Positions 1 to 64,000 of a stretch of 64,000 nucleotides of DNA are shown here, piece by piece (the first letter of the stretch is position 1; every line of letters starts with the position of its first letter). The translations under genes and the position numbers were made by a program. The notes beneath the pieces are model-generated. The model had not been told where the DNA came from. It saw only the letters and a program-made list of their open reading frames with translations, and ran no database searches. Source of the DNA: Sphingomonas sp. LY29 (GTDB lineage: Bacteria > Pseudomonadota > Alphaproteobacteria > Sphingomonadales > Sphingomonadaceae); contig NZ_CP141587.1 of the NCBI RefSeq assembly GCF_035593985.1, forward strand, positions 1,796,001 to 1,860,000, read 5' to 3'.

Positions 1-2
1 CG

Positions 3-284
3 CTTGGGCGTTGGCCGCGGCCGGAGGAAACGCAGCCGATCAGCTTCGCGCGCGCCGACGCACCGCCGATGCTGCTGGGGCACGGTACCGCCGACACGGT
101 CGTGCGCCCCTATAACAGCCAGAAGCTCGCCGACCGCCTTCGTCGCCTCGGCGCGCCGGTCGATTTGCGGCTGTATCCGGGCAAGAGCCACGTCGACACG
201 GTCAAGTCGTTGTCCCCGCTGTTTCGCGGGTCGACGCCCGCGCTGGCCGACAGCGTCGCCTTCCTCACCGCACACAGCCGCTAG
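3..284 (+). CDS. Alpha/beta hydrolase (esterase-like), C-terminal part only
   Basis: The gene runs in from before the window, so only about 93 C-terminal residues are visible. They read as the end of an alpha/beta hydrolase of the acetyl-esterase/BD-FAE type. LLGHGTADTVVRP is the strand-turn that carries the acidic residue of the catalytic triad (Asp of TADTVV), and YPGKSHVD carries the catalytic His. The nucleophilic Ser lies outside the window. An internal ATG at 69 would remove the first part of the conserved strand, so it is not the true start. The stop is 42 bases before the first hslV start codon. The substrate cannot be told from this fragment. Confidence 0.75.
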   Translation, partial: LGRWPRPEETQPISFARADAPPMLLGHGTADTVVRPYNSQKLADRLRRLGAPVDLRLYPGKSHVDTVKSLSPLFRGSTPALADSVAFLTAHSR

Positions 285-338
285 CTTGCGCCCCGCCGCC
301 GCCGCACCCACATCGCGCCCCTGAAGATGGGAGCAGGC

Positions 339-884
339 ATGGAAAGCTGGCACGGAACGACGATCCTGGGTGTCAAGGCGAACGGGCGCACCGTCATCGC
401 CGGCGACGGCCAGGTCAGCATGGGCAATACGGTGATGAAGCCCAATGCCAAGAAGGTCCGCCGGCTCGGTGCCGAGGGCGCGGTGATCGGCGGATTCGCC
501 GGCGCGACCGCCGATGCCTTCACCCTGTTCGAACGGCTGGAAAAGAAGCTTGAGGCGCATCGCGGCCAGCTGCTCCGCGCAGCGGTCGAACTCGCCAAGG
601 ACTGGCGCACCGACAAATATCTTCGCAATTTGGAGGCGATGATGATCGTCGCCGATGCCGAGACGTTGCTCATCCTGACCGGCAACGGCGACGTGCTCGA
701 GCCCGAGGGTGGGATCGCCGCGATCGGGTCGGGCGGCAACTACGCCCTCGCTGCGGCCAAGGCGCTATCGGACTATGAACCCGACCCGGAAAAGCTCGCT
801 CGCCGCGCCATGGCAATCGCCGCCGAGGTGTGCGTGTTCACCAACGACCGGTTGACCGTCGAAACGGTTGAGAGCGCCAACTAA
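339..884 (+). CDS. hslV: ATP-dependent protease proteolytic subunit HslV (ClpQ)
   Basis: HslV is the threonine peptidase ring of the HslUV (ClpYQ) protease, which degrades misfolded and regulatory proteins in the cytoplasm. The product is about 181 residues, normal for the family. It matches the whole HslV pattern: catalytic TTI near the N-terminus (Thr7 after a short propeptide), [44 protein letters not shown] and [10 protein letters not shown]. An in-frame ATG at 327 is possible. The ATG at 339 is preferred because GGAG lies 6 nt before it and it gives a short propeptide, as is usual in alphaproteobacteria. The partner gene hslU is not directly next to it: an oxidase gene separates them. 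Confidence 0.95.
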
Positions 885-903
885 GACGCGCTAGCGTGGC
901 GGC

Positions 904-1992
904 ATGCTGATCGATCGCCGCTCAATGTTGATAGGTTCGGGCGCGGTGGCGCTTACCGGCTGCGCGACCGTCACGCCGGAGCCTGGCTGTTCACCGCTGC
1001 GGCCGGTGACCGTCGATGAAGGAAGGATCATCCGCACCGTCGCGGGGCTGCGTCCCTATCGCGCGGCGGGCTTCGTCGTCCGGCGCGAGGCGCTCGGCGA
1101 CAAGGCGCTGGTTCACAACTACGGGCATGGCGGCGCGGGAATTACGCTCAGCTGGGGAAGCTCGCGGCTCGCGGCCGACCTCGGTCTTCCCGGTCATTCG
1201 GGACCGGTCGCGGTGATTGGCAGCGGTGTGATGGGCCTGACGACCGCGCGGTTGGTGCAGGAAGCCGGCTTTCCTGTGCGGCTCTACACGGCGGCCCTTC
1301 CGCCGCAGACCACCTCGGCCGTCGCCGGCGGGCAAGTTTCGCCGTTCGGCCACTTTCGCGAAAACATGGTGACGCCGGCGTGGATGGCGCAATTTCAGGC
1401 AGCGATGGCCTATAGCTGGACGCGGTTCCAGTCGCTGGTCGGAGATCGCTACGGAATTCGCTGGCTGCCGACCTACGAGCAATCGCGCAACGCCGCGTTC
1501 GCCGACGATTGGCTCAACCAATATCATGCAAACGCCCGTCAATTGCGCCGCGACGAACATCCTTTTCCGGTCGAGCATATCGTGCGGTTTGACACGATGT
1601 ACGTCGAGACGCCCCGCTTCATGGCGTGGCTGAGCGATGAGGTGCTGCGGGCCGGCGGGAGCATCCGAATCCGCAAGTTCGAAACGCTCGCCGACATTGC
1701 AGCGCTAGAGGAAAAGCTGGTTTTCAACTGCACCGGGATCGGAGCGCGAACGCTTGTCGGCGACGACATGCTGACGCCGGTGCGCGGTCAATTGGCGGTG
1801 CTCCAGCCACAGCATGACGTGCGCTACGCCTTCACCGGCGATGCCGGCTACATGTTCCCGCGGGGCGACGGCATCCTGCTCGGAGGGACCTACGAGCGCG
1901 GCGAAGAGGATGCCACTCCACAGCCCTCCGACATTGCGCGCATCCTCGCCTCCCACCGCCGGCTGTTCGACGGATTTCGCTGCACCGCTTGA
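904..1992 (+). CDS. D-amino-acid-oxidase-like FAD protein with circularly permuted order, predicted exported lipoprotein
   Basis: A 362-residue flavoprotein of the DAO family. The N-terminus has a twin-arginine-like [10 protein letters not shown] stretch and a lipobox-like LTGC (Cys20), which suggests export and lipid anchoring. The odd point is domain order. GLRPYR (48-53) and [15 protein letters not shown] (71-85), which end ordinary D-amino-acid oxidases, come first here. The FAD Rossmann motif [10 protein letters not shown] (102-111) follows, then [10 protein letters not shown] (140-149), [15 protein letters not shown] and LGGTYERGE, and the protein stops where the GLRPxR segment would normally begin. 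All core motifs are kept, so an active flavin oxidase is plausible. The gene lies 19 nt after hslV and 31 nt before hslU. The substrate is unknown; D-amino acids or related amines are an inference from the family. Confidence 0.85.
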
Positions 1993-2023
1993 TAAAGCCG
2001 GGGCGCGCCTCATCTACGACCCC

Positions 2024-3325
2024 ATGAATGACAATCTTACCCCGAAGGCGATCGTCGCCGCGTTGGACGAGCATATCGTCGGCCAGTCCGAAGCCAAGAA
2101 GGCGGTCGCGGTCGCGCTTCGCAATCGCTGGCGCCGCCAGCGTCTCGGCGCCGAACTTCGCGAGGAGGTGACGCCCAAGAACATCCTGATGATCGGGCCG
2201 ACCGGCTGCGGCAAGACCGAGATCGCGCGGCGGTTGGCGAAGCTTGCCGATGCGCCGTTCGTGAAGGTCGAGGCGACCAAGTTCACCGAGGTCGGTTACG
2301 TCGGCCGCGACGTCGAGCAGATCGGACGCGACCTGGTCGAGGAAGCCGTCCGGCTGGAGCGCGAGCGCCGCCGCGAAAAGGTGCGCAAGGCGTCCGAGGA
2401 CGCGGCGATGGAGCGGCTGCTCGACTCGCTTACCGGCAAGGGATCGAGCGAGGCGACCCGCGCCAGCTTCCGCGCGCGCCACGCCGACGGAAGCCTAGAC
2501 ACCGCCGAGGTCGAGATCGAGGTCAGCGATGCCCCCGCGATGCCGTTCGACATTCCGGGGCAGGGCGGGGTCGGCATGATCAACCTCAGCGACATGATGT
2601 CGAAGGCAATGGGCGGCGCGCCCAAGAAGCGGCGCAAGCTCAAGGTGCCCGATGCCTTTGCAAAGCTGGTCGAGGAAGAAGCCGACAAGCGCGTCGACGC
2701 CGACGACGTGACCCGCGTCGCGCTGGCGGATGCCGAGGCGAACGGGATCGTCTTCCTCGACGAGATCGACAAGATCGCGGTCAGCGAAGCGCGCACTGGC
2801 GGGTCGGTCAGCCGCGAAGGCGTCCAGCGCGACCTGCTGCCGCTCATTGAAGGAACGACCGTCGCGACCAAGTACGGCCCGATCAAGACCGACCATATCC
2901 TGTTCATCGCCAGCGGCGCGTTTCATGTCGCCAAGCCCGCCGACCTGTTGCCCGAGCTTCAGGGCCGCCTGCCGATCCGCGTCGAGCTGGCCGCGCTGAC
3001 GCAGGAGGATTTCGTTCGGATCCTGTCGGCCACGCGCGCCAGCCTGACCGAACAATATCGCGCCCTGCTCGCGACCGAGGAGGTCAGCATCAGCTTCGCC
3101 GACGATGGCATCGCGGCGCTCGCGCGGATCGCGGCAGAAGTGAACGACAGCCTCGAGAATATCGGGGCGCGGCGCCTGTCGACGGTGATGGAAAAGCTGC
3201 TCGAGGAAATCAGCTTCACCGCCGAGGATCGCAAGGGCGAATCGCTGGTAATTGACGCCGCGTTCGTCGAGGCGCAGCTGGCCGGAATCGCGCGCGATAC
3301 CGACCTGTCGCGCTACGTTCTCTGA
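2024..3325 (+). CDS. hslU: HslU (ClpY) ATPase subunit of the HslUV protease
   Basis: HslU is the AAA+ unfoldase that feeds substrates to HslV. The protein has 433 residues, the usual length. It has the start motif [17 protein letters not shown], Walker [10 protein letters not shown] near residue 60, the family-specific intermediate domain (roughly 110-240), Walker [11 protein letters not shown], a sensor region ending in [11 protein letters not shown], and the typical C-terminus [16 protein letters not shown] (here [12 protein letters not shown]) that docks into HslV. The reading frame is open far upstream, into the oxidase gene, but the ATG at 2024 gives the conserved N-terminus [10 protein letters not shown]. 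No strong ribosome binding site is visible before it. The last 13 bases overlap the convergent DUF2459 gene. Confidence 0.97.
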
Positions 3326-4023
3326 TCGGTTGGTGCTGCCTCGCGGTAGCGCCAAGTCAGTCCCTGAACGAAGGGTGCCCATGAAGGCGCTTCGACGCCC
3401 GCGAGCCGGAGGCGGCTGGCGACCCACTGGTTGCACGTGTCGATCGCGTTCGCCTTGCCGACGCCCTGGTAGAAGGCGTCGCGCGGGCCGTAGCCGGGAT
3501 GATCGATGCGGATCGGACGGCCCTTGTCGTCGAGCGTGAAGCCCGCGCGGATCGCCGCCCACAAGCGGCGATATTGCGCGGGGGTCAGCCGGATCGCGCG
3601 CGCGGCGTAAGTGGGATCGGCGACCCATTCGACGTGCATCACCCGTTCGCCGCCGGTCGTCGCCGCCCAGATCGTGCGCGGGCTGATGTCGCCCCACGTC
3701 GGCGTTTCCAGATAGACGCGCCGTTCGCCCGCCCCGAACGCGACCCAACGCGCGTCCGGCGGCACGTCGGCGAAGTCACGGCGCGGCACCAGCGGCCGCC
3801 AGTCGAGGCCTTGGGCACTGGCAGGCAAAATCAGGTCGGCGTGAACGCCATTGCTGGCGAGGTAGATGGTGATCCCGTCCTTGGGCTCTTCCCAGTCGCG
3901 GTTGACCGGCACGACCGCGCCGACAAGCGCGGCAAGCAGGTAGAGCGCAGGGATCGCGGCCACCGCGAGCAGAAAGATGCGAAGGCTGGGCTTACGGCGG
4001 GATCGGCGACGACGGCGGGGCAT
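3313..4023 (-). CDS. DUF2459 (TIGR02117) membrane-anchored protein
   Basis: A 236-residue protein of the DUF2459/TIGR02117 family, whose function is not known. It has a very basic N-terminus ([12 protein letters not shown]), one membrane segment at about residues 15-38, and then a periplasmic domain. Conserved-looking pieces are [12 protein letters not shown], the aromatic [22 protein letters not shown] and the Cys-containing [14 protein letters not shown] conserved His near the front and a Cys/Asn pair near the end hint at a papain-like hydrolase fold, but this is inference. It is convergent with hslU and overlaps its last 13 bases. It is probably transcribed alone, starting close to the tRNA-Pro gene. 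Confidence 0.75.
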
Positions 4024-4192
4024 GGTGCGGTGATGGCAGAGAGCGGCGCGAAGCGAAAAAGAAAAGCGCCTGCCTCCTAGCCGCCGGCATCAACGACACA
4101 CCACGGCGTGGCTTGTCGTCGTGCTTCTCCGGCGGCGAGAACTCGCGGCGCAATCGCCGCGGTCCGCCGATGCCGGGATCGAGCAGAGAAAA

Positions 4193-4269
4193 TGGTCGGG
4201 GCGACAGGATTCGAACCTGCGACCCCCACACCCCCAGTGTGATGCGCTACCAGGCTGCGCTACGCCCCG
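4193..4269 (-). tRNA. tRNA-Pro, anticodon GGG
   Basis: A complete 77-nt tRNA read on the minus strand. The 7-bp acceptor stem (CGGGGCG with CGCCCCG) runs over 4263-4269 and 4197-4203, the discriminator is A, and CCA is encoded at 4193-4195. The D arm contains AGCCTGGTA, the anticodon loop is CTGGGGG with GGG at plus positions 4233-4235, and the T arm is CAGG-TTCGAAT-CCTG. The GGG anticodon decodes CCC proline codons, which are frequent in this GC-rich sequence. Confidence 0.97.
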
Positions 4270-4433
4270 ACCGAGTCCCACGCAGTCGCGTGGAAGTGCG
4301 GGCGCTCTAGTCGGGCACTCGCCGCTTGGCAAGGCGGCGCGCTTTGCAACGACGGTTGCAGCGTGATAGGCGGCCCGCCATATCCTGTGCGCCTGCCTTC
4401 GCGCGCCCTTAGCCAAGAGTGTCCATCACGATC

Positions 4434-4763
4434 ATGAACAGCGCTTTCCTCATCGCCGCCGCCGCTCCGTCCGGTGGCGCAAGCTTCATCATCCAGACGA
4501 TCCCGCTCGTCCTGGTCTTCGTGATCTTCTATTTCCTGATGATCCGCCCGCAGCAGAAGCGGATGCGTGACCATCAGTCGGCCATCATGGCGGTCAAGAA
4601 GGGCGACCGCGTCGTCACCGGCGGCGGGCTGATCGGCAAGGTCACCAAGGTCGGCGACACCGAGGTCGAGGTCGAGCTGGCGCAGGGCCTGCGGGTCCAG
4701 GCCGTCAAGTCGACCCTCAGCTCGGTTGGCAACGCCGCCGCGACGAAGCCGGCAAACGACTGA
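4434..4763 (+). CDS. yajC: Preprotein translocase subunit YajC
   Basis: A small inner-membrane protein that associates with SecDF and the Sec translocase. With the ATG at 4434 it has 109 residues, close to the usual 110. One membrane helix (about residues 20-40, PLVLVFVIFYFLMI) is followed by the family signature RPQQKRMRDHQ and the cytoplasmic motif KKGDRVVTGGGLIGKV. A GTG at 4419 would add five residues; neither start has a clear ribosome binding site. The stop TGA overlaps the secD ATG by one base (TGATG), so yajC-secD-secF form one unit. The promoter probably lies in the about 160 bases between the tRNA gene and yajC. Confidence 0.93.
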   Translation: MNSAFLIAAAAPSGGASFIIQTIPLVLVFVIFYFLMIRPQQKRMRDHQSAIMAVKKGDRVVTGGGLIGKVTKVGDTEVEVELAQGLRVQAVKSTLSSVGNAAATKPAND

Positions 4764-6355
4764 TGCTCGATTTCCCCAAGTGGAAGGTCTGGGCCGTCAG
4801 CCTGGCGATCCTGCTCGGAATCGTGTTGGCCGTTCCCAGCCTGTTTCCCAAGGCAACCGTCGAAGCGTGGCCCAGCTGGGCGCCGAAGGCACAGATCAAC
4901 TTGGGGCTCGACATCGCCGGCGGAAGCCAACTGTTGCTCGAAGCCGATGTCGCCGACGCCGCCAAGCAGCGGCTGGCGGCAATGGAAGACCAGGTCACCA
5001 CCGAACTTCGTCGCGGCGAACCGCGAATCCAGATCGGCGACGTGTCGACCAGCGGCGGGCGCCTCAGCTTCGTCGTTCGCGATCCGACCCAGCTCGACAT
5101 GGCGTTCGAGCGGATGCGCACGCTGACCCAGCCGGTCGGCCTGACCGGCGCGCGTGACTGGGAAGTCAGCACGGTCGACGGCAATCGCATCGTCCTGACT
5201 CCGACCGCGAGCGGCGCGGAGACGGCGCTGCGCAACTCGCTGACCGTCGCGCGCGACGTCGTTCGCCGCCGCATCGATCCGGGCGGGACCAAGGAAATCA
5301 CCGTTATCAACCAGGGCGCGCGGCGAATCTTCGTCCAGGTCCCGGGCGTCGAGGATCCCGAGGCGCTGAAGGCGTTGATCGGGCAGACCGCGCGCCTCGA
5401 ATTCAAGCTGGTCGCGCTCGACGCCGACCCGGCGCAGGTCGCCGCGGGCCGCGCTCCTCCGGGGGCGCAGATACTGCAGATGGCCGACGGCACCGGCCCG
5501 ATCGCGGTCCAGCGCCGCGTGATGGTTTCGGGTGAGCAACTGGTCGACGCCAAGCAGAGTTTCGACCAGGACGGCCGCCCGGTCGTTAGCATCACCTTCA
5601 ACGCCGCCGGCGCTCGCCGCTTCGGCCGGGTGACTCAGGAGAATGTGCAGAAGCCATTCGCGATCATCCTCGATGACAAGGTGCTGTCGGCGCCGAACAT
5701 CAACGAGCCGATCCTCGGTGGGCAGGCGCAAATTAGTGGTAACTTCACCGTCGAAAGCGCCAATGCGCTCGCGGTCAGCCTTGCCTCGGGCAAGCTGCCG
5801 GTGAAGCTGAACGTGATCGAGGAACGCACCGTCAGCGCCGAGCTTGGTGCCGATTCGATCGAGGCGGGCACCATCGCGTCGGTGTTCGCGACGCTTGCGG
5901 TGATCGGCCTGATGATCGTCACCTATGGCCGCTTCGGCGTCTACGCGAGCCTCGCGCTGCTGGTGAACGCATTCCTGATCTTGGCGGTCATGGCGCTGTT
6001 CAACGCGACGCTGACGCTGCCGGGTATTGCCGGCTTCGTCCTGACGATCGGTGCGGCGGTCGACGCCAACGTGCTGATCAACGAGCGCATTCGCGAGGAA
6101 TTGAGACGAGGGCGCAAGATGCTCGACGCGCTCGAGACCGGCTACAAGGAAGCCTCGACCGCGATTTTCGACGCCAACATCACCAACACCATCGCCGCGG
6201 CGCTGATGCTCTTCTTCGGCTCGGGCCCGATCCGCGGGTTCGCGGTCGTGCTGCTGATCGGCATTATCACGTCGGTGTTCACCGCGGTCAATTTCACGCG
6301 CATGCTCGTGTCGCTCTGGGTCAAGTCCAAGCGTCCGCGCACGATCAATATCTGA
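4763..6355 (+). CDS. secD: Protein translocase subunit SecD
   Basis: SecD works with SecF and YajC to pull exported proteins across the inner membrane using the proton gradient. The protein has 530 residues, in the normal range. It has an N-terminal membrane helix (about 7-25), the conserved LGLDIAGGSQLLLEAD just after it, a large periplasmic part with the P1 head region, and five membrane helices in the C-terminal third. These include the signature GFVLTIGAAVDANVLINERIRE (split here as GIAGFVLTIGAAVDANV and LINERIREEL). It starts one base inside the yajC stop codon and is followed 14 nt later by secF. Confidence 0.97.
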   Translation: MLDFPKWKVWAVSLAILLGIVLAVPSLFPKATVEAWPSWAPKAQINLGLDIAGGSQLLLEADVADAAKQRLAAMEDQVTTELRRGEPRIQIGDVSTSGGRLSFVVRDPTQLDMAFERMRTLTQPVGLTGARDWEVSTVDGNRIVLTPTASGAETALRNSLTVARDVVRRRIDPGGTKEITVINQGARRIFVQVPGVEDPEALKALIGQTARLEFKLVALDADPAQVAAGRAPPGAQILQMADGTGPIAVQRRVMVSGEQLVDAKQSFDQDGRPVVSITFNAAGARRFGRVTQENVQKPFAIILDDKVLSAPNINEPILGGQAQISGNFTVESANALAVSLASGKLPVKLNVIEERTVSAELGADSIEAGTIASVFATLAVIGLMIVTYGRFGVYASLALLVNAFLILAVMALFNATLTLPGIAGFVLTIGAAVDANVLINERIREELRRGRKMLDALETGYKEASTAIFDANITNTIAAALMLFFGSGPIRGFAVVLLIGIITSVFTAVNFTRMLVSLWVKSKRPRTINI

Positions 6356-6369
6356 CGGGACGAAGCGAC

Positions 6370-7320
6370 ATGAAACTCCTTAAGCTGGTCCCCGACAACA
6401 CCAACATCGACTTCATGCGGTGGCGGAACGTCGCGATGATCCTGTCGACGCTGCTGACGGTCGCAAGCCTGGTGCTGGTCGGCGTGCGCGGGCTCAACCT
6501 CGGCATCGATTTCGTCGGTGGGCAGGTCGTTCGCGCGACTTTCGCGCAGCCGGTCGACATCGAGGACCTGCGCGGCCGCATCGACGGCCTTGGCGTCGGC
6601 GAAGCGACGATCCAGGAATTCGGCAACGACCGGACCTACCAGATCCGCCTGCCGCGTCCCGAAGGGCCCGAGACCGCGTCGAACGAGATCGTCAGCAAGG
6701 TCCGCACTTTCCTGCCGCAGGAATATCCGGGCGCGGTCGTCAGCGCGGGCGAATCGGTTTCGGGCAAGGTCAGCGGCGAACTGGCGTGGGACGGCGCGCT
6801 CGCGATCACCTTCGCGATGATCGGGATCGCGCTCTACATCTGGTTCCGGTTCGAATGGCAATTCGGCGTCGGCGCACTGCTGACACTCTTCCACGACGTG
6901 TCGATGGTGCTCGGCTTCTTCTCGCTGACGCAGATGCAGGTCGACCTGAACATCGTCGCGGCGTTCCTCGCGATCGTCGGCTATTCGCTCAACGATACCG
7001 TCGTCATCTATGACCGTATCCGCGAGAATATGCGAAAATACCGCAAGATGGAGATTGTCGCGCTGCTCAACTTCTCGCTCAACGAGACGCTGAGCCGCAC
7101 GATCGTCACCTCGCTGTCGATCATGCTCGCGCTGGCGGTGCTGCTTGCACTCGGACCCGACGTGTTGTTCGGCCTGACGCTCGCGATCCTGCTCGGCACC
7201 TTCATCGGTACCTATTCGTCGATCTACGTGTCGGCGCCGGCGCTGGTGTGGCTGGGGCTGAAGCCCGACAGCTTCCTTCGTTCGGAAGACGAGGAAGCGG
7301 GCCTGGGCAATCCGGCCTGA
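6370..7320 (+). CDS. secF: Protein translocase subunit SecF
   Basis: SecF is the smaller partner of SecD. It has 316 residues. Visible features are the first membrane helix (about 18-36), the motif GLNLGIDFVGGQVV, a short periplasmic domain, and a five-helix C-terminal block with IVGYSLNDTVVIYDRIREN and LSRTIVTSLSIMLAL. These are the SecF counterparts of the SecD proton-path motifs. The gene is 14 nt after secD with GGGACGAAGCG just before the ATG. It ends the yajC-secD-secF operon; bamD starts 111 nt later and may have its own promoter. Confidence 0.97.
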   Translation: MKLLKLVPDNTNIDFMRWRNVAMILSTLLTVASLVLVGVRGLNLGIDFVGGQVVRATFAQPVDIEDLRGRIDGLGVGEATIQEFGNDRTYQIRLPRPEGPETASNEIVSKVRTFLPQEYPGAVVSAGESVSGKVSGELAWDGALAITFAMIGIALYIWFRFEWQFGVGALLTLFHDVSMVLGFFSLTQMQVDLNIVAAFLAIVGYSLNDTVVIYDRIRENMRKYRKMEIVALLNFSLNETLSRTIVTSLSIMLALAVLLALGPDVLFGLTLAILLGTFIGTYSSIYVSAPALVWLGLKPDSFLRSEDEEAGLGNPA

Positions 7321-7431
7321 CGATCATCGCGGGTTCAGCTTGGGCGCGCTTTGCTCACGGACCATCGAAACCATTGCGTGCGGACGATTGGCTGCTTGGC
7401 CTTCGCCCGCTCGCGCGCTAGGAACAGGATC

Positions 7432-8220
7432 ATGGTGAACAAGACCCGTCTCGCGGCGCTGCTGCTGCTGCCCGCCCTCGTCGTCACCGCCGGTTGCGCG
7501 CGCAATTCGGCCAAGGGCGACACTTCCTATGTCGCGCGCGACGTCAACACGCTCTACAGCCTGGCGAAGCAGCGGCTCGACCAGCAGAATTACGAGGTCG
7601 CGGCCAAGCTATTCGACGAGGTCGAGCGCCAGCATCCCTATTCGGTCTGGGCGCGCCGGGCGCAGCTGATGAGCGCCTTCAGCTATTACATGGCGGAGAA
7701 GTATCCCGACGCGATCAGTTCGTCGCAGCGCTTCCTGACGATCCATCCGGGCAACAAGGACGCGCCTTACGCCAACTATCTGGTGGCGATGAGCTATTAC
7801 CAGCAGATCGAGGACGTCAGCCGCGACCAGAAGATCACGCAGCAGGCTTCGGACAGCTTCAACGAGCTGATCCGCCGCTATCCGTCGAGCCGCTATGCCA
7901 ACGATGCGCGCCTGAAGCTCGACCTGATCAACGATCATCTTGCCGGCAAGGAAATGGAAGTCGGTCGCTTCTACCAGCGCTCGGGCAATTGGCTTGCCGC
8001 GGCGACGCGCTTCCGCGAAGTCGTCGACAAGTATCAGACCACCACCCACACGCCCGAAGCTCTGGAGCGGCTGGTCGAGACTTATCTCAACCTCGGTCTC
8101 CCCGACGAGGCACGCAAGTCGGCTGCGGTGCTCGGCGCCAACTACCCCGGCAGCAAGTGGTACCAGCGCAGCTACGACCTGATCCAGCGTCACGCCCCGG
8201 CGGCCGCGCCACAGGGTTGA
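7432..8220 (+). CDS. bamD: Outer membrane assembly lipoprotein BamD
   Basis: BamD is an essential lipoprotein of the BAM complex that inserts beta-barrel proteins in the outer membrane. It has 262 residues. The signal peptide ends in the lipobox VTAGC (Cys22). The rest is TPR-like helical repeats typical of BamD/ComL: LYSLAKQRLDQQNYEVAAKLFDEVE-type first repeat, then PDAISSSQRFLTIHPGN, the YYxQI segment SYYQQIEDVSRDQ, and FNELIRRYPSSRYANDA. The frame is open from 7351, but the ATG at 7432 is preceded by AGGAACAGGATC and starts a proper signal peptide. It precedes recN and ligA, an order common in alphaproteobacteria. Confidence 0.95.
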   Translation: MVNKTRLAALLLLPALVVTAGCARNSAKGDTSYVARDVNTLYSLAKQRLDQQNYEVAAKLFDEVERQHPYSVWARRAQLMSAFSYYMAEKYPDAISSSQRFLTIHPGNKDAPYANYLVAMSYYQQIEDVSRDQKITQQASDSFNELIRRYPSSRYANDARLKLDLINDHLAGKEMEVGRFYQRSGNWLAAATRFREVVDKYQTTTHTPEALERLVETYLNLGLPDEARKSAAVLGANYPGSKWYQRSYDLIQRHAPAAAPQG

Positions 8221-8254
8221 CCGCGCCGATCGCGCCAACGGGGGCCGCGCGCCG

Positions 8255-9907
8255 ATGCTGAGGCAATTGTCGATCCGCGATGTCGTGCTGATCGACCGCC
8301 TCGACCTTGATTTCGAGCCCGGCCTTGGCGTGCTCACCGGCGAGACCGGCGCCGGCAAGTCGATACTCCTCGATAGCCTTGGCCTCGCGCTTGGCATGCG
8401 CGCCGACACCGGATTGGTGCGCGCGGGCGAGGCGCAGGCAAGCGTCTCCGCCTCCTTCGAACTTCCCGCCGATCATCCGTCATGGGCGCAGATGGCCGAC
8501 CAGGGCATCGAGCGCGAGGAAGGCGAGCCGTTGCTCGTCCGCCGCACGCTGAAAGCCGACGGCGGAAGCCGCGCCTTCGCTGGCGGAAGCGCGGTGCCGG
8601 CGTCGGTGCTGCGCGAACTGGCGTTCGGCCTGATCGAGATTCACGGCCAGCATGACGATCGCGGGCTGCTCAATCCCAAGGGGCACCGGGACCTGCTCGA
8701 CCTGTTCGGACGGATCGACCGCAGCCCGGTGGCGGACGCGTGGTCGGCGGTTACGGCTCTGACCGCGCGGCTGGCGGCGACTCGTGAAGCGGTCGAGGCG
8801 GCGGCGCGCGACCGCGAATGGCTCGACTTCTCCATCGATGAGATTGCCAAGCTGGGGCCCGAGGAAGGCGAGGAGGAAAGGCTCGCCGACTCCCGCCAGC
8901 AGATGAAGGCGGCGGCGCGGATCGAGGATGATCTCGGCGGGCTCGACGGATTGCTGTCGGGGTCGGACGGATCGCTGTCGCAGCTTCGCCAGGCCGCGCG
9001 CCGGCTGGAGCGGATCGCCGACGCGCACCCCCTGCTGGGCGAGGCGCTCGCCGCAGCCGACCGCGCGACGATCGAGGCGGCCGATGCCGAACAGAAGGTC
9101 GAGGAAGCGCGCCGGGCATTGGCGCATTCGCCGATCGACCTGGAAAGCGCCGAGGCGCGCCTCTTCGACATTCGCGGTCTTGCCCGCAAGCATCGTGTCG
9201 ACCCCGACAAGCTGCCTGCCCTGCTCGACGACATGCGCGCGCGCCGAGAGTCGATCGACAGCGGCGAAGAGGAAGTGACCGCGCTCGAAGCCGAGCTTTC
9301 CCGCGCGCGCGATCGTTTCACGGTGGAAGCTGCGCGCCTCACTGAAGCGCGGACGGCAGCCGCCACGCGGCTCGACGCCGCTGTGGCGAGTGAGCTTGCG
9401 CCGCTCAAACTCGACGCCGCGCGATTCCGTACCGCGATCGCGCCGACCGATCCGGGCGCGGGCGGCAGCGACCGCGTCGAATTCGAAGTGTCGACCAACC
9501 CCGGCGCACCGTTCGGGCCATTGACCAAGATTGCGAGCGGCGGCGAATTGTCGCGCTTCATCTTGGCGCTGAAGGTGGCGCTGGCGGAAGCGGGCGATGC
9601 GGCGACGATGATCTTCGACGAAATCGATCGCGGCGTGGGAGGTGCGGTCGCCAGCGCGATCGGCGAGCGACTGGCCCGCCTCGCCCAAAAGTCGCAGCTG
9701 CTCGTGGTCACGCACAGTCCGCAGGTCGCCGCGCGAGCGGCGCATCATTATCGCATCGAAAAGGCGAGCGACGGCACCATCACTCGCACCAGCGTCCGCA
9801 AGCTGACCGACGACGAACGGCGCGAAGAGATCGCGCGGATGCTTTCGGGCGCAGCGATCACCGACGAAGCCCGCGCGCAGGCGGCGAAGCTGCTGGAGGC
9901 GGCGTGA
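8255..9907 (+). CDS. recN: DNA repair protein RecN
   Basis: RecN is an SMC-like ATPase that acts early in double-strand break repair. It has 550 residues, the usual size. The N-terminal ATPase half has Walker A LTGETGAGKSILLDSLGL near residue 30 and IEIHGQHDDRGLL. Two coiled-coil arms fill about 150-350. The C-terminal half has the signature IASGGELSRFILALKVAL, Walker B TMIFDEIDRGVGG and VTHSPQVAARA. It begins 34 nt after bamD. Its last bases (GTGA) overlap the GTG start of the next gene. No LexA box is visible in the 34-nt gap. Confidence 0.96.
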   Translation: MLRQLSIRDVVLIDRLDLDFEPGLGVLTGETGAGKSILLDSLGLALGMRADTGLVRAGEAQASVSASFELPADHPSWAQMADQGIEREEGEPLLVRRTLKADGGSRAFAGGSAVPASVLRELAFGLIEIHGQHDDRGLLNPKGHRDLLDLFGRIDRSPVADAWSAVTALTARLAATREAVEAAARDREWLDFSIDEIAKLGPEEGEEERLADSRQQMKAAARIEDDLGGLDGLLSGSDGSLSQLRQAARRLERIADAHPLLGEALAAADRATIEAADAEQKVEEARRALAHSPIDLESAEARLFDIRGLARKHRVDPDKLPALLDDMRARRESIDSGEEEVTALEAELSRARDRFTVEAARLTEARTAAATRLDAAVASELAPLKLDAARFRTAIAPTDPGAGGSDRVEFEVSTNPGAPFGPLTKIASGGELSRFILALKVALAEAGDAATMIFDEIDRGVGGAVASAIGERLARLAQKSQLLVVTHSPQVAARAAHHYRIEKASDGTITRTSVRKLTDDERREEIARMLSGAAITDEARAQAAKLLEAA

Positions 9908-10595
9908 GGGAGATCGCGCAAGCGCGTGCCAGCAAGGCGGTGCGGCACGAATGGTATCCGGTCGCCGATGCGCGATCGACGATCCTACTCTTCCCGACGG
10001 TGCGAGGCATCAGCGAACTCGAACAGCGCTTCGCGACGGAACTCAACGCCAAGGCTCGCTCTGTGTTGCTGGCCGACCTTTACGGTGACCGCTTCACGCC
10101 TGAGCGTCGCGACGAGGCTTTCAAGGCGATGGAAGCGATCAAGTCCGATCGCGCGGAAATGCGCGAGCTGCTGCAGTCGGTGCTGGCGACCTTGCGCGAA
10201 GTCGATGGCGTAGACGAAACGCCGGTCGTGGCGATCGGATTTTGCTTCGGCGGGCAGTGCGCACTCGATCTGGCGCGCTCGGGCGCCGACATCGCGGGCG
10301 TGGCCAGCTTCCACGGTTTACTTGACCCGCCCGGACTGCCGCCGCAACCAATCAGGGCCAAGATCATCGCATTCCATGGCTGGGACGACCCGCTTGCCAA
10401 GCCGGAGTCGGTCGTGACGTTGGGCGAGGAACTGACCGTGGCGGGCTGCGACTGGCAGGTTCACGGCTTTGGCGGGGTGGGCCACGGCTTCACCAATCCC
10501 GCCGCGACGGGGCAGATGCCGGGGATCGAATATGACGCCGCCGCCGCGCGGCGAAGCTGGGCGATGTTCGACCTGTTCTTGGCCGAGATCGAGTC

Positions 10596-10599
<4 letters not shown>
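9904..10599 (+). CDS. Dienelactone hydrolase family protein
   Basis: A 231-residue alpha/beta hydrolase of the dienelactone hydrolase family. The nucleophile is a Cys in GFCFGGQCALDLA. The acid is in FHGWDDPLAKPE and the His in VGHGFTNPAA, so the full Cys-Asp-His triad of the family is present. Family members cleave lactones or short esters; the true substrate here cannot be told. The GTG start at 9904 overlaps the recN stop by four bases (GTGA), and its own stop overlaps the next GTG in the same way. It is therefore read as part of the recN-ligA unit, although nothing in its sequence links it to DNA repair. Confidence 0.88.
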
Positions 10600-13122
<2,523 letters not shown>

Positions 13123-13123
<1 letters not shown>

Positions 13124-13416
13124 TGCTAGCCCACTTGGCGCTCGCGCTCGCGATCCAGTTGCTGGTCGTCGGGGTCACGCGAAGCTGGTGGGGCGGCGCG
13201 ATCGCCGGAGCGGGTTGGGCCATCTCACGCGAGATAACGCAGGCCGAATATCGCTGGATCGAGCATCATGGCGACGGTGTTCGCGCCAACATGCCGTGGT
13301 GGGGCGGGCTCGATCCGATCGTGTGGCAGAAGGTCGACCCGTGGCTGGACTGGATCGCGCCAACGGCCCTGGTGATCGTGGTCGCCTCGGTCGCGACGAT
13401 CAGGCGGCGGACTTAG
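13123..13416 (+). CDS. Small predicted membrane protein, function unknown
   Basis: A 97-residue protein with two predicted membrane segments: about residues 2-20 (LAHLALALAIQLLVVGV) and about 75-92 (WIAPTALVIVVASVATI). A Trp-rich middle lies between them with HHGDGVRANMPWWGG. The family was not recognised. The ATG overlaps the ligA stop by one base (TGATG), so it is probably co-translated with ligA. A start at 13096 inside ligA is open but would disrupt the hydrophobic N-terminus. The final 17 bases overlap the convergent prmA gene. Confidence 0.7.
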
Positions 13417-14290
13417 CCTCGAGCACCAGCACGCACCACTCGCCGTCGCCGCGCTCGACGACGTTGCAGCCCTCAGCCTCATAAGCCGCAACCACCGCGT
13501 CGGCCTGCGTATCGAGCAAGCCGGCAAGGACGATGCTGGCGTTCGGCGCAACGCTGTTCGCGAAGGCGGGGGCCAGTTCGATCAACGGTCCGGCCAGGAT
13601 GTTGGCGATAAGCAGGTCGAAGGGCGCTCGCTCGGCGAGCGATGGATGGTCCATCCCGTTGGCGACCGCGAGCGCGAGTTCGCCCTCCCCCTCGCCGACC
13701 GGGATTGCGTTGATGCGTGCATTGTCGGCGGTGACGTCGATGCTGATCGGGTCGATGTCGGTGGCGATCGCAAGTGCATCTGGCCACAGCTTCATCGCCG
13801 CGAAGGCAAGTAGACCGGTGCCGGTGCCGATGTCGGCGATGTTGGCGTAGCGCTTGCCGCTTTGCTCCAGCCGGTCGAGCGCGGTTAGGCAGCCGGCAGT
13901 GGTGTCGTGCTGGCCGGTCCCGAAGGCAAGGCCCGCGTCGATCTGGAAATTGATCGCACCATCGTCGGGCGCGTGGGTGGGCGTGTGTACGAAGAAGCGG
14001 CCGGCGCGGATCGGCTCGAGGCCCGCCTGGCTCATCGTCACCCAATCGTCCTCCCCCAGATATTCCTGCTCGATCTCCGACGCCGGGGAGAGGCGGCGAA
14101 GCAGGACGAGTTCCCGCGTGGTCGGCTGCTCGGCGAAATAGGCGTGGATCCGCCAGTCGTCGGGTGCGTGCGGGTCAGGCTCGTCGGCGACGATTACCGG
14201 CGGCTCATCCGCGAAGGGGAAAAGGTCCTCGCTCTCGGGCAGCGCTTCGGCTTCGGCGCGCGAACAGTGGAGGGTGACTCGCCAGCTCAT
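13400..14290 (-). CDS. prmA: Ribosomal protein L11 methyltransferase PrmA
   Basis: PrmA trimethylates ribosomal protein L11 using SAM. The protein has 296 residues. It has an N-terminal substrate-recognition part (about 1-110), then INFQIDAGLAFGTGQHDTT, the SAM motif IADIGTGTGLLAFAAMKL, and the catalytic-site LLIANILAGPLIELAP. All are standard PrmA signatures. The frame stays open upstream, but the ATG at 14290 (MSWRVTLHCS) gives the family N-terminus. It overlaps the stop of the upstream metallo-beta-lactamase gene by four bases. The 3' end overlaps the convergent small membrane protein gene by 17 bases. Confidence 0.95.
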   Translation of the reverse strand: MSWRVTLHCSRAEAEALPESEDLFPFADEPPVIVADEPDPHAPDDWRIHAYFAEQPTTRELVLLRRLSPASEIEQEYLGEDDWVTMSQAGLEPIRAGRFFVHTPTHAPDDGAINFQIDAGLAFGTGQHDTTAGCLTALDRLEQSGKRYANIADIGTGTGLLAFAAMKLWPDALAIATDIDPISIDVTADNARINAIPVGEGEGELALAVANGMDHPSLAERAPFDLLIANILAGPLIELAPAFANSVAPNASIVLAGLLDTQADAVVAAYEAEGCNVVERGDGEWCVLVLEAKSAA

Positions 14291-15195
14291 TTCGCGGCTT
14301 CCTTGGCGAGGCGCTCGTCGAGTTTGCGCGTCAGCGTCGCCGCGTAGTTGCGGCACCCATTCTCGTCGAACAGCGGCTGCTTGCCCGTCATCCGTTCCTT
14401 CATTGCGCTGGAAGACGGGTGCGGGGTCAATAGGATCTCGCAACGGCTGGCGGCGACCTTGGCGATCGACGCGCGAAACGCGGCAAGCGTCGCGGAATGC
14501 GCCGAGAATTTATAATCGTCGCGGCTGACTGGGCTGAGGCTGTCGGCATAGACCATCGTCCGGCACACCGCGCCTTCGCAGCTTTCCCAGCGCCAACTGA
14601 GCGCGCCGGGGGTGTGCCCGGGGGTCGTGATCGCGGTGAGCAGCAGATTGCCGAGGCGAACCTCGCCCTTGTCGCCGATCACGCGGCCGACCGTCGCGGC
14701 GGGAAAAGGCTTGTGCATCCCGGCTTGCGGGTCGTCGGTGCTGGGCAGGCCGGTGTCGAGCACCCGCTTGGCCGGCGCCGATGCGATCAGGGTCGCGCCG
14801 GTCAGCTGCTGGAGGCGCGCGGTGCCGCCGACATGGTCGAGATGCTCGTGGCTGTGGAGCAGATACTTCACGTCGGTCAGCTTGAAACCGAGCGCACGGA
14901 TGTTGGCGGCGATCACCTCGGCGCCGGCTTCGGTGCCGCCGTCGATGAGGACGTGGCCGTCGCTGCCGGTGATCAGGATCGACGAGATGCCGCAGGTCCC
15001 GACTAGGTAGGTGTTCGCGTGGATCCGCACCGCCGGCGCACGCTTGTCCCAGTCGGTCGAGTCGCCGCAGGTCGCGGCCCAGCGCGGGCCGGCCGTCTCG
15101 ATCGGCGCGCGGGGGCGCTCGACTTGGCGCGGTGCGCGGCCGAGGGGAATGGTGATCTGCTGCGCGGCCGCGAGCAGGACGAGACTAACGAACAT
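14287..15195 (-). CDS. Subclass B3 metallo-beta-lactamase
   Basis: A 302-residue exported zinc hydrolase of the B3 class. A short signal peptide (MFVSLVLLAAA) precedes a metallo-beta-lactamase fold. Zinc ligands follow the B3 pattern: HEHLDH gives His116, His118, Asp120 and His121; the third-position His is His194 in TPGHTPG; the last is His259 in LLTPHPSSS. The sequence between has GTCGISSILI and YADSLSPVSRDDYKFS, also like known B3 enzymes. Family members hydrolyse penicillins, cephalosporins and carbapenems; activity here is inferred. The frame is open to 15303, but the ATG at 15195 starts the signal peptide. It overlaps the SDR gene by 11 bases upstream and prmA by four downstream. Confidence 0.88.
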   Translation of the reverse strand: MFVSLVLLAAAQQITIPLGRAPRQVERPRAPIETAGPRWAATCGDSTDWDKRAPAVRIHANTYLVGTCGISSILITGSDGHVLIDGGTEAGAEVIAANIRALGFKLTDVKYLLHSHEHLDHVGGTARLQQLTGATLIASAPAKRVLDTGLPSTDDPQAGMHKPFPAATVGRVIGDKGEVRLGNLLLTAITTPGHTPGALSWRWESCEGAVCRTMVYADSLSPVSRDDYKFSAHSATLAAFRASIAKVAASRCEILLTPHPSSSAMKERMTGKQPLFDENGCRNYAATLTRKLDERLAKEAAK

Positions 15196-15892
15196 AGCTT
15201 GCTCCGTTGACGTCGATGACCGCGCCGGTGGCCGAGGGCGGCGCGTCGGTCGCGAGCCAGCGGATCGTCTCGCCGATTTCCTCGGCGCTGGCGACGCGGC
15301 CAAGCGGGATGTCGGCGAGCAGCTTGTCGCCGCCGCGGCTCGACAGATAATCCTCGGCCATGCCGGTCATGGTGAAGCCGGGGCAGACCGCGAACGCCAG
15401 GATGTTCTCGGCGGCATAGCCGCGCGCGATGCTCTTGGTCATCGCCACCATGCCGGCCTTCGATGCGGCATAGTGCCAGTGACCGGGGCTGTCGCCGCGA
15501 TAGGCGGCGCGGCTGGCGACGTTGACGATGCGCCCGCCGGGTGTCGCCGACGATCGGAAGTGGGCGATGGCATGGCGGCACAGGTCGGCGCTGGCCTGCA
15601 GGTTGATGGTCAGCGTGCGGTTCCACGCCGCATGCCATTCCTCGTCGCCAGCATTGTCGGCGATCGCTTCGAACACGCCGGCGTTGTTGACCAGTACGTC
15701 GATCCGCCCGTCGAGCCGGTCGAACGCGGCTTCCCAAAGGGCGCGGGGCGCAGCCGGATCGGTGAAGTCGGCGGCGACCAGATCGGCGTCACCCGCGGTC
15801 GATTGGCCGATGACGCGATGACCGGCGTTGCGAAGCGCGGTCAGCGCCGCGGCGCCGATGCCGCGGCTGGCGCCCGTGAGAAGGATATTCAT
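15185..15892 (-). CDS. SDR family oxidoreductase
   Basis: A 235-residue short-chain dehydrogenase/reductase. The Rossmann nucleotide site is TGASRGIGAAAL (6-17), followed by the structural NNAG (68-71 region), a catalytic Ser in VNVASRAAY, and the Tyr-Lys pair in YAASKAGM. The C-terminal GRVASAEEIGETIRWLATD and GAVIDVNGA are typical of classical SDRs related to FabG. The cofactor preference and substrate are not clear. The gene starts the minus-strand SDR-lactamase-prmA group, and its end overlaps the lactamase gene by 11 bases. Only 39 bases separate it from the chemoreceptor gene upstream. Confidence 0.88.
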   Translation of the reverse strand: MNILLTGASRGIGAAALTALRNAGHRVIGQSTAGDADLVAADFTDPAAPRALWEAAFDRLDGRIDVLVNNAGVFEAIADNAGDEEWHAAWNRTLTINLQASADLCRHAIAHFRSSATPGGRIVNVASRAAYRGDSPGHWHYAASKAGMVAMTKSIARGYAAENILAFAVCPGFTMTGMAEDYLSSRGGDKLLADIPLGRVASAEEIGETIRWLATDAPPSATGAVIDVNGASYVR

Positions 15893-15931
15893 GGGGACGC
15901 CTTAGACGAGGCGCCCCATGACTGGGAATGG

Positions 15932-17278
15932 TCAGGCCGCGAACTTCGACACGAAATCGCTGGTCGTCGCGCGGAAGGTGTCGATCTGATCGCTGAAGCG
16001 GCCGAAGCCCTGCTCGACCCCGTCGATGTCGCGCGCGACGCTCTCGGTGTCGCTGCGGATCGCGGCGATGGTCGACGACATCGAATCGGCAGCAAGCGCG
16101 GTCTCGTCGACCGCGGCGGTGATCATCGTCACCGTCTGCGCCTGCAACTCCATTGCCTGGCGGATGCGGTCGGCGGAGGTCTGCACTTCTTCGACGGTCT
16201 TGCTGATCGACCCGTTGGCTTCGACCGTCTGCTTGGTCGCGGCGGTGATCGCGCTGATCTTCGCGGTGATGTCGTCGGTCGCGCGCGCCGTCTGGCTGGC
16301 GAGGCTCTTCACTTCCTGTGCGACGACCGCGAAGCCGCGGCCGGCATCGCCCGCGCGCGCCGCTTCGATGGTGGCGTTGAGTGCGAGCAGGTTGGTCTGC
16401 CCGGCAATGTCGCGGATGAGGCCGAGGATCGATTCGATCGCCTCGACATGGTTGCTGAGCGCTTGGCTGACCTTGACCGCGGCCTCGGCCTGTCCGCCGG
16501 CACGAAGCGCGACGTCGGAGGCGACTTCGACTTCGGTGCGGGCATCCTCGATCGCGCGGATCAGGCCCGCGGCGGTCTGCGCCGCTTCGCGCATCGCTAC
16601 CGCCGACTGTTCGGCCGCAGCGGCGACTTCGCTGGTCTTGCCAAGCATGCCGCGTGCCGCCGACGAGGTCGTCATCGCAAGCCCACGAAGCTGCTCGCTC
16701 TCGCTGGTGCAGCTCTGCACCACGCTGAGCACCTTGGAATTGAACTCGCCCGCCTGCCGCGCCTGAAGCTGGTCGCTTTCCTTGCGCGTGATGGCGATGG
16801 CGTGATGGAAGAAGACGTCGATCTCCAGCATCTGGATCTCGGACAGGGTACGTGCGAGGCGGACCTGGTCGTCGGTCGACTCGGTCGCGGCGCGGATCGC
16901 GCGGAACGCTTCCTCGGTTTCCGCCGACAGGCCCGACAACAGGGTCGACAGGGTCAGGCCCGAGCCGAGCGCCTTTTCGACATAGGTGCGCGCGGTATCG
17001 ACCCATTCGCGGCGGTCGACCCGTTCGAACTTGGCGCGAAGGTAGGGGGTGATCGCGGTCGCATATTGGTCGAGTTGCGCGTCGGTCAGGCGCTCGGCAA
17101 GCTCGGGCGATCGAGCGTACTGCTTCCAGAATTCGCGGGCGATGGCGGTGTCGGCCGGGGCGATCGTCGCCCACAGCTCGCGGGCGCGCTGGGGGAGGTC
17201 GCCGGTCGTGTCGTAGAAGCCCAGGCCCCGCGGCAGGTCGTAGTCGCCGTTGCTGGTTTCCTGCATCGCTGTCGCCAT
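15932..17278 (-). CDS. Soluble methyl-accepting chemotaxis protein with a globin-like N-terminal domain
   Basis: A 448-residue cytoplasmic chemoreceptor without membrane segments. The C-terminal half is a clear signalling domain: the hairpin tip reads [20 protein letters not shown] and then [15 protein letters not shown]. The N-terminal ~170 residues resemble the sensor-globin part of globin-coupled sensors (all-helical, [15 protein letters not shown], then [17 protein letters not shown]). However, no His occurs before residue 158, so a normal heme-ligating proximal His seems absent. The domain may be a non-heme sensor. The ATG at 17278 follows AAGGAA at a 10-nt gap; an upstream ATG at 17338 is less likely. 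No other chemotaxis genes are in the window. Confidence 0.85.
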
Positions 17279-17340
17279 GACCGTATCGTTCCTTGAAAGT
17301 GAGGTATTGCGTTCGTCGGCTCCGCTATGGCCCGCCATTG

Positions 17341-17356
17341 GTTAAGAGCCGGTTAG
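17341..17356 (-). promoter_or_regulatory. Possible CtrA-type site upstream of the chemoreceptor gene
   Basis: Read on the minus strand, this 16-nt stretch is CTAA-N7-TTAAC with one mismatch to the alphaproteobacterial CtrA consensus TTAA-N7-TTAAC. It lies about 63 bases before the chemoreceptor ATG, a fitting place for a promoter element. CtrA controls motility and chemotaxis genes in several alphaproteobacteria, which is why the position is worth noting. With short motifs a chance match is quite possible. Confidence 0.35.
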
Positions 17357-17432
17357 CCCCTCGCAATCTTGCCAGCGTCGCCGATGATGCTAGGGGGTGC
17401 GGGACATTTCTCATGCGCGAAAACGAGGATCC

Positions 17433-17843
17433 ATGACCCCGACGCACCCGCGGCCGCTGTCGCCGCACCTGACGATCTGGAAATGGGGGCCGGGCATGCT
17501 GGTCTCGATCCTTCACCGCGTGACCGGAAGCGGGCTCACCGTCGCGGGTCTCGGCCTGCTCACCTGGTGGCTCGCGGCGCTGTCGGGCGGCGAGGAAAGC
17601 TACGCGCGCTTCAGCTCGGTGATCGGCTACGCGCCCGCCGGAATCCCGCTGGCGATCATCGTGCTGGTCGCGCTGACCTGGGCGTTCTGGCAGCATTTCT
17701 TTTCGGGGTTGCGTCACCTCGTGCTCGATACGGGTGCGGGTTATGAGCTGAAGGTCAATCGCTTCTGGGCGATCATGACGATCGCGCTGTCGATCTTCGC
17801 CACCGCCGTGACGTGGTTCATCCTGTTGGGGGTCGGTCGATGA
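17433..17843 (+). CDS. sdhC: Succinate dehydrogenase cytochrome b556 subunit SdhC
   Basis: A membrane anchor of complex II that binds heme b and ubiquinone. It has 136 residues and three membrane helices (about 30-50, 68-90 and 108-130). Conserved features are [12 protein letters not shown] at the start, SILHRVTG in the first helix (the His-Arg motif) and SGLRHLVLD with the heme-ligand His95. An upstream start at 17397 is open, but the ATG at 17433 has GAGG 7 nt before it and gives the family N-terminus. It shares an ATGA overlap with sdhD and is divergent from the chemoreceptor gene. Confidence 0.95.
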
Positions 17844-18238
17844 GCGTCGAAAGCAGCGCCACGCCGCTTGGCAAGGTTCGCGGCCTTGGACCGGCGGGCC
17901 ATGGCGGCCATCACTGGCTCGAAGAACGCTTTACGAGCGTGGTCCTCGTCCTGCTTTCGCTGTGGCTGGTCTTCTCGCTGCTGATCCTCCCCGATTTCGA
18001 TCGCGGAACGCTGCTCGAATGGCTCGGCTCGGCGTGGGCGTCGGTGCCGATGGGCCTGTTCGTCTTCTACGCGTTCAAGCACGGGCTCGACGGCCTCAAG
18101 GTCGTGGTCGACGACTATGTCCACCACGAAGGCAATCGCGTCGCGGTCCACTTCATCCTCACCATCCTGGCGATTGCCGGTGGCGCCGCGGCGCTGCTCG
18201 CGCTCGCCCGCATCGCCCTTGGAGCCGCCGCGGCATGA
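17840..18238 (+). CDS. sdhD: Succinate dehydrogenase membrane anchor subunit SdhD
   Basis: The second membrane anchor of complex II, with 132 residues and three membrane helices. Conserved parts are [13 protein letters not shown] before the first helix and [19 protein letters not shown], which carries the His and the DY residues near the quinone site. It starts with an ATG that overlaps the sdhC stop by four bases, and its stop overlaps the sdhA ATG in the same way, so sdhC, sdhD and sdhA are translationally coupled. Confidence 0.93.
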
Positions 18239-20034
18239 CCTCCTACAAGATCATCGACCATGTTTACGACGTCGTCGTCGTCGGTGCCGGCGGATCGGGC
18301 CTTCGCGCGACGATGGGCGCCGCGGAAAAGGGCCTGAAGACCGCGTGCGTCACCAAGGTCTTCCCGACGCGCAGCCACACCGTCGCGGCGCAGGGCGGGA
18401 TCGCCGCCAGCCTCGGCAACATGGGACCGGATCACTGGACCTGGCACATGTACGACACCGTCAAGGGGTCGGACTGGCTGGGCGACCAGGATGCGATCGA
18501 ATATCTGTGCCGCGAGGCGCCTGCGGCGGTATACGAGCTGGAGCATGCCGGCCTGCCGTTCAGCCGCACCGACGAGGGCAAGATCTACCAGCGTGCCTTC
18601 GGCGGCATGACCCAGAACATGGGCGAAGGCCCGGCCGCGCAGCGCACCTGCGCCGCCGCCGACCGCACCGGCCACGCGATGCTTCACACGCTCTACCAGC
18701 AGAGCCTGAAGTATGACGCCGACTTCTTCATCGAATATTTCGCGCTCGACCTGATCATGGAAGACGGCGTGTGCCGCGGCGTCATCGCGATGAACCTCGA
18801 TGACGGCTCGATCCACCGCTATCGCGCGCAAGCCGTGGTGCTGGCGACCGGCGGATACGGTCGATGCTACTTCTCGGCGACGTCGGCGCACACCTGCACC
18901 GGCGACGGCAATGCGATGGTGCTCCGTGCCGGCCTGCCGCTCCAGGACATGGAGTTCGTCCAGTTCCACCCGACCGGAATTTACGGCGCGGGCGTGCTCA
19001 TCACCGAGGGCGCGCGCGGCGAGGGCGGCTACCTGACCAATTCCGAAGGCGAGCGCTTCATGGAGCGCTACGCGCCGTCGGCGAAGGACCTCGCCAGCCG
19101 AGACGTCGTGTCACGTTCGATGGCGATGGAGATCCGTGAAGGCCGCGGCGTCGGCGAGCATAAGGATCACATCTTCCTTCACCTCGACCACATCGATCCG
19201 AAGATTCTGGCCGAGCGGCTTCCGGGCATTTCCGAAACCGCGAAGATCTTCGCCGGGGTCGACCTGACGCGCCAGCCGATCCCGGTCACGCCCACGGTCC
19301 ACTACAACATGGGGGGAATCCCGACCAATTATCACGGCGAGGTCGTCCACCTGAAGAATGGCGAGCCCGACACCGTCGTGCCCGGCCTGTTCGCGGTCGG
19401 CGAAGCGGCGTGCGTCAGCGTCCACGGCGCCAATCGCCTGGGCTCGAACAGCCTGATCGATCTGGTCGTCTTCGGCCGCGCCGCCGGTCTTCGCCTGGCG
19501 GAAGTAATTAAGCCCGGCGCGGCGCAGCCGACGCTGGCCAAGGAATCGGGCGCGATCGCGGTCGAGCGGCTCGACAAGTTCCGCCACGCCGACGGTAACA
19601 CCACTACCGCTTCGATCCGCGAGGAGATGCAGCGCACGATGCAGGCCGACTGCGCAGTGTTCCGCACCGAAAAGACGCTGGCCGAAGGCGTCGCCAAGAT
19701 CGACGCAATCTATGGCAAGCTGGCCGACGTGCGCATCGCCGACCGCAGCCTGATCTGGAACAGCGACCTGATCGAGACGCTCGAGCTCGACAACATGCTC
19801 GGCCAGGCGGTGGTGACGATGCATTGCGCCGCCAACCGCAAGGAGAGCCGCGGCGCACACATGCACGAGGATTTCCCCGATCGCGACGACGCCAACTGGA
19901 TGAAGCACACGATCGCGACATTCGACGGCTGGGGTGGCAAGGGCGGATCGGTGAAGATCGACTACCGACCGGTCCACGACTACACGCTCACCGACGAGAT
20001 CGATTACATCAAGCCGAAGGCGCGTGTGTACTAA
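18235..20034 (+). CDS. sdhA: Succinate dehydrogenase flavoprotein subunit SdhA
   Basis: The catalytic flavoprotein of complex II, oxidising succinate to fumarate in the citric acid cycle. It has 599 residues. The FAD site is [13 protein letters not shown] (13-25). The covalent FAD ligand is His48 in [31 protein letters not shown] and the [13 protein letters not shown] motif are standard, and the C-terminus [10 protein letters not shown] is typical. It overlaps sdhD by four bases. The iron-sulfur subunit gene sdhB, which commonly follows, is absent: a terminator hairpin lies 25 bases after the stop and then creD begins. Confidence 0.97.
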
Positions 20035-20058
20035 GTCACTGCCAGCGTTGAGAAAATG

Positions 20059-20095
20059 CAGGGCGTCCGGAGCAATCCGGGCGCCCTGATCTTTT
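20059..20095 (+). terminator. Rho-independent terminator after sdhA
   Basis: A perfect 7-bp outer stem (CAGGGCG at 20059-20065 with CGCCCTG at 20082-20088) continues through a T-G wobble and CCGG/CCGG to a 6-nt loop. It is followed by ATCTTTT. It lies 25 bases after the sdhA stop and separates the sdh operon from creD. Confidence 0.8.
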
Positions 20096-20104
20096 GAGCG
20101 AGCC

Positions 20105-20171
20105 GACGAACCGTGCCAAAATAGCGACGAACGGTTGACGACGAACCGTGCATTCCCGTAGACGAACCGAG
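20105..20171 (+). promoter_or_regulatory. Four GACGAAC direct repeats over the creD promoter
   Basis: GACGAAC occurs at 20105, 20126, 20140 and 20161. Copies 1, 3 and 4 share the longer GACGAACCG. The start-to-start spacings are 21, 14 and 21 nt. They overlap a possible promoter: TTGACG at 20135-20140 and, 17 nt on, GTAGAC at 20158-20163. Same-face direct repeats like this are typical of response-regulator binding sites. In enterobacteria creD is switched on by the CreB regulator at direct TTCAC repeats, so a comparable control is a reasonable inference, though the sequence motif differs. Confidence 0.65.
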
Positions 20172-20194
20172 TTCCAACCACGGGAGACGACGTC

Positions 20195-21586
20195 ATGTAT
20201 GCATCGGACGGGCAGAAAACCCCGGGCCGCAAACTGCTGTTTGCGGTCCTGATCGGATTGGCGCTCGCCATCCCGCTCTTCTCGGTTTGGCTGCTGATCT
20301 ACGACCGGCAGAACCAGTCGAACGAAGCGCGGCAATCGATTACCGAAGGATGGGGCGGGCCGCAGACGATCAGTGGGCCGGTGCTCGTCATTCCCTATCG
20401 GACCACCGCGCAGGAAAGCATCGGCGACGGGATCAACCGCGTGACGACCAGCCGCGAAGTGTGGCGCGAACTGACGCTGGAGCCTGAGGCCGCCGACATC
20501 GCGACCACGATCGAACCCGAGCTTCGCAAGCGATCGATCTACGAAGCGGTGGTCTATTCCGCCGGAGCCAAGGGCGCTGCGCGTTTCGCCTTTCCGCCCG
20601 ACCTCGCGCGTTTCGGCGTGGCGCCGGCGCAGATGGATCTGGCGCGCGCCAAATTGCGCTTCGGCCTCAGCGACCCTCGCGGGCTGGGCGCAAACCCCAA
20701 GGTGACGGTCGACCGGGTCGCGGCGCGGTTGCAGCCGGGCGGCGGAAGCGGTCCCGGACGCGGCTTCTTTGCCTTCGTCGATGCGACGCCTCTGATCGGG
20801 CGGCCGATGGCCGTCACCTTCGACTATGGCTTTCGCGGCAACAGCAGCCTCGGCCTCGCGCCGCACGCCGGTGACACCCATTGGGCAGTGAAGAGCAGCT
20901 GGGCCAGCCCGTCGTTCAAAGGCGACTTCCTGCCCGGCATCCGGCGCGTCGCCAAGGATGGCTTCGCTTCCGATTACCGCATCGGCAATCTCGCGCTGGG
21001 CCGTTCGCTGATCTCGACCGCCGACAAGGGACAAAGCAACATCACGGCGGGGCAGGGACTTCCAGAAGCGCCCGTGGCCGTCGACGGAGCGCGTCAGGTC
21101 GCTGAGGTCGCCTCGATCGAGCTGGTCCAGCCGGTCGACCTCTATTCGCGCATCGACCGGGCGACGAAGTACGGCTTCCTGTTCATCGGCTTTACCTTCG
21201 TCGCGCTGTTGATGTTCGACATCATCGGTGGCGTGCGCGTGACGGGGGTCGAATATCTGCTGATGGGGGCGGCGATCGTGCTGTTCTTCGTCCTCCTGCT
21301 CGCCTTTGCCGAGGTGATCGGGTTCACCGCCGCGTACATCGTCGCGTCGCTGGCGATCGCGGGATTGAACACGGCCTATTCGGCGGCCGTCCTGGGCAGT
21401 TGGAAACGCGGCTATGTGATCGGGGGGCTGCTCGTCGGTCTGTATGCCGTGCTCTACATCCTGCTCGGGCTTGAGGCGTTCTCGCTCCTGATCGGGTCGC
21501 TGCTTCTGTTCGCGGCCCTGGCGGCGGTGATGTACGCTACCCGCCGCATCGACTGGAGTGGCTCTTCGAAGGAAGTCGTCGCCTAG
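20195..21586 (+). CDS. creD: Cell envelope integrity protein CreD
   Basis: An inner-membrane protein of the CreD family with 463 residues. One N-terminal membrane helix (about 14-36) precedes a large periplasmic domain starting ERxxRRxEVxxxITxxWGxxQ-like (here ARQSITEGWGGPQTISGPVLVIPY, split as ITEGWGGPQ and GPVLVIPY). The C-terminal third has five or six helices, including YGFLFIGFTFVALLMFD and VEYLLMGAAIVLFFVLLLAF. CreD is tied to envelope stress and beta-lactam responses in some bacteria; its biochemical role is not settled. The ATG has GGGAG upstream. It stands alone behind the repeat-bearing promoter, with 44 bases to the next gene. Confidence 0.9.
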   Translation: MYASDGQKTPGRKLLFAVLIGLALAIPLFSVWLLIYDRQNQSNEARQSITEGWGGPQTISGPVLVIPYRTTAQESIGDGINRVTTSREVWRELTLEPEAADIATTIEPELRKRSIYEAVVYSAGAKGAARFAFPPDLARFGVAPAQMDLARAKLRFGLSDPRGLGANPKVTVDRVAARLQPGGGSGPGRGFFAFVDATPLIGRPMAVTFDYGFRGNSSLGLAPHAGDTHWAVKSSWASPSFKGDFLPGIRRVAKDGFASDYRIGNLALGRSLISTADKGQSNITAGQGLPEAPVAVDGARQVAEVASIELVQPVDLYSRIDRATKYGFLFIGFTFVALLMFDIIGGVRVTGVEYLLMGAAIVLFFVLLLAFAEVIGFTAAYIVASLAIAGLNTAYSAAVLGSWKRGYVIGGLLVGLYAVLYILLGLEAFSLLIGSLLLFAALAAVMYATRRIDWSGSSKEVVA

Positions 21587-21630
21587 GGGACTGGTCGAGG
21601 GGAGCGTCGCCAGCTAAGGCCGCTCCCCTC

Positions 21631-22491
21631 ATGACCGACAACACACCCCCCAAGCGGATTTTCCCGACCTCGAAGGTCGATGCCGCCGCCGCCAAGCATG
21701 TTCCTTCGTCGCCGCAGACCGAAAGCGCCGCCTACAAGCTGGCGTTTCAGGACAACGACTTCCTCTTGCGCGAAGATCTGCGCGCCGTTCGTTTCCAGCT
21801 TGAGCTGCTGAAGCCCGAATTGCTGATGAACGAGGCCGACATCGCCTCGACCTTCGTCTTCTACGGATCGGCGCGCGTGCCGGAGCCTTCCAAGGCCAAG
21901 GCGCTGCTCGATGCAGCGAAATCCGACTGGGACCGCACCGTCGCGACGCGGCTGGTCGAAAAGTCGCATTATTACGACGAGGCCAAGAAGCTGGCTGGAA
22001 TGGTCAGCCGCTTTCCGGTCGACGACGATGGCCAGCGTCATTTCGTCGTCTGCTCCGGAGGCGGTCCGTCGTTCATGGAAGCCGCCAACCGCGGCGCGAC
22101 CGAGGCCGGGCAGGAGTCGATCGGGCTCAATATTGTGTTGCCGCACGAACAGCTGCCCAACACCTACGTTACCCCCGATCTCAGCTTCCAGTTCCATTAT
22201 TTCGCGCTTCGCAAGATGCACTTCCTGCTTCGTGCGCGTGCGGTCGCGGTATTCCCGGGCGGGTTCGGCACCTTCGATGAAATGTTCGAGCTGCTGACCC
22301 TGATCCAGACCGGAAAGGTTCGCCCGCTTCCGATCCTGCTGTTCGGCAAGGAATTCTGGAACCGCGTCGTCGACTTCCACGCGCTGGCCGAGGAAGGCGT
22401 GATCTCGCTTCACGACCTCGACCTCATCACATGGTGCGAAACCGCCGACGAAGCGTGGGACGCGGTCCGCGCCCACTACGAACTCACCTGA
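21631..22491 (+). CDS. LOG family / TIGR00730 Rossmann-fold protein
   Basis: A 286-residue protein with the lysine-decarboxylase-like LOG fold. The signature PGGFGTFDEMFELLTLIQTG is present, along with VCSGGGPSFMEAANRGA and the Arg-containing FALRKMHFLLRARA. LOG proteins release free bases from nucleoside monophosphates (cytokinin-activating type) or bind nucleotides. This longer version has about 100 extra N-terminal residues, and its substrate is not known. An in-frame stop directly abuts the stop of the convergent DUF1801 gene (22491/22492). Confidence 0.85.
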   Translation: MTDNTPPKRIFPTSKVDAAAAKHVPSSPQTESAAYKLAFQDNDFLLREDLRAVRFQLELLKPELLMNEADIASTFVFYGSARVPEPSKAKALLDAAKSDWDRTVATRLVEKSHYYDEAKKLAGMVSRFPVDDDGQRHFVVCSGGGPSFMEAANRGATEAGQESIGLNIVLPHEQLPNTYVTPDLSFQFHYFALRKMHFLLRARAVAVFPGGFGTFDEMFELLTLIQTGKVRPLPILLFGKEFWNRVVDFHALAEEGVISLHDLDLITWCETADEAWDAVRAHYELT

Positions 22492-22938
22492 TCAGCGGGC
22501 CCTTGCCGCCTCGGCGATCGCGACGAACTGCTGCGGTGTAGCCGATGCGATCTCCTCGTTGATCGCGTCGAGCGGGAGGTCGTCGGCGCGTTTGAAGCGC
22601 AGGCACGACTTGCCCATGTCGAGCTTCTTTCCCGCGTCGGCCGCGACCACTTTCAGGCGTTCGGTCCGCTCGGCGCTCGAATAGGCGCAGTTGAGGTACA
22701 GGCTGTTGGCGTTCTTCTGCGCGGCGAGTGCGACATAAGCGAGCGGCTGGCCGTTGTAGGTCGGGCCGGAGACGGCGAGTGGCACGTCCCAGCAGATCAT
22801 TCCCCACGCCATGCGCTCGTCATAGCCGGGCGGGATGGCATCGTTGACGAGGGCGCGAACGCGCTCGATCTCGACGCGGCGATCCGGGTCCAGTTCGGCA
22901 AGATAGTCGGCGACGGTGGCCGCTTTTGAGCTGACCAC
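22492..22938 (-). CDS. DUF1801 domain protein
   Basis: A 148-residue cytoplasmic protein of the DUF1801 group (YdhG/CyaY-like fold). It reads VADYLAELDPDRRVEIERVR, then the typical PGYDERMAWGMICWDVPL, YVALAAQKNANSLYLNC and MGKSCLRFKRADDLP. The molecular function is not established for the family. It ends at the base next to the LOG gene and begins 12 nt after the end of the cytochrome c gene, so it may be read together with that gene. Confidence 0.8.
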   Translation of the reverse strand: MVSSKAATVADYLAELDPDRRVEIERVRALVNDAIPPGYDERMAWGMICWDVPLAVSGPTYNGQPLAYVALAAQKNANSLYLNCAYSSAERTERLKVVAADAGKKLDMGKSCLRFKRADDLPLDAINEEIASATPQQFVAIAEAARAR

Positions 22939-22950
22939 CGCGCCAGTCCC

Positions 22951-23649
22951 TTATTGGCTGATCGGAGCGGCGTCGCCGCCGGTGCTCTTCTCGCCGCCCT
23001 TGGCCGCCTGCATATCGTTCAGGACCGGCTGGTCGGGAGCTTTTGCGGCACCAGCATCTTCGGCTTCCGCAGCGGCCTTGTCGCCCGCGGCCGGATCGGC
23101 GGCACCCGCGGGCGCACCTTCAGGCGGCGCGGCCGGAAGCGGCAGCGGCGACGGGCTCTTGCTGTTCAGGAAGGCAATGACGTTGGCGCGCTCTTCCGGG
23201 TTCGACAGGCCGGCAAAGGTCATCTTGGTGCCCGGCGCATATTTCTTCGGGCTGGCGAGCCATTCGCTCATCGAGGTCCAGTCCCAGGTGCCCGGGACGC
23301 CCTTCAGCGCGGGCGAATAGGCGAAGCCCGGGACGTGGCCGTGCGGCTTGCCCAAGGTCGCCCACAGGTTCGGGCCAAGGCCGTTGGCGCCGCCCTGGTC
23401 GACGGTGTGGCAGGCGGTGCACTTCTTGAACACCTGCTCGCCTTTCGCGACGTCGGCGGTGGCAAGGTAGAATTCGATCGGCTTGGCGGCTTCGCCGCTC
23501 GCGCCTTCCTCGACCACGCCTTCAATCGGGTAGCCCATCTCCTCGGGCCGCTCGCCCTTGAACGATTCGCCCGCCACGATCGACGATCCCAGGGCGACGA
23601 TTCCGGCAAACAGGACCCAGCCGGCAATAGTATTGTTGCGATCGTCCAT
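22951..23649 (-). CDS. Membrane-anchored c-type cytochrome
   Basis: A 232-residue cytochrome c of the CycM/c552 kind, carrying electrons in the periplasm, probably towards a terminal oxidase. An N-terminal membrane anchor (about 8-27) is followed by the class I cytochrome domain: heme site CTACH (Cys77, Cys80, His81), NGLGPNLWATLGKPHG, and the axial Met143 in GTKMTFAGL. The last 65 residues are a low-complexity Ala/Pro/Gly tail. The ATG at 23649 is chosen over 23667 because MDDRNNTIAGW matches the family start. DUF1801 follows 12 nt downstream. Confidence 0.9.
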   Translation of the reverse strand: MDDRNNTIAGWVLFAGIVALGSSIVAGESFKGERPEEMGYPIEGVVEEGASGEAAKPIEFYLATADVAKGEQVFKKCTACHTVDQGGANGLGPNLWATLGKPHGHVPGFAYSPALKGVPGTWDWTSMSEWLASPKKYAPGTKMTFAGLSNPEERANVIAFLNSKSPSPLPLPAAPPEGAPAGAADPAAGDKAAAEAEDAGAAKAPDQPVLNDMQAAKGGEKSTGGDAAPISQ

Positions 23650-23722
23650 GAAACCCCGTGCGGTCACGCCGCTGGCTTAAAGTGAAAGTTGCTTGCGCCT
23701 TTACGGCGGCAAAGGCGTCACT

Positions 23723-24577
23723 TCAAGCGTCCAGCCACCACGCAAGCAGCGTATGCGCGATTGCCGCCGGCGGCGGGGGCAGGAAGGCCGGATCGGGCGC
23801 CCCGCTCAGCGCCGCTTCGACCTCTTCGCGCGTGAACCAGCGAGCGTCGTCCAGTTCGTTCGTGTCGATCGTCAGCAGGTCGTCGTCGGCGATGCCATGA
23901 GCGCCGATCATCAGCGACGAGGGGAAAGGCCAGGGCTGGCTGGCGACATAGGTCACTTCGCGCACTGCGATGCCCGCTTCTTCCTTCAGTTCGCGCGCGA
24001 CGGCGGCCTCGATCGTCTCGCCCGGTTCCACGAAGCCCGCCAGCGCCGAATAACGTCCGGGCGGGTAGGACGGCTGGCGTCCGAGCAGCAGGCAATCCCC
24101 ATGGCTTGCCAGCATGATCACCACCGGGTCGACGCGCGGATAATGTTCGGCGCCGCAAGCGGGACAGGCGCGCGACCAGCCGCCGCGGTTGGGCGCGGTG
24201 GCCGAACCACAGACCGAGCAATGGCCGTGACGACGATGCCAGTTGGCGAGGCTGAGGGCCGCGGCAAAGGTCGGCGCATCGTCTGCGTGGAGTAGCGACA
24301 GCAATCCGAAATGCGACCGCGCATGCTCGGCAACCTCGAGCGGCGGCAGGGTCGAGAAGCGCGGCGCGACACCGTCGAGCCCGAGGAAGAGTGGCGCTTG
24401 GCCCCCGAATGGCTCCCAACGCAGAGAGCCCTTGTCGTCGAGGCTGGGGGCACCATCGGTCCAGTGGAGGCAGCGGGCATCGCTTCGCCGGGCAAGCGCC
24501 CGGATTGCGTCGGGATCGCCGCGAAGATGGTCGGCGCGATCAAGCCCGGGGCCGGCAAAGAAAGGATCAGGCCGCAT
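23723..24577 (-). CDS. nudC: NAD(+) diphosphatase NudC
   Basis: NudC cleaves NADH/NAD to NMN and AMP, and also removes NAD caps from RNA. It has 284 residues. A zinc ribbon is formed by Cys120, Cys123, Cys138 and Cys141. The Nudix box is at 181-203 (GFVEPGETIEAAVARELKEE followed by AGI). The NudC-specific SQPWPFPSSLM follows at 213-223. The start overlaps the mutY 3' end by 11 bases, so both belong to one minus-strand transcript. Confidence 0.95.
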   Translation of the reverse strand: MRPDPFFAGPGLDRADHLRGDPDAIRALARRSDARCLHWTDGAPSLDDKGSLRWEPFGGQAPLFLGLDGVAPRFSTLPPLEVAEHARSHFGLLSLLHADDAPTFAAALSLANWHRRHGHCSVCGSATAPNRGGWSRACPACGAEHYPRVDPVVIMLASHGDCLLLGRQPSYPPGRYSALAGFVEPGETIEAAVARELKEEAGIAVREVTYVASQPWPFPSSLMIGAHGIADDDLLTIDTNELDDARWFTREEVEAALSGAPDPAFLPPPPAAIAHTLLAWWLDA

Positions 24578-25589
24578 CGGCGTTACGCCCCCCGATCACT
24601 GCCGCCACCGCTCGCGCGTATAGCGTCGGCAGCCCTGCGTCGGAAATCCGGTCGAGCGGGTGCCACCACCCTTCGCCGTGCGGCTCGGACTTCTCGACGA
24701 GGTGAAGGTCGAGCGTGAAGTGGGTGAAGCCATGCGCGACGCTGGCAAGCGCCGAATCGACGGGCTCTTCCTCCTGCCACTCCGGCCCCGGAAGCGCCGC
24801 CATCCCGCCCAGCATCCCCCGATCTGGGCGTCGGACGAGCCACAACTCGCCGTCACGCTCGGTCCACCAGGCGACCCCATGCTTGTGCGGTCGTGCCTTT
24901 CTGACCTTCGGCGCCGGAAAGGCTTCCGGATCGCCGCTCGCGAAGGCGAGGCAATCGTCATGGAGTGGGCAGGCGAGGCACGCCGGCGCTTTCGGCCGGC
25001 AGATCGTGGCGCCAAGGTCCATCATCGCCTGCGCGAAGTCGCCAGGACGATCGGCGGGGGTCATTGCGTCGGCAAGCCGGCGGATCTCCGGCCTGATCTC
25101 GGCGATCGGTCGGTCGAGGCCGTGGAGCCGCGCGACCACTCGCTCGACATTGGTGTCGACCACCACCGCGCGCTCCCCGAACGCGATCGCGGCGACTGCG
25201 GCGGCGGTGTAGGCGCCAAGTCCGGGCAGTTCGCGAAGCTCTGCTTCGGACGTTGGAAACCCGCCGCGCGCGGTCACTTCGCGGGCGCAGGCGATCAGGT
25301 TGCGGGCGCGGGCATAATATCCAAGACCGGCCCACTCGCCGAGCACTTCGGCGTCGTCGGCCGCCGCGAGGTCTTCGCTCGTCGGCCAGCGATCGAGGAA
25401 GCGCTCGAAGCGTGGTCGGACCGTGGCGACCGTGGTCTGCTGGAGCATCACCTCCGACAGCCACACGCGATAGGGATCGGGCGGCGGCGAACCGGGCGGG
25501 CTTCGCCACGGCAATTCGCGGGCGTGGGCGTCATAATGGGCGAGCAGCCGGGACGCGGGAGACGATACGCTTTGCGCACTGGCGAGCAT
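24567..25589 (-). CDS. mutY: A/G-specific adenine glycosylase MutY
   Basis: MutY removes adenine mispaired with 8-oxoguanine. It has 340 residues. Visible features are the catalytic Glu46 in WLSEVMLQQT, the HhH motif LPGLGAYTAAAVAAIAFG, Asp145 in VVVDTNVERVV, the 4Fe-4S Cys set Cys197-x6-Cys204-x2-Cys207-x5-Cys213, and a C-terminal MutT-like domain. The ATG at 25589 was chosen; the longer open frame to 25889 runs antisense to the DUF721 gene. The DUF721 gene starts divergently within 30 bases, so the two share a very short promoter region. Confidence 0.96.
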   Translation of the reverse strand: MLASAQSVSSPASRLLAHYDAHARELPWRSPPGSPPPDPYRVWLSEVMLQQTTVATVRPRFERFLDRWPTSEDLAAADDAEVLGEWAGLGYYARARNLIACAREVTARGGFPTSEAELRELPGLGAYTAAAVAAIAFGERAVVVDTNVERVVARLHGLDRPIAEIRPEIRRLADAMTPADRPGDFAQAMMDLGATICRPKAPACLACPLHDDCLAFASGDPEAFPAPKVRKARPHKHGVAWWTERDGELWLVRRPDRGMLGGMAALPGPEWQEEEPVDSALASVAHGFTHFTLDLHLVEKSEPHGEGWWHPLDRISDAGLPTLYARAVAAVIGGRNADAA

Positions 25590-25616
25590 GGCAAGCCTAT
25601 GGCATGGTCCGCCGCG

Positions 25617-26174
25617 ATGGCGAAGTCCCCGCGTACCCCCAAGGCCGAAGACGCCCCGCGCCGCGGCCATGCGCGCGCGGCGGGCGACCTTGTGCACGAC
25701 ATTGCCGGATCGACCTTCAAGCGCTTCGGTTTCGTCCAAGGCGCGGTGGTCAGCCGCTGGGCGGAGATCGTCGGCGAACGCTACGCCAAGGTCTCCACGC
25801 CCGAATCGATCCGTTTCCCCGGCGGCGCCAAGTCGGGCGGAACGTTGACCCTGTTCGTCGAGGGCGCGCATGCCCCGCTGATCCAGCATCTGGCGCCGAT
25901 GATCGCCGAGCGGGTCAATCGCTTCTTCGGTTACGAAGCCATCGCCAAGATCGCTTTTCGCCAGGGCCGCGCCCCGCGCCCGGCGCCGTCGCCGGTGCGG
26001 CCGACACCCGCGCCGATCCCCGCCGCGCTGGGAGAAGGGCTACGCGAGATTGCCGATCCCGAGCTTCGCGCCTGCCTCGAATCGCTTGCCTCCAGCCTTG
26101 CCGGATCGACCGGTAAGCCGGTGGTCGAAAAACTCGTCCCCATTATCCTGACTTCCATCACCCGGAGCGAATGA
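25617..26174 (+). CDS. DUF721 domain protein
   Basis: A 185-residue protein with the DUF721 (DciA-like) domain: WAEIVGERYAKVSTPESIRF, GGTLTLFVEGAHAPLIQH and NRFFGYEAIAKIAFRQG. In other bacteria DciA loads the DnaB helicase; whether this alphaproteobacterial relative does so is inference. A Pro-rich linker near 125-140 precedes a C-terminal helix. An in-frame ATG at 25599 would add six residues; neither has a clear ribosome binding site. It ends with an ATGA overlap with the DsbA-like gene and sits in the order mutY-DUF721-dsbA-smc. Confidence 0.82.
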   Translation: MAKSPRTPKAEDAPRRGHARAAGDLVHDIAGSTFKRFGFVQGAVVSRWAEIVGERYAKVSTPESIRFPGGAKSGGTLTLFVEGAHAPLIQHLAPMIAERVNRFFGYEAIAKIAFRQGRAPRPAPSPVRPTPAPIPAALGEGLREIADPELRACLESLASSLAGSTGKPVVEKLVPIILTSITRSE

Positions 26175-26935
26175 ACGACATGAAGACTGCTGCCATCATC
26201 CTTGCCGCCTCGACCGCGCTGATCGCGACCGCCTGTAACAGCGAGCAGACGGCCAACAATGTCGCGGCGCCCGAAGTCACCGCAGCGCCGGTCCCGGCGC
26301 CCAACAACGGCGACTGGTCGACCGTCGTCGCCAAGACGCCCGAGGGCGGCTTCGCGATGGGCAACCCGCAGGCGCAGGTGAAGCTGGTCGAATTTGCATC
26401 GATGACCTGCTCGCACTGCGCCGAGTTTGAGGAGCAGGGCGTCAAGCCGCTGATCGACAATTACGTCAAGAAGGGCCTCGTCAGCTACGAGCTTCGCAAC
26501 TACGTCCGCGACCCGTTCGACATGACCGCGTCGCTGCTGGCGCGCTGCAGCGGCGAGGCCGGTTTCTTCGGCCTCACGCGCAACCTGTTCGCCGACCAGG
26601 CCGACTGGATCCAGAAGATCCAGACCGCCGACCCCGCGCGCCTGCAAGCGCTCCAGTCGATGCCGCCGGCACAGCAATTCTCCACCATCGCCGACCTTGG
26701 CGGGCTGAAGCAGTACGCTTCGATGCGCGGCGTCCCGCGCGCCAAGGCCGACCAGTGCCTGGGCAACGAGGCAGAAGTGAACCGGCTGGTCCAGATGAAC
26801 AGCGACGCCACCTCGCAGTACAACATTCCGGGCACGCCGACCTTCCTGATCGGCGGCGAAGTCGTCGAAATCCAGGCGGGCACCCCGACCTGGACCCAGG
26901 TCGAGAACGCCATCAAGACCGCGCTGGCCGGGTAA
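26171..26935 (+). CDS. DsbA family thiol oxidoreductase, predicted lipoprotein
   Basis: A 254-residue periplasmic thioredoxin-fold protein. A signal peptide with a lipobox-like IATAC (Cys22) and a low-complexity linker precede the DsbA-like domain (about 48-254). The active site is CSHC (80-83) in EFASMTCSHCAEFEE. The cis-Pro loop is IPGTPTFLIGG. A longer helical insert lies between, as in DsbA. It probably oxidises or isomerises thiols in exported proteins; DsbB, encoded at 40627-41118, would be the natural partner. It overlaps DUF721 by four bases and precedes smc by 27 bases. Confidence 0.88.
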   Translation: MNDMKTAAIILAASTALIATACNSEQTANNVAAPEVTAAPVPAPNNGDWSTVVAKTPEGGFAMGNPQAQVKLVEFASMTCSHCAEFEEQGVKPLIDNYVKKGLVSYELRNYVRDPFDMTASLLARCSGEAGFFGLTRNLFADQADWIQKIQTADPARLQALQSMPPAQQFSTIADLGGLKQYASMRGVPRAKADQCLGNEAEVNRLVQMNSDATSQYNIPGTPTFLIGGEVVEIQAGTPTWTQVENAIKTALAG

Positions 26936-26962
26936 GGCCGCAATACCGGGGGGTTCGACAGG

Positions 26963-29900
26963 TTGCGCTTTCGAAGGCTGAAACTCAGCGGCTTCAAGAG
27001 CTTCGTCGAGCCCGCCGAACTGCGCATCGAACCGGGGCTGACCGGCGTGGTCGGCCCCAATGGGTGCGGCAAATCCAACCTGCTTGAGGCCATCCGCTGG
27101 GTGATGGGCGAGGCGAGCGCCAAGTCGCTTCGCGGTGGCGGGATGGAAGACGTCATCTTCGCCGGCACCGCGACCCGCTCGGCGCGCGACTTCGCCGAGG
27201 TGTCGCTGCTGATCGAGCAGCCCGGCGACGGCGAAAGCGAAGTCACCCGCCGGATCGAGCGGGGGGCGGGTTCGGCCTATCGTATCGACGGCCGCGATGT
27301 CCGGCAGAAGGACGTGTCGCTGCTGTTCGCCGATGCCGCCACTGGCGCGCATTCGCCGGCGCTGGTCAGCCAGGGGCGGATCGGCGCGGTGATCGCCGCC
27401 AAGCCGGTCGAACGCCGCCAGATGCTCGAGGAAGCGGCGGGCATTTCCGGCCTTCACGCCCGGCGCAAGGACGCCGAGTCCAAGCTGCGCGCGACCGAAG
27501 CGAACCTCCAACGGCTCGACGAATTGTTGTCCGACCAGGAAGCCCGCGCCGCCTCGCTGCGACGACAGGCGCGTGCGGCCGAGCGCTATCGCTCACTGAC
27601 CGACAAGATCCGCCTGTCCGAGGGCAAATTGATTTTTGCGCGCTGGGCCGAATCCGACCGCGCGGCGGTCGCGGCTGGGAACGAGGCGAAGGCCGCGGAA
27701 GGCGACGTGACGCGCCTGGGCGACGCAAGCCAAGTCGCGCAACGGTTGCAGGAAACGGCGGCGACGGTGCTCGGGCAGCGTCGCGATGCAGCGGTCGCGG
27801 CGCGCGATTCGGGCCGCAACCTCGCCCACCAACTCGCCACGGCCCGCGCGCGCCGCGACACGGTCGTTCGACGCCTTGCCGAACTGGAGCGACTGGCGGG
27901 GTCGCTCGCCACCGACACCGCGCGCGAACAGGCGCTCAAGGCCGACGCCGCGCGCGCGGTCGCCGCGCTCGATGCCGAGCAGGAAGCGATCGATGCGCGG
28001 CTCTCAGATGCCGAGACGATCGCTGCGCGGATTGCGGGCGAACTCAACCAGGCCGAAGCGGCCTCGCGGGAAGCCGAGGCTGCGCTTGCCGAGCTGCTCG
28101 CGAAGCAGGCCGCGATGCGCGCCGAACGACGCGTGGCCGAGGCCGCGGTCGAGGCGGCGCAGAGCCAGGCGCGGCGAGTGGGGGCCGATCAGGCGAGGCT
28201 GGCCGAGCAAAGGGCAAACCTTGGCGACGGAGCCGACGAGCGCGCGTCGATCGAGGACGCGGAACGGCGGCTGTCCGCTGCCTCCGACGCCCTGGCAAAG
28301 GCCGAGGCGGCCCTCGACCAAGCCGAACGCGGACGCGCCGCGGGTGCTGAGGCACGCGATCAGGCCGAGAGCCGCCTGGCTGCCGCTCGGGCCGCGCAAA
28401 GCGCCGCCGCTGCTGAGCGGAGCGCCTTGGCGCGCGCGCTGAACCTAGGGCGCGGGGCCGCGCTGGCCGAACTCCGCGCCGACCCGGGATATGAGCGCGC
28501 GCTGGCGGCGGCGCTGGGCGACGATATCGAGGCCGCCCTTGGCGACGAGGGGCCGCGCCGCTGGCAGGGGAGCGATCCGCTTCCCGGCGATCCGGCGCTC
28601 GTGGGCGGGCTCGAACCGTTGATCGATCATGTCGCCGCGCCGCCGCAGCTTCGCCGGAGGCTCTCGCAGGTCGGCGTCGCCAATACCGACGATGGCCAGA
28701 CGCTGGCAGTCGGGCAGCGGCTGGTGACGCGCGACGGCGTAGTCCGCCGCTGGGATGGCTTCGTCAGCGTCGGCGTGGGGGCCGCGGCGGCGGAACGGCT
28801 GCTGCGCGTCAACCGGTTGGCGCAACTCGACGACCAGATGCCCGCGCTCGACGCCGACGTCGCGGATGCGATCGCCGCGCGCGATGCGGCGGCGGCGGCG
28901 GTCGAAGAGCAACGACGTGCAGGCGAAGAGGCACGAGCCGCCGCCGCCTCGGCCGAACGGGAAATCCGCGACGCCAACCGGGCTAGCGATTCGGCGACGA
29001 CCGCGCTCGAACGGCTGGATGGGCAGCGGTCGGCCATCGACGAACGGCTGGCGGATCTTGCGCCTCTGGCCGAAGCTTCTCTGCAGGCGCGCGACGCGGC
29101 CGCCGCCGCGCTTGCCGCACTGCCCGATCCGGACACGATCCAGGCCGACGTCGATCGCGCTCGCCAGACGGCATCGAACGCAGGCGAGACCGTCGCGGAC
29201 TGCCGCGCGCGTTCGGCGACGCGGGCGCGCGAGACCTCGGCGGACCGCGAACGCCATGCGGCGGCGGGACGCGAAAAGGGCGAGTGGCGCTCGCGCGGGC
29301 TTCAGGCCGAACAGCGGCTGGCGGAGACGTCGGGACGCGCGATGGCGCTGGAGGAAGAGCAAGAGGAGCTTGTCGACCAGCCCGCCGCGCAGGCCGTCGA
29401 GATCGAACGGCTCGAGCAGGAGAGCGCCGCGAGCGAGGCGGCGATCCGCGAAGCGGCGGAGGCCGAGCGCGACGCGCAGGAGGCGGTCGCGGTGGCGGGA
29501 AGGGCGCTTGCCGATGCGGCGGAAGCGTTCGCCGCAGCGCGCGAGGCAAGGGCAGGCGCGGTCGCGCGGGCCGAAGCGCAAATCGGACGGCGCGAGGAAT
29601 ATGCGCGCATCTGCGGCGAACGGTTCGAATGCCCGCCGCCGTTGCTTCCCGAACGGCTGGGCTTCGATTCGGCCTCGCTTGGCGACCCCGATGCCGAAAA
29701 GGAATTGCTCGACCGCCTAACGGCCGAGCGGGAGCGCATCGGCCCGGTCAATCTCGTGGCTGATCAGGAACTGGCCGAGCTCGACAGCAGCCGCGAGTCG
29801 AACGTCGCCGAAAAGGAGGAGCTGGCGCAAGCGATCCTGCGGCTGCGCGGATCGATCGGCAGCCTCAATCGCGAAGGACGCGTCCGTCTGCTCGCCGCGT

Positions 29901-30364
29901 TCAAGCAGGTCGACACCCATTTCCGCAGCCTGTTCACGACGCTGTTCAATGGCGGTCAGGCGCATCTCGAACTCATCGAAAGTGACGATCCGCTGGAGGC
30001 TGGACTGGAGATCATGGCGCAGCCGCCGGGCAAGCGCCTGTCGGCACTGACGTTGCTGTCGGGGGGCGAGCAGGCGCTGACCGCGGTCGCGCTGATCTTC
30101 GCGCTGTTCCTCACCAATCCCGCGCCGATTTGCGTGCTCGACGAGGTCGACGCTCCGCTCGACGATGCCAATGTCGAGCGCTTCTGCGACCTGCTCGCGC
30201 GGATGAGCGGCGAGACCGACACCCGCTACCTGATCGTCACGCACAATGCGGTGACGATGAGCCGCATGGACCGCCTCTACGGCGTGACCATGATCGAAAA
30301 GGGCGTCAGCCGGCTGGTGTCGGTCGACCTGGGCGGCGCCGAACAATTGCTCGCCGCTGAATGA
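26963..30364 (+). CDS. smc: Chromosome segregation protein SMC
   Basis: SMC is the long-coil ATPase that organises and helps separate chromosomes, with ScpA and ScpB. The product has 1133 residues. The head has KLSGFKSFVEPAELRIEPGL-type start, Walker A GPNGCGKSNL (31-40) and SQGRIGAVI. Two very Ala/Glu/Arg-rich coiled coils flank a hinge around residues 500-600. The C-terminal head has the signature TLLSGGEQALTAVALIFAL and Walker B ICVLDEVDAPLDD. The start is a TTG at 26963; no ATG or GTG gives the conserved MRFRRLKLSGF opening. Its stop is directly next to the stop of the convergent PepSY gene. Confidence 0.95.
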   Translation: MRFRRLKLSGFKSFVEPAELRIEPGLTGVVGPNGCGKSNLLEAIRWVMGEASAKSLRGGGMEDVIFAGTATRSARDFAEVSLLIEQPGDGESEVTRRIERGAGSAYRIDGRDVRQKDVSLLFADAATGAHSPALVSQGRIGAVIAAKPVERRQMLEEAAGISGLHARRKDAESKLRATEANLQRLDELLSDQEARAASLRRQARAAERYRSLTDKIRLSEGKLIFARWAESDRAAVAAGNEAKAAEGDVTRLGDASQVAQRLQETAATVLGQRRDAAVAARDSGRNLAHQLATARARRDTVVRRLAELERLAGSLATDTAREQALKADAARAVAALDAEQEAIDARLSDAETIAARIAGELNQAEAASREAEAALAELLAKQAAMRAERRVAEAAVEAAQSQARRVGADQARLAEQRANLGDGADERASIEDAERRLSAASDALAKAEAALDQAERGRAAGAEARDQAESRLAAARAAQSAAAAERSALARALNLGRGAALAELRADPGYERALAAALGDDIEAALGDEGPRRWQGSDPLPGDPALVGGLEPLIDHVAAPPQLRRRLSQVGVANTDDGQTLAVGQRLVTRDGVVRRWDGFVSVGVGAAAAERLLRVNRLAQLDDQMPALDADVADAIAARDAAAAAVEEQRRAGEEARAAAASAEREIRDANRASDSATTALERLDGQRSAIDERLADLAPLAEASLQARDAAAAALAALPDPDTIQADVDRARQTASNAGETVADCRARSATRARETSADRERHAAAGREKGEWRSRGLQAEQRLAETSGRAMALEEEQEELVDQPAAQAVEIERLEQESAASEAAIREAAEAERDAQEAVAVAGRALADAAEAFAAAREARAGAVARAEAQIGRREEYARICGERFECPPPLLPERLGFDSASLGDPDAEKELLDRLTAERERIGPVNLVADQELAELDSSRESNVAEKEELAQAILRLRGSIGSLNREGRVRLLAAFKQVDTHFRSLFTTLFNGGQAHLELIESDDPLEAGLEIMAQPPGKRLSALTLLSGGEQALTAVALIFALFLTNPAPICVLDEVDAPLDDANVERFCDLLARMSGETDTRYLIVTHNAVTMSRMDRLYGVTMIEKGVSRLVSVDLGGAEQLLAAE

Positions 30365-31504
30365 TCACTCCGCCGGGGTAAGCGCCGCCCGGCCGTCGCG
30401 ATAGGCGCGTGCACGGGCCCGAGGCGCGCGCGATCGCCACCAAATGATAATGCCGGTGATCGACAGCGCGGCCGGGATGATCCCTCCCAGGAAGATCACG
30501 ATCTGCCAGACGATGCCCATTCCGGTGCCGTCGTGCCAGCGGCGCATCGTGCGCGCGAGCGTCTCTGGCTTTGGCGCGGAGGGCGGCGTCACCGCTCCAT
30601 CGGCATCCGCGATCAAGACTTCGGCAGGGCCGCCCGCTTTGCGCGCGAAGCCGATCTTCCATTCGGGCGTCTGATCGGTCGGCCAGTTGACGACCGTCAG
30701 CGGCCCGGTGGCGTGGGCAGTGGCGGCGGTCACGGCGTCCGACGCGGTCATCTCGGTCGTGGCAAGCGGTACCGCCCGCATCGCGCGCTGGCGATCGGGC
30801 GCCGGGCCCGACGAGGCGCCGCGTTCGAACTGGCCGAACACCTTGGGGAAGGAGATCCACGCGCCGGTGAAGGACAGCATCGCGAGCGGGATCAGGATCC
30901 AGAATCCCATTTGGTAGTGGAGGTTGGCGTTGGTCGAGTTGCGTCGCTTCCAGCGCAGTCCGCGCGTGAACGATCCGCTCAGCGGCCACCACAGCCAGAT
31001 GCCGGAAATCGACGACACCAGCATGAACACGCCGATCCAGCCGACGATGGTGCGGCCCCAGCCGGGGACCATCAGGCTGCCGTGGAGGACGTGCATCACC
31101 TGCACGACGCCGCTGCTCGCCTTGGCGCGGTCGATCAGCGACGCGTCTATGGGATTGAGCCACAGGTTGGTCCGTTCGGGACGCCCGCCGCCCGCGCCTT
31201 CCGGCAGGGGCTTGGTCGCGGTGACCTGCACCGGCGCGTTGTCGGAGTTGAAGCGCACGGCGGTGACGATCTCGCCGTCCTGCAGTGCCGATCTGGCCGC
31301 GGCGGCATAGGCATCCGGGGTCAGGACAGCCGGGCCGAGCGTCTCGAAGCGCTGCGGCTCGAGCGTTTCCTCCAGCCAGTCGTGCCAGACCAGCGCGGAG
31401 CCCGTCAGGCAGATCGGAATGATGAGAATGGCGAGCGTCAGCCCGATCCATTTGTGGACCTGCAGCCAGCCGGCGCGGAGTTGCTTCTTCGTCGACTTGG
31501 CCAA
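30365..31504 (-). CDS. PepSY-associated TM helix protein (PiuB-like, iron-uptake linked)
   Basis: A 379-residue inner-membrane protein of the PepSY-TM family. Four membrane helices are visible, about 18-40, 150-172, 198-220 and 335-358. Typical features are WLQVHKWIGLTLAI (an N-terminal His in the helix), VMHVLHGSLMVPG, and HYQMGFWILIPLAML. Paired His residues in the helices suggest heme binding. Relatives serve as ferric-siderophore reductases next to TonB receptors, and here the gene is divergent from one, sharing a region with a Fur-like site. The family function is known only in outline. Confidence 0.85.
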   Translation of the reverse strand: MAKSTKKQLRAGWLQVHKWIGLTLAILIIPICLTGSALVWHDWLEETLEPQRFETLGPAVLTPDAYAAAARSALQDGEIVTAVRFNSDNAPVQVTATKPLPEGAGGGRPERTNLWLNPIDASLIDRAKASSGVVQVMHVLHGSLMVPGWGRTIVGWIGVFMLVSSISGIWLWWPLSGSFTRGLRWKRRNSTNANLHYQMGFWILIPLAMLSFTGAWISFPKVFGQFERGASSGPAPDRQRAMRAVPLATTEMTASDAVTAATAHATGPLTVVNWPTDQTPEWKIGFARKAGGPAEVLIADADGAVTPPSAPKPETLARTMRRWHDGTGMGIVWQIVIFLGGIIPAALSITGIIIWWRSRAPRARARAYRDGRAALTPAE

Positions 31505-31573
31505 GGCTCATTCCCGCATGGTCGTGGAGATCAGGCCGATATGCATAGCCGCGAAATTAGCGCTTGCAAGCTT

Positions 31574-31594
31574 ATTGCGAACGATTATCAGCAA
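31574..31594. promoter_or_regulatory. Fur-box-like site between the PepSY gene and the TonB receptor gene
   Basis: TTGCGAACGATTATCAGCAA at 31575-31594 is an imperfect inverted repeat that resembles Fur boxes (its right half ATTATCA is a perfect match, the left half is weaker). It lies midway in the 131-base gap between two divergent iron-uptake genes. Two more palindromes flank it: GCTTGCAAGC at 31562-31571 and GCGAA-TGT-TTCGC at 31605-31617. Iron control through Fur is a fair inference. Confidence 0.5.
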
Positions 31595-31635
31595 GTCAGT
31601 TTTCGCGAATGTTTCGCAATAGCAGGAATCACCAG

Positions 31636-33804
31636 ATGGCTCGGGGCATGCACGCAGGGATCACGTCGACTCGAAAGGCAGTGTTGGCGTTCGCCGGTTC
31701 GACCTTACTCATCGGATCTGGCGCGCAGGCCGCCGACGTTGTCGACAACGCCCCCGATGCCGACGAGGCGAAGGCGCAGAGTGTCACCGTCACCGGCGAG
31801 CGCTACCGAATCAACACCCTCAACAGCCGACTTGGCGACGTCCGCGACGCGCCGCAGTCGATCAGCATCATCCCGCGGGCGGTGATCGAACAGCAGTCCG
31901 CGACCAACCTTCGCGACGTGCTTCGCAACGTCACCGGCATCAGCTTTGCGGCAGGCGAAGGCGGCGGTGGGCCCGGCGGCGACAACCTGACCCTGCGCGG
32001 GTTCGCGGCCCGCAACGACATCTTCGTCGACGGCATCCGCGATTTTGCCAGCTACACCCGCGACACGTTTAACGTCGAACAGGTCGAGGTGGTGAAGGGT
32101 CCCGCATCGGCGCAGACCGGTCGCGGGTCGACCGGCGGCTACATCAACCTGTTCACCAAGCAGCCGCAGGCGCGCAGCTTCGTCGGCGGCACGCTCGGCC
32201 TCGGCACTCTGGGCTACTACCGCGGGACGGCCGACCTCAATCTTGCGGGAAGCGATCTCGGCGTCGGCGGCGGTACCGCGGCGCGGGTGAACTTGCTTTT
32301 CCATGACGTGAAGACCCCGGGGCGCGATCATGTCGATACCAAGCGCTACGGCATCGCCCCGTCGATCGCGTTCGGCCTCGGCGGCTCGACCCGCGCGATC
32401 GTGACCGCGATGCACCTTCGTCAGAATAATGTCCCCGATTACGGCATCCCGTTCGTCCCCGCGACGCACACCGGCCTGGTCGAATTTCGCGACCGCCCCG
32501 CGCCGGTCGATTACGACAACTATTACGGCTTGCTCGATCGCGATCGTGAGAAGCTGCGCACCAACATCCTGACCTTCGCGGTCGAACATGACCTGTCGCC
32601 GGGCATGCGCATCGCCAACACGACGCGATACGGCCACGCGACGCGCGATTCGATCTATTCGGCGCCGCGCTTCGACGGGAACACGACGCAGATCGTGCCC
32701 CAGACCCAGTCGCGCGACACCCTCGACAAGTCGCTGGTCAACCAGACCAACCTGTTCGCCAAGTTCGCCACCGGATCCATGCGCCACGACCTGATCGCGG
32801 GGATCGAGATCGCGCGCGAGACCAGCCGCAACCAACCGCGAACGATCACGGCGGGCACCTCCACCGACCTGTTCGATCCCGACCCTAACCGGCCGTGGAT
32901 CGGCACGATCGTGGACACGCCCGGCGGCCCGATCCGTGCCAGCGCCGACACGCTCGCCGCTTACTTGTTCGACACGGTGCACTTCAGCGAAAAGCTGCTG
33001 CTCAGCGGCGGTCTGCGCTGGGAGCGGTTCAAGAGCGCATTCGACGCAGTCGCGCCGTCGCCCGAACTCGGCCGGACCGACGAGACGCTGACATGGCGCG
33101 CGGGCCTGACCTACAAGCCGATCAGTAACCTCGGCTTCTATATCGGGGCGGGGACGTCGGTGAATCCGTCGATCGAGAATATGACCCAGACCACGCCGAC
33201 CGCCGCGGTGGTCGCGCTGAAGCCCGAGCGAAGCCGCACGATTGAGGTCGGGGCGAAGTGGGACGGACTGGGCGGCAAGCTGCTGCTCAACGGCGCGCTG
33301 TTCCGGATCGAAAAGACCAATGCGCGGACGCCGGGTCAGCTGGGCGAGGCCCCAACCGTGCTCGAGGGCGAGCAACGCGTCGACGGGATCGAGCTTGGCG
33401 CGACCGGCTGGCTTGCCAAGCGCTGGCAGTTGATCGCCGCCTACACCTACCTCGACAGCGAAGTGATTAAGTCGAACACCGCGACCGAGATCGGCAATCG
33501 GCTGCAGAACGTGCCGACGCACAGCGCCACGCTATGGTCGAATTACGAGCTTCCGTTCGGCGTCGAGATTGGCGGCGGCGCGCGCTATGTCGGCCACCGC
33601 TACACCAATGTTGCCAACGTCCGCCGCGTCGACGACTATTGGCTGTTCGATGCGACCGCGGCGTACAATTTCGACAAGCAGACGTCGTTGCGGGTGAACC
33701 TCTTCAACCTCACCGACGAACGCTATATCGACCAGGTCGGCGGCGGGCACTTCGTCCCCGGCGCGGGGCGCTCGGCAGTGGCGACCCTCGCCTTCCGGCT
33801 TTAG
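31636..33804 (+). CDS. TonB-dependent siderophore receptor
   Basis: A 722-residue outer-membrane receptor that takes up iron-siderophore complexes using TonB energy. The signal peptide ends after GSGAQA. The plug domain follows: [54 protein letters not shown] and [24 protein letters not shown] 22-strand barrel then ends in the Phe-containing LAFRL terminal strand. The plug resembles catecholate receptors such as Fiu. The frame is open from a TTG at 31564, but the ATG at 31636 gives the signal peptide. PiuC follows 10 nt later, an arrangement known for catecholate iron uptake. Confidence 0.92.
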
Positions 33805-33814
33805 GGTTAGCGCC

Positions 33815-34504
33815 ATGTTGATCGCCATCCCTTCGGTACTGAGCGCGGATCAGGTGCGCGAGGCGCGCGGCCTGCTCGATGCGGCGGCGTGGGAGGATGG
33901 ACGGTCGACGGCAGGCGGACAGTCCGCGCTCGCCAAGCGCAATGCCCAACTGTCGGCGGACAACGCGGCCGCGCGAACGATCGGAGCGACGATCCTGCAG
34001 GCGCTGTCGGCAAACGGACTGTTCATGTCGGCCGCCCTACCGAAGAAGATCTTTCCGCCGCTGTTCAACCGCTACGAGGCGAGCGAAGGGCATCACTTCG
34101 GCGATCATGTCGACAATGCGATCCGCTTCCTTCCGGGTGGAGAGGGGCGCGTTCGGACCGACCTGTCGGCAACGCTGTTCCTGGCGGAGCCCGACGACTA
34201 CGACGGCGGCGAACTGGTGATCGAGGACAGCTACGGGTCACACAGTGTCAAGTTGCCCGCAGGCGATATGATTCTCTACCCCGCCACCTCGCTTCATCGC
34301 GTCGAGCCGGTCACGCGAGGGGCGCGGGTCGCTTCCTTCTTCTGGATCGAATCGATGGTCCGCGACGACGGGCAGCGCACTCTGCTGCTCGACATGGATG
34401 CGGCGGTGCGGACGCTGGCGAGCGAGGTCGGGGACGATCATGCGGCAGTCGTGTCGCTGACCGGCACGTATCACAATTTGTTGAGGCGCTGGGCCGACAG
34501 CTAG
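33815..34504 (+). CDS. Fe(II)/2-oxoglutarate-dependent PKHD-type hydroxylase (PiuC/YbiX)
   Basis: A 229-residue dioxygenase of the PiuC/YbiX group. The iron ligands are His98 and Asp100 in FGDHVDN and the distal His161 in [11 protein letters not shown], with Arg168 as the likely 2-oxoglutarate anchor. The jelly-roll strands read [20 protein letters not shown] and [10 protein letters not shown]. The protein substrate is not established. Such genes regularly follow TonB siderophore receptors, as here with a 10-nt gap, which suggests a role in iron uptake. The stop overlaps the UdgX gene (convergent) by four bases. Confidence 0.9.
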
Positions 34505-35943
34505 GCGGCGAGCGCGGCGGCGCGTTCCCCGATCCGCTTGAGGTCCGACACGAAGCGGGCGCGCTCGGTGCGGCGGGCCTCCTCGTCGGGCAGGCGGAGC
34601 AGGAAGCTGGGATGCACCGTCACCCAGCATTCGCTCCCGTCCGCCAAGGTCAGCGGCTCATCGCGAACGCGGCTGATCGTCACCGTCTTTCCGGTGAGCG
34701 ACCGGGCGGCGGTGGCGCCCAGCGCGACGGTCAGTGCAGGTCGGATCAGCCCGCGCTCCTGTTCCTGCCACCAGCGGCAGGCGTCGATCTCGCCGACGTC
34801 GGGGCGCGAGTGGATCCGTTTCTTGCCCTTCAGCACGAACTTGAAATGCTTGACCGCATTGGTGACATAGGTGCGCTTCCGGTCGATCCCCGCCGCTTCG
34901 AGCGCCGCGTTGAAGACTTCACCAGCAGGGCCGACGAACGGCTTGCCTGCCAGATCCTCCTGGTCGCCCGGCTGCTCACCGACGAAGATGATCGACGCAT
35001 CGAGCGGCCCTTCGCCGAACACCGTCTGCGTGGCACATTGGTAAAGGTCGCAGCGCGTGCAATGCGCCGCCTCGTCGCGAAGCGCTTCCCAACTTGCGCG
35101 GATGTTCGATCGCGGCATCGGCTCCTGACCCCTCGACGTTTCGATCCCCGGCGCGGTGGGCGCCATCTCCAACATCGCCGCCTCGCGCTTTTGCGCGCCC
35201 GCGATCAAGTCGCCGATCAGCGCGGTCTCGGGCATGTTCTTCCAATATTTCTTGGGCATTTCCTTGGTCATCGCCTTCACCTTCACCCGCGCCGGATTGA
35301 AGATGCTCGCGTAATAGGTTTTCCACGTCTCCTCGACCGGATCGCCGTCGGGGGCCTCCGCGCGCGTAGCGCCGGGCCCTTCGGTCAGCTTCTCTCCGTC
35401 CCAGTGGATGGTGAGTTGGGGCGTCAGGATCGACCAGCGCATGTTGGCGAAGCGGCGCATGAAAAAGCCGGCCTCGCGCCGGACGATGTGATGATCGGGC
35501 TCGAACCAGGCAACGAAACGCGCGCCATCCTCCTCCTCGATTTCACGGAAGCGGACGAAGGCGTGCATCTTGTGGGCGTCGCGCCGGACTTCCTTGGCGA
35601 GCCGCTCGATCCGGTCGAGCAGCGGATCGGCGCGATCCTCCATCGCTCGGCGGTTGCTGCGAAGCTTCAGCAGTATCTCGTACAGCAGAGCGAAGCGCTC
35701 AGGATCGGAATGACAGATCGCCGCCTTGGCGACGTCGATAAACCCGCGGGGCACGGCGAAGCTGGGTCCGTCGGGCGGCGGCAGCGTGTCGGGCAAGGCC
35801 GCGAACAGGTCCGCCTCGCCCCCATTCACTTCCCAGCGGATCGCGCTTGGCGGAACGCCCGCTTCGGCAAGCCCACGGGCCGCATCACGCCATCCGGCGA
35901 AGTCGTCTTCGTCGGACAGCGAGACGCGATGCGCGTCGACCAT
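34501..35943 (-). CDS. DUF4130 - UdgX family uracil-DNA glycosylase fusion
   Basis: A 480-residue two-domain protein. Residues about 1-240 are the DUF4130 (TIGR03915) domain, which accompanies the radical SAM repair protein. Residues about 285-480 are a uracil-DNA glycosylase-like domain of the UdgX type: Cys pair CTRC (295-298), [29 protein letters not shown] and the loop KRIHSRP (375-381). In UdgX the loop His (here His378) forms a covalent bond to DNA after removing uracil. It is preceded by GAAGG 5 nt before the ATG at 35943. It is the last gene of the radical SAM-hemerythrin-UdgX operon. The 3' end overlaps the PiuC-type gene by four bases. Confidence 0.9.
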
Positions 35944-35963
35944 CGGGCCTTCGCGCAGCATGG

Positions 35964-36449
35964 TTATTCGCGGTCGTCGCCCTCGTCGGCACCGGCTTCG
36001 GCGCGCGCGACTTCCTTGGGCTTTCGCTTTTCGAACAAGGCGCGAAGCTCGACGACCTTTTCCTCGCTCAGCCCCTCGGCCGCGGTCGGAAACATCTCTT
36101 CCTCTTCCTCGTCGATGTGATGGGTGTACTCGTCTTTCAGCGTCTTGAACTTGGTCAGCCAGCCCGACGAACCCATGTCCATCTCGGCCAGCTCCTCGAG
36201 CATGTCGCCGATTTCCTTATGTTCGCTGACCGAATGCACCGCATCGTGACGCAATTCCTCACGCGCCAGCATCGTCGCATAAAGCGACTCCTCTTCGGCG
36301 GCGGCGTGCGCGGTCACTTCAATTTTGAAAGTATCGAACAGCTCGCGCCGTTCGTCGCTGTCGCCGCTGGTCTCGACGATCTTGTCGAGCAATTCGCGAT
36401 GACGGTCGTGGTCCTGCTTCAGTCGGTCGAAAATGTCGGCACTTGCCAT
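35964..36449 (-). CDS. Hemerythrin HHE domain protein
   Basis: A 161-residue four-helix protein with the hemerythrin pattern. Likely di-iron ligands are His14/His17, His48 with the acidic EEES, His72/His77 in HSVSEHKEI, and His110/His111 with the Glu run in THHIDEEEEEMFP. Hemerythrins bind or sense O2 and NO, or protect iron proteins; which of these applies is not known. The ATG at 36449 has GGAAGGAA before it; the open frame beyond it is not used. It sits between the radical SAM gene (35 nt upstream) and UdgX (20 nt downstream), all in one direction. Confidence 0.88.
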   Translation of the reverse strand: MASADIFDRLKQDHDRHRELLDKIVETSGDSDERRELFDTFKIEVTAHAAAEEESLYATMLAREELRHDAVHSVSEHKEIGDMLEELAEMDMGSSGWLTKFKTLKDEYTHHIDEEEEEMFPTAAEGLSEEKVVELRALFEKRKPKEVARAEAGADEGDDRE

Positions 36450-36484
36450 GGTCTGTTCCTTCCCTCGATCGAAGGCCCAACCGT

Positions 36485-37729
36485 TCACGCGGCGAACAGG
36501 TCCAATTGAGTCTCGCGCGGCGCAATTAATGCCTTCAGGTCGGCGCGGTCGGTCAGCAGTGTCGGGCGCCAATCCGACGTGACGATGAAGGGGCGGACTT
36601 TGGCGATCGACACTGTCAGCCGACCGACGTCGGCCAAGGTCATCGATCGCCAACGGCGTGACGATAGGATCCGACCGACCGCCTTCGTGCCTAGTCCCGG
36701 AACGCGCAGCAGCTGCTCCTTCGACGCGCGATTGACGTCGACCGGGAAGCTTTCGCGAAACTTCAGCGCCCAGGCGAGCTTCGGGTCGATGTCGAGCGGG
36801 AGCATGCCGTCGGCGCCCGCCGCGCTGACCACCTCCTTCGGCTTGAACCCGTAGAACCGCATCAGCCAGTCGGACTGGTAAAGCCGGTGCTCGCGCATCA
36901 GCGGCGGTCGCTTCAGCGGCAATACCGCGCTTGGGCTGGGGATGGGGGAGAAGGCCGAATAATAGACTCGGCGAAGCGAAAAACGATCGTAGAGCTGGCT
37001 TGCGCGCATCACAATGTCACCGTCATTGGCGGCGTCGGCCCCGACGATCATCTGCGTCGATTGGCCAGCGGGCGCGAACTTGGGTGCGGAGCGATACTTC
37101 TTCCGCGCATCCTTTCCGTCCTCGATCCCCAGCTTCATGTCCTTCATCGCGCCTTCGATCCGCGTCGCGCTCTTTTCCGGCGCGAGCCTTTCGAGCCCGC
37201 CGACGGTGGGAAGCTCGACGTTGATCGACACGCGGTCGGCATGAAGCGCGGCAAGACGGACCAATTCGGGATCGGCATCGGGGATGGTCTTCAGGTGGAT
37301 GTAACCGCGGAAATTATGATCCTCGCGCAGCGACCGCGCCACCTCGACCAATTGCTCCATCGTGTAATTGGACGACTTGATGATGCCCGAGGAGAGGAAC
37401 AGCCCCTCGATATAATTGCGCTTGTAGAAGGACAGGGTAAGGTGGACGACCTCCTGCGCGGTGAAGCGCGCGCGTCGGACGTTCGAGCTCTTGCGGTTGA
37501 TGCAATAATGGCAATCGAAGATGCAGCTGTTGGTCAGCAGGATCTTCAGCAGGGAAATGCAGCGGCCGTCGGGCGCGTAGGCGTGACAGATGCCCATCCC
37601 CTCGGTCGACCCGACCCCCTTACCGCCCCGGCTGTCTCGCTTCGACGTTCCCGACGATGCGCAACTCGCGTCATATTTCGCTGCATCGGCGAGAATCGCC
37701 AGCTTCTCACGGGTGTCCAGTTGCGCCAT
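36485..37729 (-). CDS. Putative DNA modification/repair radical SAM protein (TIGR03916)
   Basis: A 414-residue radical SAM enzyme of the TIGR03916 family, annotated as a putative DNA repair or modification protein. The 4Fe-4S/SAM motif is CIFDCHYC (Cys69, Cys73, Cys76). Earlier Cys residues and the GMGICHAYAPDGRC segment (44-57) are also family-like. The C-terminal part has helix-hairpin-helix motifs (DVNRASKEQLLRVPGLGTKA) for DNA contact. The reaction is not known. The ATG at 37729 gives the family start KLAILADAAKYDASC. It heads the operon with hemerythrin and UdgX. A LexA-type box lies 2 nt before the ATG; no clear ribosome binding site exists, so a leaderless message is possible. Confidence 0.9.
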   Translation of the reverse strand: MAQLDTREKLAILADAAKYDASCASSGTSKRDSRGGKGVGSTEGMGICHAYAPDGRCISLLKILLTNSCIFDCHYCINRKSSNVRRARFTAQEVVHLTLSFYKRNYIEGLFLSSGIIKSSNYTMEQLVEVARSLREDHNFRGYIHLKTIPDADPELVRLAALHADRVSINVELPTVGGLERLAPEKSATRIEGAMKDMKLGIEDGKDARKKYRSAPKFAPAGQSTQMIVGADAANDGDIVMRASQLYDRFSLRRVYYSAFSPIPSPSAVLPLKRPPLMREHRLYQSDWLMRFYGFKPKEVVSAAGADGMLPLDIDPKLAWALKFRESFPVDVNRASKEQLLRVPGLGTKAVGRILSSRRWRSMTLADVGRLTVSIAKVRPFIVTSDWRPTLLTDRADLKALIAPRETQLDLFAA

Positions 37730-37731
37730 CC

Positions 37732-37746
37732 GTTCTTTTTATGTTC
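37732..37746. promoter_or_regulatory. LexA (SOS) box, GTTC-N7-GTTC
   Basis: GTTC TTTTTAT GTTC exactly fits the alphaproteobacterial LexA consensus GTTC-N7-GTTC (read as GAAC-N7-GAAC in the direction of the operon). It lies 2 bases before the ATG of the radical SAM repair gene, and it is the only such match noticed at a gene start here. This pattern occurs by chance about once in a window of this size and base composition, so its position in front of a DNA-repair operon is the supporting fact. Confidence 0.75.
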
Positions 37747-37871
37747 CGGGTTGGGCGAAGTCCAGCGTTTTGAATCTCCACGACTTTCTTCGCCTCTGGT
37801 CGTTGGTCGATCTGTCGCTTGCCCTCCCGTCTACGCTGCCTACACTCGGTCGAAAATCAGGGGGAAATCAC

Positions 37872-39629
37872 ATGCGTCTTCGTCTCTTGTTGCTCGCCGC
37901 CACCAGCCTCGCGCTCGCCGCGCCTGCCGCCGCCGCGCCGGCCGACGACCTCAAGGCGCTCGCCGACGAATATTGGGCGTTCACGATGCGCGAATATCCG
38001 ACCTACGCATCGGCGCTTGGTATCAAGGATTATGACGACCGTCTGACCGACGTCAGCCTTGCCGCCGAAGATCGCCGCGCTGCCGCATGGGCCGCCTTCC
38101 TCGCGCGGCTCGACCGGATCCCAGACGCCGGCCTGTCCCCCGCCGATCGCGTCAATAAGGCGATCCTGCGCCGCAGCCTGTCCGAAGGCGTCGAAGCGAA
38201 CCGCTTCGGCCAGCGGATGATGATTTTCTCGAACAGCGGCGGCTGGCACCAGCAGATCGCCGGCCTGTCCGACCAGCTGACCTTCAAGACCCGCGCCGAC
38301 TATGACAATTATCTCAAGCGCCTCGCCGCCTATCCCGCGCTCAATGCCGAAGCGCTGAAGATCAGCCAGCGCGCGCTCGACGAGGGCTACACGCTGCCCT
38401 GCGTCGCGCTCGGCGGGTTCGAGGACACGATCACCGGCGTCATTCCCGCCGATCCGACCAAGTCGCGGCTGTACGCGCCCTTCGCGGCGGCGCGGCCCGC
38501 GACCATTCCGGCCGCCGAATGGACTGAGCTGCAGTCGCGGGCGCGGGGCCTGATCGACAGCGATCTTCGCCGCGCCTATGCGCAGCACCTTGCCTGGTAC
38601 AGCGGCCGCTACAAGCCGCGCTGCAACAAGTTGGTCGGCGCGTCGGCTTTGCCCAACGGCCAGGCCTATTACGCCTACAAGATCCGCAACCAGACCACGA
38701 CGACGCTGACCGCGGACCAGATCCATTCGCTTGGCCTCAGCGAAGTCGCGCGCATCCGCGCGGAGATGGAGCAGGTCGCGAAGAAGGCAGGCTTTGCCAG
38801 CCGCGAGGCGATGATCGCCGACCTTCGCACCAACCCCAAATATTATGCGAAGACGCCCGAAGAACTGATGCAGGCCACCGCGCGCGAGTTGAAGAAGATC
38901 GACGGCAAGATGCCGACCTTGTTCACCGTGCTTCCGCGCCTGCCCTACGGCATTCGCGAGATCCCGCTTGAGATCGCGCCGGGGACGACCACCGCTTATT
39001 ATAATCCCGGCAGCCCCGAAAACGGCATTGCCGGCACTTATTACGTCAACACGACCAAGCTCGATCAGCGTCCGTTATGGGAAATCCCGCCGCTATCGGT
39101 GCACGAGGCTGTTCCCGGCCATCACCATCAGATCGCGTTGCAGCAGGAACTGTCGATGCCCGCATGGCGACGCAACGGCACCTTCTTTACTGCCTTCGTC
39201 GAGGGCTGGGGGCTTTATTCGGAGCGGCTAGGGATCGAGATGGGTCTCTACGACACGCCCGCGAAGGACATGGGTCGGCTAAGCTACGAGATGTGGCGTG
39301 CCACGCGGCTGGTGGTCGACACCGGCCTGCACGCCAAGGGTTGGCCGAAAGAGCGCGCGATCGCCTTCATGACCGATAATAGCGCGCTGTCGGCGGCGAA
39401 CATCGAGGCAGAGGTCAACCGCTACATCGCCGATCCGGGACAGGCGCTCGCCTACAAGCTGGGCGAACTCAAGATCCGCGAACTCAGGGAGCGGAGCGAA
39501 AAGGCACTGGGGGCAAAGTTCGACCTTCGCCGCTTCCATGACGCGGTGCTGGGGCAGGGAGCAGTGCCGCTCGATACGCTTGACGCGCAGATCAGCGCGT
39601 GGATCGAAAGCGAGCGTCAGCGCTCCTGA
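37872..39629 (+). CDS. DUF885 family protein, exported hydrolase
   Basis: A 585-residue exported protein of the DUF885 family. The signal peptide LLLLAATSLALAAPAAAA is followed by a long helical domain. The signature HEAVPGHHHQIALQQE contains a zinc-peptidase-like HE-x-GHH pattern, and GTFFTAFVEGWGLYSERLG with Glu residues follows, as in DUF885 proteins. A metallopeptidase role in the periplasm is likely but unproved, and the natural substrate is not known. GGGGGAAA lies before the ATG. It is transcribed divergently from the radical SAM operon across 142 bases that carry the LexA-type box near the other end. Confidence 0.85.
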   Translation: MRLRLLLLAATSLALAAPAAAAPADDLKALADEYWAFTMREYPTYASALGIKDYDDRLTDVSLAAEDRRAAAWAAFLARLDRIPDAGLSPADRVNKAILRRSLSEGVEANRFGQRMMIFSNSGGWHQQIAGLSDQLTFKTRADYDNYLKRLAAYPALNAEALKISQRALDEGYTLPCVALGGFEDTITGVIPADPTKSRLYAPFAAARPATIPAAEWTELQSRARGLIDSDLRRAYAQHLAWYSGRYKPRCNKLVGASALPNGQAYYAYKIRNQTTTTLTADQIHSLGLSEVARIRAEMEQVAKKAGFASREAMIADLRTNPKYYAKTPEELMQATARELKKIDGKMPTLFTVLPRLPYGIREIPLEIAPGTTTAYYNPGSPENGIAGTYYVNTTKLDQRPLWEIPPLSVHEAVPGHHHQIALQQELSMPAWRRNGTFFTAFVEGWGLYSERLGIEMGLYDTPAKDMGRLSYEMWRATRLVVDTGLHAKGWPKERAIAFMTDNSALSAANIEAEVNRYIADPGQALAYKLGELKIRELRERSEKALGAKFDLRRFHDAVLGQGAVPLDTLDAQISAWIESERQRS

Positions 39630-39632
39630 CGA

Positions 39633-40043
39633 TCACTCGTCGGGAACGACCTCGGACGCGGTCTGTTCGCGGCGTTCGCGCATCGCCTGGTTGATCGTCT
39701 GCTGCATGCAGCCGGTGAAGCCTGCGGGCCCGACCGGCGAACAGCTGTTGATGCCGCTCTTGCCGTAATGCTCGATCGCCATGGCGCGCTGGGCCCAGCT
39801 CTGGCGCGCCTGAAGCGAACCGCCGTCGCGAAGCCGCTCGGGGATGCGATAGCGATCCTTTTCGGACCGGCGGACGCAGACCACGACGTCGTCGTCGGTC
39901 GAACGCGGGCAGGGATCGGTGCCGAACACCTCGATCTCGCGCATCGCCGACTGGGCGAGCGCGGGCGTGGTCACGACGAGCGCGGGAAGCGTCGCGGCGA
40001 CACCGGCCAGGGTGAGGATCAGCGGGTTAAGAATACGGGTCAT
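39633..40043 (-). CDS. Hypothetical secreted protein
   Basis: A 136-residue protein with a signal peptide (about 1-29, ends in TPALAQ). The mature part has FGTDPCPRSTDDDVVVCVRR, RYRIPERLRD and a second Cys pair (INSCSPVG, FTGCMQQ). The four cysteines could form two disulfides. The family was not recognised, but the PCP-x-C core is common among secreted proteins in sphingomonads (recollection, not a search). GAGAGG precedes the ATG at 40043. It is last in the minus-strand nadD operon, 50 bases after coq7, and almost abuts the DUF885 stop. Confidence 0.72.
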   Translation of the reverse strand: MTRILNPLILTLAGVAATLPALVVTTPALAQSAMREIEVFGTDPCPRSTDDDVVVCVRRSEKDRYRIPERLRDGGSLQARQSWAQRAMAIEHYGKSGINSCSPVGPAGFTGCMQQTINQAMRERREQTASEVVPDE

Positions 40044-40093
40044 AGGGCCTCTCTTCAGCGGGTACAGCGGCCGAGCCGCGCCCCCGGTTCCCA

Positions 40094-40630
40094 TCAAATA
40101 CGTTTTGAAAGTTCGATCGCGACCCGGCACCCGGCGCGAATCGCTGCGGTCAGGACCGGATAGGCGATGGCATCCTGCGCCCCATGCTCGCGGGCGGTTT
40201 CGCGATGCTCGAGCTCCTCGGCCTGAAAATCGCGAATGTCGGCGGCGAGCTCGGGATCGGTTTCGCCAAGGTCGATCAGCTGGTCGGCATAATGCTTGTC
40301 GATCTCGGTTTCGACGGCGTCGGTGCAGGCCATCGCCGCCTTCTCGCTCATCAGCGCCGTCGCGGCGCCGAGCGCAAAACCGGCGACGTTCCAGAAGGGC
40401 TGCAGAAAGGTCGGTCGTACCCGGCGCTCGGCCAGCAGATGGTTGAAGCGGGCCAGGTGCCGCTCCTCCTGTGCCGCCATCCGCGCGATCTGGTGCGCGG
40501 TCGGCGATGCGCGGCCGAGGACGGCCAATTGCCCGGCATAAATGCGGGTGGCGCCATACTCACCGGCCTGGTTAACGCGCAGCATCGAATCGACGTCGGG
40601 TCGACGGTCGCCGGGTTTCCATTCGCTCAT
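40094..40630 (-). CDS. coq7: Demethoxyubiquinone hydroxylase Coq7
   Basis: A 178-residue diiron enzyme that hydroxylates demethoxyubiquinone in ubiquinone synthesis. Iron ligands fit the Coq7 pattern: Glu24 in NQAGEYGA, Glu55 and His58 in EERHLA, Glu107 in VETEID, and Glu138/His142 in AEELEHRE. The ATG at 40630 has GGAGG 8 nt before it. It overlaps the dsbB stop by four bases (ATGA). It works in the same pathway as ubiG at 61248. Confidence 0.93.
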   Translation of the reverse strand: MSEWKPGDRRPDVDSMLRVNQAGEYGATRIYAGQLAVLGRASPTAHQIARMAAQEERHLARFNHLLAERRVRPTFLQPFWNVAGFALGAATALMSEKAAMACTDAVETEIDKHYADQLIDLGETDPELAADIRDFQAEELEHRETAREHGAQDAIAYPVLTAAIRAGCRVAIELSKRI

Positions 40631-41118
40631 CGACGCGTCCTCCTGGTTGCCAGCACGACGATCGCGGCGGCACCGGCGAGGGAGATGATCGCATTCCATG
40701 CTGCCAGCGACAGGCCGAGGAACGACCATTGCACCTGGTCGCAGCGTACCAGCGGGACCGACATGATGTCCTCAAGCGAGGTCGCGCCGCTCGTGGTGCA
40801 GGTCGTCAGCCCTTCCCACCAGCCGAATTCGACGCCAGCGTGAAACACGCCGATCGCGCCCGACACCGCAACCGCCAGCGCCGCCAGCAGGACCAGCGGT
40901 CGTACCCGCGGCGATTGGATCGGCGAGAAGACCGCGATCGTCGCCAGCACCAGCGCCGCGACGTGCGGCCAGCGCTGCCAGTGACACATTTCACATGGGT
41001 AGAGCCCGCCGACGAATTGCGACAGAAGCGCGCCGCCGAGCAGGACGCCCGGGACAATGAGCGCAAGCACCCGCGCCTTGCCGAGACTCGCCGTCTGGTT
41101 GCCCGGCGGTGCCAGCAT
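40627..41118 (-). CDS. dsbB: Disulfide bond formation protein DsbB
   Basis: A 163-residue inner-membrane protein with four helices that re-oxidises DsbA using ubiquinone. The first Cys pair is YPCEMC just after helix 1, and the second periplasmic loop has CTTSG and VRCDQ cysteines. A Gln-Arg-Trp motif WQRW follows, near the quinone. The ATG at 41118 overlaps the ctpA stop by one base (TGATG). A DsbA-like lipoprotein with a CSHC site is encoded at 26171-26935. Confidence 0.9.
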   Translation of the reverse strand: MLAPPGNQTASLGKARVLALIVPGVLLGGALLSQFVGGLYPCEMCHWQRWPHVAALVLATIAVFSPIQSPRVRPLVLLAALAVAVSGAIGVFHAGVEFGWWEGLTTCTTSGATSLEDIMSVPLVRCDQVQWSFLGLSLAAWNAIISLAGAAAIVVLATRRTRR

Positions 41119-42452
41119 CAGCGGGTCGCGACCTTGGGTGCCGCAGCGGCCGCCGGCGCGGTCCGCTTGATCGCCTTCAGCGCATAGTCGAGCTGGAAGT
41201 CCTTCACGCCCTTCTTCTCCAATTCGGCCGCGGTGGCGGTGAAGCGGGGATCGGGCTTGTCGTCGTCCTCAAGGACCTCGTCCTTGATCGTCGCCTGGTT
41301 GACCAACGCACGGCGAAGGTCGGCCTCGCGAAGGCGGGGACGGGTCTTGTAATCCTCGTCCGACAGCTGCGGAACGGCGATGTCGGGATCGATCCCGCCG
41401 GCCTGAACCGACCGGCCCGACGGCGTGTAGTAACGCGCGGTGGTCAGGCGGAGCGCCGACTGCGGCCCGGTTTGGATCACGCTCTGCACCGATCCCTTGC
41501 CGAACGAGCGTTCGCCCATGACGATCGCGCGGCGATGGTCCTGAAGCGCGCCCGCTACGATCTCGGCGGCGGAGGCCGAACCGGCGTCGATCAGGACGAT
41601 CACCGGCTTGCCCTTCGCCAAGTCGCCGTCCTTGGCATAGAAGCGCTGGATGTCGCCGGCCTCACGGCCACGCTCGGACACGATCTCGCCCTGCGACAGG
41701 AAGGCGTCGCTGACCTCGATCGACTGGTCGAGCAGGCCGCCCGGATTGGAGCGCAGGTCGACGATGTAGCCGGTGGCACGACCCGCGGTCGCCTTGTCGA
41801 TCCCGGCCAGCGCCTCGCGGGTCAGTTCGCCGGTCTGAGCAGAGAAGCCGTTGATGTTGATGATGCCGACATTGTCCTTCACCTCCCACTTGACCGGCTT
41901 CAGGCTGATCCGTTCGCGGTTGAGGGTGACGTCGAAGGGCTTGTCGCGGCCGACGCGGACGATGGTCAGCTTGACCCGGCTACCCGGGGCGCCGCGCATC
42001 TTTTCGACCGCTTCGTCCAGGCTGAAGCCATAGAGGAACTCGCCGTCGATATGGGTAATGAAGTCGCCCGCCTTGATACCCGCGCGATCGGCCGGGGTGT
42101 CCTCGGTCGGCGCGATCACCTTCACCGCGCCATCCTCTGTCGACACGGTTAGGCCAAGCCCGCCGTAATTGCCCTCGGTCGTGGTGCGCAACTGGGTGAA
42201 GTCCGATGCCTCGGCATAGCTCGAATGCGGATCGAGCGCCGACAGCATCCCGTCGATCGCGCCCTTGATCAGCGTATGGTCGTCGACCTTGTCGACGTAA
42301 TTGGCGCGCACCCGCTCGAACACGCTGAAGAATGTTTCCAGCTCTTTCTGCGTATCGGCATCGGCCGCGGCCATCGCACTGGTCGTGACCGGCACCATCG
42401 CGAGCGCGCCGACCAGCGCGAGAGGGGGGAGGAGCTTGGCCATGGAAATCAT
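41118..42452 (-). CDS. ctpA: S41 family C-terminal processing peptidase CtpA
   Basis: A 444-residue periplasmic protease of the tail-specific S41 family, often linked to peptidoglycan hydrolase control. After a signal peptide (about 1-30) come an N-terminal domain, a PDZ domain (about 95-175), and the catalytic core. The nucleophile Ser294 is in GSASAAEI and the base Lys319 in SFGKG, 25 residues apart as expected. The ATG at 42452 has AGGA 8 nt before it; ATGs at 42479 and 42443 are less likely. It lies just after the EnvC-like activator gene. Confidence 0.94.
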   Translation of the reverse strand: MISMAKLLPPLALVGALAMVPVTTSAMAAADADTQKELETFFSVFERVRANYVDKVDDHTLIKGAIDGMLSALDPHSSYAEASDFTQLRTTTEGNYGGLGLTVSTEDGAVKVIAPTEDTPADRAGIKAGDFITHIDGEFLYGFSLDEAVEKMRGAPGSRVKLTIVRVGRDKPFDVTLNRERISLKPVKWEVKDNVGIININGFSAQTGELTREALAGIDKATAGRATGYIVDLRSNPGGLLDQSIEVSDAFLSQGEIVSERGREAGDIQRFYAKDGDLAKGKPVIVLIDAGSASAAEIVAGALQDHRRAIVMGERSFGKGSVQSVIQTGPQSALRLTTARYYTPSGRSVQAGGIDPDIAVPQLSDEDYKTRPRLREADLRRALVNQATIKDEVLEDDDKPDPRFTATAAELEKKGVKDFQLDYALKAIKRTAPAAAAAPKVATR

Positions 42453-42487
42453 CGGATCGATCCTAATCTTCAGTCGCACGGGCGAGA

Positions 42488-43657
42488 TTAGCGGCTGTTA
42501 CCGCTATTTGACAGCGGAACAGATGAAGCTGCGATGAAGGCGGGGGAGACCGTGCGTCCATCCTGTCGCAATTCGACCCCGACCGGTCCCAGCGCGCGGC
42601 CGATTGCATCCCCGCGGCGCACCGTCGCCCCGCGCTGTAGGTTGCTCGAGACGTTGAGCAACAGGCTGGTCCAGCCGCGGCCGTGATCGATGATCATCAG
42701 GCCGTCCTGCCCGCGATAGGGCGCGGCGAAGAGAATACGGCCATCGGCGGGCGCGCGAACCTCGGTCCCGCGTGGCGCCGTCAGCTGCAGGCCGCGCGAG
42801 ACGATCCCGCTGCGGCTGACCGATCCCAGTCCGTCGATCGCATCGCCGCCGACGGGCAGCGAATAAGCGGGGGCAGGAGAAGTCGCTTTCGAATCGCCCG
42901 GCGTCGGGCGCGGCGGCGCCATTCCGAGCGGGAGCAGCGCGGCGGCCGTGGCACGGGCAAGCCGGCGCTGCTGCGATTCGTTGCTTGCGGCGTCGATCGC
43001 TTCTCCGCCCGCCAACACCCGATCGCCGGCGCCGACCGCATCGCCCGTAAGCGACGCCGCACGGCGCGACGCCTCGACCTCCAGCGCGGCGAAGCGCTGC
43101 TGCCGCTCGGCGAGCGTGCGGCGGTCGGCGGCAAGCGCTTCTCGAGCGGATCGGGCCGACGCGGCAAGCGCGCGGCTGCGGGTCACGTCGGCGCGAAGCG
43201 AGGCGCTTCGTCGCTCTATTTCGGGCATAGTCGCGTCGAGCAATCCGCGGACGCGCACCATCTGCTCGACTGATCCGCCGTCGGCCAGCGCCAGCAACGG
43301 CGGCTGGCGCCCCATCTGAACCAGCCCGGCGACCAGCGAAGCGAGCGGCGCGCGCTGCGCCGCCAGTCGCGCGTCGGCCAGCGCGACGGCGGCTTCGACG
43401 CGGCGAAGCGTGGCATCGGCAGCGCTGATCCGCGCTTCGCTATCCTCGATCGCCGCGGCGGCGACGGCTTGCTGCGCCTTCAATCGTTCCGCTTCGCCCT
43501 CTGCCTCCGCCGCTTGGCGTTCCAGCGTCGCCAGTTGCCGGTTCGCGTTCGCCGCCTCGGCCTGGATCCTCGCCAATTCGGGATCGCTTGCGACCGGCGT
43601 CGTCGCGCTCGCCGCGAACAGCGGCAGCGTCAGCAGCAGGGCGAGACCGCGCTTCAT
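42488..43657 (-). CDS. EnvC-like murein hydrolase activator (degenerate LytM/M23 domain)
   Basis: A 389-residue exported coiled-coil protein with a C-terminal LytM-like domain. The signal peptide is at about 1-18, coiled coil follows through about 230, and the M23-type domain starts near 290. Its zinc residues are missing: the His-x3-Asp position reads SRGLQL and the HLH position reads PVGVELR. EnvC is likewise catalytically dead and acts by switching on amidases at the division septum, which fits best here. It overlaps the rlmH stop by four bases. It comes in the order rlmH-envC-ctpA that is common in alphaproteobacteria. Confidence 0.88.
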   Translation of the reverse strand: MKRGLALLLTLPLFAASATTPVASDPELARIQAEAANANRQLATLERQAAEAEGEAERLKAQQAVAAAAIEDSEARISAADATLRRVEAAVALADARLAAQRAPLASLVAGLVQMGRQPPLLALADGGSVEQMVRVRGLLDATMPEIERRSASLRADVTRSRALAASARSAREALAADRRTLAERQQRFAALEVEASRRAASLTGDAVGAGDRVLAGGEAIDAASNESQQRRLARATAAALLPLGMAPPRPTPGDSKATSPAPAYSLPVGGDAIDGLGSVSRSGIVSRGLQLTAPRGTEVRAPADGRILFAAPYRGQDGLMIIDHGRGWTSLLLNVSSNLQRGATVRRGDAIGRALGPVGVELRQDGRTVSPAFIAASSVPLSNSGNSR

Positions 43658-44076
43658 CCTTCGCGGTGGTAAGGATGGCCCGCGAGTATTGCGGTCGCGC
43701 GGTAAAGTTGTTCGGCCAGCATCGCGCGGGCAAGCATGTGCGGCCAGGTCGCCGCGCCGAACGACAGCAGCAGGTCGGCGCCGTCGCGCTCGGCCTCGTC
43801 ATGCCCGTCGGCGGCGCCGATCAGGAAGCGCGCCTCACGCCGACCGCCGTCACGCCATGCGCCAAGCCTGTCGGCGAAATCGGCCGACGACATCGCCTTG
43901 CCGCGTTCGTCGAGCACGATTCGGACGGGATTGTCCTTCGCCGCCGGCATCGTGCCGCCGCGATCGGGAAGTTCGGTGACCTTGGTCGGCCAGCTGATCC
44001 GCTTGAGATAGCGTTCGGTAAGCTCGGCTTCGGGCGAGCGACCGATCTTGCCGCGTGCGACGATGTGCAGCAGCAC
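43654..44076 (-). CDS. rlmH: 23S rRNA (pseudouridine1915-N3)-methyltransferase RlmH
   Basis: RlmH methylates pseudouridine 1915 in helix 69 of 23S rRNA. It has 140 residues with a SPOUT-type knotted fold: LLHIVARGKIGRSPEAELTE at the start, IVLDERGKAMSSADFADRL, FLIGAADGHDEAE and the C-terminal EQLYRATAILAGHPYHREG. The usual IGGADGH appears here as IGAADGH. The start is a GTG at 44076, 7 bases after the rsfS stop; the longer frame is read through rsfS antisense-free but not conserved. The 3' end overlaps the EnvC-like gene by four bases. Confidence 0.93.
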   Translation of the reverse strand: MLLHIVARGKIGRSPEAELTERYLKRISWPTKVTELPDRGGTMPAAKDNPVRIVLDERGKAMSSADFADRLGAWRDGGRREARFLIGAADGHDEAERDGADLLLSFGAATWPHMLARAMLAEQLYRATAILAGHPYHREG

Positions 44077-44083
44077 GGTGGCG

Positions 44084-44491
44084 TCAGGCGCCGGGGGCGG
44101 CCGCCTTCGGGGACGCCTCGTCGCCGAACGCCCACATCCGCTCCAGATTGTAGAATGTGCGAACCTCGGGCCGGAACAGGTGGACGATGACGTCGTCGGC
44201 ATCGATCAGCACCCAGTCGGCGATCGGAAGGCCTTCGACGCGAACGATCTTGCCGAAATCCTGCTTGATCTTCGCTGCCAGCTTATTGGCCATCGACGCG
44301 ACCTGGCGGGTCGACCGGCCGCTGGCGATCACCATGTGGTCGGCGATCGACGACTTGCCGGCGAGCGGGATCGTCACGACCTCGACCGCCTGGTCGTCGT
44401 CGAGCGATTGCATCACGAGGGCATGCAGCGCCTCGACGTCGACCGCATCGGTCTTGTCGTCGGGCACGTTGGCGGGATCGGACAAATTCAC
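44084..44491 (-). CDS. rsfS: Ribosome silencing factor RsfS
   Basis: RsfS binds ribosomal protein L14 and blocks subunit joining under starvation. It has 135 residues. Typical parts are HMVIASGRSTRQVASMANKL, GLPIADWVLIDADDVIVHLF and REVRxFYxLExLW-like PEVRTFYNLERMW. The GTG start at 44491 follows TGAGGA and overlaps the nadD stop by four bases. It lies next to nadD and rlmH, as is usual. Confidence 0.93.
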   Translation of the reverse strand: MNLSDPANVPDDKTDAVDVEALHALVMQSLDDDQAVEVVTIPLAGKSSIADHMVIASGRSTRQVASMANKLAAKIKQDFGKIVRVEGLPIADWVLIDADDVIVHLFRPEVRTFYNLERMWAFGDEASPKAAAPGA

Positions 44492-45111
44492 TCCTCAGGG
44501 GTTGCTGGCGGGGCCGCGGGGTCGCTTGAAAAGCGGCGGTGCCAGTCGGGGTCGCGCGTGCGCAGGCTGGTCGCGGAGGTGGTATCGGGTGGCAGGCGAA
44601 GGAAGATAATCGCCGGTGCACTCCATTGTGTCCAACTCCGCATGATGGATGCGGGGCGGACAAACCGCCGCAACCAGCCCATCGCGCGCGCCGCGCGGGC
44701 CTCGTCATCATAGCCCGGACGCGACATCACCGCAATCGGCACGAGTCGCGCCAGCCGCCGCCATTCCCTCCAGCGGTGAAAGTCGGGCAGCACGTCCTCG
44801 CCCATCAGCCAGATGAAGCGGTCGTTGGGATAACGGCGGGTCAGCTTGCTCAGCGTGTCGACGGTGTATCGGGTGCCCACCTTCGCCTCGAAATCGCTGA
44901 CCATGATGCGGCTGCGACGGGCGACAATCCGGGCCGATGCGAGCCGCGCCTGAAACGGCGCCATGCCCTTGGCAGGCTTGAGCGGATTGCCGGGCGAGAC
45001 CAGCCACCACACCTCGTCGAGCCCAAGCGCGTCGAGCGCCGCGAGGCTCATCCGGCGGTGGCCGCGATGGGCGGGATTGAAGCTCCCGCCGAGAAGGCCG
45101 ATGCGGCGCAT
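44488..45111 (-). CDS. nadD: Nicotinate-nucleotide adenylyltransferase NadD
   Basis: NadD adds AMP to nicotinate mononucleotide in NAD synthesis. It has 207 residues. The nucleotidyltransferase motif GGSFNPAHRGHRRMS is at the N-terminus, WLVSPGNPLKP follows, and TLSKLTRRYPNDRFIWLMGE is also conserved. The second ISSTxIR-like signature near the C-terminus is less clear (DTTSATSLRTRD, where TSLR aligns). It starts the minus-strand operon that runs through rsfS, rlmH, envC, ctpA, dsbB and coq7, and overlaps rsfS by four bases. Confidence 0.93.
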   Translation of the reverse strand: MRRIGLLGGSFNPAHRGHRRMSLAALDALGLDEVWWLVSPGNPLKPAKGMAPFQARLASARIVARRSRIMVSDFEAKVGTRYTVDTLSKLTRRYPNDRFIWLMGEDVLPDFHRWREWRRLARLVPIAVMSRPGYDDEARAARAMGWLRRFVRPASIMRSWTQWSAPAIIFLRLPPDTTSATSLRTRDPDWHRRFSSDPAAPPATPEE

Positions 45112-45183
45112 GCCCGACGGTCGCTAGCATCCGCCTCTGGTCCGCGCCAATCCCCGGCGGTAAGAGAGGCGCGGGGGAACGGC

Positions 45184-46233
45184 ATGAGCGATATTGAGGG
45201 CATCAGCGACGTTATCACCGGGGCCGCGATCGCACGCGCGGTCGAGCCTTCCGCGGGCGGGGTTGGTGCCGACGGGCACACGCACGAATCGGCTTGTCTC
45301 AACTGCGGCACGATCCTGGTCGGCGACCATTGCCACGCCTGCGGCCAGCACGCCCACGTTTATCGCACGCTCAGCGCCTTCTTTCATGATCTGTTGCACG
45401 GTGTCTTCCACTTCGAAGGCAAGGTGTGGCGCACGCTGCCGATGCTGGCGTGGCGCCCGGGCGAGCTGACCCGCGCCTATATCGACGGGAAGCGCGCCAG
45501 CTTCGTCTCGCCGATCGCGCTGTTCCTTTTCTCGGTCTTCCTGATGTTCGCGTTGCTGGGGATGATGGGCAATATCTCGATGCCGCCGCAGGATGCGATA
45601 GGGGCCGAAATAAAGGCCGACTTGGCCGCCGACGCGCGCAAGCTTGCGACGCTTCAGTCCGACCTGCGCCGAGCGCGCGAGGCCGCGCAACCCACCGCTA
45701 GCATTGAGCGATCGATCAAGAGCCTGAGCGAGGACATGGCGGTCGAGCAGCGGATCGCCGACGAAGGCTTCGTTCGCGGAAGCGTGGTGCAGGTCAGCGA
45801 CGACATGCCGCCGTGGCTGAAGGTGCCGGTGGAAAAGGCCGCCAAGAACCCCGAGCTGCTGCTCTACAAGGTGAAGACCAGCGCTTATAAGTGGAGCTGG
45901 GCGGTGATCCCGCTGTCGGTGCCGCTGCTGTGGCTGTTATTCCCGTTCAGCCGCCGCTTCCGCCTGTACGACCACACCGTGTTCGTCACCTATTCGTTGG
46001 GCTTCATGATGCTGCTGGCCTGCCTCGCCAGCCTGCTGATCGCGGTCGGCCTGGGCGCAGTCGGCGGGCTGCTCTTCTTCATCCCGCCATTCCACATCTA
46101 CAAGCAGTTGCGCGGCACCTACGGCCTGTCGCGTTTCGGGGCGATCTGGCGGGCGATCGTCCTCGTGGTCGGCGCAATCACCGTGCTGTCGCTATTCGGC
46201 GTCGCGCTGTTCGGCGTCGGGATGTTCGACTAG
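45184..46233 (+). CDS. DUF3667 membrane protein with N-terminal zinc ribbon
   Basis: A 349-residue protein of the DUF3667 type. An N-terminal zinc ribbon (ACLNCGTILVGDHCHACGQ, four Cys at about 38-55) is followed by FFHDLLHGVFHFEGK and then by membrane helices at about 108-128, 240-258, 268-295 and 320-345. A charged, partly coiled region lies between the first and later helices. The function is not known. GGGGGAA precedes the ATG. It is divergent from nadD, and the last four bases overlap the stop of the convergent secreted protein gene. Confidence 0.8.
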   Translation: MSDIEGISDVITGAAIARAVEPSAGGVGADGHTHESACLNCGTILVGDHCHACGQHAHVYRTLSAFFHDLLHGVFHFEGKVWRTLPMLAWRPGELTRAYIDGKRASFVSPIALFLFSVFLMFALLGMMGNISMPPQDAIGAEIKADLAADARKLATLQSDLRRAREAAQPTASIERSIKSLSEDMAVEQRIADEGFVRGSVVQVSDDMPPWLKVPVEKAAKNPELLLYKVKTSAYKWSWAVIPLSVPLLWLLFPFSRRFRLYDHTVFVTYSLGFMMLLACLASLLIAVGLGAVGGLLFFIPPFHIYKQLRGTYGLSRFGAIWRAIVLVVGAITVLSLFGVALFGVGMFD

Positions 46234-46610
46234 CCCTTCTTGCAGGGATGCTTGCGGATCAGCAGCCGGGTCATCGCCTCGGTCATGTCGATCTTTGCGC
46301 GCTCGGCGCCAAGCGACGTCATGCCGTCAAGGAATTCGTGATTGCCAATGCGCTTGCTTCCCGGCGGCGGGCAATAGCGGCCCTGCTTGCCTTTTGCCTC
46401 GGTGGCGAGGCGGATCGCCCGCGCCTTTTCGCCCGCGGCCTTGGCCTCCTCGACGACCGGGCGAAGGTCCTTCGACATCAGCGCCAGCGGCCCCTTTTTC
46501 TTCAGCGCCATCGCGCGCTTGTAGAAGGCCTCGGCATTCATGTGCTGGGCGGTGGCGACGGTGGGAAGAGCGGCGGCGGAGGCCACGACCAGCAGGGCAA
46601 GGGTACGCAT
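46230..46610 (-). CDS. Secreted protein, paralog 1 of an adjacent pair
   Basis: A 126-residue protein with a signal peptide (about 1-21, ends VATAQ). Mature motifs are HMNAEAFYKRAMALKKKGPLAL, RYCPPPGSKRIGNHEFLDG and KIDMTEAMTRLLIRKHPC. The family was not recognised. It shares the same layout with the next gene upstream (46685-47065), so it looks like a duplicated pair. Two cysteines remain in the mature protein (CPPPG and HPC), both conserved in the paralog, so a disulfide is likely. It begins 74 bases after that gene ends. Confidence 0.75.
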   Translation of the reverse strand: MRTLALLVVASAAALPTVATAQHMNAEAFYKRAMALKKKGPLALMSKDLRPVVEEAKAAGEKARAIRLATEAKGKQGRYCPPPGSKRIGNHEFLDGMTSLGAERAKIDMTEAMTRLLIRKHPCKKG

Positions 46611-46684
46611 CGACAGGTCGGCTCCGGACTTGAAACGGCAATTAAAGCGGGAGCCTGCGTCGATCTTCGCGTGAACGCAAGGGG

Positions 46685-47065
46685 TTAGCGGGGGCAGGGG
46701 TATTTGGCGGTCAGGATCCGAAGCATCGCTTCAGTCATGTCGATCCGGCGGCGATCAGCGACCGGAATCGCCGACAGCCGCTTCATGAATTCGGTCGATC
46801 CCATCTCACGCTTGCCCGGCGGCGGGCAGAAACGGGTCGGGCGTCCGGCCTTCTTGTCGGCGTCGTAACGCGCACCGGCGGCTTTCCCCGCGGCTTGGCC
46901 CTCGGCCATCAAATTCTTGATCTCACCGCCCGAGAACAGCGCCATCGGGCCCTTCTTCTTCAGCGCGGTGGCGCGGGCGTGGAAGCTTTCGGCGTTCATC
47001 GTCTGGGCATGGCCGGTGGCGGGAAGCGCGACGGCGGCGAGGGCAAGCAACAGAAACCGTGACAT
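46685..47065 (-). CDS. Secreted protein, paralog 2 of an adjacent pair
   Basis: A 126-residue protein with a signal peptide (ends in GHAQ) and the same blocks as its neighbour: TMNAESFHARATALKKKGPM, RFCPPPGKREMGSTEFMKR and RIDMTEAMLRILTAKYPC. Its function is unknown. The ATG at 47065 follows GGAGGG at a 10-nt gap; a TTG one codon upstream is open but unlikely. This GGAGGG lies inside the 3' arm of the ftsH terminator hairpin, so expression may depend on read-through. Confidence 0.75.
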   Translation of the reverse strand: MSRFLLLALAAVALPATGHAQTMNAESFHARATALKKKGPMALFSGGEIKNLMAEGQAAGKAAGARYDADKKAGRPTRFCPPPGKREMGSTEFMKRLSAIPVADRRRIDMTEAMLRILTAKYPCPR

Positions 47066-47069
47066 CAAG

Positions 47070-47103
47070 AAAAAACCCTCCGCACCATGACGATGCGGAG
47101 GGT
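47070..47103 (-). terminator. Rho-independent terminator after ftsH, containing the next gene's ribosome binding site
   Basis: On the minus strand a perfect 10-bp stem (ACCCTCCGCA with TGCGGAGGGT) closes a 9-nt loop and is followed at once by six T. It lies 27 bases beyond the ftsH stop. The GGAGGG of the second arm is also the best Shine-Dalgarno sequence for the secreted protein gene that starts at 47065. Confidence 0.88.
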
Positions 47104-47130
47104 CTTCACGACAATTGTGGCGCGAAAAGG

Positions 47131-49083
<1,953 letters not shown>

Positions 49084-49166
49084 GAGCTTTGAGTCTCCTT
49101 GTACGCCCAAGATAGTCGTCCCAGCCTTAATAACAATGGAACGGGCGACGAGGCGTGAAGGGGCAG

Positions 49167-49230
49167 CGCTTAGGTTCGCAAAGTTCGTGGAGTGAGGCGC
49201 ATTTCCGGGGCCGATTTGCGAACTTAAGCG
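49167..49230. repeat. 16-bp near-perfect inverted repeat upstream of ftsH
   Basis: CGCTTAGGTTCGCAAA at 49167-49182 and TTTGCGAACTTAAGCG at 49215-49230 are inverted copies with one mismatch (a G-T pair), 32 bases apart. They lie 84 bases upstream of the ftsH start and 71 bases after the stop of the next gene upstream. A regulator operator or a long hairpin are both possible. Confidence 0.7.
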
Positions 49231-49300
49231 ATCGGGCGATCGAGGCTGCGAAGTTGTTCGATCATGCCATGACGGCGCGGTTGTAGGACAGGCTTTTCGG

Positions 49301-49987
49301 TCAGGCGTTTCCGCCAAGCCACTTGATCCGCCACTGCCCGCCTTCGTCGACCAGCACGAGGACGGTGCCCAGCGGGCTCCTGACCTGATCGTAGCGGACG
49401 TGCCCGATGCCGCCTTCGCCAACTGCGACTTGGGCCCAGCCGCGGTCGTCGGGTCCGGTCAGAAGGGTCAACCGGACGCTCTGCGCGACGGACTGGACGG
49501 CCGACGAGGACCAGTCCGGGGCGGATCGGACGACGAGCGGACGGAGTGCGATCACGCCGTCGCCGGTCTCGTCCTCGGTCATCGACGCCACGAACGGCAG
49601 CATGGCGCGCCCCCGCCGCACCGCGCATCCCAGGCCAAGCAGCGTGTCGAGTTCGCTCCAGACGGCGGCCGCGGCGGGGCGGTCGAGCCCCCAGTCGGTG
49701 TTTCCCGGAACGCCGCCGATCCCGTTCATCCGCATCCGCCCGTCGGCCGCGAACAGGCCGCGCAAGCCGGCCGCGTCGCGCGCCGCGACGGTCGCCCGCA
49801 GTCGGGCACTGAAGGCGGCGTATCCGGGGAGGGAGGCGCATTCGTCGGGCCACGTCACCGCAACACTGTTGCGTGCTGCGACGGATGACGTTGGCGGAGC
49901 GGGTAGATCGCAGCTTGCAACGGTCAGGCCGAGCCCAATGCAACAGATGGTCAGAACGACGGGCGGCACGAGAATTGCGGTACGCAT
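49301..49987 (-). CDS. Hypothetical lipoprotein
   Basis: A 228-residue predicted lipoprotein. The signal peptide has a lipobox-like TVASC (Cys26). The mature part begins with a Pro/Ser linker, then [31 protein letters not shown], which resembles the start of NTF2/SnoaL-like domains, and ends in [18 protein letters not shown]. The resemblance is weak and no function is claimed. AAGGA precedes the ATG at 49987. The gene lies between ftsH and a plus-strand hydroxylase gene, on a stretch that separates tilS from ftsH. Confidence 0.65.
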
Positions 49988-50174
49988 GGAGGCCATCCTT
50001 CGATCTGACGAAGAATGGTACCATGTGGAGGGTGATCGGCAATGCGCATGCGGGACGCTTGCACGAAGCCTTGTGAAGCAAGATTGGATGCGTCGCATGT
50101 TCCGTCGAGCGGTGACCTCGACGCGCCCGTGCGGGTCTGGCAACCCTGCGCATCGGTAGAAGGGGATCGGCCGG

Positions 50175-51326
50175 ATGCAGTTGAGCGATCGGGATGCAGA
50201 GCGGATGCTGCTTGAAGGCGTGACCGCGCTTCGGTCGGGTGATGCGGCGACGGCGCGGGCGCGCTTCGCGGCGGTCATCGACGCCGGGCGCGCGGACGGG
50301 CAAAGCCTGATCCTGCTCGCGATGGCATGCCGGGGGCAGGGCGACCGCGCGGCAGAAGAGGCAACGCTCGACACGCTGTTGCGCCTCGAGCCGCGCACCG
50401 TTCGCGGGCGGATCATGAAGGGTGATTGTCGCGTCGAGGCGGGTGACGAGGGGTCGGCGCTAGGCTTCTACAGCAGCGCGCTGCAGATTGCGGACGGGCA
50501 GGAACTGCCGGCCGACCTGATGGCCGAGCTTCGCCGGGTCGAAGCCGCGGTCGCGACGCTCAAGTCTTCGCGGCTGGCAAAGCGGGAGGAGACGCTGGTC
50601 GCGCAGGGCCTGCCGCCCGAACAACGCAGCGACCGCTTTCGGGCCTCGCTCGACATCCTGTCGGGCGCCAAGCAGATCTTCCTCCAGGAGCCGACGGGCT
50701 ATTACTTTCCCGGCCTGCCGCAAATTCAGTTCTTCGACTTGGGCGATCAGCCGTGGGTGAAGGAAGTGGAGGCTGCGACGGACGCAATCCGCGCCGAGCT
50801 GGATGCCCTGCTGACCGCGGGCCGGGACGGGTTCCGGCCCTATCTGCGATCGGATGCCAATCGGCCGCGGCTCGACGATGAACGCCTGCAGGACAGCATG
50901 GACTGGAGCGCCCTGTTCCTGTGCGAGAATGGCGAGACGTTCGACGATGCCATCGCACAATGCCCGCACACGTGGGACACGGTCCAGGCGGCGCCGCTGC
51001 CGCGCATGACAAACTCGCCGACCGTCATGTTTTCATGGCTGCGCCCCGGGGCGAAGATTGCGCCGCACACGGGGACGCACAACACCCGTCTGACCTGCCA
51101 CCTTCCGCTGATCGTGCCGCCTGGGTGCGGATTTCGCGTCGGGAACGAGGTACGCGAATGGCAGGTCGGCAAGCTGATGGTGTTCGACGATTCGATCGAG
51201 CATGAAGCGTGGAACGAGAGCGGCAAGAATCGCCTGGTGCTGATCTTCGACATCTGGCGGCCCGAGCTCAGCGAACAGGAGCGGCGCGAGGTGGGCGCGT
51301 TGTTCTATGCGTCCTCGCTCGAATAG
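50175..51326 (+). CDS. Aspartyl/asparaginyl beta-hydroxylase domain protein with TPR N-terminus
   Basis: A 383-residue protein. The N-terminal ~110 residues form TPR-like helical repeats (LLEGVTALRSGDAATARARF, then LILLAMACRGQGDRAAEEATL). The C-terminal domain is a 2-oxoglutarate/iron dioxygenase of the AspH family: APHTGTHNTRLTCHLPLIV, CGFRVGNEVREWQVGKLMVF, DDSIEHEAWNES and NRLVLIFDIWRPELS. The first His of HTGTHN and the His of IEHEAWN are the likely iron ligands. Its target protein is unknown. No close neighbour is on the same strand; the next plus-strand gene begins 69 bases later. Confidence 0.87.
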   Translation: MQLSDRDAERMLLEGVTALRSGDAATARARFAAVIDAGRADGQSLILLAMACRGQGDRAAEEATLDTLLRLEPRTVRGRIMKGDCRVEAGDEGSALGFYSSALQIADGQELPADLMAELRRVEAAVATLKSSRLAKREETLVAQGLPPEQRSDRFRASLDILSGAKQIFLQEPTGYYFPGLPQIQFFDLGDQPWVKEVEAATDAIRAELDALLTAGRDGFRPYLRSDANRPRLDDERLQDSMDWSALFLCENGETFDDAIAQCPHTWDTVQAAPLPRMTNSPTVMFSWLRPGAKIAPHTGTHNTRLTCHLPLIVPPGCGFRVGNEVREWQVGKLMVFDDSIEHEAWNESGKNRLVLIFDIWRPELSEQERREVGALFYASSLE

Positions 51327-51395
51327 GCGCTTAAATCTCCCGGGTTCGGTAAGCCTGTGATATGCTTCGGCCCTCGAGTCCGGAAGGAACCGAAG

Positions 51396-51761
51396 ATGGC
51401 AGGCGGAATTGGACTACCCTCTCTGACGGGCTTGTTGGGAAGTGCCTTGCTAGCTGCCCCCGGCGAAAATCCGGACGCTTCGACAGCGCAGTTGAAAGTC
51501 TGTCAGATGGTCGTCGGTGCCCAACCGGGCGCCAAGCCTTATCGTCTCTGCATGACAAAGGCCGAATGGGACGCGAAGAAGGCCTTGGACGCCAAGAACG
51601 CCAACCGGATCGTCTGTCACTATCAGGATCGGCCAGGGACGCGGTTCCGGTCGGCGAAGGTGTGCATGTCGGCCGCGGAATGGACTAACGAACGCCTCCG
51701 CAATCGGCAGGCGGTCGAACAGATACAGATGCGATCGTGCGTTCCCGGCGGCGGTTGCTAA
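51396..51761 (+). CDS. Small exported Cys-rich protein with two internal repeats
   Basis: A 121-residue protein with a hydrophobic N-terminus. Two similar units of about 26 residues follow each other: KVCQMVVGAQ…YRLCMTKAEWD (34-59) and RIVCHYQDRP…AKVCMSAAEWT (71-97). Both have Cys at matched positions and end in Cys-Met-(T/S)-x-A-x-W. A last Cys pair is at the C-terminus. Similar Cys-x-W repeat proteins are common in sphingomonads, of unknown role (recollection). GGAAGGAA precedes the ATG at 51396; the upstream frame from 51357 is not needed. Confidence 0.72.
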   Translation: MAGGIGLPSLTGLLGSALLAAPGENPDASTAQLKVCQMVVGAQPGAKPYRLCMTKAEWDAKKALDAKNANRIVCHYQDRPGTRFRSAKVCMSAAEWTNERLRNRQAVEQIQMRSCVPGGGC

Positions 51762-51830
51762 GCGCCCAAACCTGATCGCGGCCGGGGCGGTGCCGCCCGG
51801 TGGCGAATAGCCGGGCGCGATCCGACGTCC

Positions 51831-52229
51831 TTATCGGCTTTTCAACAGTCGTTCGATCGCGCGGTGGTGGGCGACGTCGTCGCCGACGAGGCGCTCCAGC
51901 GTTCGGCGGAGCGCCACCAGTTCGACCGCGGACAGGTGCTCGATCCCGATGAACTCGTTTCTTGCCTTGCCGCCCGCGCGGATCAACTCGTCGAGCTTGG
52001 CCTGGATCGCGGAGGCGTCGCGGTTCTGCGCATTCTGGATCAGGAACACCATCAGGAAGGTGACGATGGTCGTGCTGGTGTTGATGACCAACTGCCACGT
52101 GTCGGACCAGCCGAACAACGGCCCAGAAAGCGCCCACAATAACACGATCGTGAACGCGACGGCGAATGACTTGGACTGACCCGCGGTCGCAGCGACACGC
52201 TCCGACAGGCGCTCGAAAAACGGATGCAT
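51831..52229 (-). CDS. Low-affinity iron permease family protein
   Basis: A 132-residue membrane protein with two helices (about 22-40 and 48-66) and a C-terminal soluble helix pair. It matches the low-affinity iron permease family: FAVAFTIVLLWALSGPLFGW, NTSTTIVTFLMVFLIQNAQN and RDASAIQAKLDELIRA. Despite the family name, iron transport is not proven for bacterial members. It starts only 53 bases from the tilS stop on the same strand. Confidence 0.85.
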   Translation of the reverse strand: MHPFFERLSERVAATAGQSKSFAVAFTIVLLWALSGPLFGWSDTWQLVINTSTTIVTFLMVFLIQNAQNRDASAIQAKLDELIRAGGKARNEFIGIEHLSAVELVALRRTLERLVGDDVAHHRAIERLLKSR

Positions 52230-52282
52230 GGCAGCCCCCTTCGTGGTTGGTGGGCAAATCTACGCCATGTGGGCGTCAGACC

Positions 52283-53233
52283 CTAGCGCGGCGGTGGCGC
52301 CTGGGTGATGATCCATTGCGCGCCGCCGGCCAGCTTCAGGCCGGAAAGTGTCACGGTCGCGCCGGCTTCGAGCGCGGTGATTGCCCGCATGAGATCGGGG
52401 CCGCGCGGGGTGGGGGCTTCCAGCGCGTCGAAGGCGGCGAGCAACAGGCGGCGACGAAACTCTCTTGGCAGGTCGACGGGGTGGATGGTGAGGCGGTCGC
52501 CCGCTCGTTCGAGCCGAGTGGCGAGGAGGGGGGCGAGCGCCCATTCGATGGCGTCGTCGGAATCGCGAATTGCGGCGGCGCTCGCGGCGAGGCGGGCGGG
52601 GTCTAGCCAGTCGGCCCCGCGCAGGAACTGGCGGATGCGCGAGCGGTCGTGGCGGGGGTCGCGGTTCGACGGGTCGTCGACGGCGTCGAGGCCAGCGGCG
52701 TCGACCAGCGCGACGAGGTCGGTCTTTCGCCAGCCGAGCAGCGGGCGGATCAGCGCGACGCCCTCCAAGAGAGGACGAGTGGGCCGCGAGCCGCTGAGGC
52801 CGGCGATGCCCGATCCGCGCGCCAGCCGCATCAACAGCGTTTCGGCCTGGTCGTCGGCGTGATGTGCAGTGGCGACGGCGGGGAAGCCGCGCACGGCGGC
52901 CCATTGGCCGAGCAGGCGATAGCGCATCGCCCGCGCCTCGGCCTGGATCGCGGCGGTCGGCGGAGATGCCCAGTCGGCGACCAGCGTCTGGTGCGGGATG
53001 CCGAGCCTGGCACACACTGCCGCCACGGTCGCGGCTTCGTCGGCGCTGCCCTCGCGAAGGCTATGGTCGACCGTCGCCGCTTCGATCAGCCCCGGCCGCG
53101 CGGCGGCGGCAAGCAGCAGCAGCGCGAGGCTGTCGGGCCCGCCCGACACCGCGACCCCGACGCGGACGCCGGGCGCGATCAGCGCGTCGAGGTCCTTGCG
53201 AAAACGGGCGACGAGGGCCGGATCGACCGTCAT
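52283..53233 (-). CDS. tilS: tRNA(Ile)-lysidine synthase TilS
   Basis: TilS converts cytidine 34 of tRNA-Ile (CAU) to lysidine so that AUA is read. It has 316 residues. The N-type ATP pyrophosphatase loop is SGGPDS (30-35), followed by ATVDHSLREGS, TAHHADDQAETLLMRLARG and PSNRDPRHDRSRIR. The C-terminal part is short for the family. The ATG at 53233 was chosen; the frame further upstream runs into the ybgF gene with no similarity. It lies 19 bases after ybgF. Confidence 0.93.
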   Translation of the reverse strand: MTVDPALVARFRKDLDALIAPGVRVGVAVSGGPDSLALLLLAAAARPGLIEAATVDHSLREGSADEAATVAAVCARLGIPHQTLVADWASPPTAAIQAEARAMRYRLLGQWAAVRGFPAVATAHHADDQAETLLMRLARGSGIAGLSGSRPTRPLLEGVALIRPLLGWRKTDLVALVDAAGLDAVDDPSNRDPRHDRSRIRQFLRGADWLDPARLAASAAAIRDSDDAIEWALAPLLATRLERAGDRLTIHPVDLPREFRRRLLLAAFDALEAPTPRGPDLMRAITALEAGATVTLSGLKLAGGAQWIITQAPPPR

Positions 53234-53252
53234 CCGACGGTCGGCGCTTGCC

Positions 53253-54152
53253 TTAGCTGCACTTCGCTTCGGTCTTGGCGGCGCGCAGGTCGGCGCGCAG
53301 CGGTGCGCGGAGCGAGGTGCCGTAGACATCCTCAAGCTCCGCATAGGCCTTGCACGCCTGCGCCGGCTGCCCGAGCCGGGTCAGCGACTTGCCGAGGTAG
53401 AACAGGCTGTCCTGCGCGCGCTCGCCCTTGGGATCGCGGCGATAGTTGGCGAGGAGGGTCTCGGCGGCGGCGCGGGGCTGGCCCTTGTCGAGCAAGGCGC
53501 GGCCATGAAGGTTGTGCGCCCAGCTGACGCGGCGATGGTTCGGGTAGCGTGCCGCCATCGCCTTCAGCGCGGTGATCGCCTGGTCGTACTTCTTGGCGAC
53601 CCACAGCTGGTAGCCGGCATCGTAGGCGGCTTCGGCAGGGTCGGAGGATGCAGCGGTCGACGTGGTGGTCGTCGCGGACGGGGTATTGGAACCCTCGAAG
53701 CGCGGGCGCGACGGCGGCGGCGAGGGCTCGTCGAGCGAGGTCACTTCGCGGCCTTCGTCGCGATCATTGTCGTCGGGGACCACCGGCTGGGCATTTTCGA
53801 TCGCGCGGAGGCGGCGGTCCTGGTCGGCGCGGAGGCGCGCGACTTCGGCTTCCATCGTCGCAAGGCGGTTGGTATTTTCCTCCGACGTGCGGACGATCTC
53901 GGCGACCTGCCGCTCAAGCGCATCGAGGCGGTTGCTCTGCGCGGTCACGACGACCTGGCTTGCGGCGGGCTCGTCGCTGAAGCCGGCGGTGTCGGCGGGC
54001 TGGCCTTTCGGGAAGACCTGGCGCTGCACCTGTCGCACCTGCCGCTCCAGCCGGTCGATGCGCTGGTCCGGGGTCTGCGCCCGCTGCGCCGCCGCGGGCG
54101 AGGCGGCGATCATGGTCAGGGCAACGAGCGGAAGGGCAGTCGAGAAACGCAT
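53253..54152 (-). CDS. ybgF: Tol-Pal system-associated protein YbgF (CpoB-like)
   Basis: A 299-residue periplasmic protein with a signal peptide (ends ASPAAAQ), an N-terminal coiled coil (about 35-120), a Pro/Thr/Ser linker (about 130-170), and TPR repeats from about 178: AEAAYDAGYQLWVAKKYDQA, HNLHGRALLDKGQPRAAAET and QDSLFYLGKSLTRLGQP. This is the layout of YbgF/CpoB, which links the Tol-Pal system to cell-wall synthesis. The ATG at 54152 was chosen over a TTG at 54161. It is followed 19 bases later by tilS, an order often seen after pal. No pal is in the window. Confidence 0.88.
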   Translation of the reverse strand: MRFSTALPLVALTMIAASPAAAQRAQTPDQRIDRLERQVRQVQRQVFPKGQPADTAGFSDEPAASQVVVTAQSNRLDALERQVAEIVRTSEENTNRLATMEAEVARLRADQDRRLRAIENAQPVVPDDNDRDEGREVTSLDEPSPPPSRPRFEGSNTPSATTTTSTAASSDPAEAAYDAGYQLWVAKKYDQAITALKAMAARYPNHRRVSWAHNLHGRALLDKGQPRAAAETLLANYRRDPKGERAQDSLFYLGKSLTRLGQPAQACKAYAELEDVYGTSLRAPLRADLRAAKTEAKCS

Positions 54153-54223
54153 GATATTCAAAAATCCTCGCGAAGGCTGATGGCGGCGCGACGGTGACTC
54201 GCGGTTCCTGACGCGCCGATGAA

Positions 54224-55009
54224 CTAGGGCGTGGGCGTGGCGCTATTCGCCGGGGGTGTGGCCGCGGGCGCACGCATCAGGTCGGCGGGCTTCAGGCTGA
54301 CGCCCGACACGCGCTGGCCTGCCGGACCGACCGGCGGCGCGTCGGCGGTGCCGACCGAAATGCGGAGAGCCTCGGGCTTGCCGGTGGTGAGGACCGGCGC
54401 GGTCGCGGTCGCCGGGACCTCGAAGCTCTGGCCGACGCCGAGTTCACCCTGGCGAAGGACGTTGGCGCCGTCGCGGACCTCGATCCACACTGCGTCGTCG
54501 GCGGTCAGGACGACCGGACCCGACGCGGCGGGAAGCGCGCCCGGCGCGGGGGCTGCCGCCGGACCCGCCGCCGTCGCCGGCGCCTCGGGCAGCGGGGCCT
54601 GCGGCTCGAGCGAGCGATTGCTCATCCAGGTGAAGCCGAGCACTGCGATCAGCACGAGCGCGAGCGCGCCGAAGACGAGGCCCTTGGGCATCGTGCGCGC
54701 AGGGTCGGCGGCCTCATAGACTTCGGACATGGTCGCCATCGGCGCCCGGCTTCCGCCCATTTCGGCACGAAGCTGCTCGGCGATCTCTGCCTTGTCGAGC
54801 CCGACCGCGCTTGCATAATTCTTGGCGAAGCCGACCGAATAGGTCGCGGCGGGCAAATTGTCCCACTCGCTCGCCTCCAGGCTGGCCAGGTGGCGGGTCG
54901 GAATGCGGGTCGACGATGCCACGTCCTCGAGCGACAGGCTTTTCGCCTCGCGCGCTTCACGCAGGCGTTCGCCAACCGTCATCGGCACAGTGCCATCGGT
55001 CTCGTCCAT
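54224..55009 (-). CDS. RodZ-like protein: helix-turn-helix, single membrane helix, DUF4115
   Basis: A 261-residue protein. Residues about 10-75 form an HTH_25 helix-turn-helix as in RodZ (GERLREAREAKSLSLEDVAS, then HLASLEASEWDNLP and YSVGFAKNYASAVGLD). A membrane helix lies at about 110-127, followed by a Pro/Ala-rich linker and a C-terminal DUF4115 domain (LTADDAVWIEVRDGANVLRQ). RodZ anchors MreB at the membrane for rod shape. The length and order fit, but the identification is by architecture. AGGGGA precedes the ATG at 55009. It lies between ptsP and ybgF on the minus strand. Confidence 0.85.
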   Translation of the reverse strand: MDETDGTVPMTVGERLREAREAKSLSLEDVASSTRIPTRHLASLEASEWDNLPAATYSVGFAKNYASAVGLDKAEIAEQLRAEMGGSRAPMATMSEVYEAADPARTMPKGLVFGALALVLIAVLGFTWMSNRSLEPQAPLPEAPATAAGPAAAPAPGALPAASGPVVLTADDAVWIEVRDGANVLRQGELGVGQSFEVPATATAPVLTTGKPEALRISVGTADAPPVGPAGQRVSGVSLKPADLMRAPAATPPANSATPTP

Positions 55010-55095
55010 CGCTATCCCCTGCGCTGCTGAAGCTTGATTTGCGTTGCACTTGTCGAGAGGCGGCGGCTTGCTGTCAACCGCCATGCCGGTCCTGG

Positions 55096-57357
55096 TCAGC
55101 CGATTGCCACCCCATGTCGCTTCGCCCAGTCCCCCAGCGACTTGCGCATGTTGGCGGGTGGCTTGGCAAGCAGCAATTCGACTTTCGCCCGAACCGCGGC
55201 GGCATCGACCGAGCGGATCATCGCCTTGACCGGCCCGACCGCGGCCGGCGTGATCGAGAAACTGTCTAGCCCGATGCCGATCAGCGCCATCGCTTCGAGC
55301 GGGCGACCGCCCATTTCGCCGCACACCCGGACGGGGATGTCGGCCGCCTTCGCCTCGCGAACGACGCGGCGAAGGAAGCGCAGGATCGCCGGGCTCAGCC
55401 AGTCGTAGCGCTCGGCGAGGCGCGGATCGGACCGGTCGGCGGCGAACAGGAATTGGGTGAGGTCATTGGTCCCGATCGACAGGAAATCGATCCGGGGAAG
55501 CAACAGGTCGAGCGTTTCGGCGAGGCTCGGCACCTCGAGCATCGCGCCGAACTCGACGCGAGCGGGCATCGGCCGACGTGCCTTCTGCGTCCAGTCGAGT
55601 TGCTCCTCGAACAGCGCGCGGGCTTCCTCATATTCCCACGGCTCGCTGATCATCGGGAACATGACGCGCAGGACCTTGCCGTCGGCGGCGTCGATCAGTG
55701 CGCGCGCCTGCGCCTTCATCAGCGCCTTGCGCTCCAGGCTGAGGCGAAGCGCGCGCCAGCCCATCGCCGGATTCTCGGACTCGTCCTTGTGATCGGCGAG
55801 GTAGGGCAGCGCCTTGTCGCCGCCGATGTCGACCGTGCGGAACACCACCGGCTTGTCGCCCGCGGCATCGAGCACCGAGCGGTAAAGCTTGTACTGGCTC
55901 TCCCGCCCCGGAAGCGTCGCGGCGACGAGGAACTGGAATTCGGTGCGGAACAGCCCAATTCCGTCGGCGCCGGTGATCTCGATCAGCGAGGCGTCCTCGG
56001 CGAGGCCCGCGTTGACCATCAGCTGCATGCGCGCGCCGTCCTTGGTCTCGGCAGGAAGCGCGCGGATGGTGGCATATTCGGCGCGGCGCTTCTGGCTCAT
56101 CGTCATGCGCTGATCGAAGGCGTTGGCGATGGTGCGCGTCGGTCGGACCACGATCGCGCCGATGTCGCCATCGAGCAGGATCTGGTCGCCTTCGTTGGCG
56201 ATGTGGCGAATGTCGAGGATCCGGCCCACGACGGGGACGCCCATCGCGCGCGCCACGATCGTCATGTGCGCGGTCAGCGACCCTTCCTCAAGGACCACGC
56301 CCTTCAGGCGGCGGCGGTCATATTCGAGCAGCTCGGCGGGGCCGAGATTGCGCGCGATCAGGATCGAGTCCTTGGCGAGGCCGGTCTGCGCGGCGGTGCC
56401 CATCCGCCCCGACACGATCCGCAGCAGCCGGTTCGACAGGTCTTCGAGGTCGTGCATCCGCTCCTTCAGGATCGGATCGTCGATGTCGCGCATCCTGGCG
56501 CGGGTGCGTTGCTGGACCCGCTCGATCGCGGCCTCGGCGGTCAGGCCGCTGTCGATCGATTCATTGATCCGCCGCGCCCAGCCCTCGTCATAGGCGAACA
56601 TCTTGTAGGTTTCGAGGATCTCGTGATGCTCACCCGCGGTGCCAAATTCGGCCTCGCGCGTCATGTTGTCGATCTGCTCGCGCATCTTGCGGAAGGCAGA
56701 ATAGACCCGCGCGCGCTCGGCCTCGGTATCCTCGGCAACGGTATGTTCGACGGTGACACGCGGCTGGTGGAAGACCGCGACGCCCTTGGCCATGCCGGTG
56801 ACCAGCTTCAGGCCGGCGAGGCGCTGCATCCCCGCATCGCGGCTCGCCCCGCGCGACCCATCGACGAGGCGGGCGCTGGCGAGCAATTCGGACAACACCA
56901 TCGCGACGGTCTGCAGCGCCTCGATCTCGACCTTTTCATAGCAGCGCGGGTCGGCGTGCTGGACGATCAGGACGCCGATCGCATTTTCGCGCCGGATGAT
57001 CGGAACGCCGGCAAAACTGTGGAAATGCTCTTCGCCGGTTTCGGGCCGATAGACGAAGGCGGGGTGGGTCGATGCTTCGGCGAGGTTGAGGATGCGACCT
57101 TCCTCGGCGATCGTCCCGACCAGCCCTTCGCCAAGCCCGAGCCGGGTGACGTGAACCGCCTCCTTGCGAAGCCCGTGGGTGGCGAACAGCTCGAGCTGCT
57201 GGTCGCGAAGCAGGTAGATCGAGCAGACCTCGCTCTTCATCGCCACCGCGATCAGGTCGACGACGCGGTCGAGCTTGACCTGCGCCGATCCCCGGCGCGC
57301 CATCACGTCGTGGAGGCCGGTCAGGATTTCGCGGGCGGAAGCGGCGGCGGTCGGCAT
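55096..57357 (-). CDS. ptsP: Phosphoenolpyruvate-protein phosphotransferase PtsP (enzyme I-Ntr)
   Basis: PtsP starts the nitrogen phosphotransfer chain by taking phosphate from PEP. It has 753 residues. An N-terminal GAF domain (about 20-160) is followed by the enzyme I domains. The phospho-His is in EEGSLTAHMTIVARAMGVPV, and the PEP-binding motif is GTEFQFL-like IGLFRTEFQFL with DIGGDKALPYL. The active Cys region VRVCGEMGGRPL follows. An ATG at 57363 two codons upstream is also possible. No NPr (HPr) or enzyme IIA-Ntr gene is in the window. It precedes the RodZ-like gene by 86 bases. Confidence 0.94.
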   Translation of the reverse strand: MPTAAASAREILTGLHDVMARRGSAQVKLDRVVDLIAVAMKSEVCSIYLLRDQQLELFATHGLRKEAVHVTRLGLGEGLVGTIAEEGRILNLAEASTHPAFVYRPETGEEHFHSFAGVPIIRRENAIGVLIVQHADPRCYEKVEIEALQTVAMVLSELLASARLVDGSRGASRDAGMQRLAGLKLVTGMAKGVAVFHQPRVTVEHTVAEDTEAERARVYSAFRKMREQIDNMTREAEFGTAGEHHEILETYKMFAYDEGWARRINESIDSGLTAEAAIERVQQRTRARMRDIDDPILKERMHDLEDLSNRLLRIVSGRMGTAAQTGLAKDSILIARNLGPAELLEYDRRRLKGVVLEEGSLTAHMTIVARAMGVPVVGRILDIRHIANEGDQILLDGDIGAIVVRPTRTIANAFDQRMTMSQKRRAEYATIRALPAETKDGARMQLMVNAGLAEDASLIEITGADGIGLFRTEFQFLVAATLPGRESQYKLYRSVLDAAGDKPVVFRTVDIGGDKALPYLADHKDESENPAMGWRALRLSLERKALMKAQARALIDAADGKVLRVMFPMISEPWEYEEARALFEEQLDWTQKARRPMPARVEFGAMLEVPSLAETLDLLLPRIDFLSIGTNDLTQFLFAADRSDPRLAERYDWLSPAILRFLRRVVREAKAADIPVRVCGEMGGRPLEAMALIGIGLDSFSITPAAVGPVKAMIRSVDAAAVRAKVELLLAKPPANMRKSLGDWAKRHGVAIG

Positions 57358-57489
57358 GGCCAAACGCTAGCAGGGAAAGGCGGGCCATTCCAACCGCCGT
57401 TGGTAGAACCGGATCGGAGGAAGGTGAAAGGAGTGGGAAAGCCGCGCGGGCCACGGGTGAAGCATCCCGAACGGCAAGGAAGCGCGGCC

Positions 57490-57885
57490 ATGATCGAAGT
57501 GAAGCAGTGGCAGGGTACGCAGGAAGACGCGGTCGACCTGATGGAACGGCTAGTCGAATTGCTCGACGACTATCGATCGCGCGACGACGCGTTCCGGATC
57601 AGCCTGTGCCTTGCGAAACTGCATGGCGTCCTGCGGATGCACTGGCTGCGCCCGGCCTCGCGCCGACATGGCGGCCTGGTGTCCGACGTTGCGATCGCCT
57701 TCGAACAATTCGCCAATCGCTGGACGTCGTCGGCGGTGATCGCCGCCTCGATCGCCGACTTTCGCCGCGACGCGCTGGCAATGTGCGCGATGCTATTCGA
57801 TCGATTTCGGAGCGAACAGGCGGCGGCGTTGGTCGCGACGGCTCAGCAAGCTCGATGGCAGGCGACGGCCGGACGACGCGGATAG
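57490..57885 (+). CDS. Hypothetical short cytoplasmic protein
   Basis: A 131-residue protein of unrecognised family, mostly helical, no signal peptide or membrane segment. It reads EVKQWQGTQEDAVDLMERLV, then LCLAKLHGVLRMHW, and an Ala-rich end. AAGGA lies 9 nt before the ATG. A strong terminator hairpin overlaps its end, with the TAG stop in the loop, which supports that this is a real transcribed gene. It is divergent from ptsP across 132 bases. A long open frame continues upstream antisense to ptsP, but that is not coding. Confidence 0.65.
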   Translation: MIEVKQWQGTQEDAVDLMERLVELLDDYRSRDDAFRISLCLAKLHGVLRMHWLRPASRRHGGLVSDVAIAFEQFANRWTSSAVIAASIADFRRDALAMCAMLFDRFRSEQAAALVATAQQARWQATAGRRG

Positions 57886-57903
57886 CGCGTCCGGCCGCCT
57901 TTT
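57866..57903 (+). terminator. Rho-independent terminator overlapping the stop codon of the short gene
   Basis: A perfect 10-bp stem (CGGCCGGACG at 57866-57875 with CGTCCGGCCG at 57888-57897) closes a 12-nt loop that contains the TAG stop. It is followed by CCTTTT. It ends the plus-strand transcript before the convergent lipoprotein gene, whose stop is at 57910. Confidence 0.85.
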
Positions 57904-57909
57904 CCCTCG

Positions 57910-58752
57910 TCAGCCCGTCTTGGTGCCGGTCCAGCTCGACTTCGACCCGTCGCGCGGGTCGGTGTTGGTGAAGGTGAACGACTTGCCGTCGGCATTGGGA
58001 ACGACGGTGACGATCCCGACCTGCTTGCCCCCCCGCGTGTAGGTTTCGCGCAGGCCCGAGGCGCCTTCGCGTGCGACCGCGACGGTCGTGCCGCCGGTAT
58101 CGCCGTCGATCGGAACCGCCGGCCCGCCGATCTTCGCGACCCAGGTCTGGCCCTGCGAAGTCGAAGTGACGGTATCGCCGTCGAAGGCGTAGCGGATGTT
58201 GAGCGCGTCCTCCGAATATTCGGCGATGCGATCGGGGGTCCACTGACCCGAGATTGCGTGGGCGCCCGCCGGGGCGGGTCCGGCGCGCTTGGCGGTCGAG
58301 CTTCCTTCGACCGGGGGTGAATTGGGCGTGGTGGCGTCGACGAACTTGGTGGTCAGGACATTGCCGTCCTCGGACACCGACAGCGTGGCGGAGGAAACCA
58401 TCTTGTCGGCCTTGCGGCGCACGACCTCGACCGTGCGCGGATCGACGACCTTCACCGACATGCTGTCGAAATAGGGCCGGTCTACGACGGGGTGGAAGGC
58501 ACCGTCGGCGGCGACGGTCAGCGGCGGGATGCAGGTCGAACAATTGTAGCTGCCGTCCTGGATGCGGAATTCGTCGGGCTTGCCCTCGAACTTCAGGCTG
58601 GCGAGGTCGGCCTTCCAGGTGCCGGCCAGGATTTCGCCCACGGTGGTGACGGGCCCGGCTTCATTGGCGGCCGGTGCCGCGCCTTGCTGCTTGCATGCGG
58701 TCATCGTCACCAGGACGAGAGCGGCCGCGATCGCGGTCGTGTGCGTTTTCAT
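57910..58752 (-). CDS. Hypothetical lipoprotein
   Basis: A 280-residue predicted lipoprotein: signal peptide with lipobox TMTAC (Cys20). The mature part has about three repeats of a short beta-rich unit: GTWKADLASLKFEGKPDEF, then YNCSTCIPPLTVAADG with a Cys pair, RPYFDSMSVKVVDPRTVEVV and VGIVTVVPNADGKSFTF. It is mainly beta strand, with no membrane segment. The family was not recognised. The ATG at 58752 was chosen, as it starts the signal peptide; the frame further upstream is open but unlike a coding region. It lies 130 bases after the nitronate monooxygenase gene. Confidence 0.78.
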   Translation of the reverse strand: MKTHTTAIAAALVLVTMTACKQQGAAPAANEAGPVTTVGEILAGTWKADLASLKFEGKPDEFRIQDGSYNCSTCIPPLTVAADGAFHPVVDRPYFDSMSVKVVDPRTVEVVRRKADKMVSSATLSVSEDGNVLTTKFVDATTPNSPPVEGSSTAKRAGPAPAGAHAISGQWTPDRIAEYSEDALNIRYAFDGDTVTSTSQGQTWVAKIGGPAVPIDGDTGGTTVAVAREGASGLRETYTRGGKQVGIVTVVPNADGKSFTFTNTDPRDGSKSSWTGTKTG

Positions 58753-58882
58753 GGATGTGCCCCTGCTGGCGAGGGGCGCGATTGCCCCCCGCGTACCGGT
58801 CGGCTCCCATGAAATTGACGCCCCTCTACCCGGAGTCGTCCGACGCCGGATCAGTACCAATTCAACGCAAAGTTAACAATGG

Positions 58883-59941
58883 TTAGCCGCGGCTGCCCAG
58901 TGCGGCGGAAGCCTCGTCGACCAGTTCGGCGATGATGTCCGCGACGGGCTCTTCTTTTTTGACCATGCCGACCGACTGGCCGGCCATGACCGATCCGCCC
59001 TCGACATCGCCGTCGATGACCGCGCGGCGAAGCGCGCCCGCCCAATAATGTTCGATCTGAAGCTGCGCCTCGGCCATTTCGATCGACCCGGAGTCGAGAT
59101 GACCCGCGACTTCGCGCTGCTTCGCGGCGAAGGCCTCCATCTCGCGATTCTTGAGCGCGCGCACCGGGATGACCGGCAGGCGCGGGTCGATCTGGACCGA
59201 CGGGATCGCGTCGCGCGCCGAGGCGCGGATGAACGCCTTTTTGAAGTTGGCGTGGGCGATGCTTTCGGTCGCGCAGACGAAGCGGGTGCCAAGCTGGACC
59301 CCGACCGCGCCCATTTCGAGGTAGGCGGCGATCGCCTCGCCGCGACCGATCCCCCCCGCGACGAACACGGGAATGTCGGCGGCGACGTGCGGCAGGATTT
59401 CCTGCGCAAGCACGCTGGTCGACACGGGTCCGATGTGGCCGCCGGCCTCCATGCCTTCGATCACCAGCGCGTCGGCGCCCGAGCGGATCAATTTCTTCGC
59501 CAGCGCGAGGGCGGGGGCGAAGGCGATCAGCTTCGCGCCGCTGCCCTTGATCCGGTCGATCGCGCCGCCGGGGGGAAGCCCACCCGCCAGCACGACATGA
59601 CCGACCTTGTGGCGCGCGCAGACGTCGATCAGCTCGCTCAATTGGGGGTGCATGGTGATCAGGTTGACGCCGAACGGCTTGGCCGTCCGCGCCTTGGTCT
59701 CGGTGATTTCCTTATCGAGCAGTTCGGGGTTCATCGCCCCGCAGGCGATCACGCCGAAACCGCCCCCGTTGGAAATGGCGGACACGAGGTTGCGCTCGCT
59801 GACCCAGCTCATCGCACCGCCGAGGATCGCATATTCGGTGCCGAGGAAGGCGGTCCCGCGCGCCATCAATTCCTTCAGGCGGATACTGCCCGCATCACCG
59901 TGAACCGCGCGCGTTTCCGCGATCATTCCCTCGCCGCTCAT
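58883..59941 (-). CDS. Nitronate monooxygenase family protein
   Basis: A 352-residue FMN enzyme of the nitronate monooxygenase (2-nitropropane dioxygenase) family. The start has LGTEYAILGGAMSWVSE, then the FMN-binding NGGGFGVIACGAM, HVVLAGGLPPGGAID, ALVIEGMEAGGHIGPV, IPVFVAGGIGRGEAIAAYLE and GAVGVQLGTRFV. The TIM-barrel phosphate site is complete. Such enzymes oxidise toxic nitronates, or act on enoyl substrates; this one is not assigned further. It overlaps the lysC stop by four bases (ATGA), so it may share a message with lysC. Confidence 0.88.
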   Translation of the reverse strand: MSGEGMIAETRAVHGDAGSIRLKELMARGTAFLGTEYAILGGAMSWVSERNLVSAISNGGGFGVIACGAMNPELLDKEITETKARTAKPFGVNLITMHPQLSELIDVCARHKVGHVVLAGGLPPGGAIDRIKGSGAKLIAFAPALALAKKLIRSGADALVIEGMEAGGHIGPVSTSVLAQEILPHVAADIPVFVAGGIGRGEAIAAYLEMGAVGVQLGTRFVCATESIAHANFKKAFIRASARDAIPSVQIDPRLPVIPVRALKNREMEAFAAKQREVAGHLDSGSIEMAEAQLQIEHYWAGALRRAVIDGDVEGGSVMAGQSVGMVKKEEPVADIIAELVDEASAALGSRG

Positions 59942-61194
59942 GCAACTTCTCCCGTGATCGCGTCGCGCGGCGCGTCGAGCCCGTAGGCGGTGTGGAGCAC
60001 GCGCACGGCAAGCTCGGTATATTCCTCGGCGATCAGCACGCTCACCTTAATCTCGCTGGTCGTGATGGCGAGGATGTTGATGCCGCGCTCGGCGAGCGTT
60101 TCGAACATGCGCGCGGCGATGCCGGCGTTGGAGCGCATGCCGACTCCGACCGCGCTGACCTTGACGACATTGGTGTCGGTCAGCAGCTCGTCGAAGCCGA
60201 TGTCGGCCTTGCGCTTCTGAAGCTCGGCGACGGTGTGGGCGAGTGACGCGCGCGGAACGGTGAAGGTCAGCACGCTCGGCTCCCCGCCGCGCGGGACGCT
60301 CTGCACGATCATGTCGACGTTGACGTTCGCGGCGGCGAGCGGCGCGAAGATCGCGGCGACCGTTCCGGCCTTGTCGGGCAGCTGGGTCAGCGTGACCATC
60401 GCTTCATTCTTGTCGTGGGCGATGCCCGTGATGACGTTGCGTTCCATCGCGCTTCCTTCAATCTGTTCGTCGCCAACGATCATCGTTCCCGGCCCGTCCT
60501 CGAACGAGGACAGGACGGTCAGCGGCATGTTGGTGCGCATCGCCAGCCCGACCGACCGGGTCTGCAGGACCTTTGCTCCGACGCTCGCAAGCTCGAGCAT
60601 TTCTTCATAGGTGACGAGGTCGAGCTTGCGCGCCGCGGGCACGATGCGCGGGTCTGTGGTGTAGACGCCGTCGACGTCGGTGTAGATGTCGCAGCGGTCG
60701 GCCTTCATGGCGGCGGCGAGGGCGACCGCCGACGTGTCGGACCCGCCGCGCCCGAGCGTTGCCACCGCGCCTTCGCTGGTGACGCCCTGGAAGCCCGGGA
60801 TGACCGCGATCCCGCCGTCGTCGAACACGCGTTCGAGCACCTCGACGTCGATCCCCTCGATCAGCGCGGCGCTGTGCCCGCTGGCGCGGATCGGCAACTG
60901 CCAGCCCATGTAGCTCTTGGCGTTGAGGCCCATGCCCTGCAGCGTGATGGCAAGCAGGCCGCTGGTGACCTGTTCGCCGCTGGCGACGACCACGTCATAT
61001 TCGCGCGGATCGTAGAGCGCGGCGGCCTCGCGGCACAATTGCACTAGCCGGTCGGTTTCGCCCGCCATCGCGCTCACGACGACCGCGACCTGGTTGCCGC
61101 GTTCGACCTCTCGCTTGACGCGGGTGGCGACGGCGCGGATCCGTTCGATCCCGGCCATCGACGTCCCACCGAATTTCATGACGATACGGGGCAT
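59938..61194 (-). CDS. lysC: Aspartate kinase LysC
   Basis: Aspartate kinase phosphorylates aspartate, the first step to lysine, threonine and methionine. It has 418 residues. The kinase signature VMKFGGTSMAG is at the N-terminus, followed by VVSAMAGETDRLV, LGRGGSDTSAVALAAAMKAD and YTDVDGVYTTDPRIV. Two ACT domains (about 265-410) end the protein and probably bind the feedback inhibitor. The ATG at 61194 was chosen; the upstream frame has no aspartokinase features. It is divergent from ubiG across 53 bases. Confidence 0.95.
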   Translation of the reverse strand: MPRIVMKFGGTSMAGIERIRAVATRVKREVERGNQVAVVVSAMAGETDRLVQLCREAAALYDPREYDVVVASGEQVTSGLLAITLQGMGLNAKSYMGWQLPIRASGHSAALIEGIDVEVLERVFDDGGIAVIPGFQGVTSEGAVATLGRGGSDTSAVALAAAMKADRCDIYTDVDGVYTTDPRIVPAARKLDLVTYEEMLELASVGAKVLQTRSVGLAMRTNMPLTVLSSFEDGPGTMIVGDEQIEGSAMERNVITGIAHDKNEAMVTLTQLPDKAGTVAAIFAPLAAANVNVDMIVQSVPRGGEPSVLTFTVPRASLAHTVAELQKRKADIGFDELLTDTNVVKVSAVGVGMRSNAGIAARMFETLAERGINILAITTSEIKVSVLIAEEYTELAVRVLHTAYGLDAPRDAITGEVA

Positions 61195-61247
61195 GGGGCG
61201 CGCGGTTCCTCGTGGCGGCAGGAGCGCCGTCCTGTTAGGAGGGGCCA

Positions 61248-61973
61248 ATGAGCAATGCAACGATCGTGGCCCGCGAAGCCGCGCACTTCGGCAGCCTGGC
61301 AAGCGATTGGTGGGACCCCGACGGCGCGTCGGCGATGCTCCACAAGCTCAACCCGGTGCGGCTGGCCTATGTCCGCGACATGGTCGACCAGCATTTCGGG
61401 CTCGACGAATGCGGCTTCCGGCCGCTTAGCGGCAAGACCGCGCTCGATGTCGGTTGCGGGGCGGGGCTGCTGGCCGAGCCGCTGGTACGGCTGGGCGCGC
61501 AGGTCACTGCGATCGACGCCGCGCCCGAACTGGTTGAGGCCGCGAAAGCGCACGCGGCGGGGCAGGGCCTGACGATCGACTATCGCGCGATGGGTGTGGA
61601 GTCGCTGACCGGCCAGTACGACCTTGTCACCGCGATGGAGGTGATCGAGCATGTCGCCGACCCGCAAGGTTTCGTGGACGCGCTGGTGGCGCGGCTTGCG
61701 CCCGGCGGGCTGCTGATCCTGTCGACCCCCAACCGGACCGCCTGGTCGCGCCTGCTGACGATCACGCTTGCCGAAGGGACGGGGCGAATCCCGAAGGGCA
61801 CGCACGACTATGACCAGTTCATCGATCCCGACGCGATGAAGGGCCTGCTGGCCAAAGCGGGCATGGCGGTCATCGACGTCGAAGGCATCGCCGTCTCGCC
61901 GATGCGCGGGCTGCATCTGAGCGACGACGTGCGGCTAAATTATCTGGTGGCGGCGAAACGGGCGACGGCCTGA
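61248..61973 (+). CDS. ubiG: Ubiquinone biosynthesis O-methyltransferase UbiG
   Basis: UbiG carries out two SAM-dependent O-methylations in ubiquinone synthesis. It has 241 residues. The start EAAHFGSLASDWWDPDG and FGPLHxLNPxRL-like KLNPVRLAYV are UbiG-specific. The SAM motif is ALDVGCGAGLLAEPLVRLGA, then VTAMEVIEHVADP and LILSTPNRT, and the late motif GTHDYDQFI is present. It is divergent from lysC. GGAGGGG lies 5 to 10 nt before the ATG. Confidence 0.94.
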   Translation: MSNATIVAREAAHFGSLASDWWDPDGASAMLHKLNPVRLAYVRDMVDQHFGLDECGFRPLSGKTALDVGCGAGLLAEPLVRLGAQVTAIDAAPELVEAAKAHAAGQGLTIDYRAMGVESLTGQYDLVTAMEVIEHVADPQGFVDALVARLAPGGLLILSTPNRTAWSRLLTITLAEGTGRIPKGTHDYDQFIDPDAMKGLLAKAGMAVIDVEGIAVSPMRGLHLSDDVRLNYLVAAKRATA

Positions 61974-62022
61974 GGAACGCGGCGCAGCAAATCGGGTAGC
62001 GGATATCCGATCGTCGCTGCGT

Positions 62023-62898
62023 CTATCCGTTGGTGCAGATGAAGAAGGAAAAGTCCGACTTTCCCTGTTCCAGCAGCAGTTGATCGATATTCATCAACGT
62101 ATTGATGAATGCCTGATGCAGGTCAGGTCGGGGCCCCAGTTCAGACAGGTTCAGGAACGGGTAAAGGGGATGCATCAGCGCCCCTCCCAGGCGTCGTTCG
62201 TCGACGTTCTTGAAGTAAATCCTCAGAAAGTCCGGGATCAACTTCGACCTGACGGCTTCCGTCGGGTCACGAAAGAAAACCTGCTCGATCGTCGGATTGG
62301 GAAAGCGCTCAATATTCTTCAGCGACGGGGGTAGACCGTCGAGCACATTCTGGAGCACGTCGATCTGATCGGGCCGGTAAATATTGTAACAGTCGCCGAC
62401 ATATTCGTTGACGATGAAGACGCCCTCATCGGTAAGGGTTCGCCTGACTTGATGAAGAAGGTGCTCGATCTCCCGCACGTGATGCAGCGATCCCGTGCAC
62501 AGGACCAGGTCATAGGTGGAATCGGCAAACTCCACCTGATTGAAGTCGCCGACGAAGAAATTGATTGTCTCGACGCCCGCTTCCCTGGCCTTGCCTTTGG
62601 CGATGTCGATGCTGGCGGATGAGAAATCGAATGCGTCGATCCGGGCGTTTGGATTGGCGTGAGCCGAGGCCAGTTCGTGGTCACCGACACCGCAGCCGAT
62701 CGACAGGATGCGTTCGAACGAGCGGCCCTGAAGATGATCGGCGAATAGCCAACTCAGCCAGTGGCCGGCGCTCTGGCCATTCGAGATGCGCTTATAGATT
62801 GCGGCCGCGATGTGAGGGTCCGACGTCCATTGACTGTCCTGAGCAGCATTGGGATTTTCTTCCCAGAAGTTTGCGCTGTCGACAGTTGGAGCGTGCAT
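62023..62898 (-). CDS. Class I SAM-dependent methyltransferase (low-GC gene)
   Basis: A 291-residue protein with a class I methyltransferase core: motif I ILSIGCGVGDHELA, acidic AFDFSSASIDIAK, GDFNQVEF and LVLCTGSLHHVREIEHLL. The substrate is unknown. The base use differs from its surroundings: a sample line (62341-62400) is 53% GC by count, while a line of ubiG (61441-61500) is 78% and of the next gene 60%. This suggests recent acquisition. It lies 77 bases after the next methyltransferase gene, on the same strand. Similar genes occur near surface polysaccharide loci, but no such genes are seen here. Confidence 0.85.
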   Translation of the reverse strand: MHAPTVDSANFWEENPNAAQDSQWTSDPHIAAAIYKRISNGQSAGHWLSWLFADHLQGRSFERILSIGCGVGDHELASAHANPNARIDAFDFSSASIDIAKGKAREAGVETINFFVGDFNQVEFADSTYDLVLCTGSLHHVREIEHLLHQVRRTLTDEGVFIVNEYVGDCYNIYRPDQIDVLQNVLDGLPPSLKNIERFPNPTIEQVFFRDPTEAVRSKLIPDFLRIYFKNVDERRLGGALMHPLYPFLNLSELGPRPDLHQAFINTLMNIDQLLLEQGKSDFSFFICTNG

Positions 62899-62975
62899 GC
62901 ATTCTCACCTGTGCTGTATTCAGCTGACGATACAGTAAATCCCCAAGAGGCAAAGCCGTCTGCGCAACGGCCCAT

Positions 62976-63743
62976 TCAGACGTCTTCGCCGCGGAGGCGG
63001 CGGATGTGGACGTCGAGGCCGGGGCCGGGCTTGCCGTTGAGCGCAAGCGACAGTGCTTCGGCCGCCGCAAAATTATGGTTGGCGACCTTTCGCAGCAACT
63101 CGGCCGAGGCCTCCTCGCGGCCGAGCAGGATCTGGCAGGCGCTCAATTCGAAATGGGGGTTGTCGTGGACGAACGCGATCCGCGCGCCGATGTCGACCCA
63201 CTGGTTCTCGCCGAACCGCTCGATCCACCATTCACGCTCATAGAGCAGGTTGTGGGTCGGATCGGTCCGTAGGTTGAGCAGGTGACCGAAGCGATCGCCG
63301 ACATAGGGACCGGATTCGAGCATCGGGATCAGGTGGAACTGGAAGCCCGAACAGACGCGCGAAATCTCGGCGAGCGCCTTGTCTTTGATGTCGCTCGGCA
63401 GATGTTCGAGCGCGTGGACCGAATAGACCACGTCGAAGCTGTTGTCCTCGAACGGAAGCTCGGCCGCGCTGGCGACCTGGACCGAGGGGGCGAGGCTGTT
63501 CTGAACCGCCCATTCGGACACGTCGACCCCGTGGGCATCGACATCGAAGGTGGTCAGGTGGCTGACGATCGCGCCCGTCGCGCAGCCGATCTCCAGCGTG
63601 CGCCTGGGCCGGAAGAGCTCGACGATGGTCTGCGCGATCTCGAAATAGGTCCGGTTAAGCTTCGCGCCTTCGAGATAGTTGCGATACTGCGTCCCGCGCT
63701 CGCTGCCGTCCTGGAAATAGGCCTCGTCGAAGGCATTGGCCAT
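62976..63743 (-). CDS. Class I SAM-dependent methyltransferase
   Basis: A 255-residue methyltransferase. The core reads RTLEIGCATGAIVSHLTTF, then HGVDVSEWAVQNS, LPFEDNSFDVVYSVHALEHL and a long C-terminal part with DRFGHLLNLRTD. A family member with this layout often modifies sugars or small molecules; the target is not known. The ATG at 63743 (MANAFDEAYF) was chosen; the frame upstream lacks coding character. It is followed by the low-GC methyltransferase gene and comes after a glutathione S-transferase gene on the same strand. Confidence 0.82.
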   Translation of the reverse strand: MANAFDEAYFQDGSERGTQYRNYLEGAKLNRTYFEIAQTIVELFRPRRTLEIGCATGAIVSHLTTFDVDAHGVDVSEWAVQNSLAPSVQVASAAELPFEDNSFDVVYSVHALEHLPSDIKDKALAEISRVCSGFQFHLIPMLESGPYVGDRFGHLLNLRTDPTHNLLYEREWWIERFGENQWVDIGARIAFVHDNPHFELSACQILLGREEASAELLRKVANHNFAAAEALSLALNGKPGPGLDVHIRRLRGEDV

Positions 63744-63847
63744 GTCGTGCACCTCTTGTCGTCGATCAGCGCAATTTAAGACCAGATTAGACGGCGAATG
63801 ACCAGCGAATGTCGGCAGTCCGAACAATGGCGGCCGTGCCGATTTCT

Positions 63848-64000
63848 TTAGAAATCGACCTTGTCGTAGTGGGCAGGGGGCACGATGACTTCCATCCGCT
63901 CGCCGAGCAGGGGGCGGAAGCAGGGGCGGCTCTTCATCACCGCATACCAGTCCTTGGTCTGCTTGTGCCCGCGCCAGTCGAGCGCTCCGAGGTAGTCGAT
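63848..64000 (-). CDS. Glutathione S-transferase family protein, C-terminal part only
   Basis: The gene runs out of the window; 50 C-terminal residues are visible before the TAA stop. They read IDYLGALDWRGHKQTKDWYA, MKSRPCFRPLLGERM and PPAHYDKVDF, the typical end of a bacterial glutathione S-transferase (the R-P-S-FRP-LL-D region in the C-terminal helical domain). The N-terminal glutathione-binding domain is outside. It is upstream of the methyltransferase gene on the same strand, with 104 bases between. Confidence 0.75.
   Translation of the reverse strand: MDYLGALDWRGHKQTKDWYAVMKSRPCFRPLLGERMEVIVPPAHYDKVDF

What the first reader, a model, noticed from the sequence alone, without database searches (positions are those of the whole stretch)
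34501..37746. SOS-type LexA box heads a radical SAM - hemerythrin - UdgX operon
GTTC-N7-GTTC, the alphaproteobacterial LexA consensus, sits 2 bases before the ATG of a TIGR03916 radical SAM protein. Downstream on the same strand are a hemerythrin gene and a DUF4130-UdgX fusion. UdgX can lock itself covalently onto uracil sites in DNA through a His in a KR-x-H loop, and KRIHSRP is present. The radical SAM enzyme has helix-hairpin-helix DNA-binding motifs but no known reaction. Together they suggest a DNA-damage-induced repair or DNA-modification module. This is the best candidate for a poorly described system in the window.
Basis: partly seen in the sequence, partly recalled or inferred. Interest (0 to 1): 0.85.

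Follow-up and report, generated by a model that had tools for sequence, protein, structure and literature searches.

The report
LexA-controlled radical SAM–DUF4130–UdgX operon
A DNA-damage (SOS) switch appears to sit directly on the promoter of a DNA-repair operon whose central enzymes have no known reaction; the switch is kept in the related operons examined, but SOS control of this kind of operon was already in print, so this is a solid new member of a known group.

Summary
The box is real, and relatives show it matters, though its letters alone do not: GTTC-N7-GTTC occurs once in the window against 1.98 expected and 60 times in the genome against 66 for the reversed control. Position decides. 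It lies within 120 bp upstream of the TIGR03916 radical SAM gene in 41 of 41 loci of the window's class (other spacings at most 2 of 41; control windows 8 of 3633) and in 80 of 80 named loci. In 17 loci of other classes it is absent; CTGT-N8-ACAG stands there in 12, with one mismatch in 3 (controls 2 and 19 of 445). Boxes also precede lexA, recA, uvrA and an imuA-like gene. A -35/-10 pattern overlapping the box predicts a leaderless transcript. The conserved module is radical SAM + DUF4130, often with UdgX; hemerythrin is a local passenger. UdgX crosslinking residues are kept in 52 of 52 UdgX-bearing rows. SOS control of COG4277-COG1573 operons was reported before (PMC8565304, passages): a new member of a known kind. 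The chemistry of the radical SAM/DUF4130 pair stays open.

The parts
37732..37746 (-). LexA box; sense GAACATAAAAAGAAC, 2 bp before the ATG
37759..37764 (-). inferred -35 element TGGACT (relatives mostly T-T-G at its first three places; the window differs at the second)
   Evidence: column counts over 127 distinct upstream segments; letters read
37736..37741 (-). inferred -10 element TAAAAA (relatives mostly TATAA), inside the LexA box, 17 bp after the -35; start point predicted at the ATG (leaderless)
   Evidence: inference
36485..37729 (-). radical SAM protein TIGR03916, 414 aa
37502..37525 (-). radical SAM motif C69-x3-C73-x2-C76; further invariant Cys 23, 48, 57 lie upstream (candidate auxiliary cluster)
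   Evidence: searches (17 sequences; 44 sequences), invariant in both
35964..36449 (-). hemerythrin HHE protein, 161 aa; lineage-specific passenger
34501..35961 (-). DUF4130-UdgX fusion, 486 aa from the first ATG
35224..35910 (-). DUF4130 / TIGR03915 match (residues 18-246)
34531..35220 (-). UdgX / TIGR03914 match (residues 248-477)
34801..34821 (-). UdgX crosslinking loop KRIHSRP (residues 381-387); H384 = H109 of M. smegmatis UdgX

Best explanation
This is a LexA-repressed SOS operon that makes a DNA-lesion processing module. Supported by comparison: LexA's box lies on the promoter, and the coupling is kept across the window's class and, with the other LexA box, in most loci seen from other classes of the phylum. 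Inferred: in undamaged cells LexA covers the -10 element and start point; RecA-driven LexA cleavage releases a transcript that starts at the ATG of the radical SAM gene and runs through DUF4130-UdgX. The UdgX domain excises uracil and stays covalently bound to the abasic site through His384, so the site is capped instead of cut. DUF4130 (unknown fold and activity, the most constant part) and the probably DNA-binding radical SAM enzyme act together on a base or sugar lesion with a 5'-deoxyadenosyl radical. Hemerythrin is an optional local passenger.
For: Box 41/41 loci of the window's class against 0/17 of other classes, other spacings at most 2/41, control windows 8/3633. In those 17, CTGT-N8-ACAG is perfect in 12 and has one mismatch in 3; control windows 2 and 19 of 445, and 0 and 2 of 41 upstream regions of the window's class. 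80/80 named loci, 31/31 family loci. A matrix from 30 relatives' boxes ranks the window's box first and uvrA second of the 60 pattern sites of this genome; an imuA-like gene and a PA0069-type radical SAM gene are sixth and seventh. Boxes also precede lexA and recA. 53 of 53 radical SAM genomes have DUF4130 over cut-off; predicted frames overlap by 1 or 4 bases in 31 of 57 and 42 of 76 loci. In the 3 genomes with DUF4130 but no radical SAM match (G343, G359, G427) a box stands 163-216 bp upstream of DUF4130. One of the two loci without either box is in the only one of 17 genomes without a LexA over cut-off. UdgX E52, Q53, R107, H109 equivalents 52/52. SOS control of COG1573-COG4277 in print: PMC8565304 (passages).
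Against: No experiment. The motif alone is not enriched in window or genome. Relatives are not independent samples, and the 80 named loci are the best 80 of 587 by similarity. L140 (G240) has a LexA, with TTAG-N6-TACTA at lexA, but neither that nor another box tested within 250 bp of its radical SAM gene. In 2 of 80 named loci (L191, L211) DUF4130 lies 28-36 kb from the radical SAM gene and has no GTTC-N7-GTTC in the 3.5 kb stretch read, so co-regulation is not universal. In L261 the box overlaps the aligned start of the gene. The recA and lexA boxes of this genome score low in the matrix (6.3 and 3.7), and ranks 4 and 5 are not known SOS genes. The -35 of the window departs from the relatives' TTG. 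Substrate and reaction of radical SAM and DUF4130 are untested.
Confidence: 0.85

Rival explanations
1. The box is a chance match in a T/A-rich leader and the operon is constitutive.
For: Pattern not enriched in window (1 against 1.98) or genome (60 against 66).
Against: Conserved place in 41/41 and 80/80 loci, specific to the spacing; the other LexA box in 15/17 loci of other classes, allowing one mismatch.
Confidence: 0.02
2. The module is simply a base-excision system for uracil or misincorporated nucleotides left by SOS polymerases, as proposed for Bacteroidetes; the radical SAM protein is an accessory.
For: Proposal in PMC8565304 (passages); UdgX residues intact; an imuA-like gene shares the box type.
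Against: 14 of 56 DUF4130 genomes have no adjacent UdgX, so uracil capture is optional; the radical SAM cluster motif is invariant in 17 and 44 sequences, which suggests chemistry; UdgX traps rather than turns over (PMC10359453, passages).
Confidence: 0.25
3. The radical SAM enzyme resolves the covalent UdgX-DNA crosslink, making UdgX reversible.
For: Shared operon; UdgX stays bound to its product (PMC10359453, passages).
Against: 13 of 53 radical SAM genomes have DUF4130 without adjacent UdgX, and 10 of 52 UdgX genomes have neither DUF4130 nor radical SAM over cut-off (hand tally, part checked).
Confidence: 0.08
4. The radical SAM enzyme modifies the DUF4130 protein rather than DNA (maturase and target).
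Against: C-terminal helix-hairpin-helix-like motif points to DNA; DUF4130 is found without the radical SAM in 3 of 56 genomes.
Confidence: 0.1

Closest known systems
COG1573-COG4277 'DNA base excision repair' operon of SOS regulons (PMC8565304, passages; the cited Verrucomicrobia and Caulobacter papers were not held)
   Same: Same two gene families (COG4277 = TIGR03916 is recalled), same operon, LexA control
   Different: Hemerythrin inserted in this lineage; box here sits on the -10 with a predicted leaderless start
UdgX of Mycobacterium smegmatis (6ail, 6l6s and others; PMC10359453, passages)
TIGR03916 / TIGR03915 / TIGR03914 families
   Same: All three models over their curated cut-offs
   Different: Nothing at family level
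SplB-type radical SAM lyases (DUF4130 was linked to 'SplB-like' enzymes in PMC3765255, passages)
   Same: Radical SAM class, SOS context
   Different: Only TIGR03916 among NCBIfam matches at E up to 0.001
Lipoyl synthase
   Same: Closest solved core fold listed, tied with HydE
   Different: Extra cysteines spaced C23-x24-C48-x8-C57; gene context is DNA repair

Membership tests
Alphaproteobacterial LexA (SOS) regulon | GTTC-N7-GTTC at the promoter, conserved in orthologues | tested here: met
Alphaproteobacterial LexA (SOS) regulon | Genome encodes LexA and RecA with boxes of their own | tested here: met
   lexA match 61748-62383 (box 62403-62417), recA match from 124859 (box 124718-124732) in G000:
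Alphaproteobacterial LexA (SOS) regulon | LexA binding and induction by DNA damage | not testable with these tools
   needs EMSA and transcript measurement
TIGR03916 radical SAM family | Model score over cut-off and C-x3-C-x2-C | tested here: met
TIGR03915 / DUF4130 | Model score over cut-off | tested here: met
UdgX | E52, Q53, R107, H109 equivalents | tested here: met
   present in the window and in all 52 UdgX-bearing rows of A3
UdgX | Covalent capture of the abasic site | not testable with these tools
   needs a crosslinking gel assay
Spore photoproduct lyase (SplB) | SPL family profile and H-donor cysteine | tested here: inconclusive
   no SPL model among the NCBIfam matches; cysteine not compared
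Lipoyl synthase | N-terminal CX4CX5C auxiliary-cluster motif (recalled) | tested here: not met
   invariant extra Cys are 23, 48, 57; no lipoyl synthase model at E up to 0.001
Known anti-phage systems | PADLOC profile match | tested here: not met
   0 matches for 3 proteins

The most novel reading that the evidence does not exclude
Radical SAM TIGR03916 and DUF4130 form an undescribed SOS repair chemistry: a two-cluster radical SAM enzyme that reverses or rewrites a DNA lesion handed over by DUF4130, with UdgX as an optional covalent cap for abasic sites, expressed from a LexA-blocked leaderless promoter.
Probability: 0.3. Interest if true: 0.8.

Novelty: new member of a known kind. Interest (0 to 1): 0.42.

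Why it matters
The module is tied to LexA in classes whose LexA proteins read different boxes, which is good evidence that cells need it during DNA damage. Yet no paper found in this library gives the reaction of the radical SAM enzyme or DUF4130, and the physiological role of UdgX is called largely unknown (PMC10359453, passages). The anatomy worked out here (DUF4130 as most constant part, UdgX optional, candidate auxiliary cluster, leaderless start) tells which deletions and assays would settle it.

Tried and rejected
Chance box: rejected on position, not on frequency. Hemerythrin as a functional partner: rejected as a general part (0 of 26 loci of the class outside the family, 0 of 17 of other classes). 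Phage or defence origin: of 138 pattern matches in viral contigs 2 encode a relative; PADLOC 0. A conserved third gene downstream in 13 standalone-DUF4130 loci: by eye none common to all; a PilU-like frame on the other strand recurs in 4. DUF4130 fold: the fusion model is good (mean pLDDT 88), but the fold lists shown were filled by UDG structures, so its fold is untested; Pfam at E up to 5 gave only DUF4130 for six proteins, apart from one weak UQCC3 match. Radical SAM: no PDB sequence match; residues 24-58, which hold two of the three extra cysteines, are modelled poorly, so an auxiliary cluster is inference; SPL is not among the 50 fold matches shown, which excludes nothing. One search used only boxes in GAAC orientation (8 of the 41 loci have the other orientation only) and dropped identical segments.

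Papers not held: PMC4951493 and PMC2238201.
Full report
Observation. The box GTTCTTTTTATGTTC is at 37732-37746 and its partner genes are as described. The window is G000:C1:1796001-1860000 of a one-contig 2.46 Mb genome; its DUF4130-UdgX protein is 99% identical to one named Sphingomonas sp. LY160, so the class is taken as Alphaproteobacteria. The pattern by itself means little: 1 in the window against 1.98 in shuffles, 60 in the genome against 66 for the reversed pattern.

Position test. TIGR03916 is over its cut-off in 100 of 149 genomes of the family sample. I looked at the best 30 of those loci plus the window's own: 31 of 31 have GAAC-N7-GAAC just upstream of the gene. In a phylum sample of 299 genomes 53 have the gene over cut-off; I read the loci of all 53 (the window included) and 5 more family members, 58 in all. 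Within 120 bp upstream the N7 repeat is in 41 of 41 loci of the window's class and 0 of 17 of other classes; spacings 3-6 and 8-12 give at most 2 of 41; 130-bp control windows in the 41 loci give 8 of 3633. Their titles are alphaproteobacterial, or no finer than Proteobacteria/Pseudomonadota. In L261 the box overlaps the aligned gene start. These sets overlap in taxa and are not independent.

Switch of boxes. In the 17 loci of other classes CTGT-N8-ACAG is perfect in 12 and has one mismatch in 3 (L157, L166, L167); L125 and L140 lack it. In 445 control windows it is perfect in 2 and has one mismatch in 19; in the 41 upstream regions of the window's class 0 and 2. Of the 17 genomes 16 have a LexA over cut-off; the one without is G221, the source of L125. 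G240 (L140) has a LexA whose gene carries TTAG-N6-TACTA, but no such site within 250 bp of the radical SAM gene: an unexplained exception.

The regulon of this genome. A matrix built from 30 relatives' boxes, without the window, scores the window's box 27.2, first of 60 genome sites. Second is a site ending 11 bp before uvrA (23.6; the frame is cut by the locus end and so below the models' cut-offs); third a site at the start of a ribonucleotide reductase alpha gene (over cut-off); sixth a site before an imuA-like frame (35 bits, cut-off 150) followed by a DNA polymerase IV-like frame (36 bits, cut-off 381); seventh a site 24 bp before a PA0069-type radical SAM gene (over cut-off). Exact sites also lie 20 bp before the lexA match and 127 bp before the recA match; these score low in the matrix (3.7 and 6.3), so it describes this promoter class rather than all LexA sites. 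Ranks four (L015, a frame without NCBIfam match) and five (L011, before a frame that looks like ribosomal protein S2 by eye) are not known SOS genes.

Promoter anatomy. In 127 distinct upstream segments aligned on the sense box, T/T/G at -18/-17/-16 (0.72, 0.45, 0.72) is followed, 17 bp after such a hexamer, by T-A-T-A-A at box positions 5-9 (0.94, 0.96, 0.71, 0.69, 0.50); the ATG is 2 bp after the box in 79 of 127. So the -10 lies inside the LexA box and the start point is predicted at the ATG. The window reads TGGACT-N17-TAAAAA-N6-ATG. Leaderless transcription is inference.

What the module is. All 53 genomes with the radical SAM gene over cut-off also have DUF4130; 56 genomes have DUF4130. 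In 41 of 56 a UdgX match follows directly; in 14 it does not; 1 (G337) is cut by a contig end (hand tally; sizes checked). Ten of 52 UdgX genomes have no DUF4130 over cut-off (hand tally). In G343, G359 and G427 one search found no radical SAM match, yet a LexA box stands 163-216 bp upstream of DUF4130. Thus DUF4130 is the constant part, the radical SAM its near-constant partner, UdgX optional. Predicted frames overlap by 1 or 4 bases in 31 of 57 loci and in 42 of the 76 named loci that hold DUF4130. Of the other 4 named loci, L200 and L202 end soon after the gene; in L191 and L211 DUF4130 is elsewhere on the same contig, 28 and 36 kb away, without a GTTC-N7-GTTC in the 3.5 kb read around it: a split operon in which only the radical SAM gene kept the box. 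Hemerythrin stands between the genes in 6 of 58 loci (all in the window's family) and 9 of 80 named loci; other open frames fill the same gap in other sphingomonads.

Literature. PMC8565304 (passages) describes the COG1573-COG4277 operon as part of the inferred SOS network of Bacteroidetes and as reported before in Verrucomicrobia and Alphaproteobacteria, citing for the latter the Caulobacter regulon paper, which was not held. That COG4277 is the TIGR03916 family is recalled. PMC3765255 (passages) calls DUF4130 a predicted mutagenesis-related enzyme associated with SplB-like radical SAM proteins and UDGs. PMC1839093 (passages) lists CC2333 among four COG1573 UDGs of Caulobacter. PMC12907096 (passages) names GTTC-N7-GTTC as the Caulobacter LexA consensus. 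Searches for UdgX with radical SAM, the family names, the COG numbers and SOS with radical SAM showed no paper on the reaction of the pair in this library.

Verdict. What I did not see stated in the passages read are the box swap in other classes of Pseudomonadota, the box before DUF4130 where the radical SAM gene is missing, and the promoter geometry. The reaction is unknown.

Noticed in passing
34501-34504: The stop codons of the DUF4130-UdgX gene (-) and of the PKHD-type Fe(II) dioxygenase gene (33815-34504, +) overlap tail to tail in the four bases CTAG.
   Followed up: no
L075 (G000:C1:1784773-1787787): A ribonucleotide reductase alpha gene in the same genome carries a high-scoring LexA box (GAACAGATATAGAAC) at its start, about 10 kb from the window.
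   Followed up: partly
L009 (G000:C1:239194-242208): A second, PA0069-type radical SAM gene also has a GTTC-N7-GTTC site 24 bp before a possible start, a likely further SOS member.
   Followed up: partly
L181, L182, L183: Genomes without any TIGR03916 match have a LexA box upstream of DUF4130, in one case (L181) with neither radical SAM nor adjacent UdgX.
   Followed up: yes
L191/L288 and L211/L287: Two named Sphingomonas genomes have the radical SAM gene with its box and DUF4130 28-36 kb away without one: a split operon.
   Followed up: yes
L140, upstream of the radical SAM gene: None of the LexA-like sites tested, but an 11-bp perfect inverted repeat (GGCGGTCTCAT / ATGAGACCGCC) between the preceding gene and the radical SAM gene; terminator or operator unknown.
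   Followed up: no
L168, L169, L192, L193, L195, L214: In some sphingomonads the gap between the radical SAM and DUF4130 genes holds other, differing open frames (not identified by profile), as if this gap were an insertion hot spot.
   Followed up: partly
L265 (IMGVR_UViG_3300006947_003566): A contig filed as viral carries the radical SAM gene with LexA box and a hemerythrin gene; prophage cargo or host contamination not resolved.
   Followed up: no
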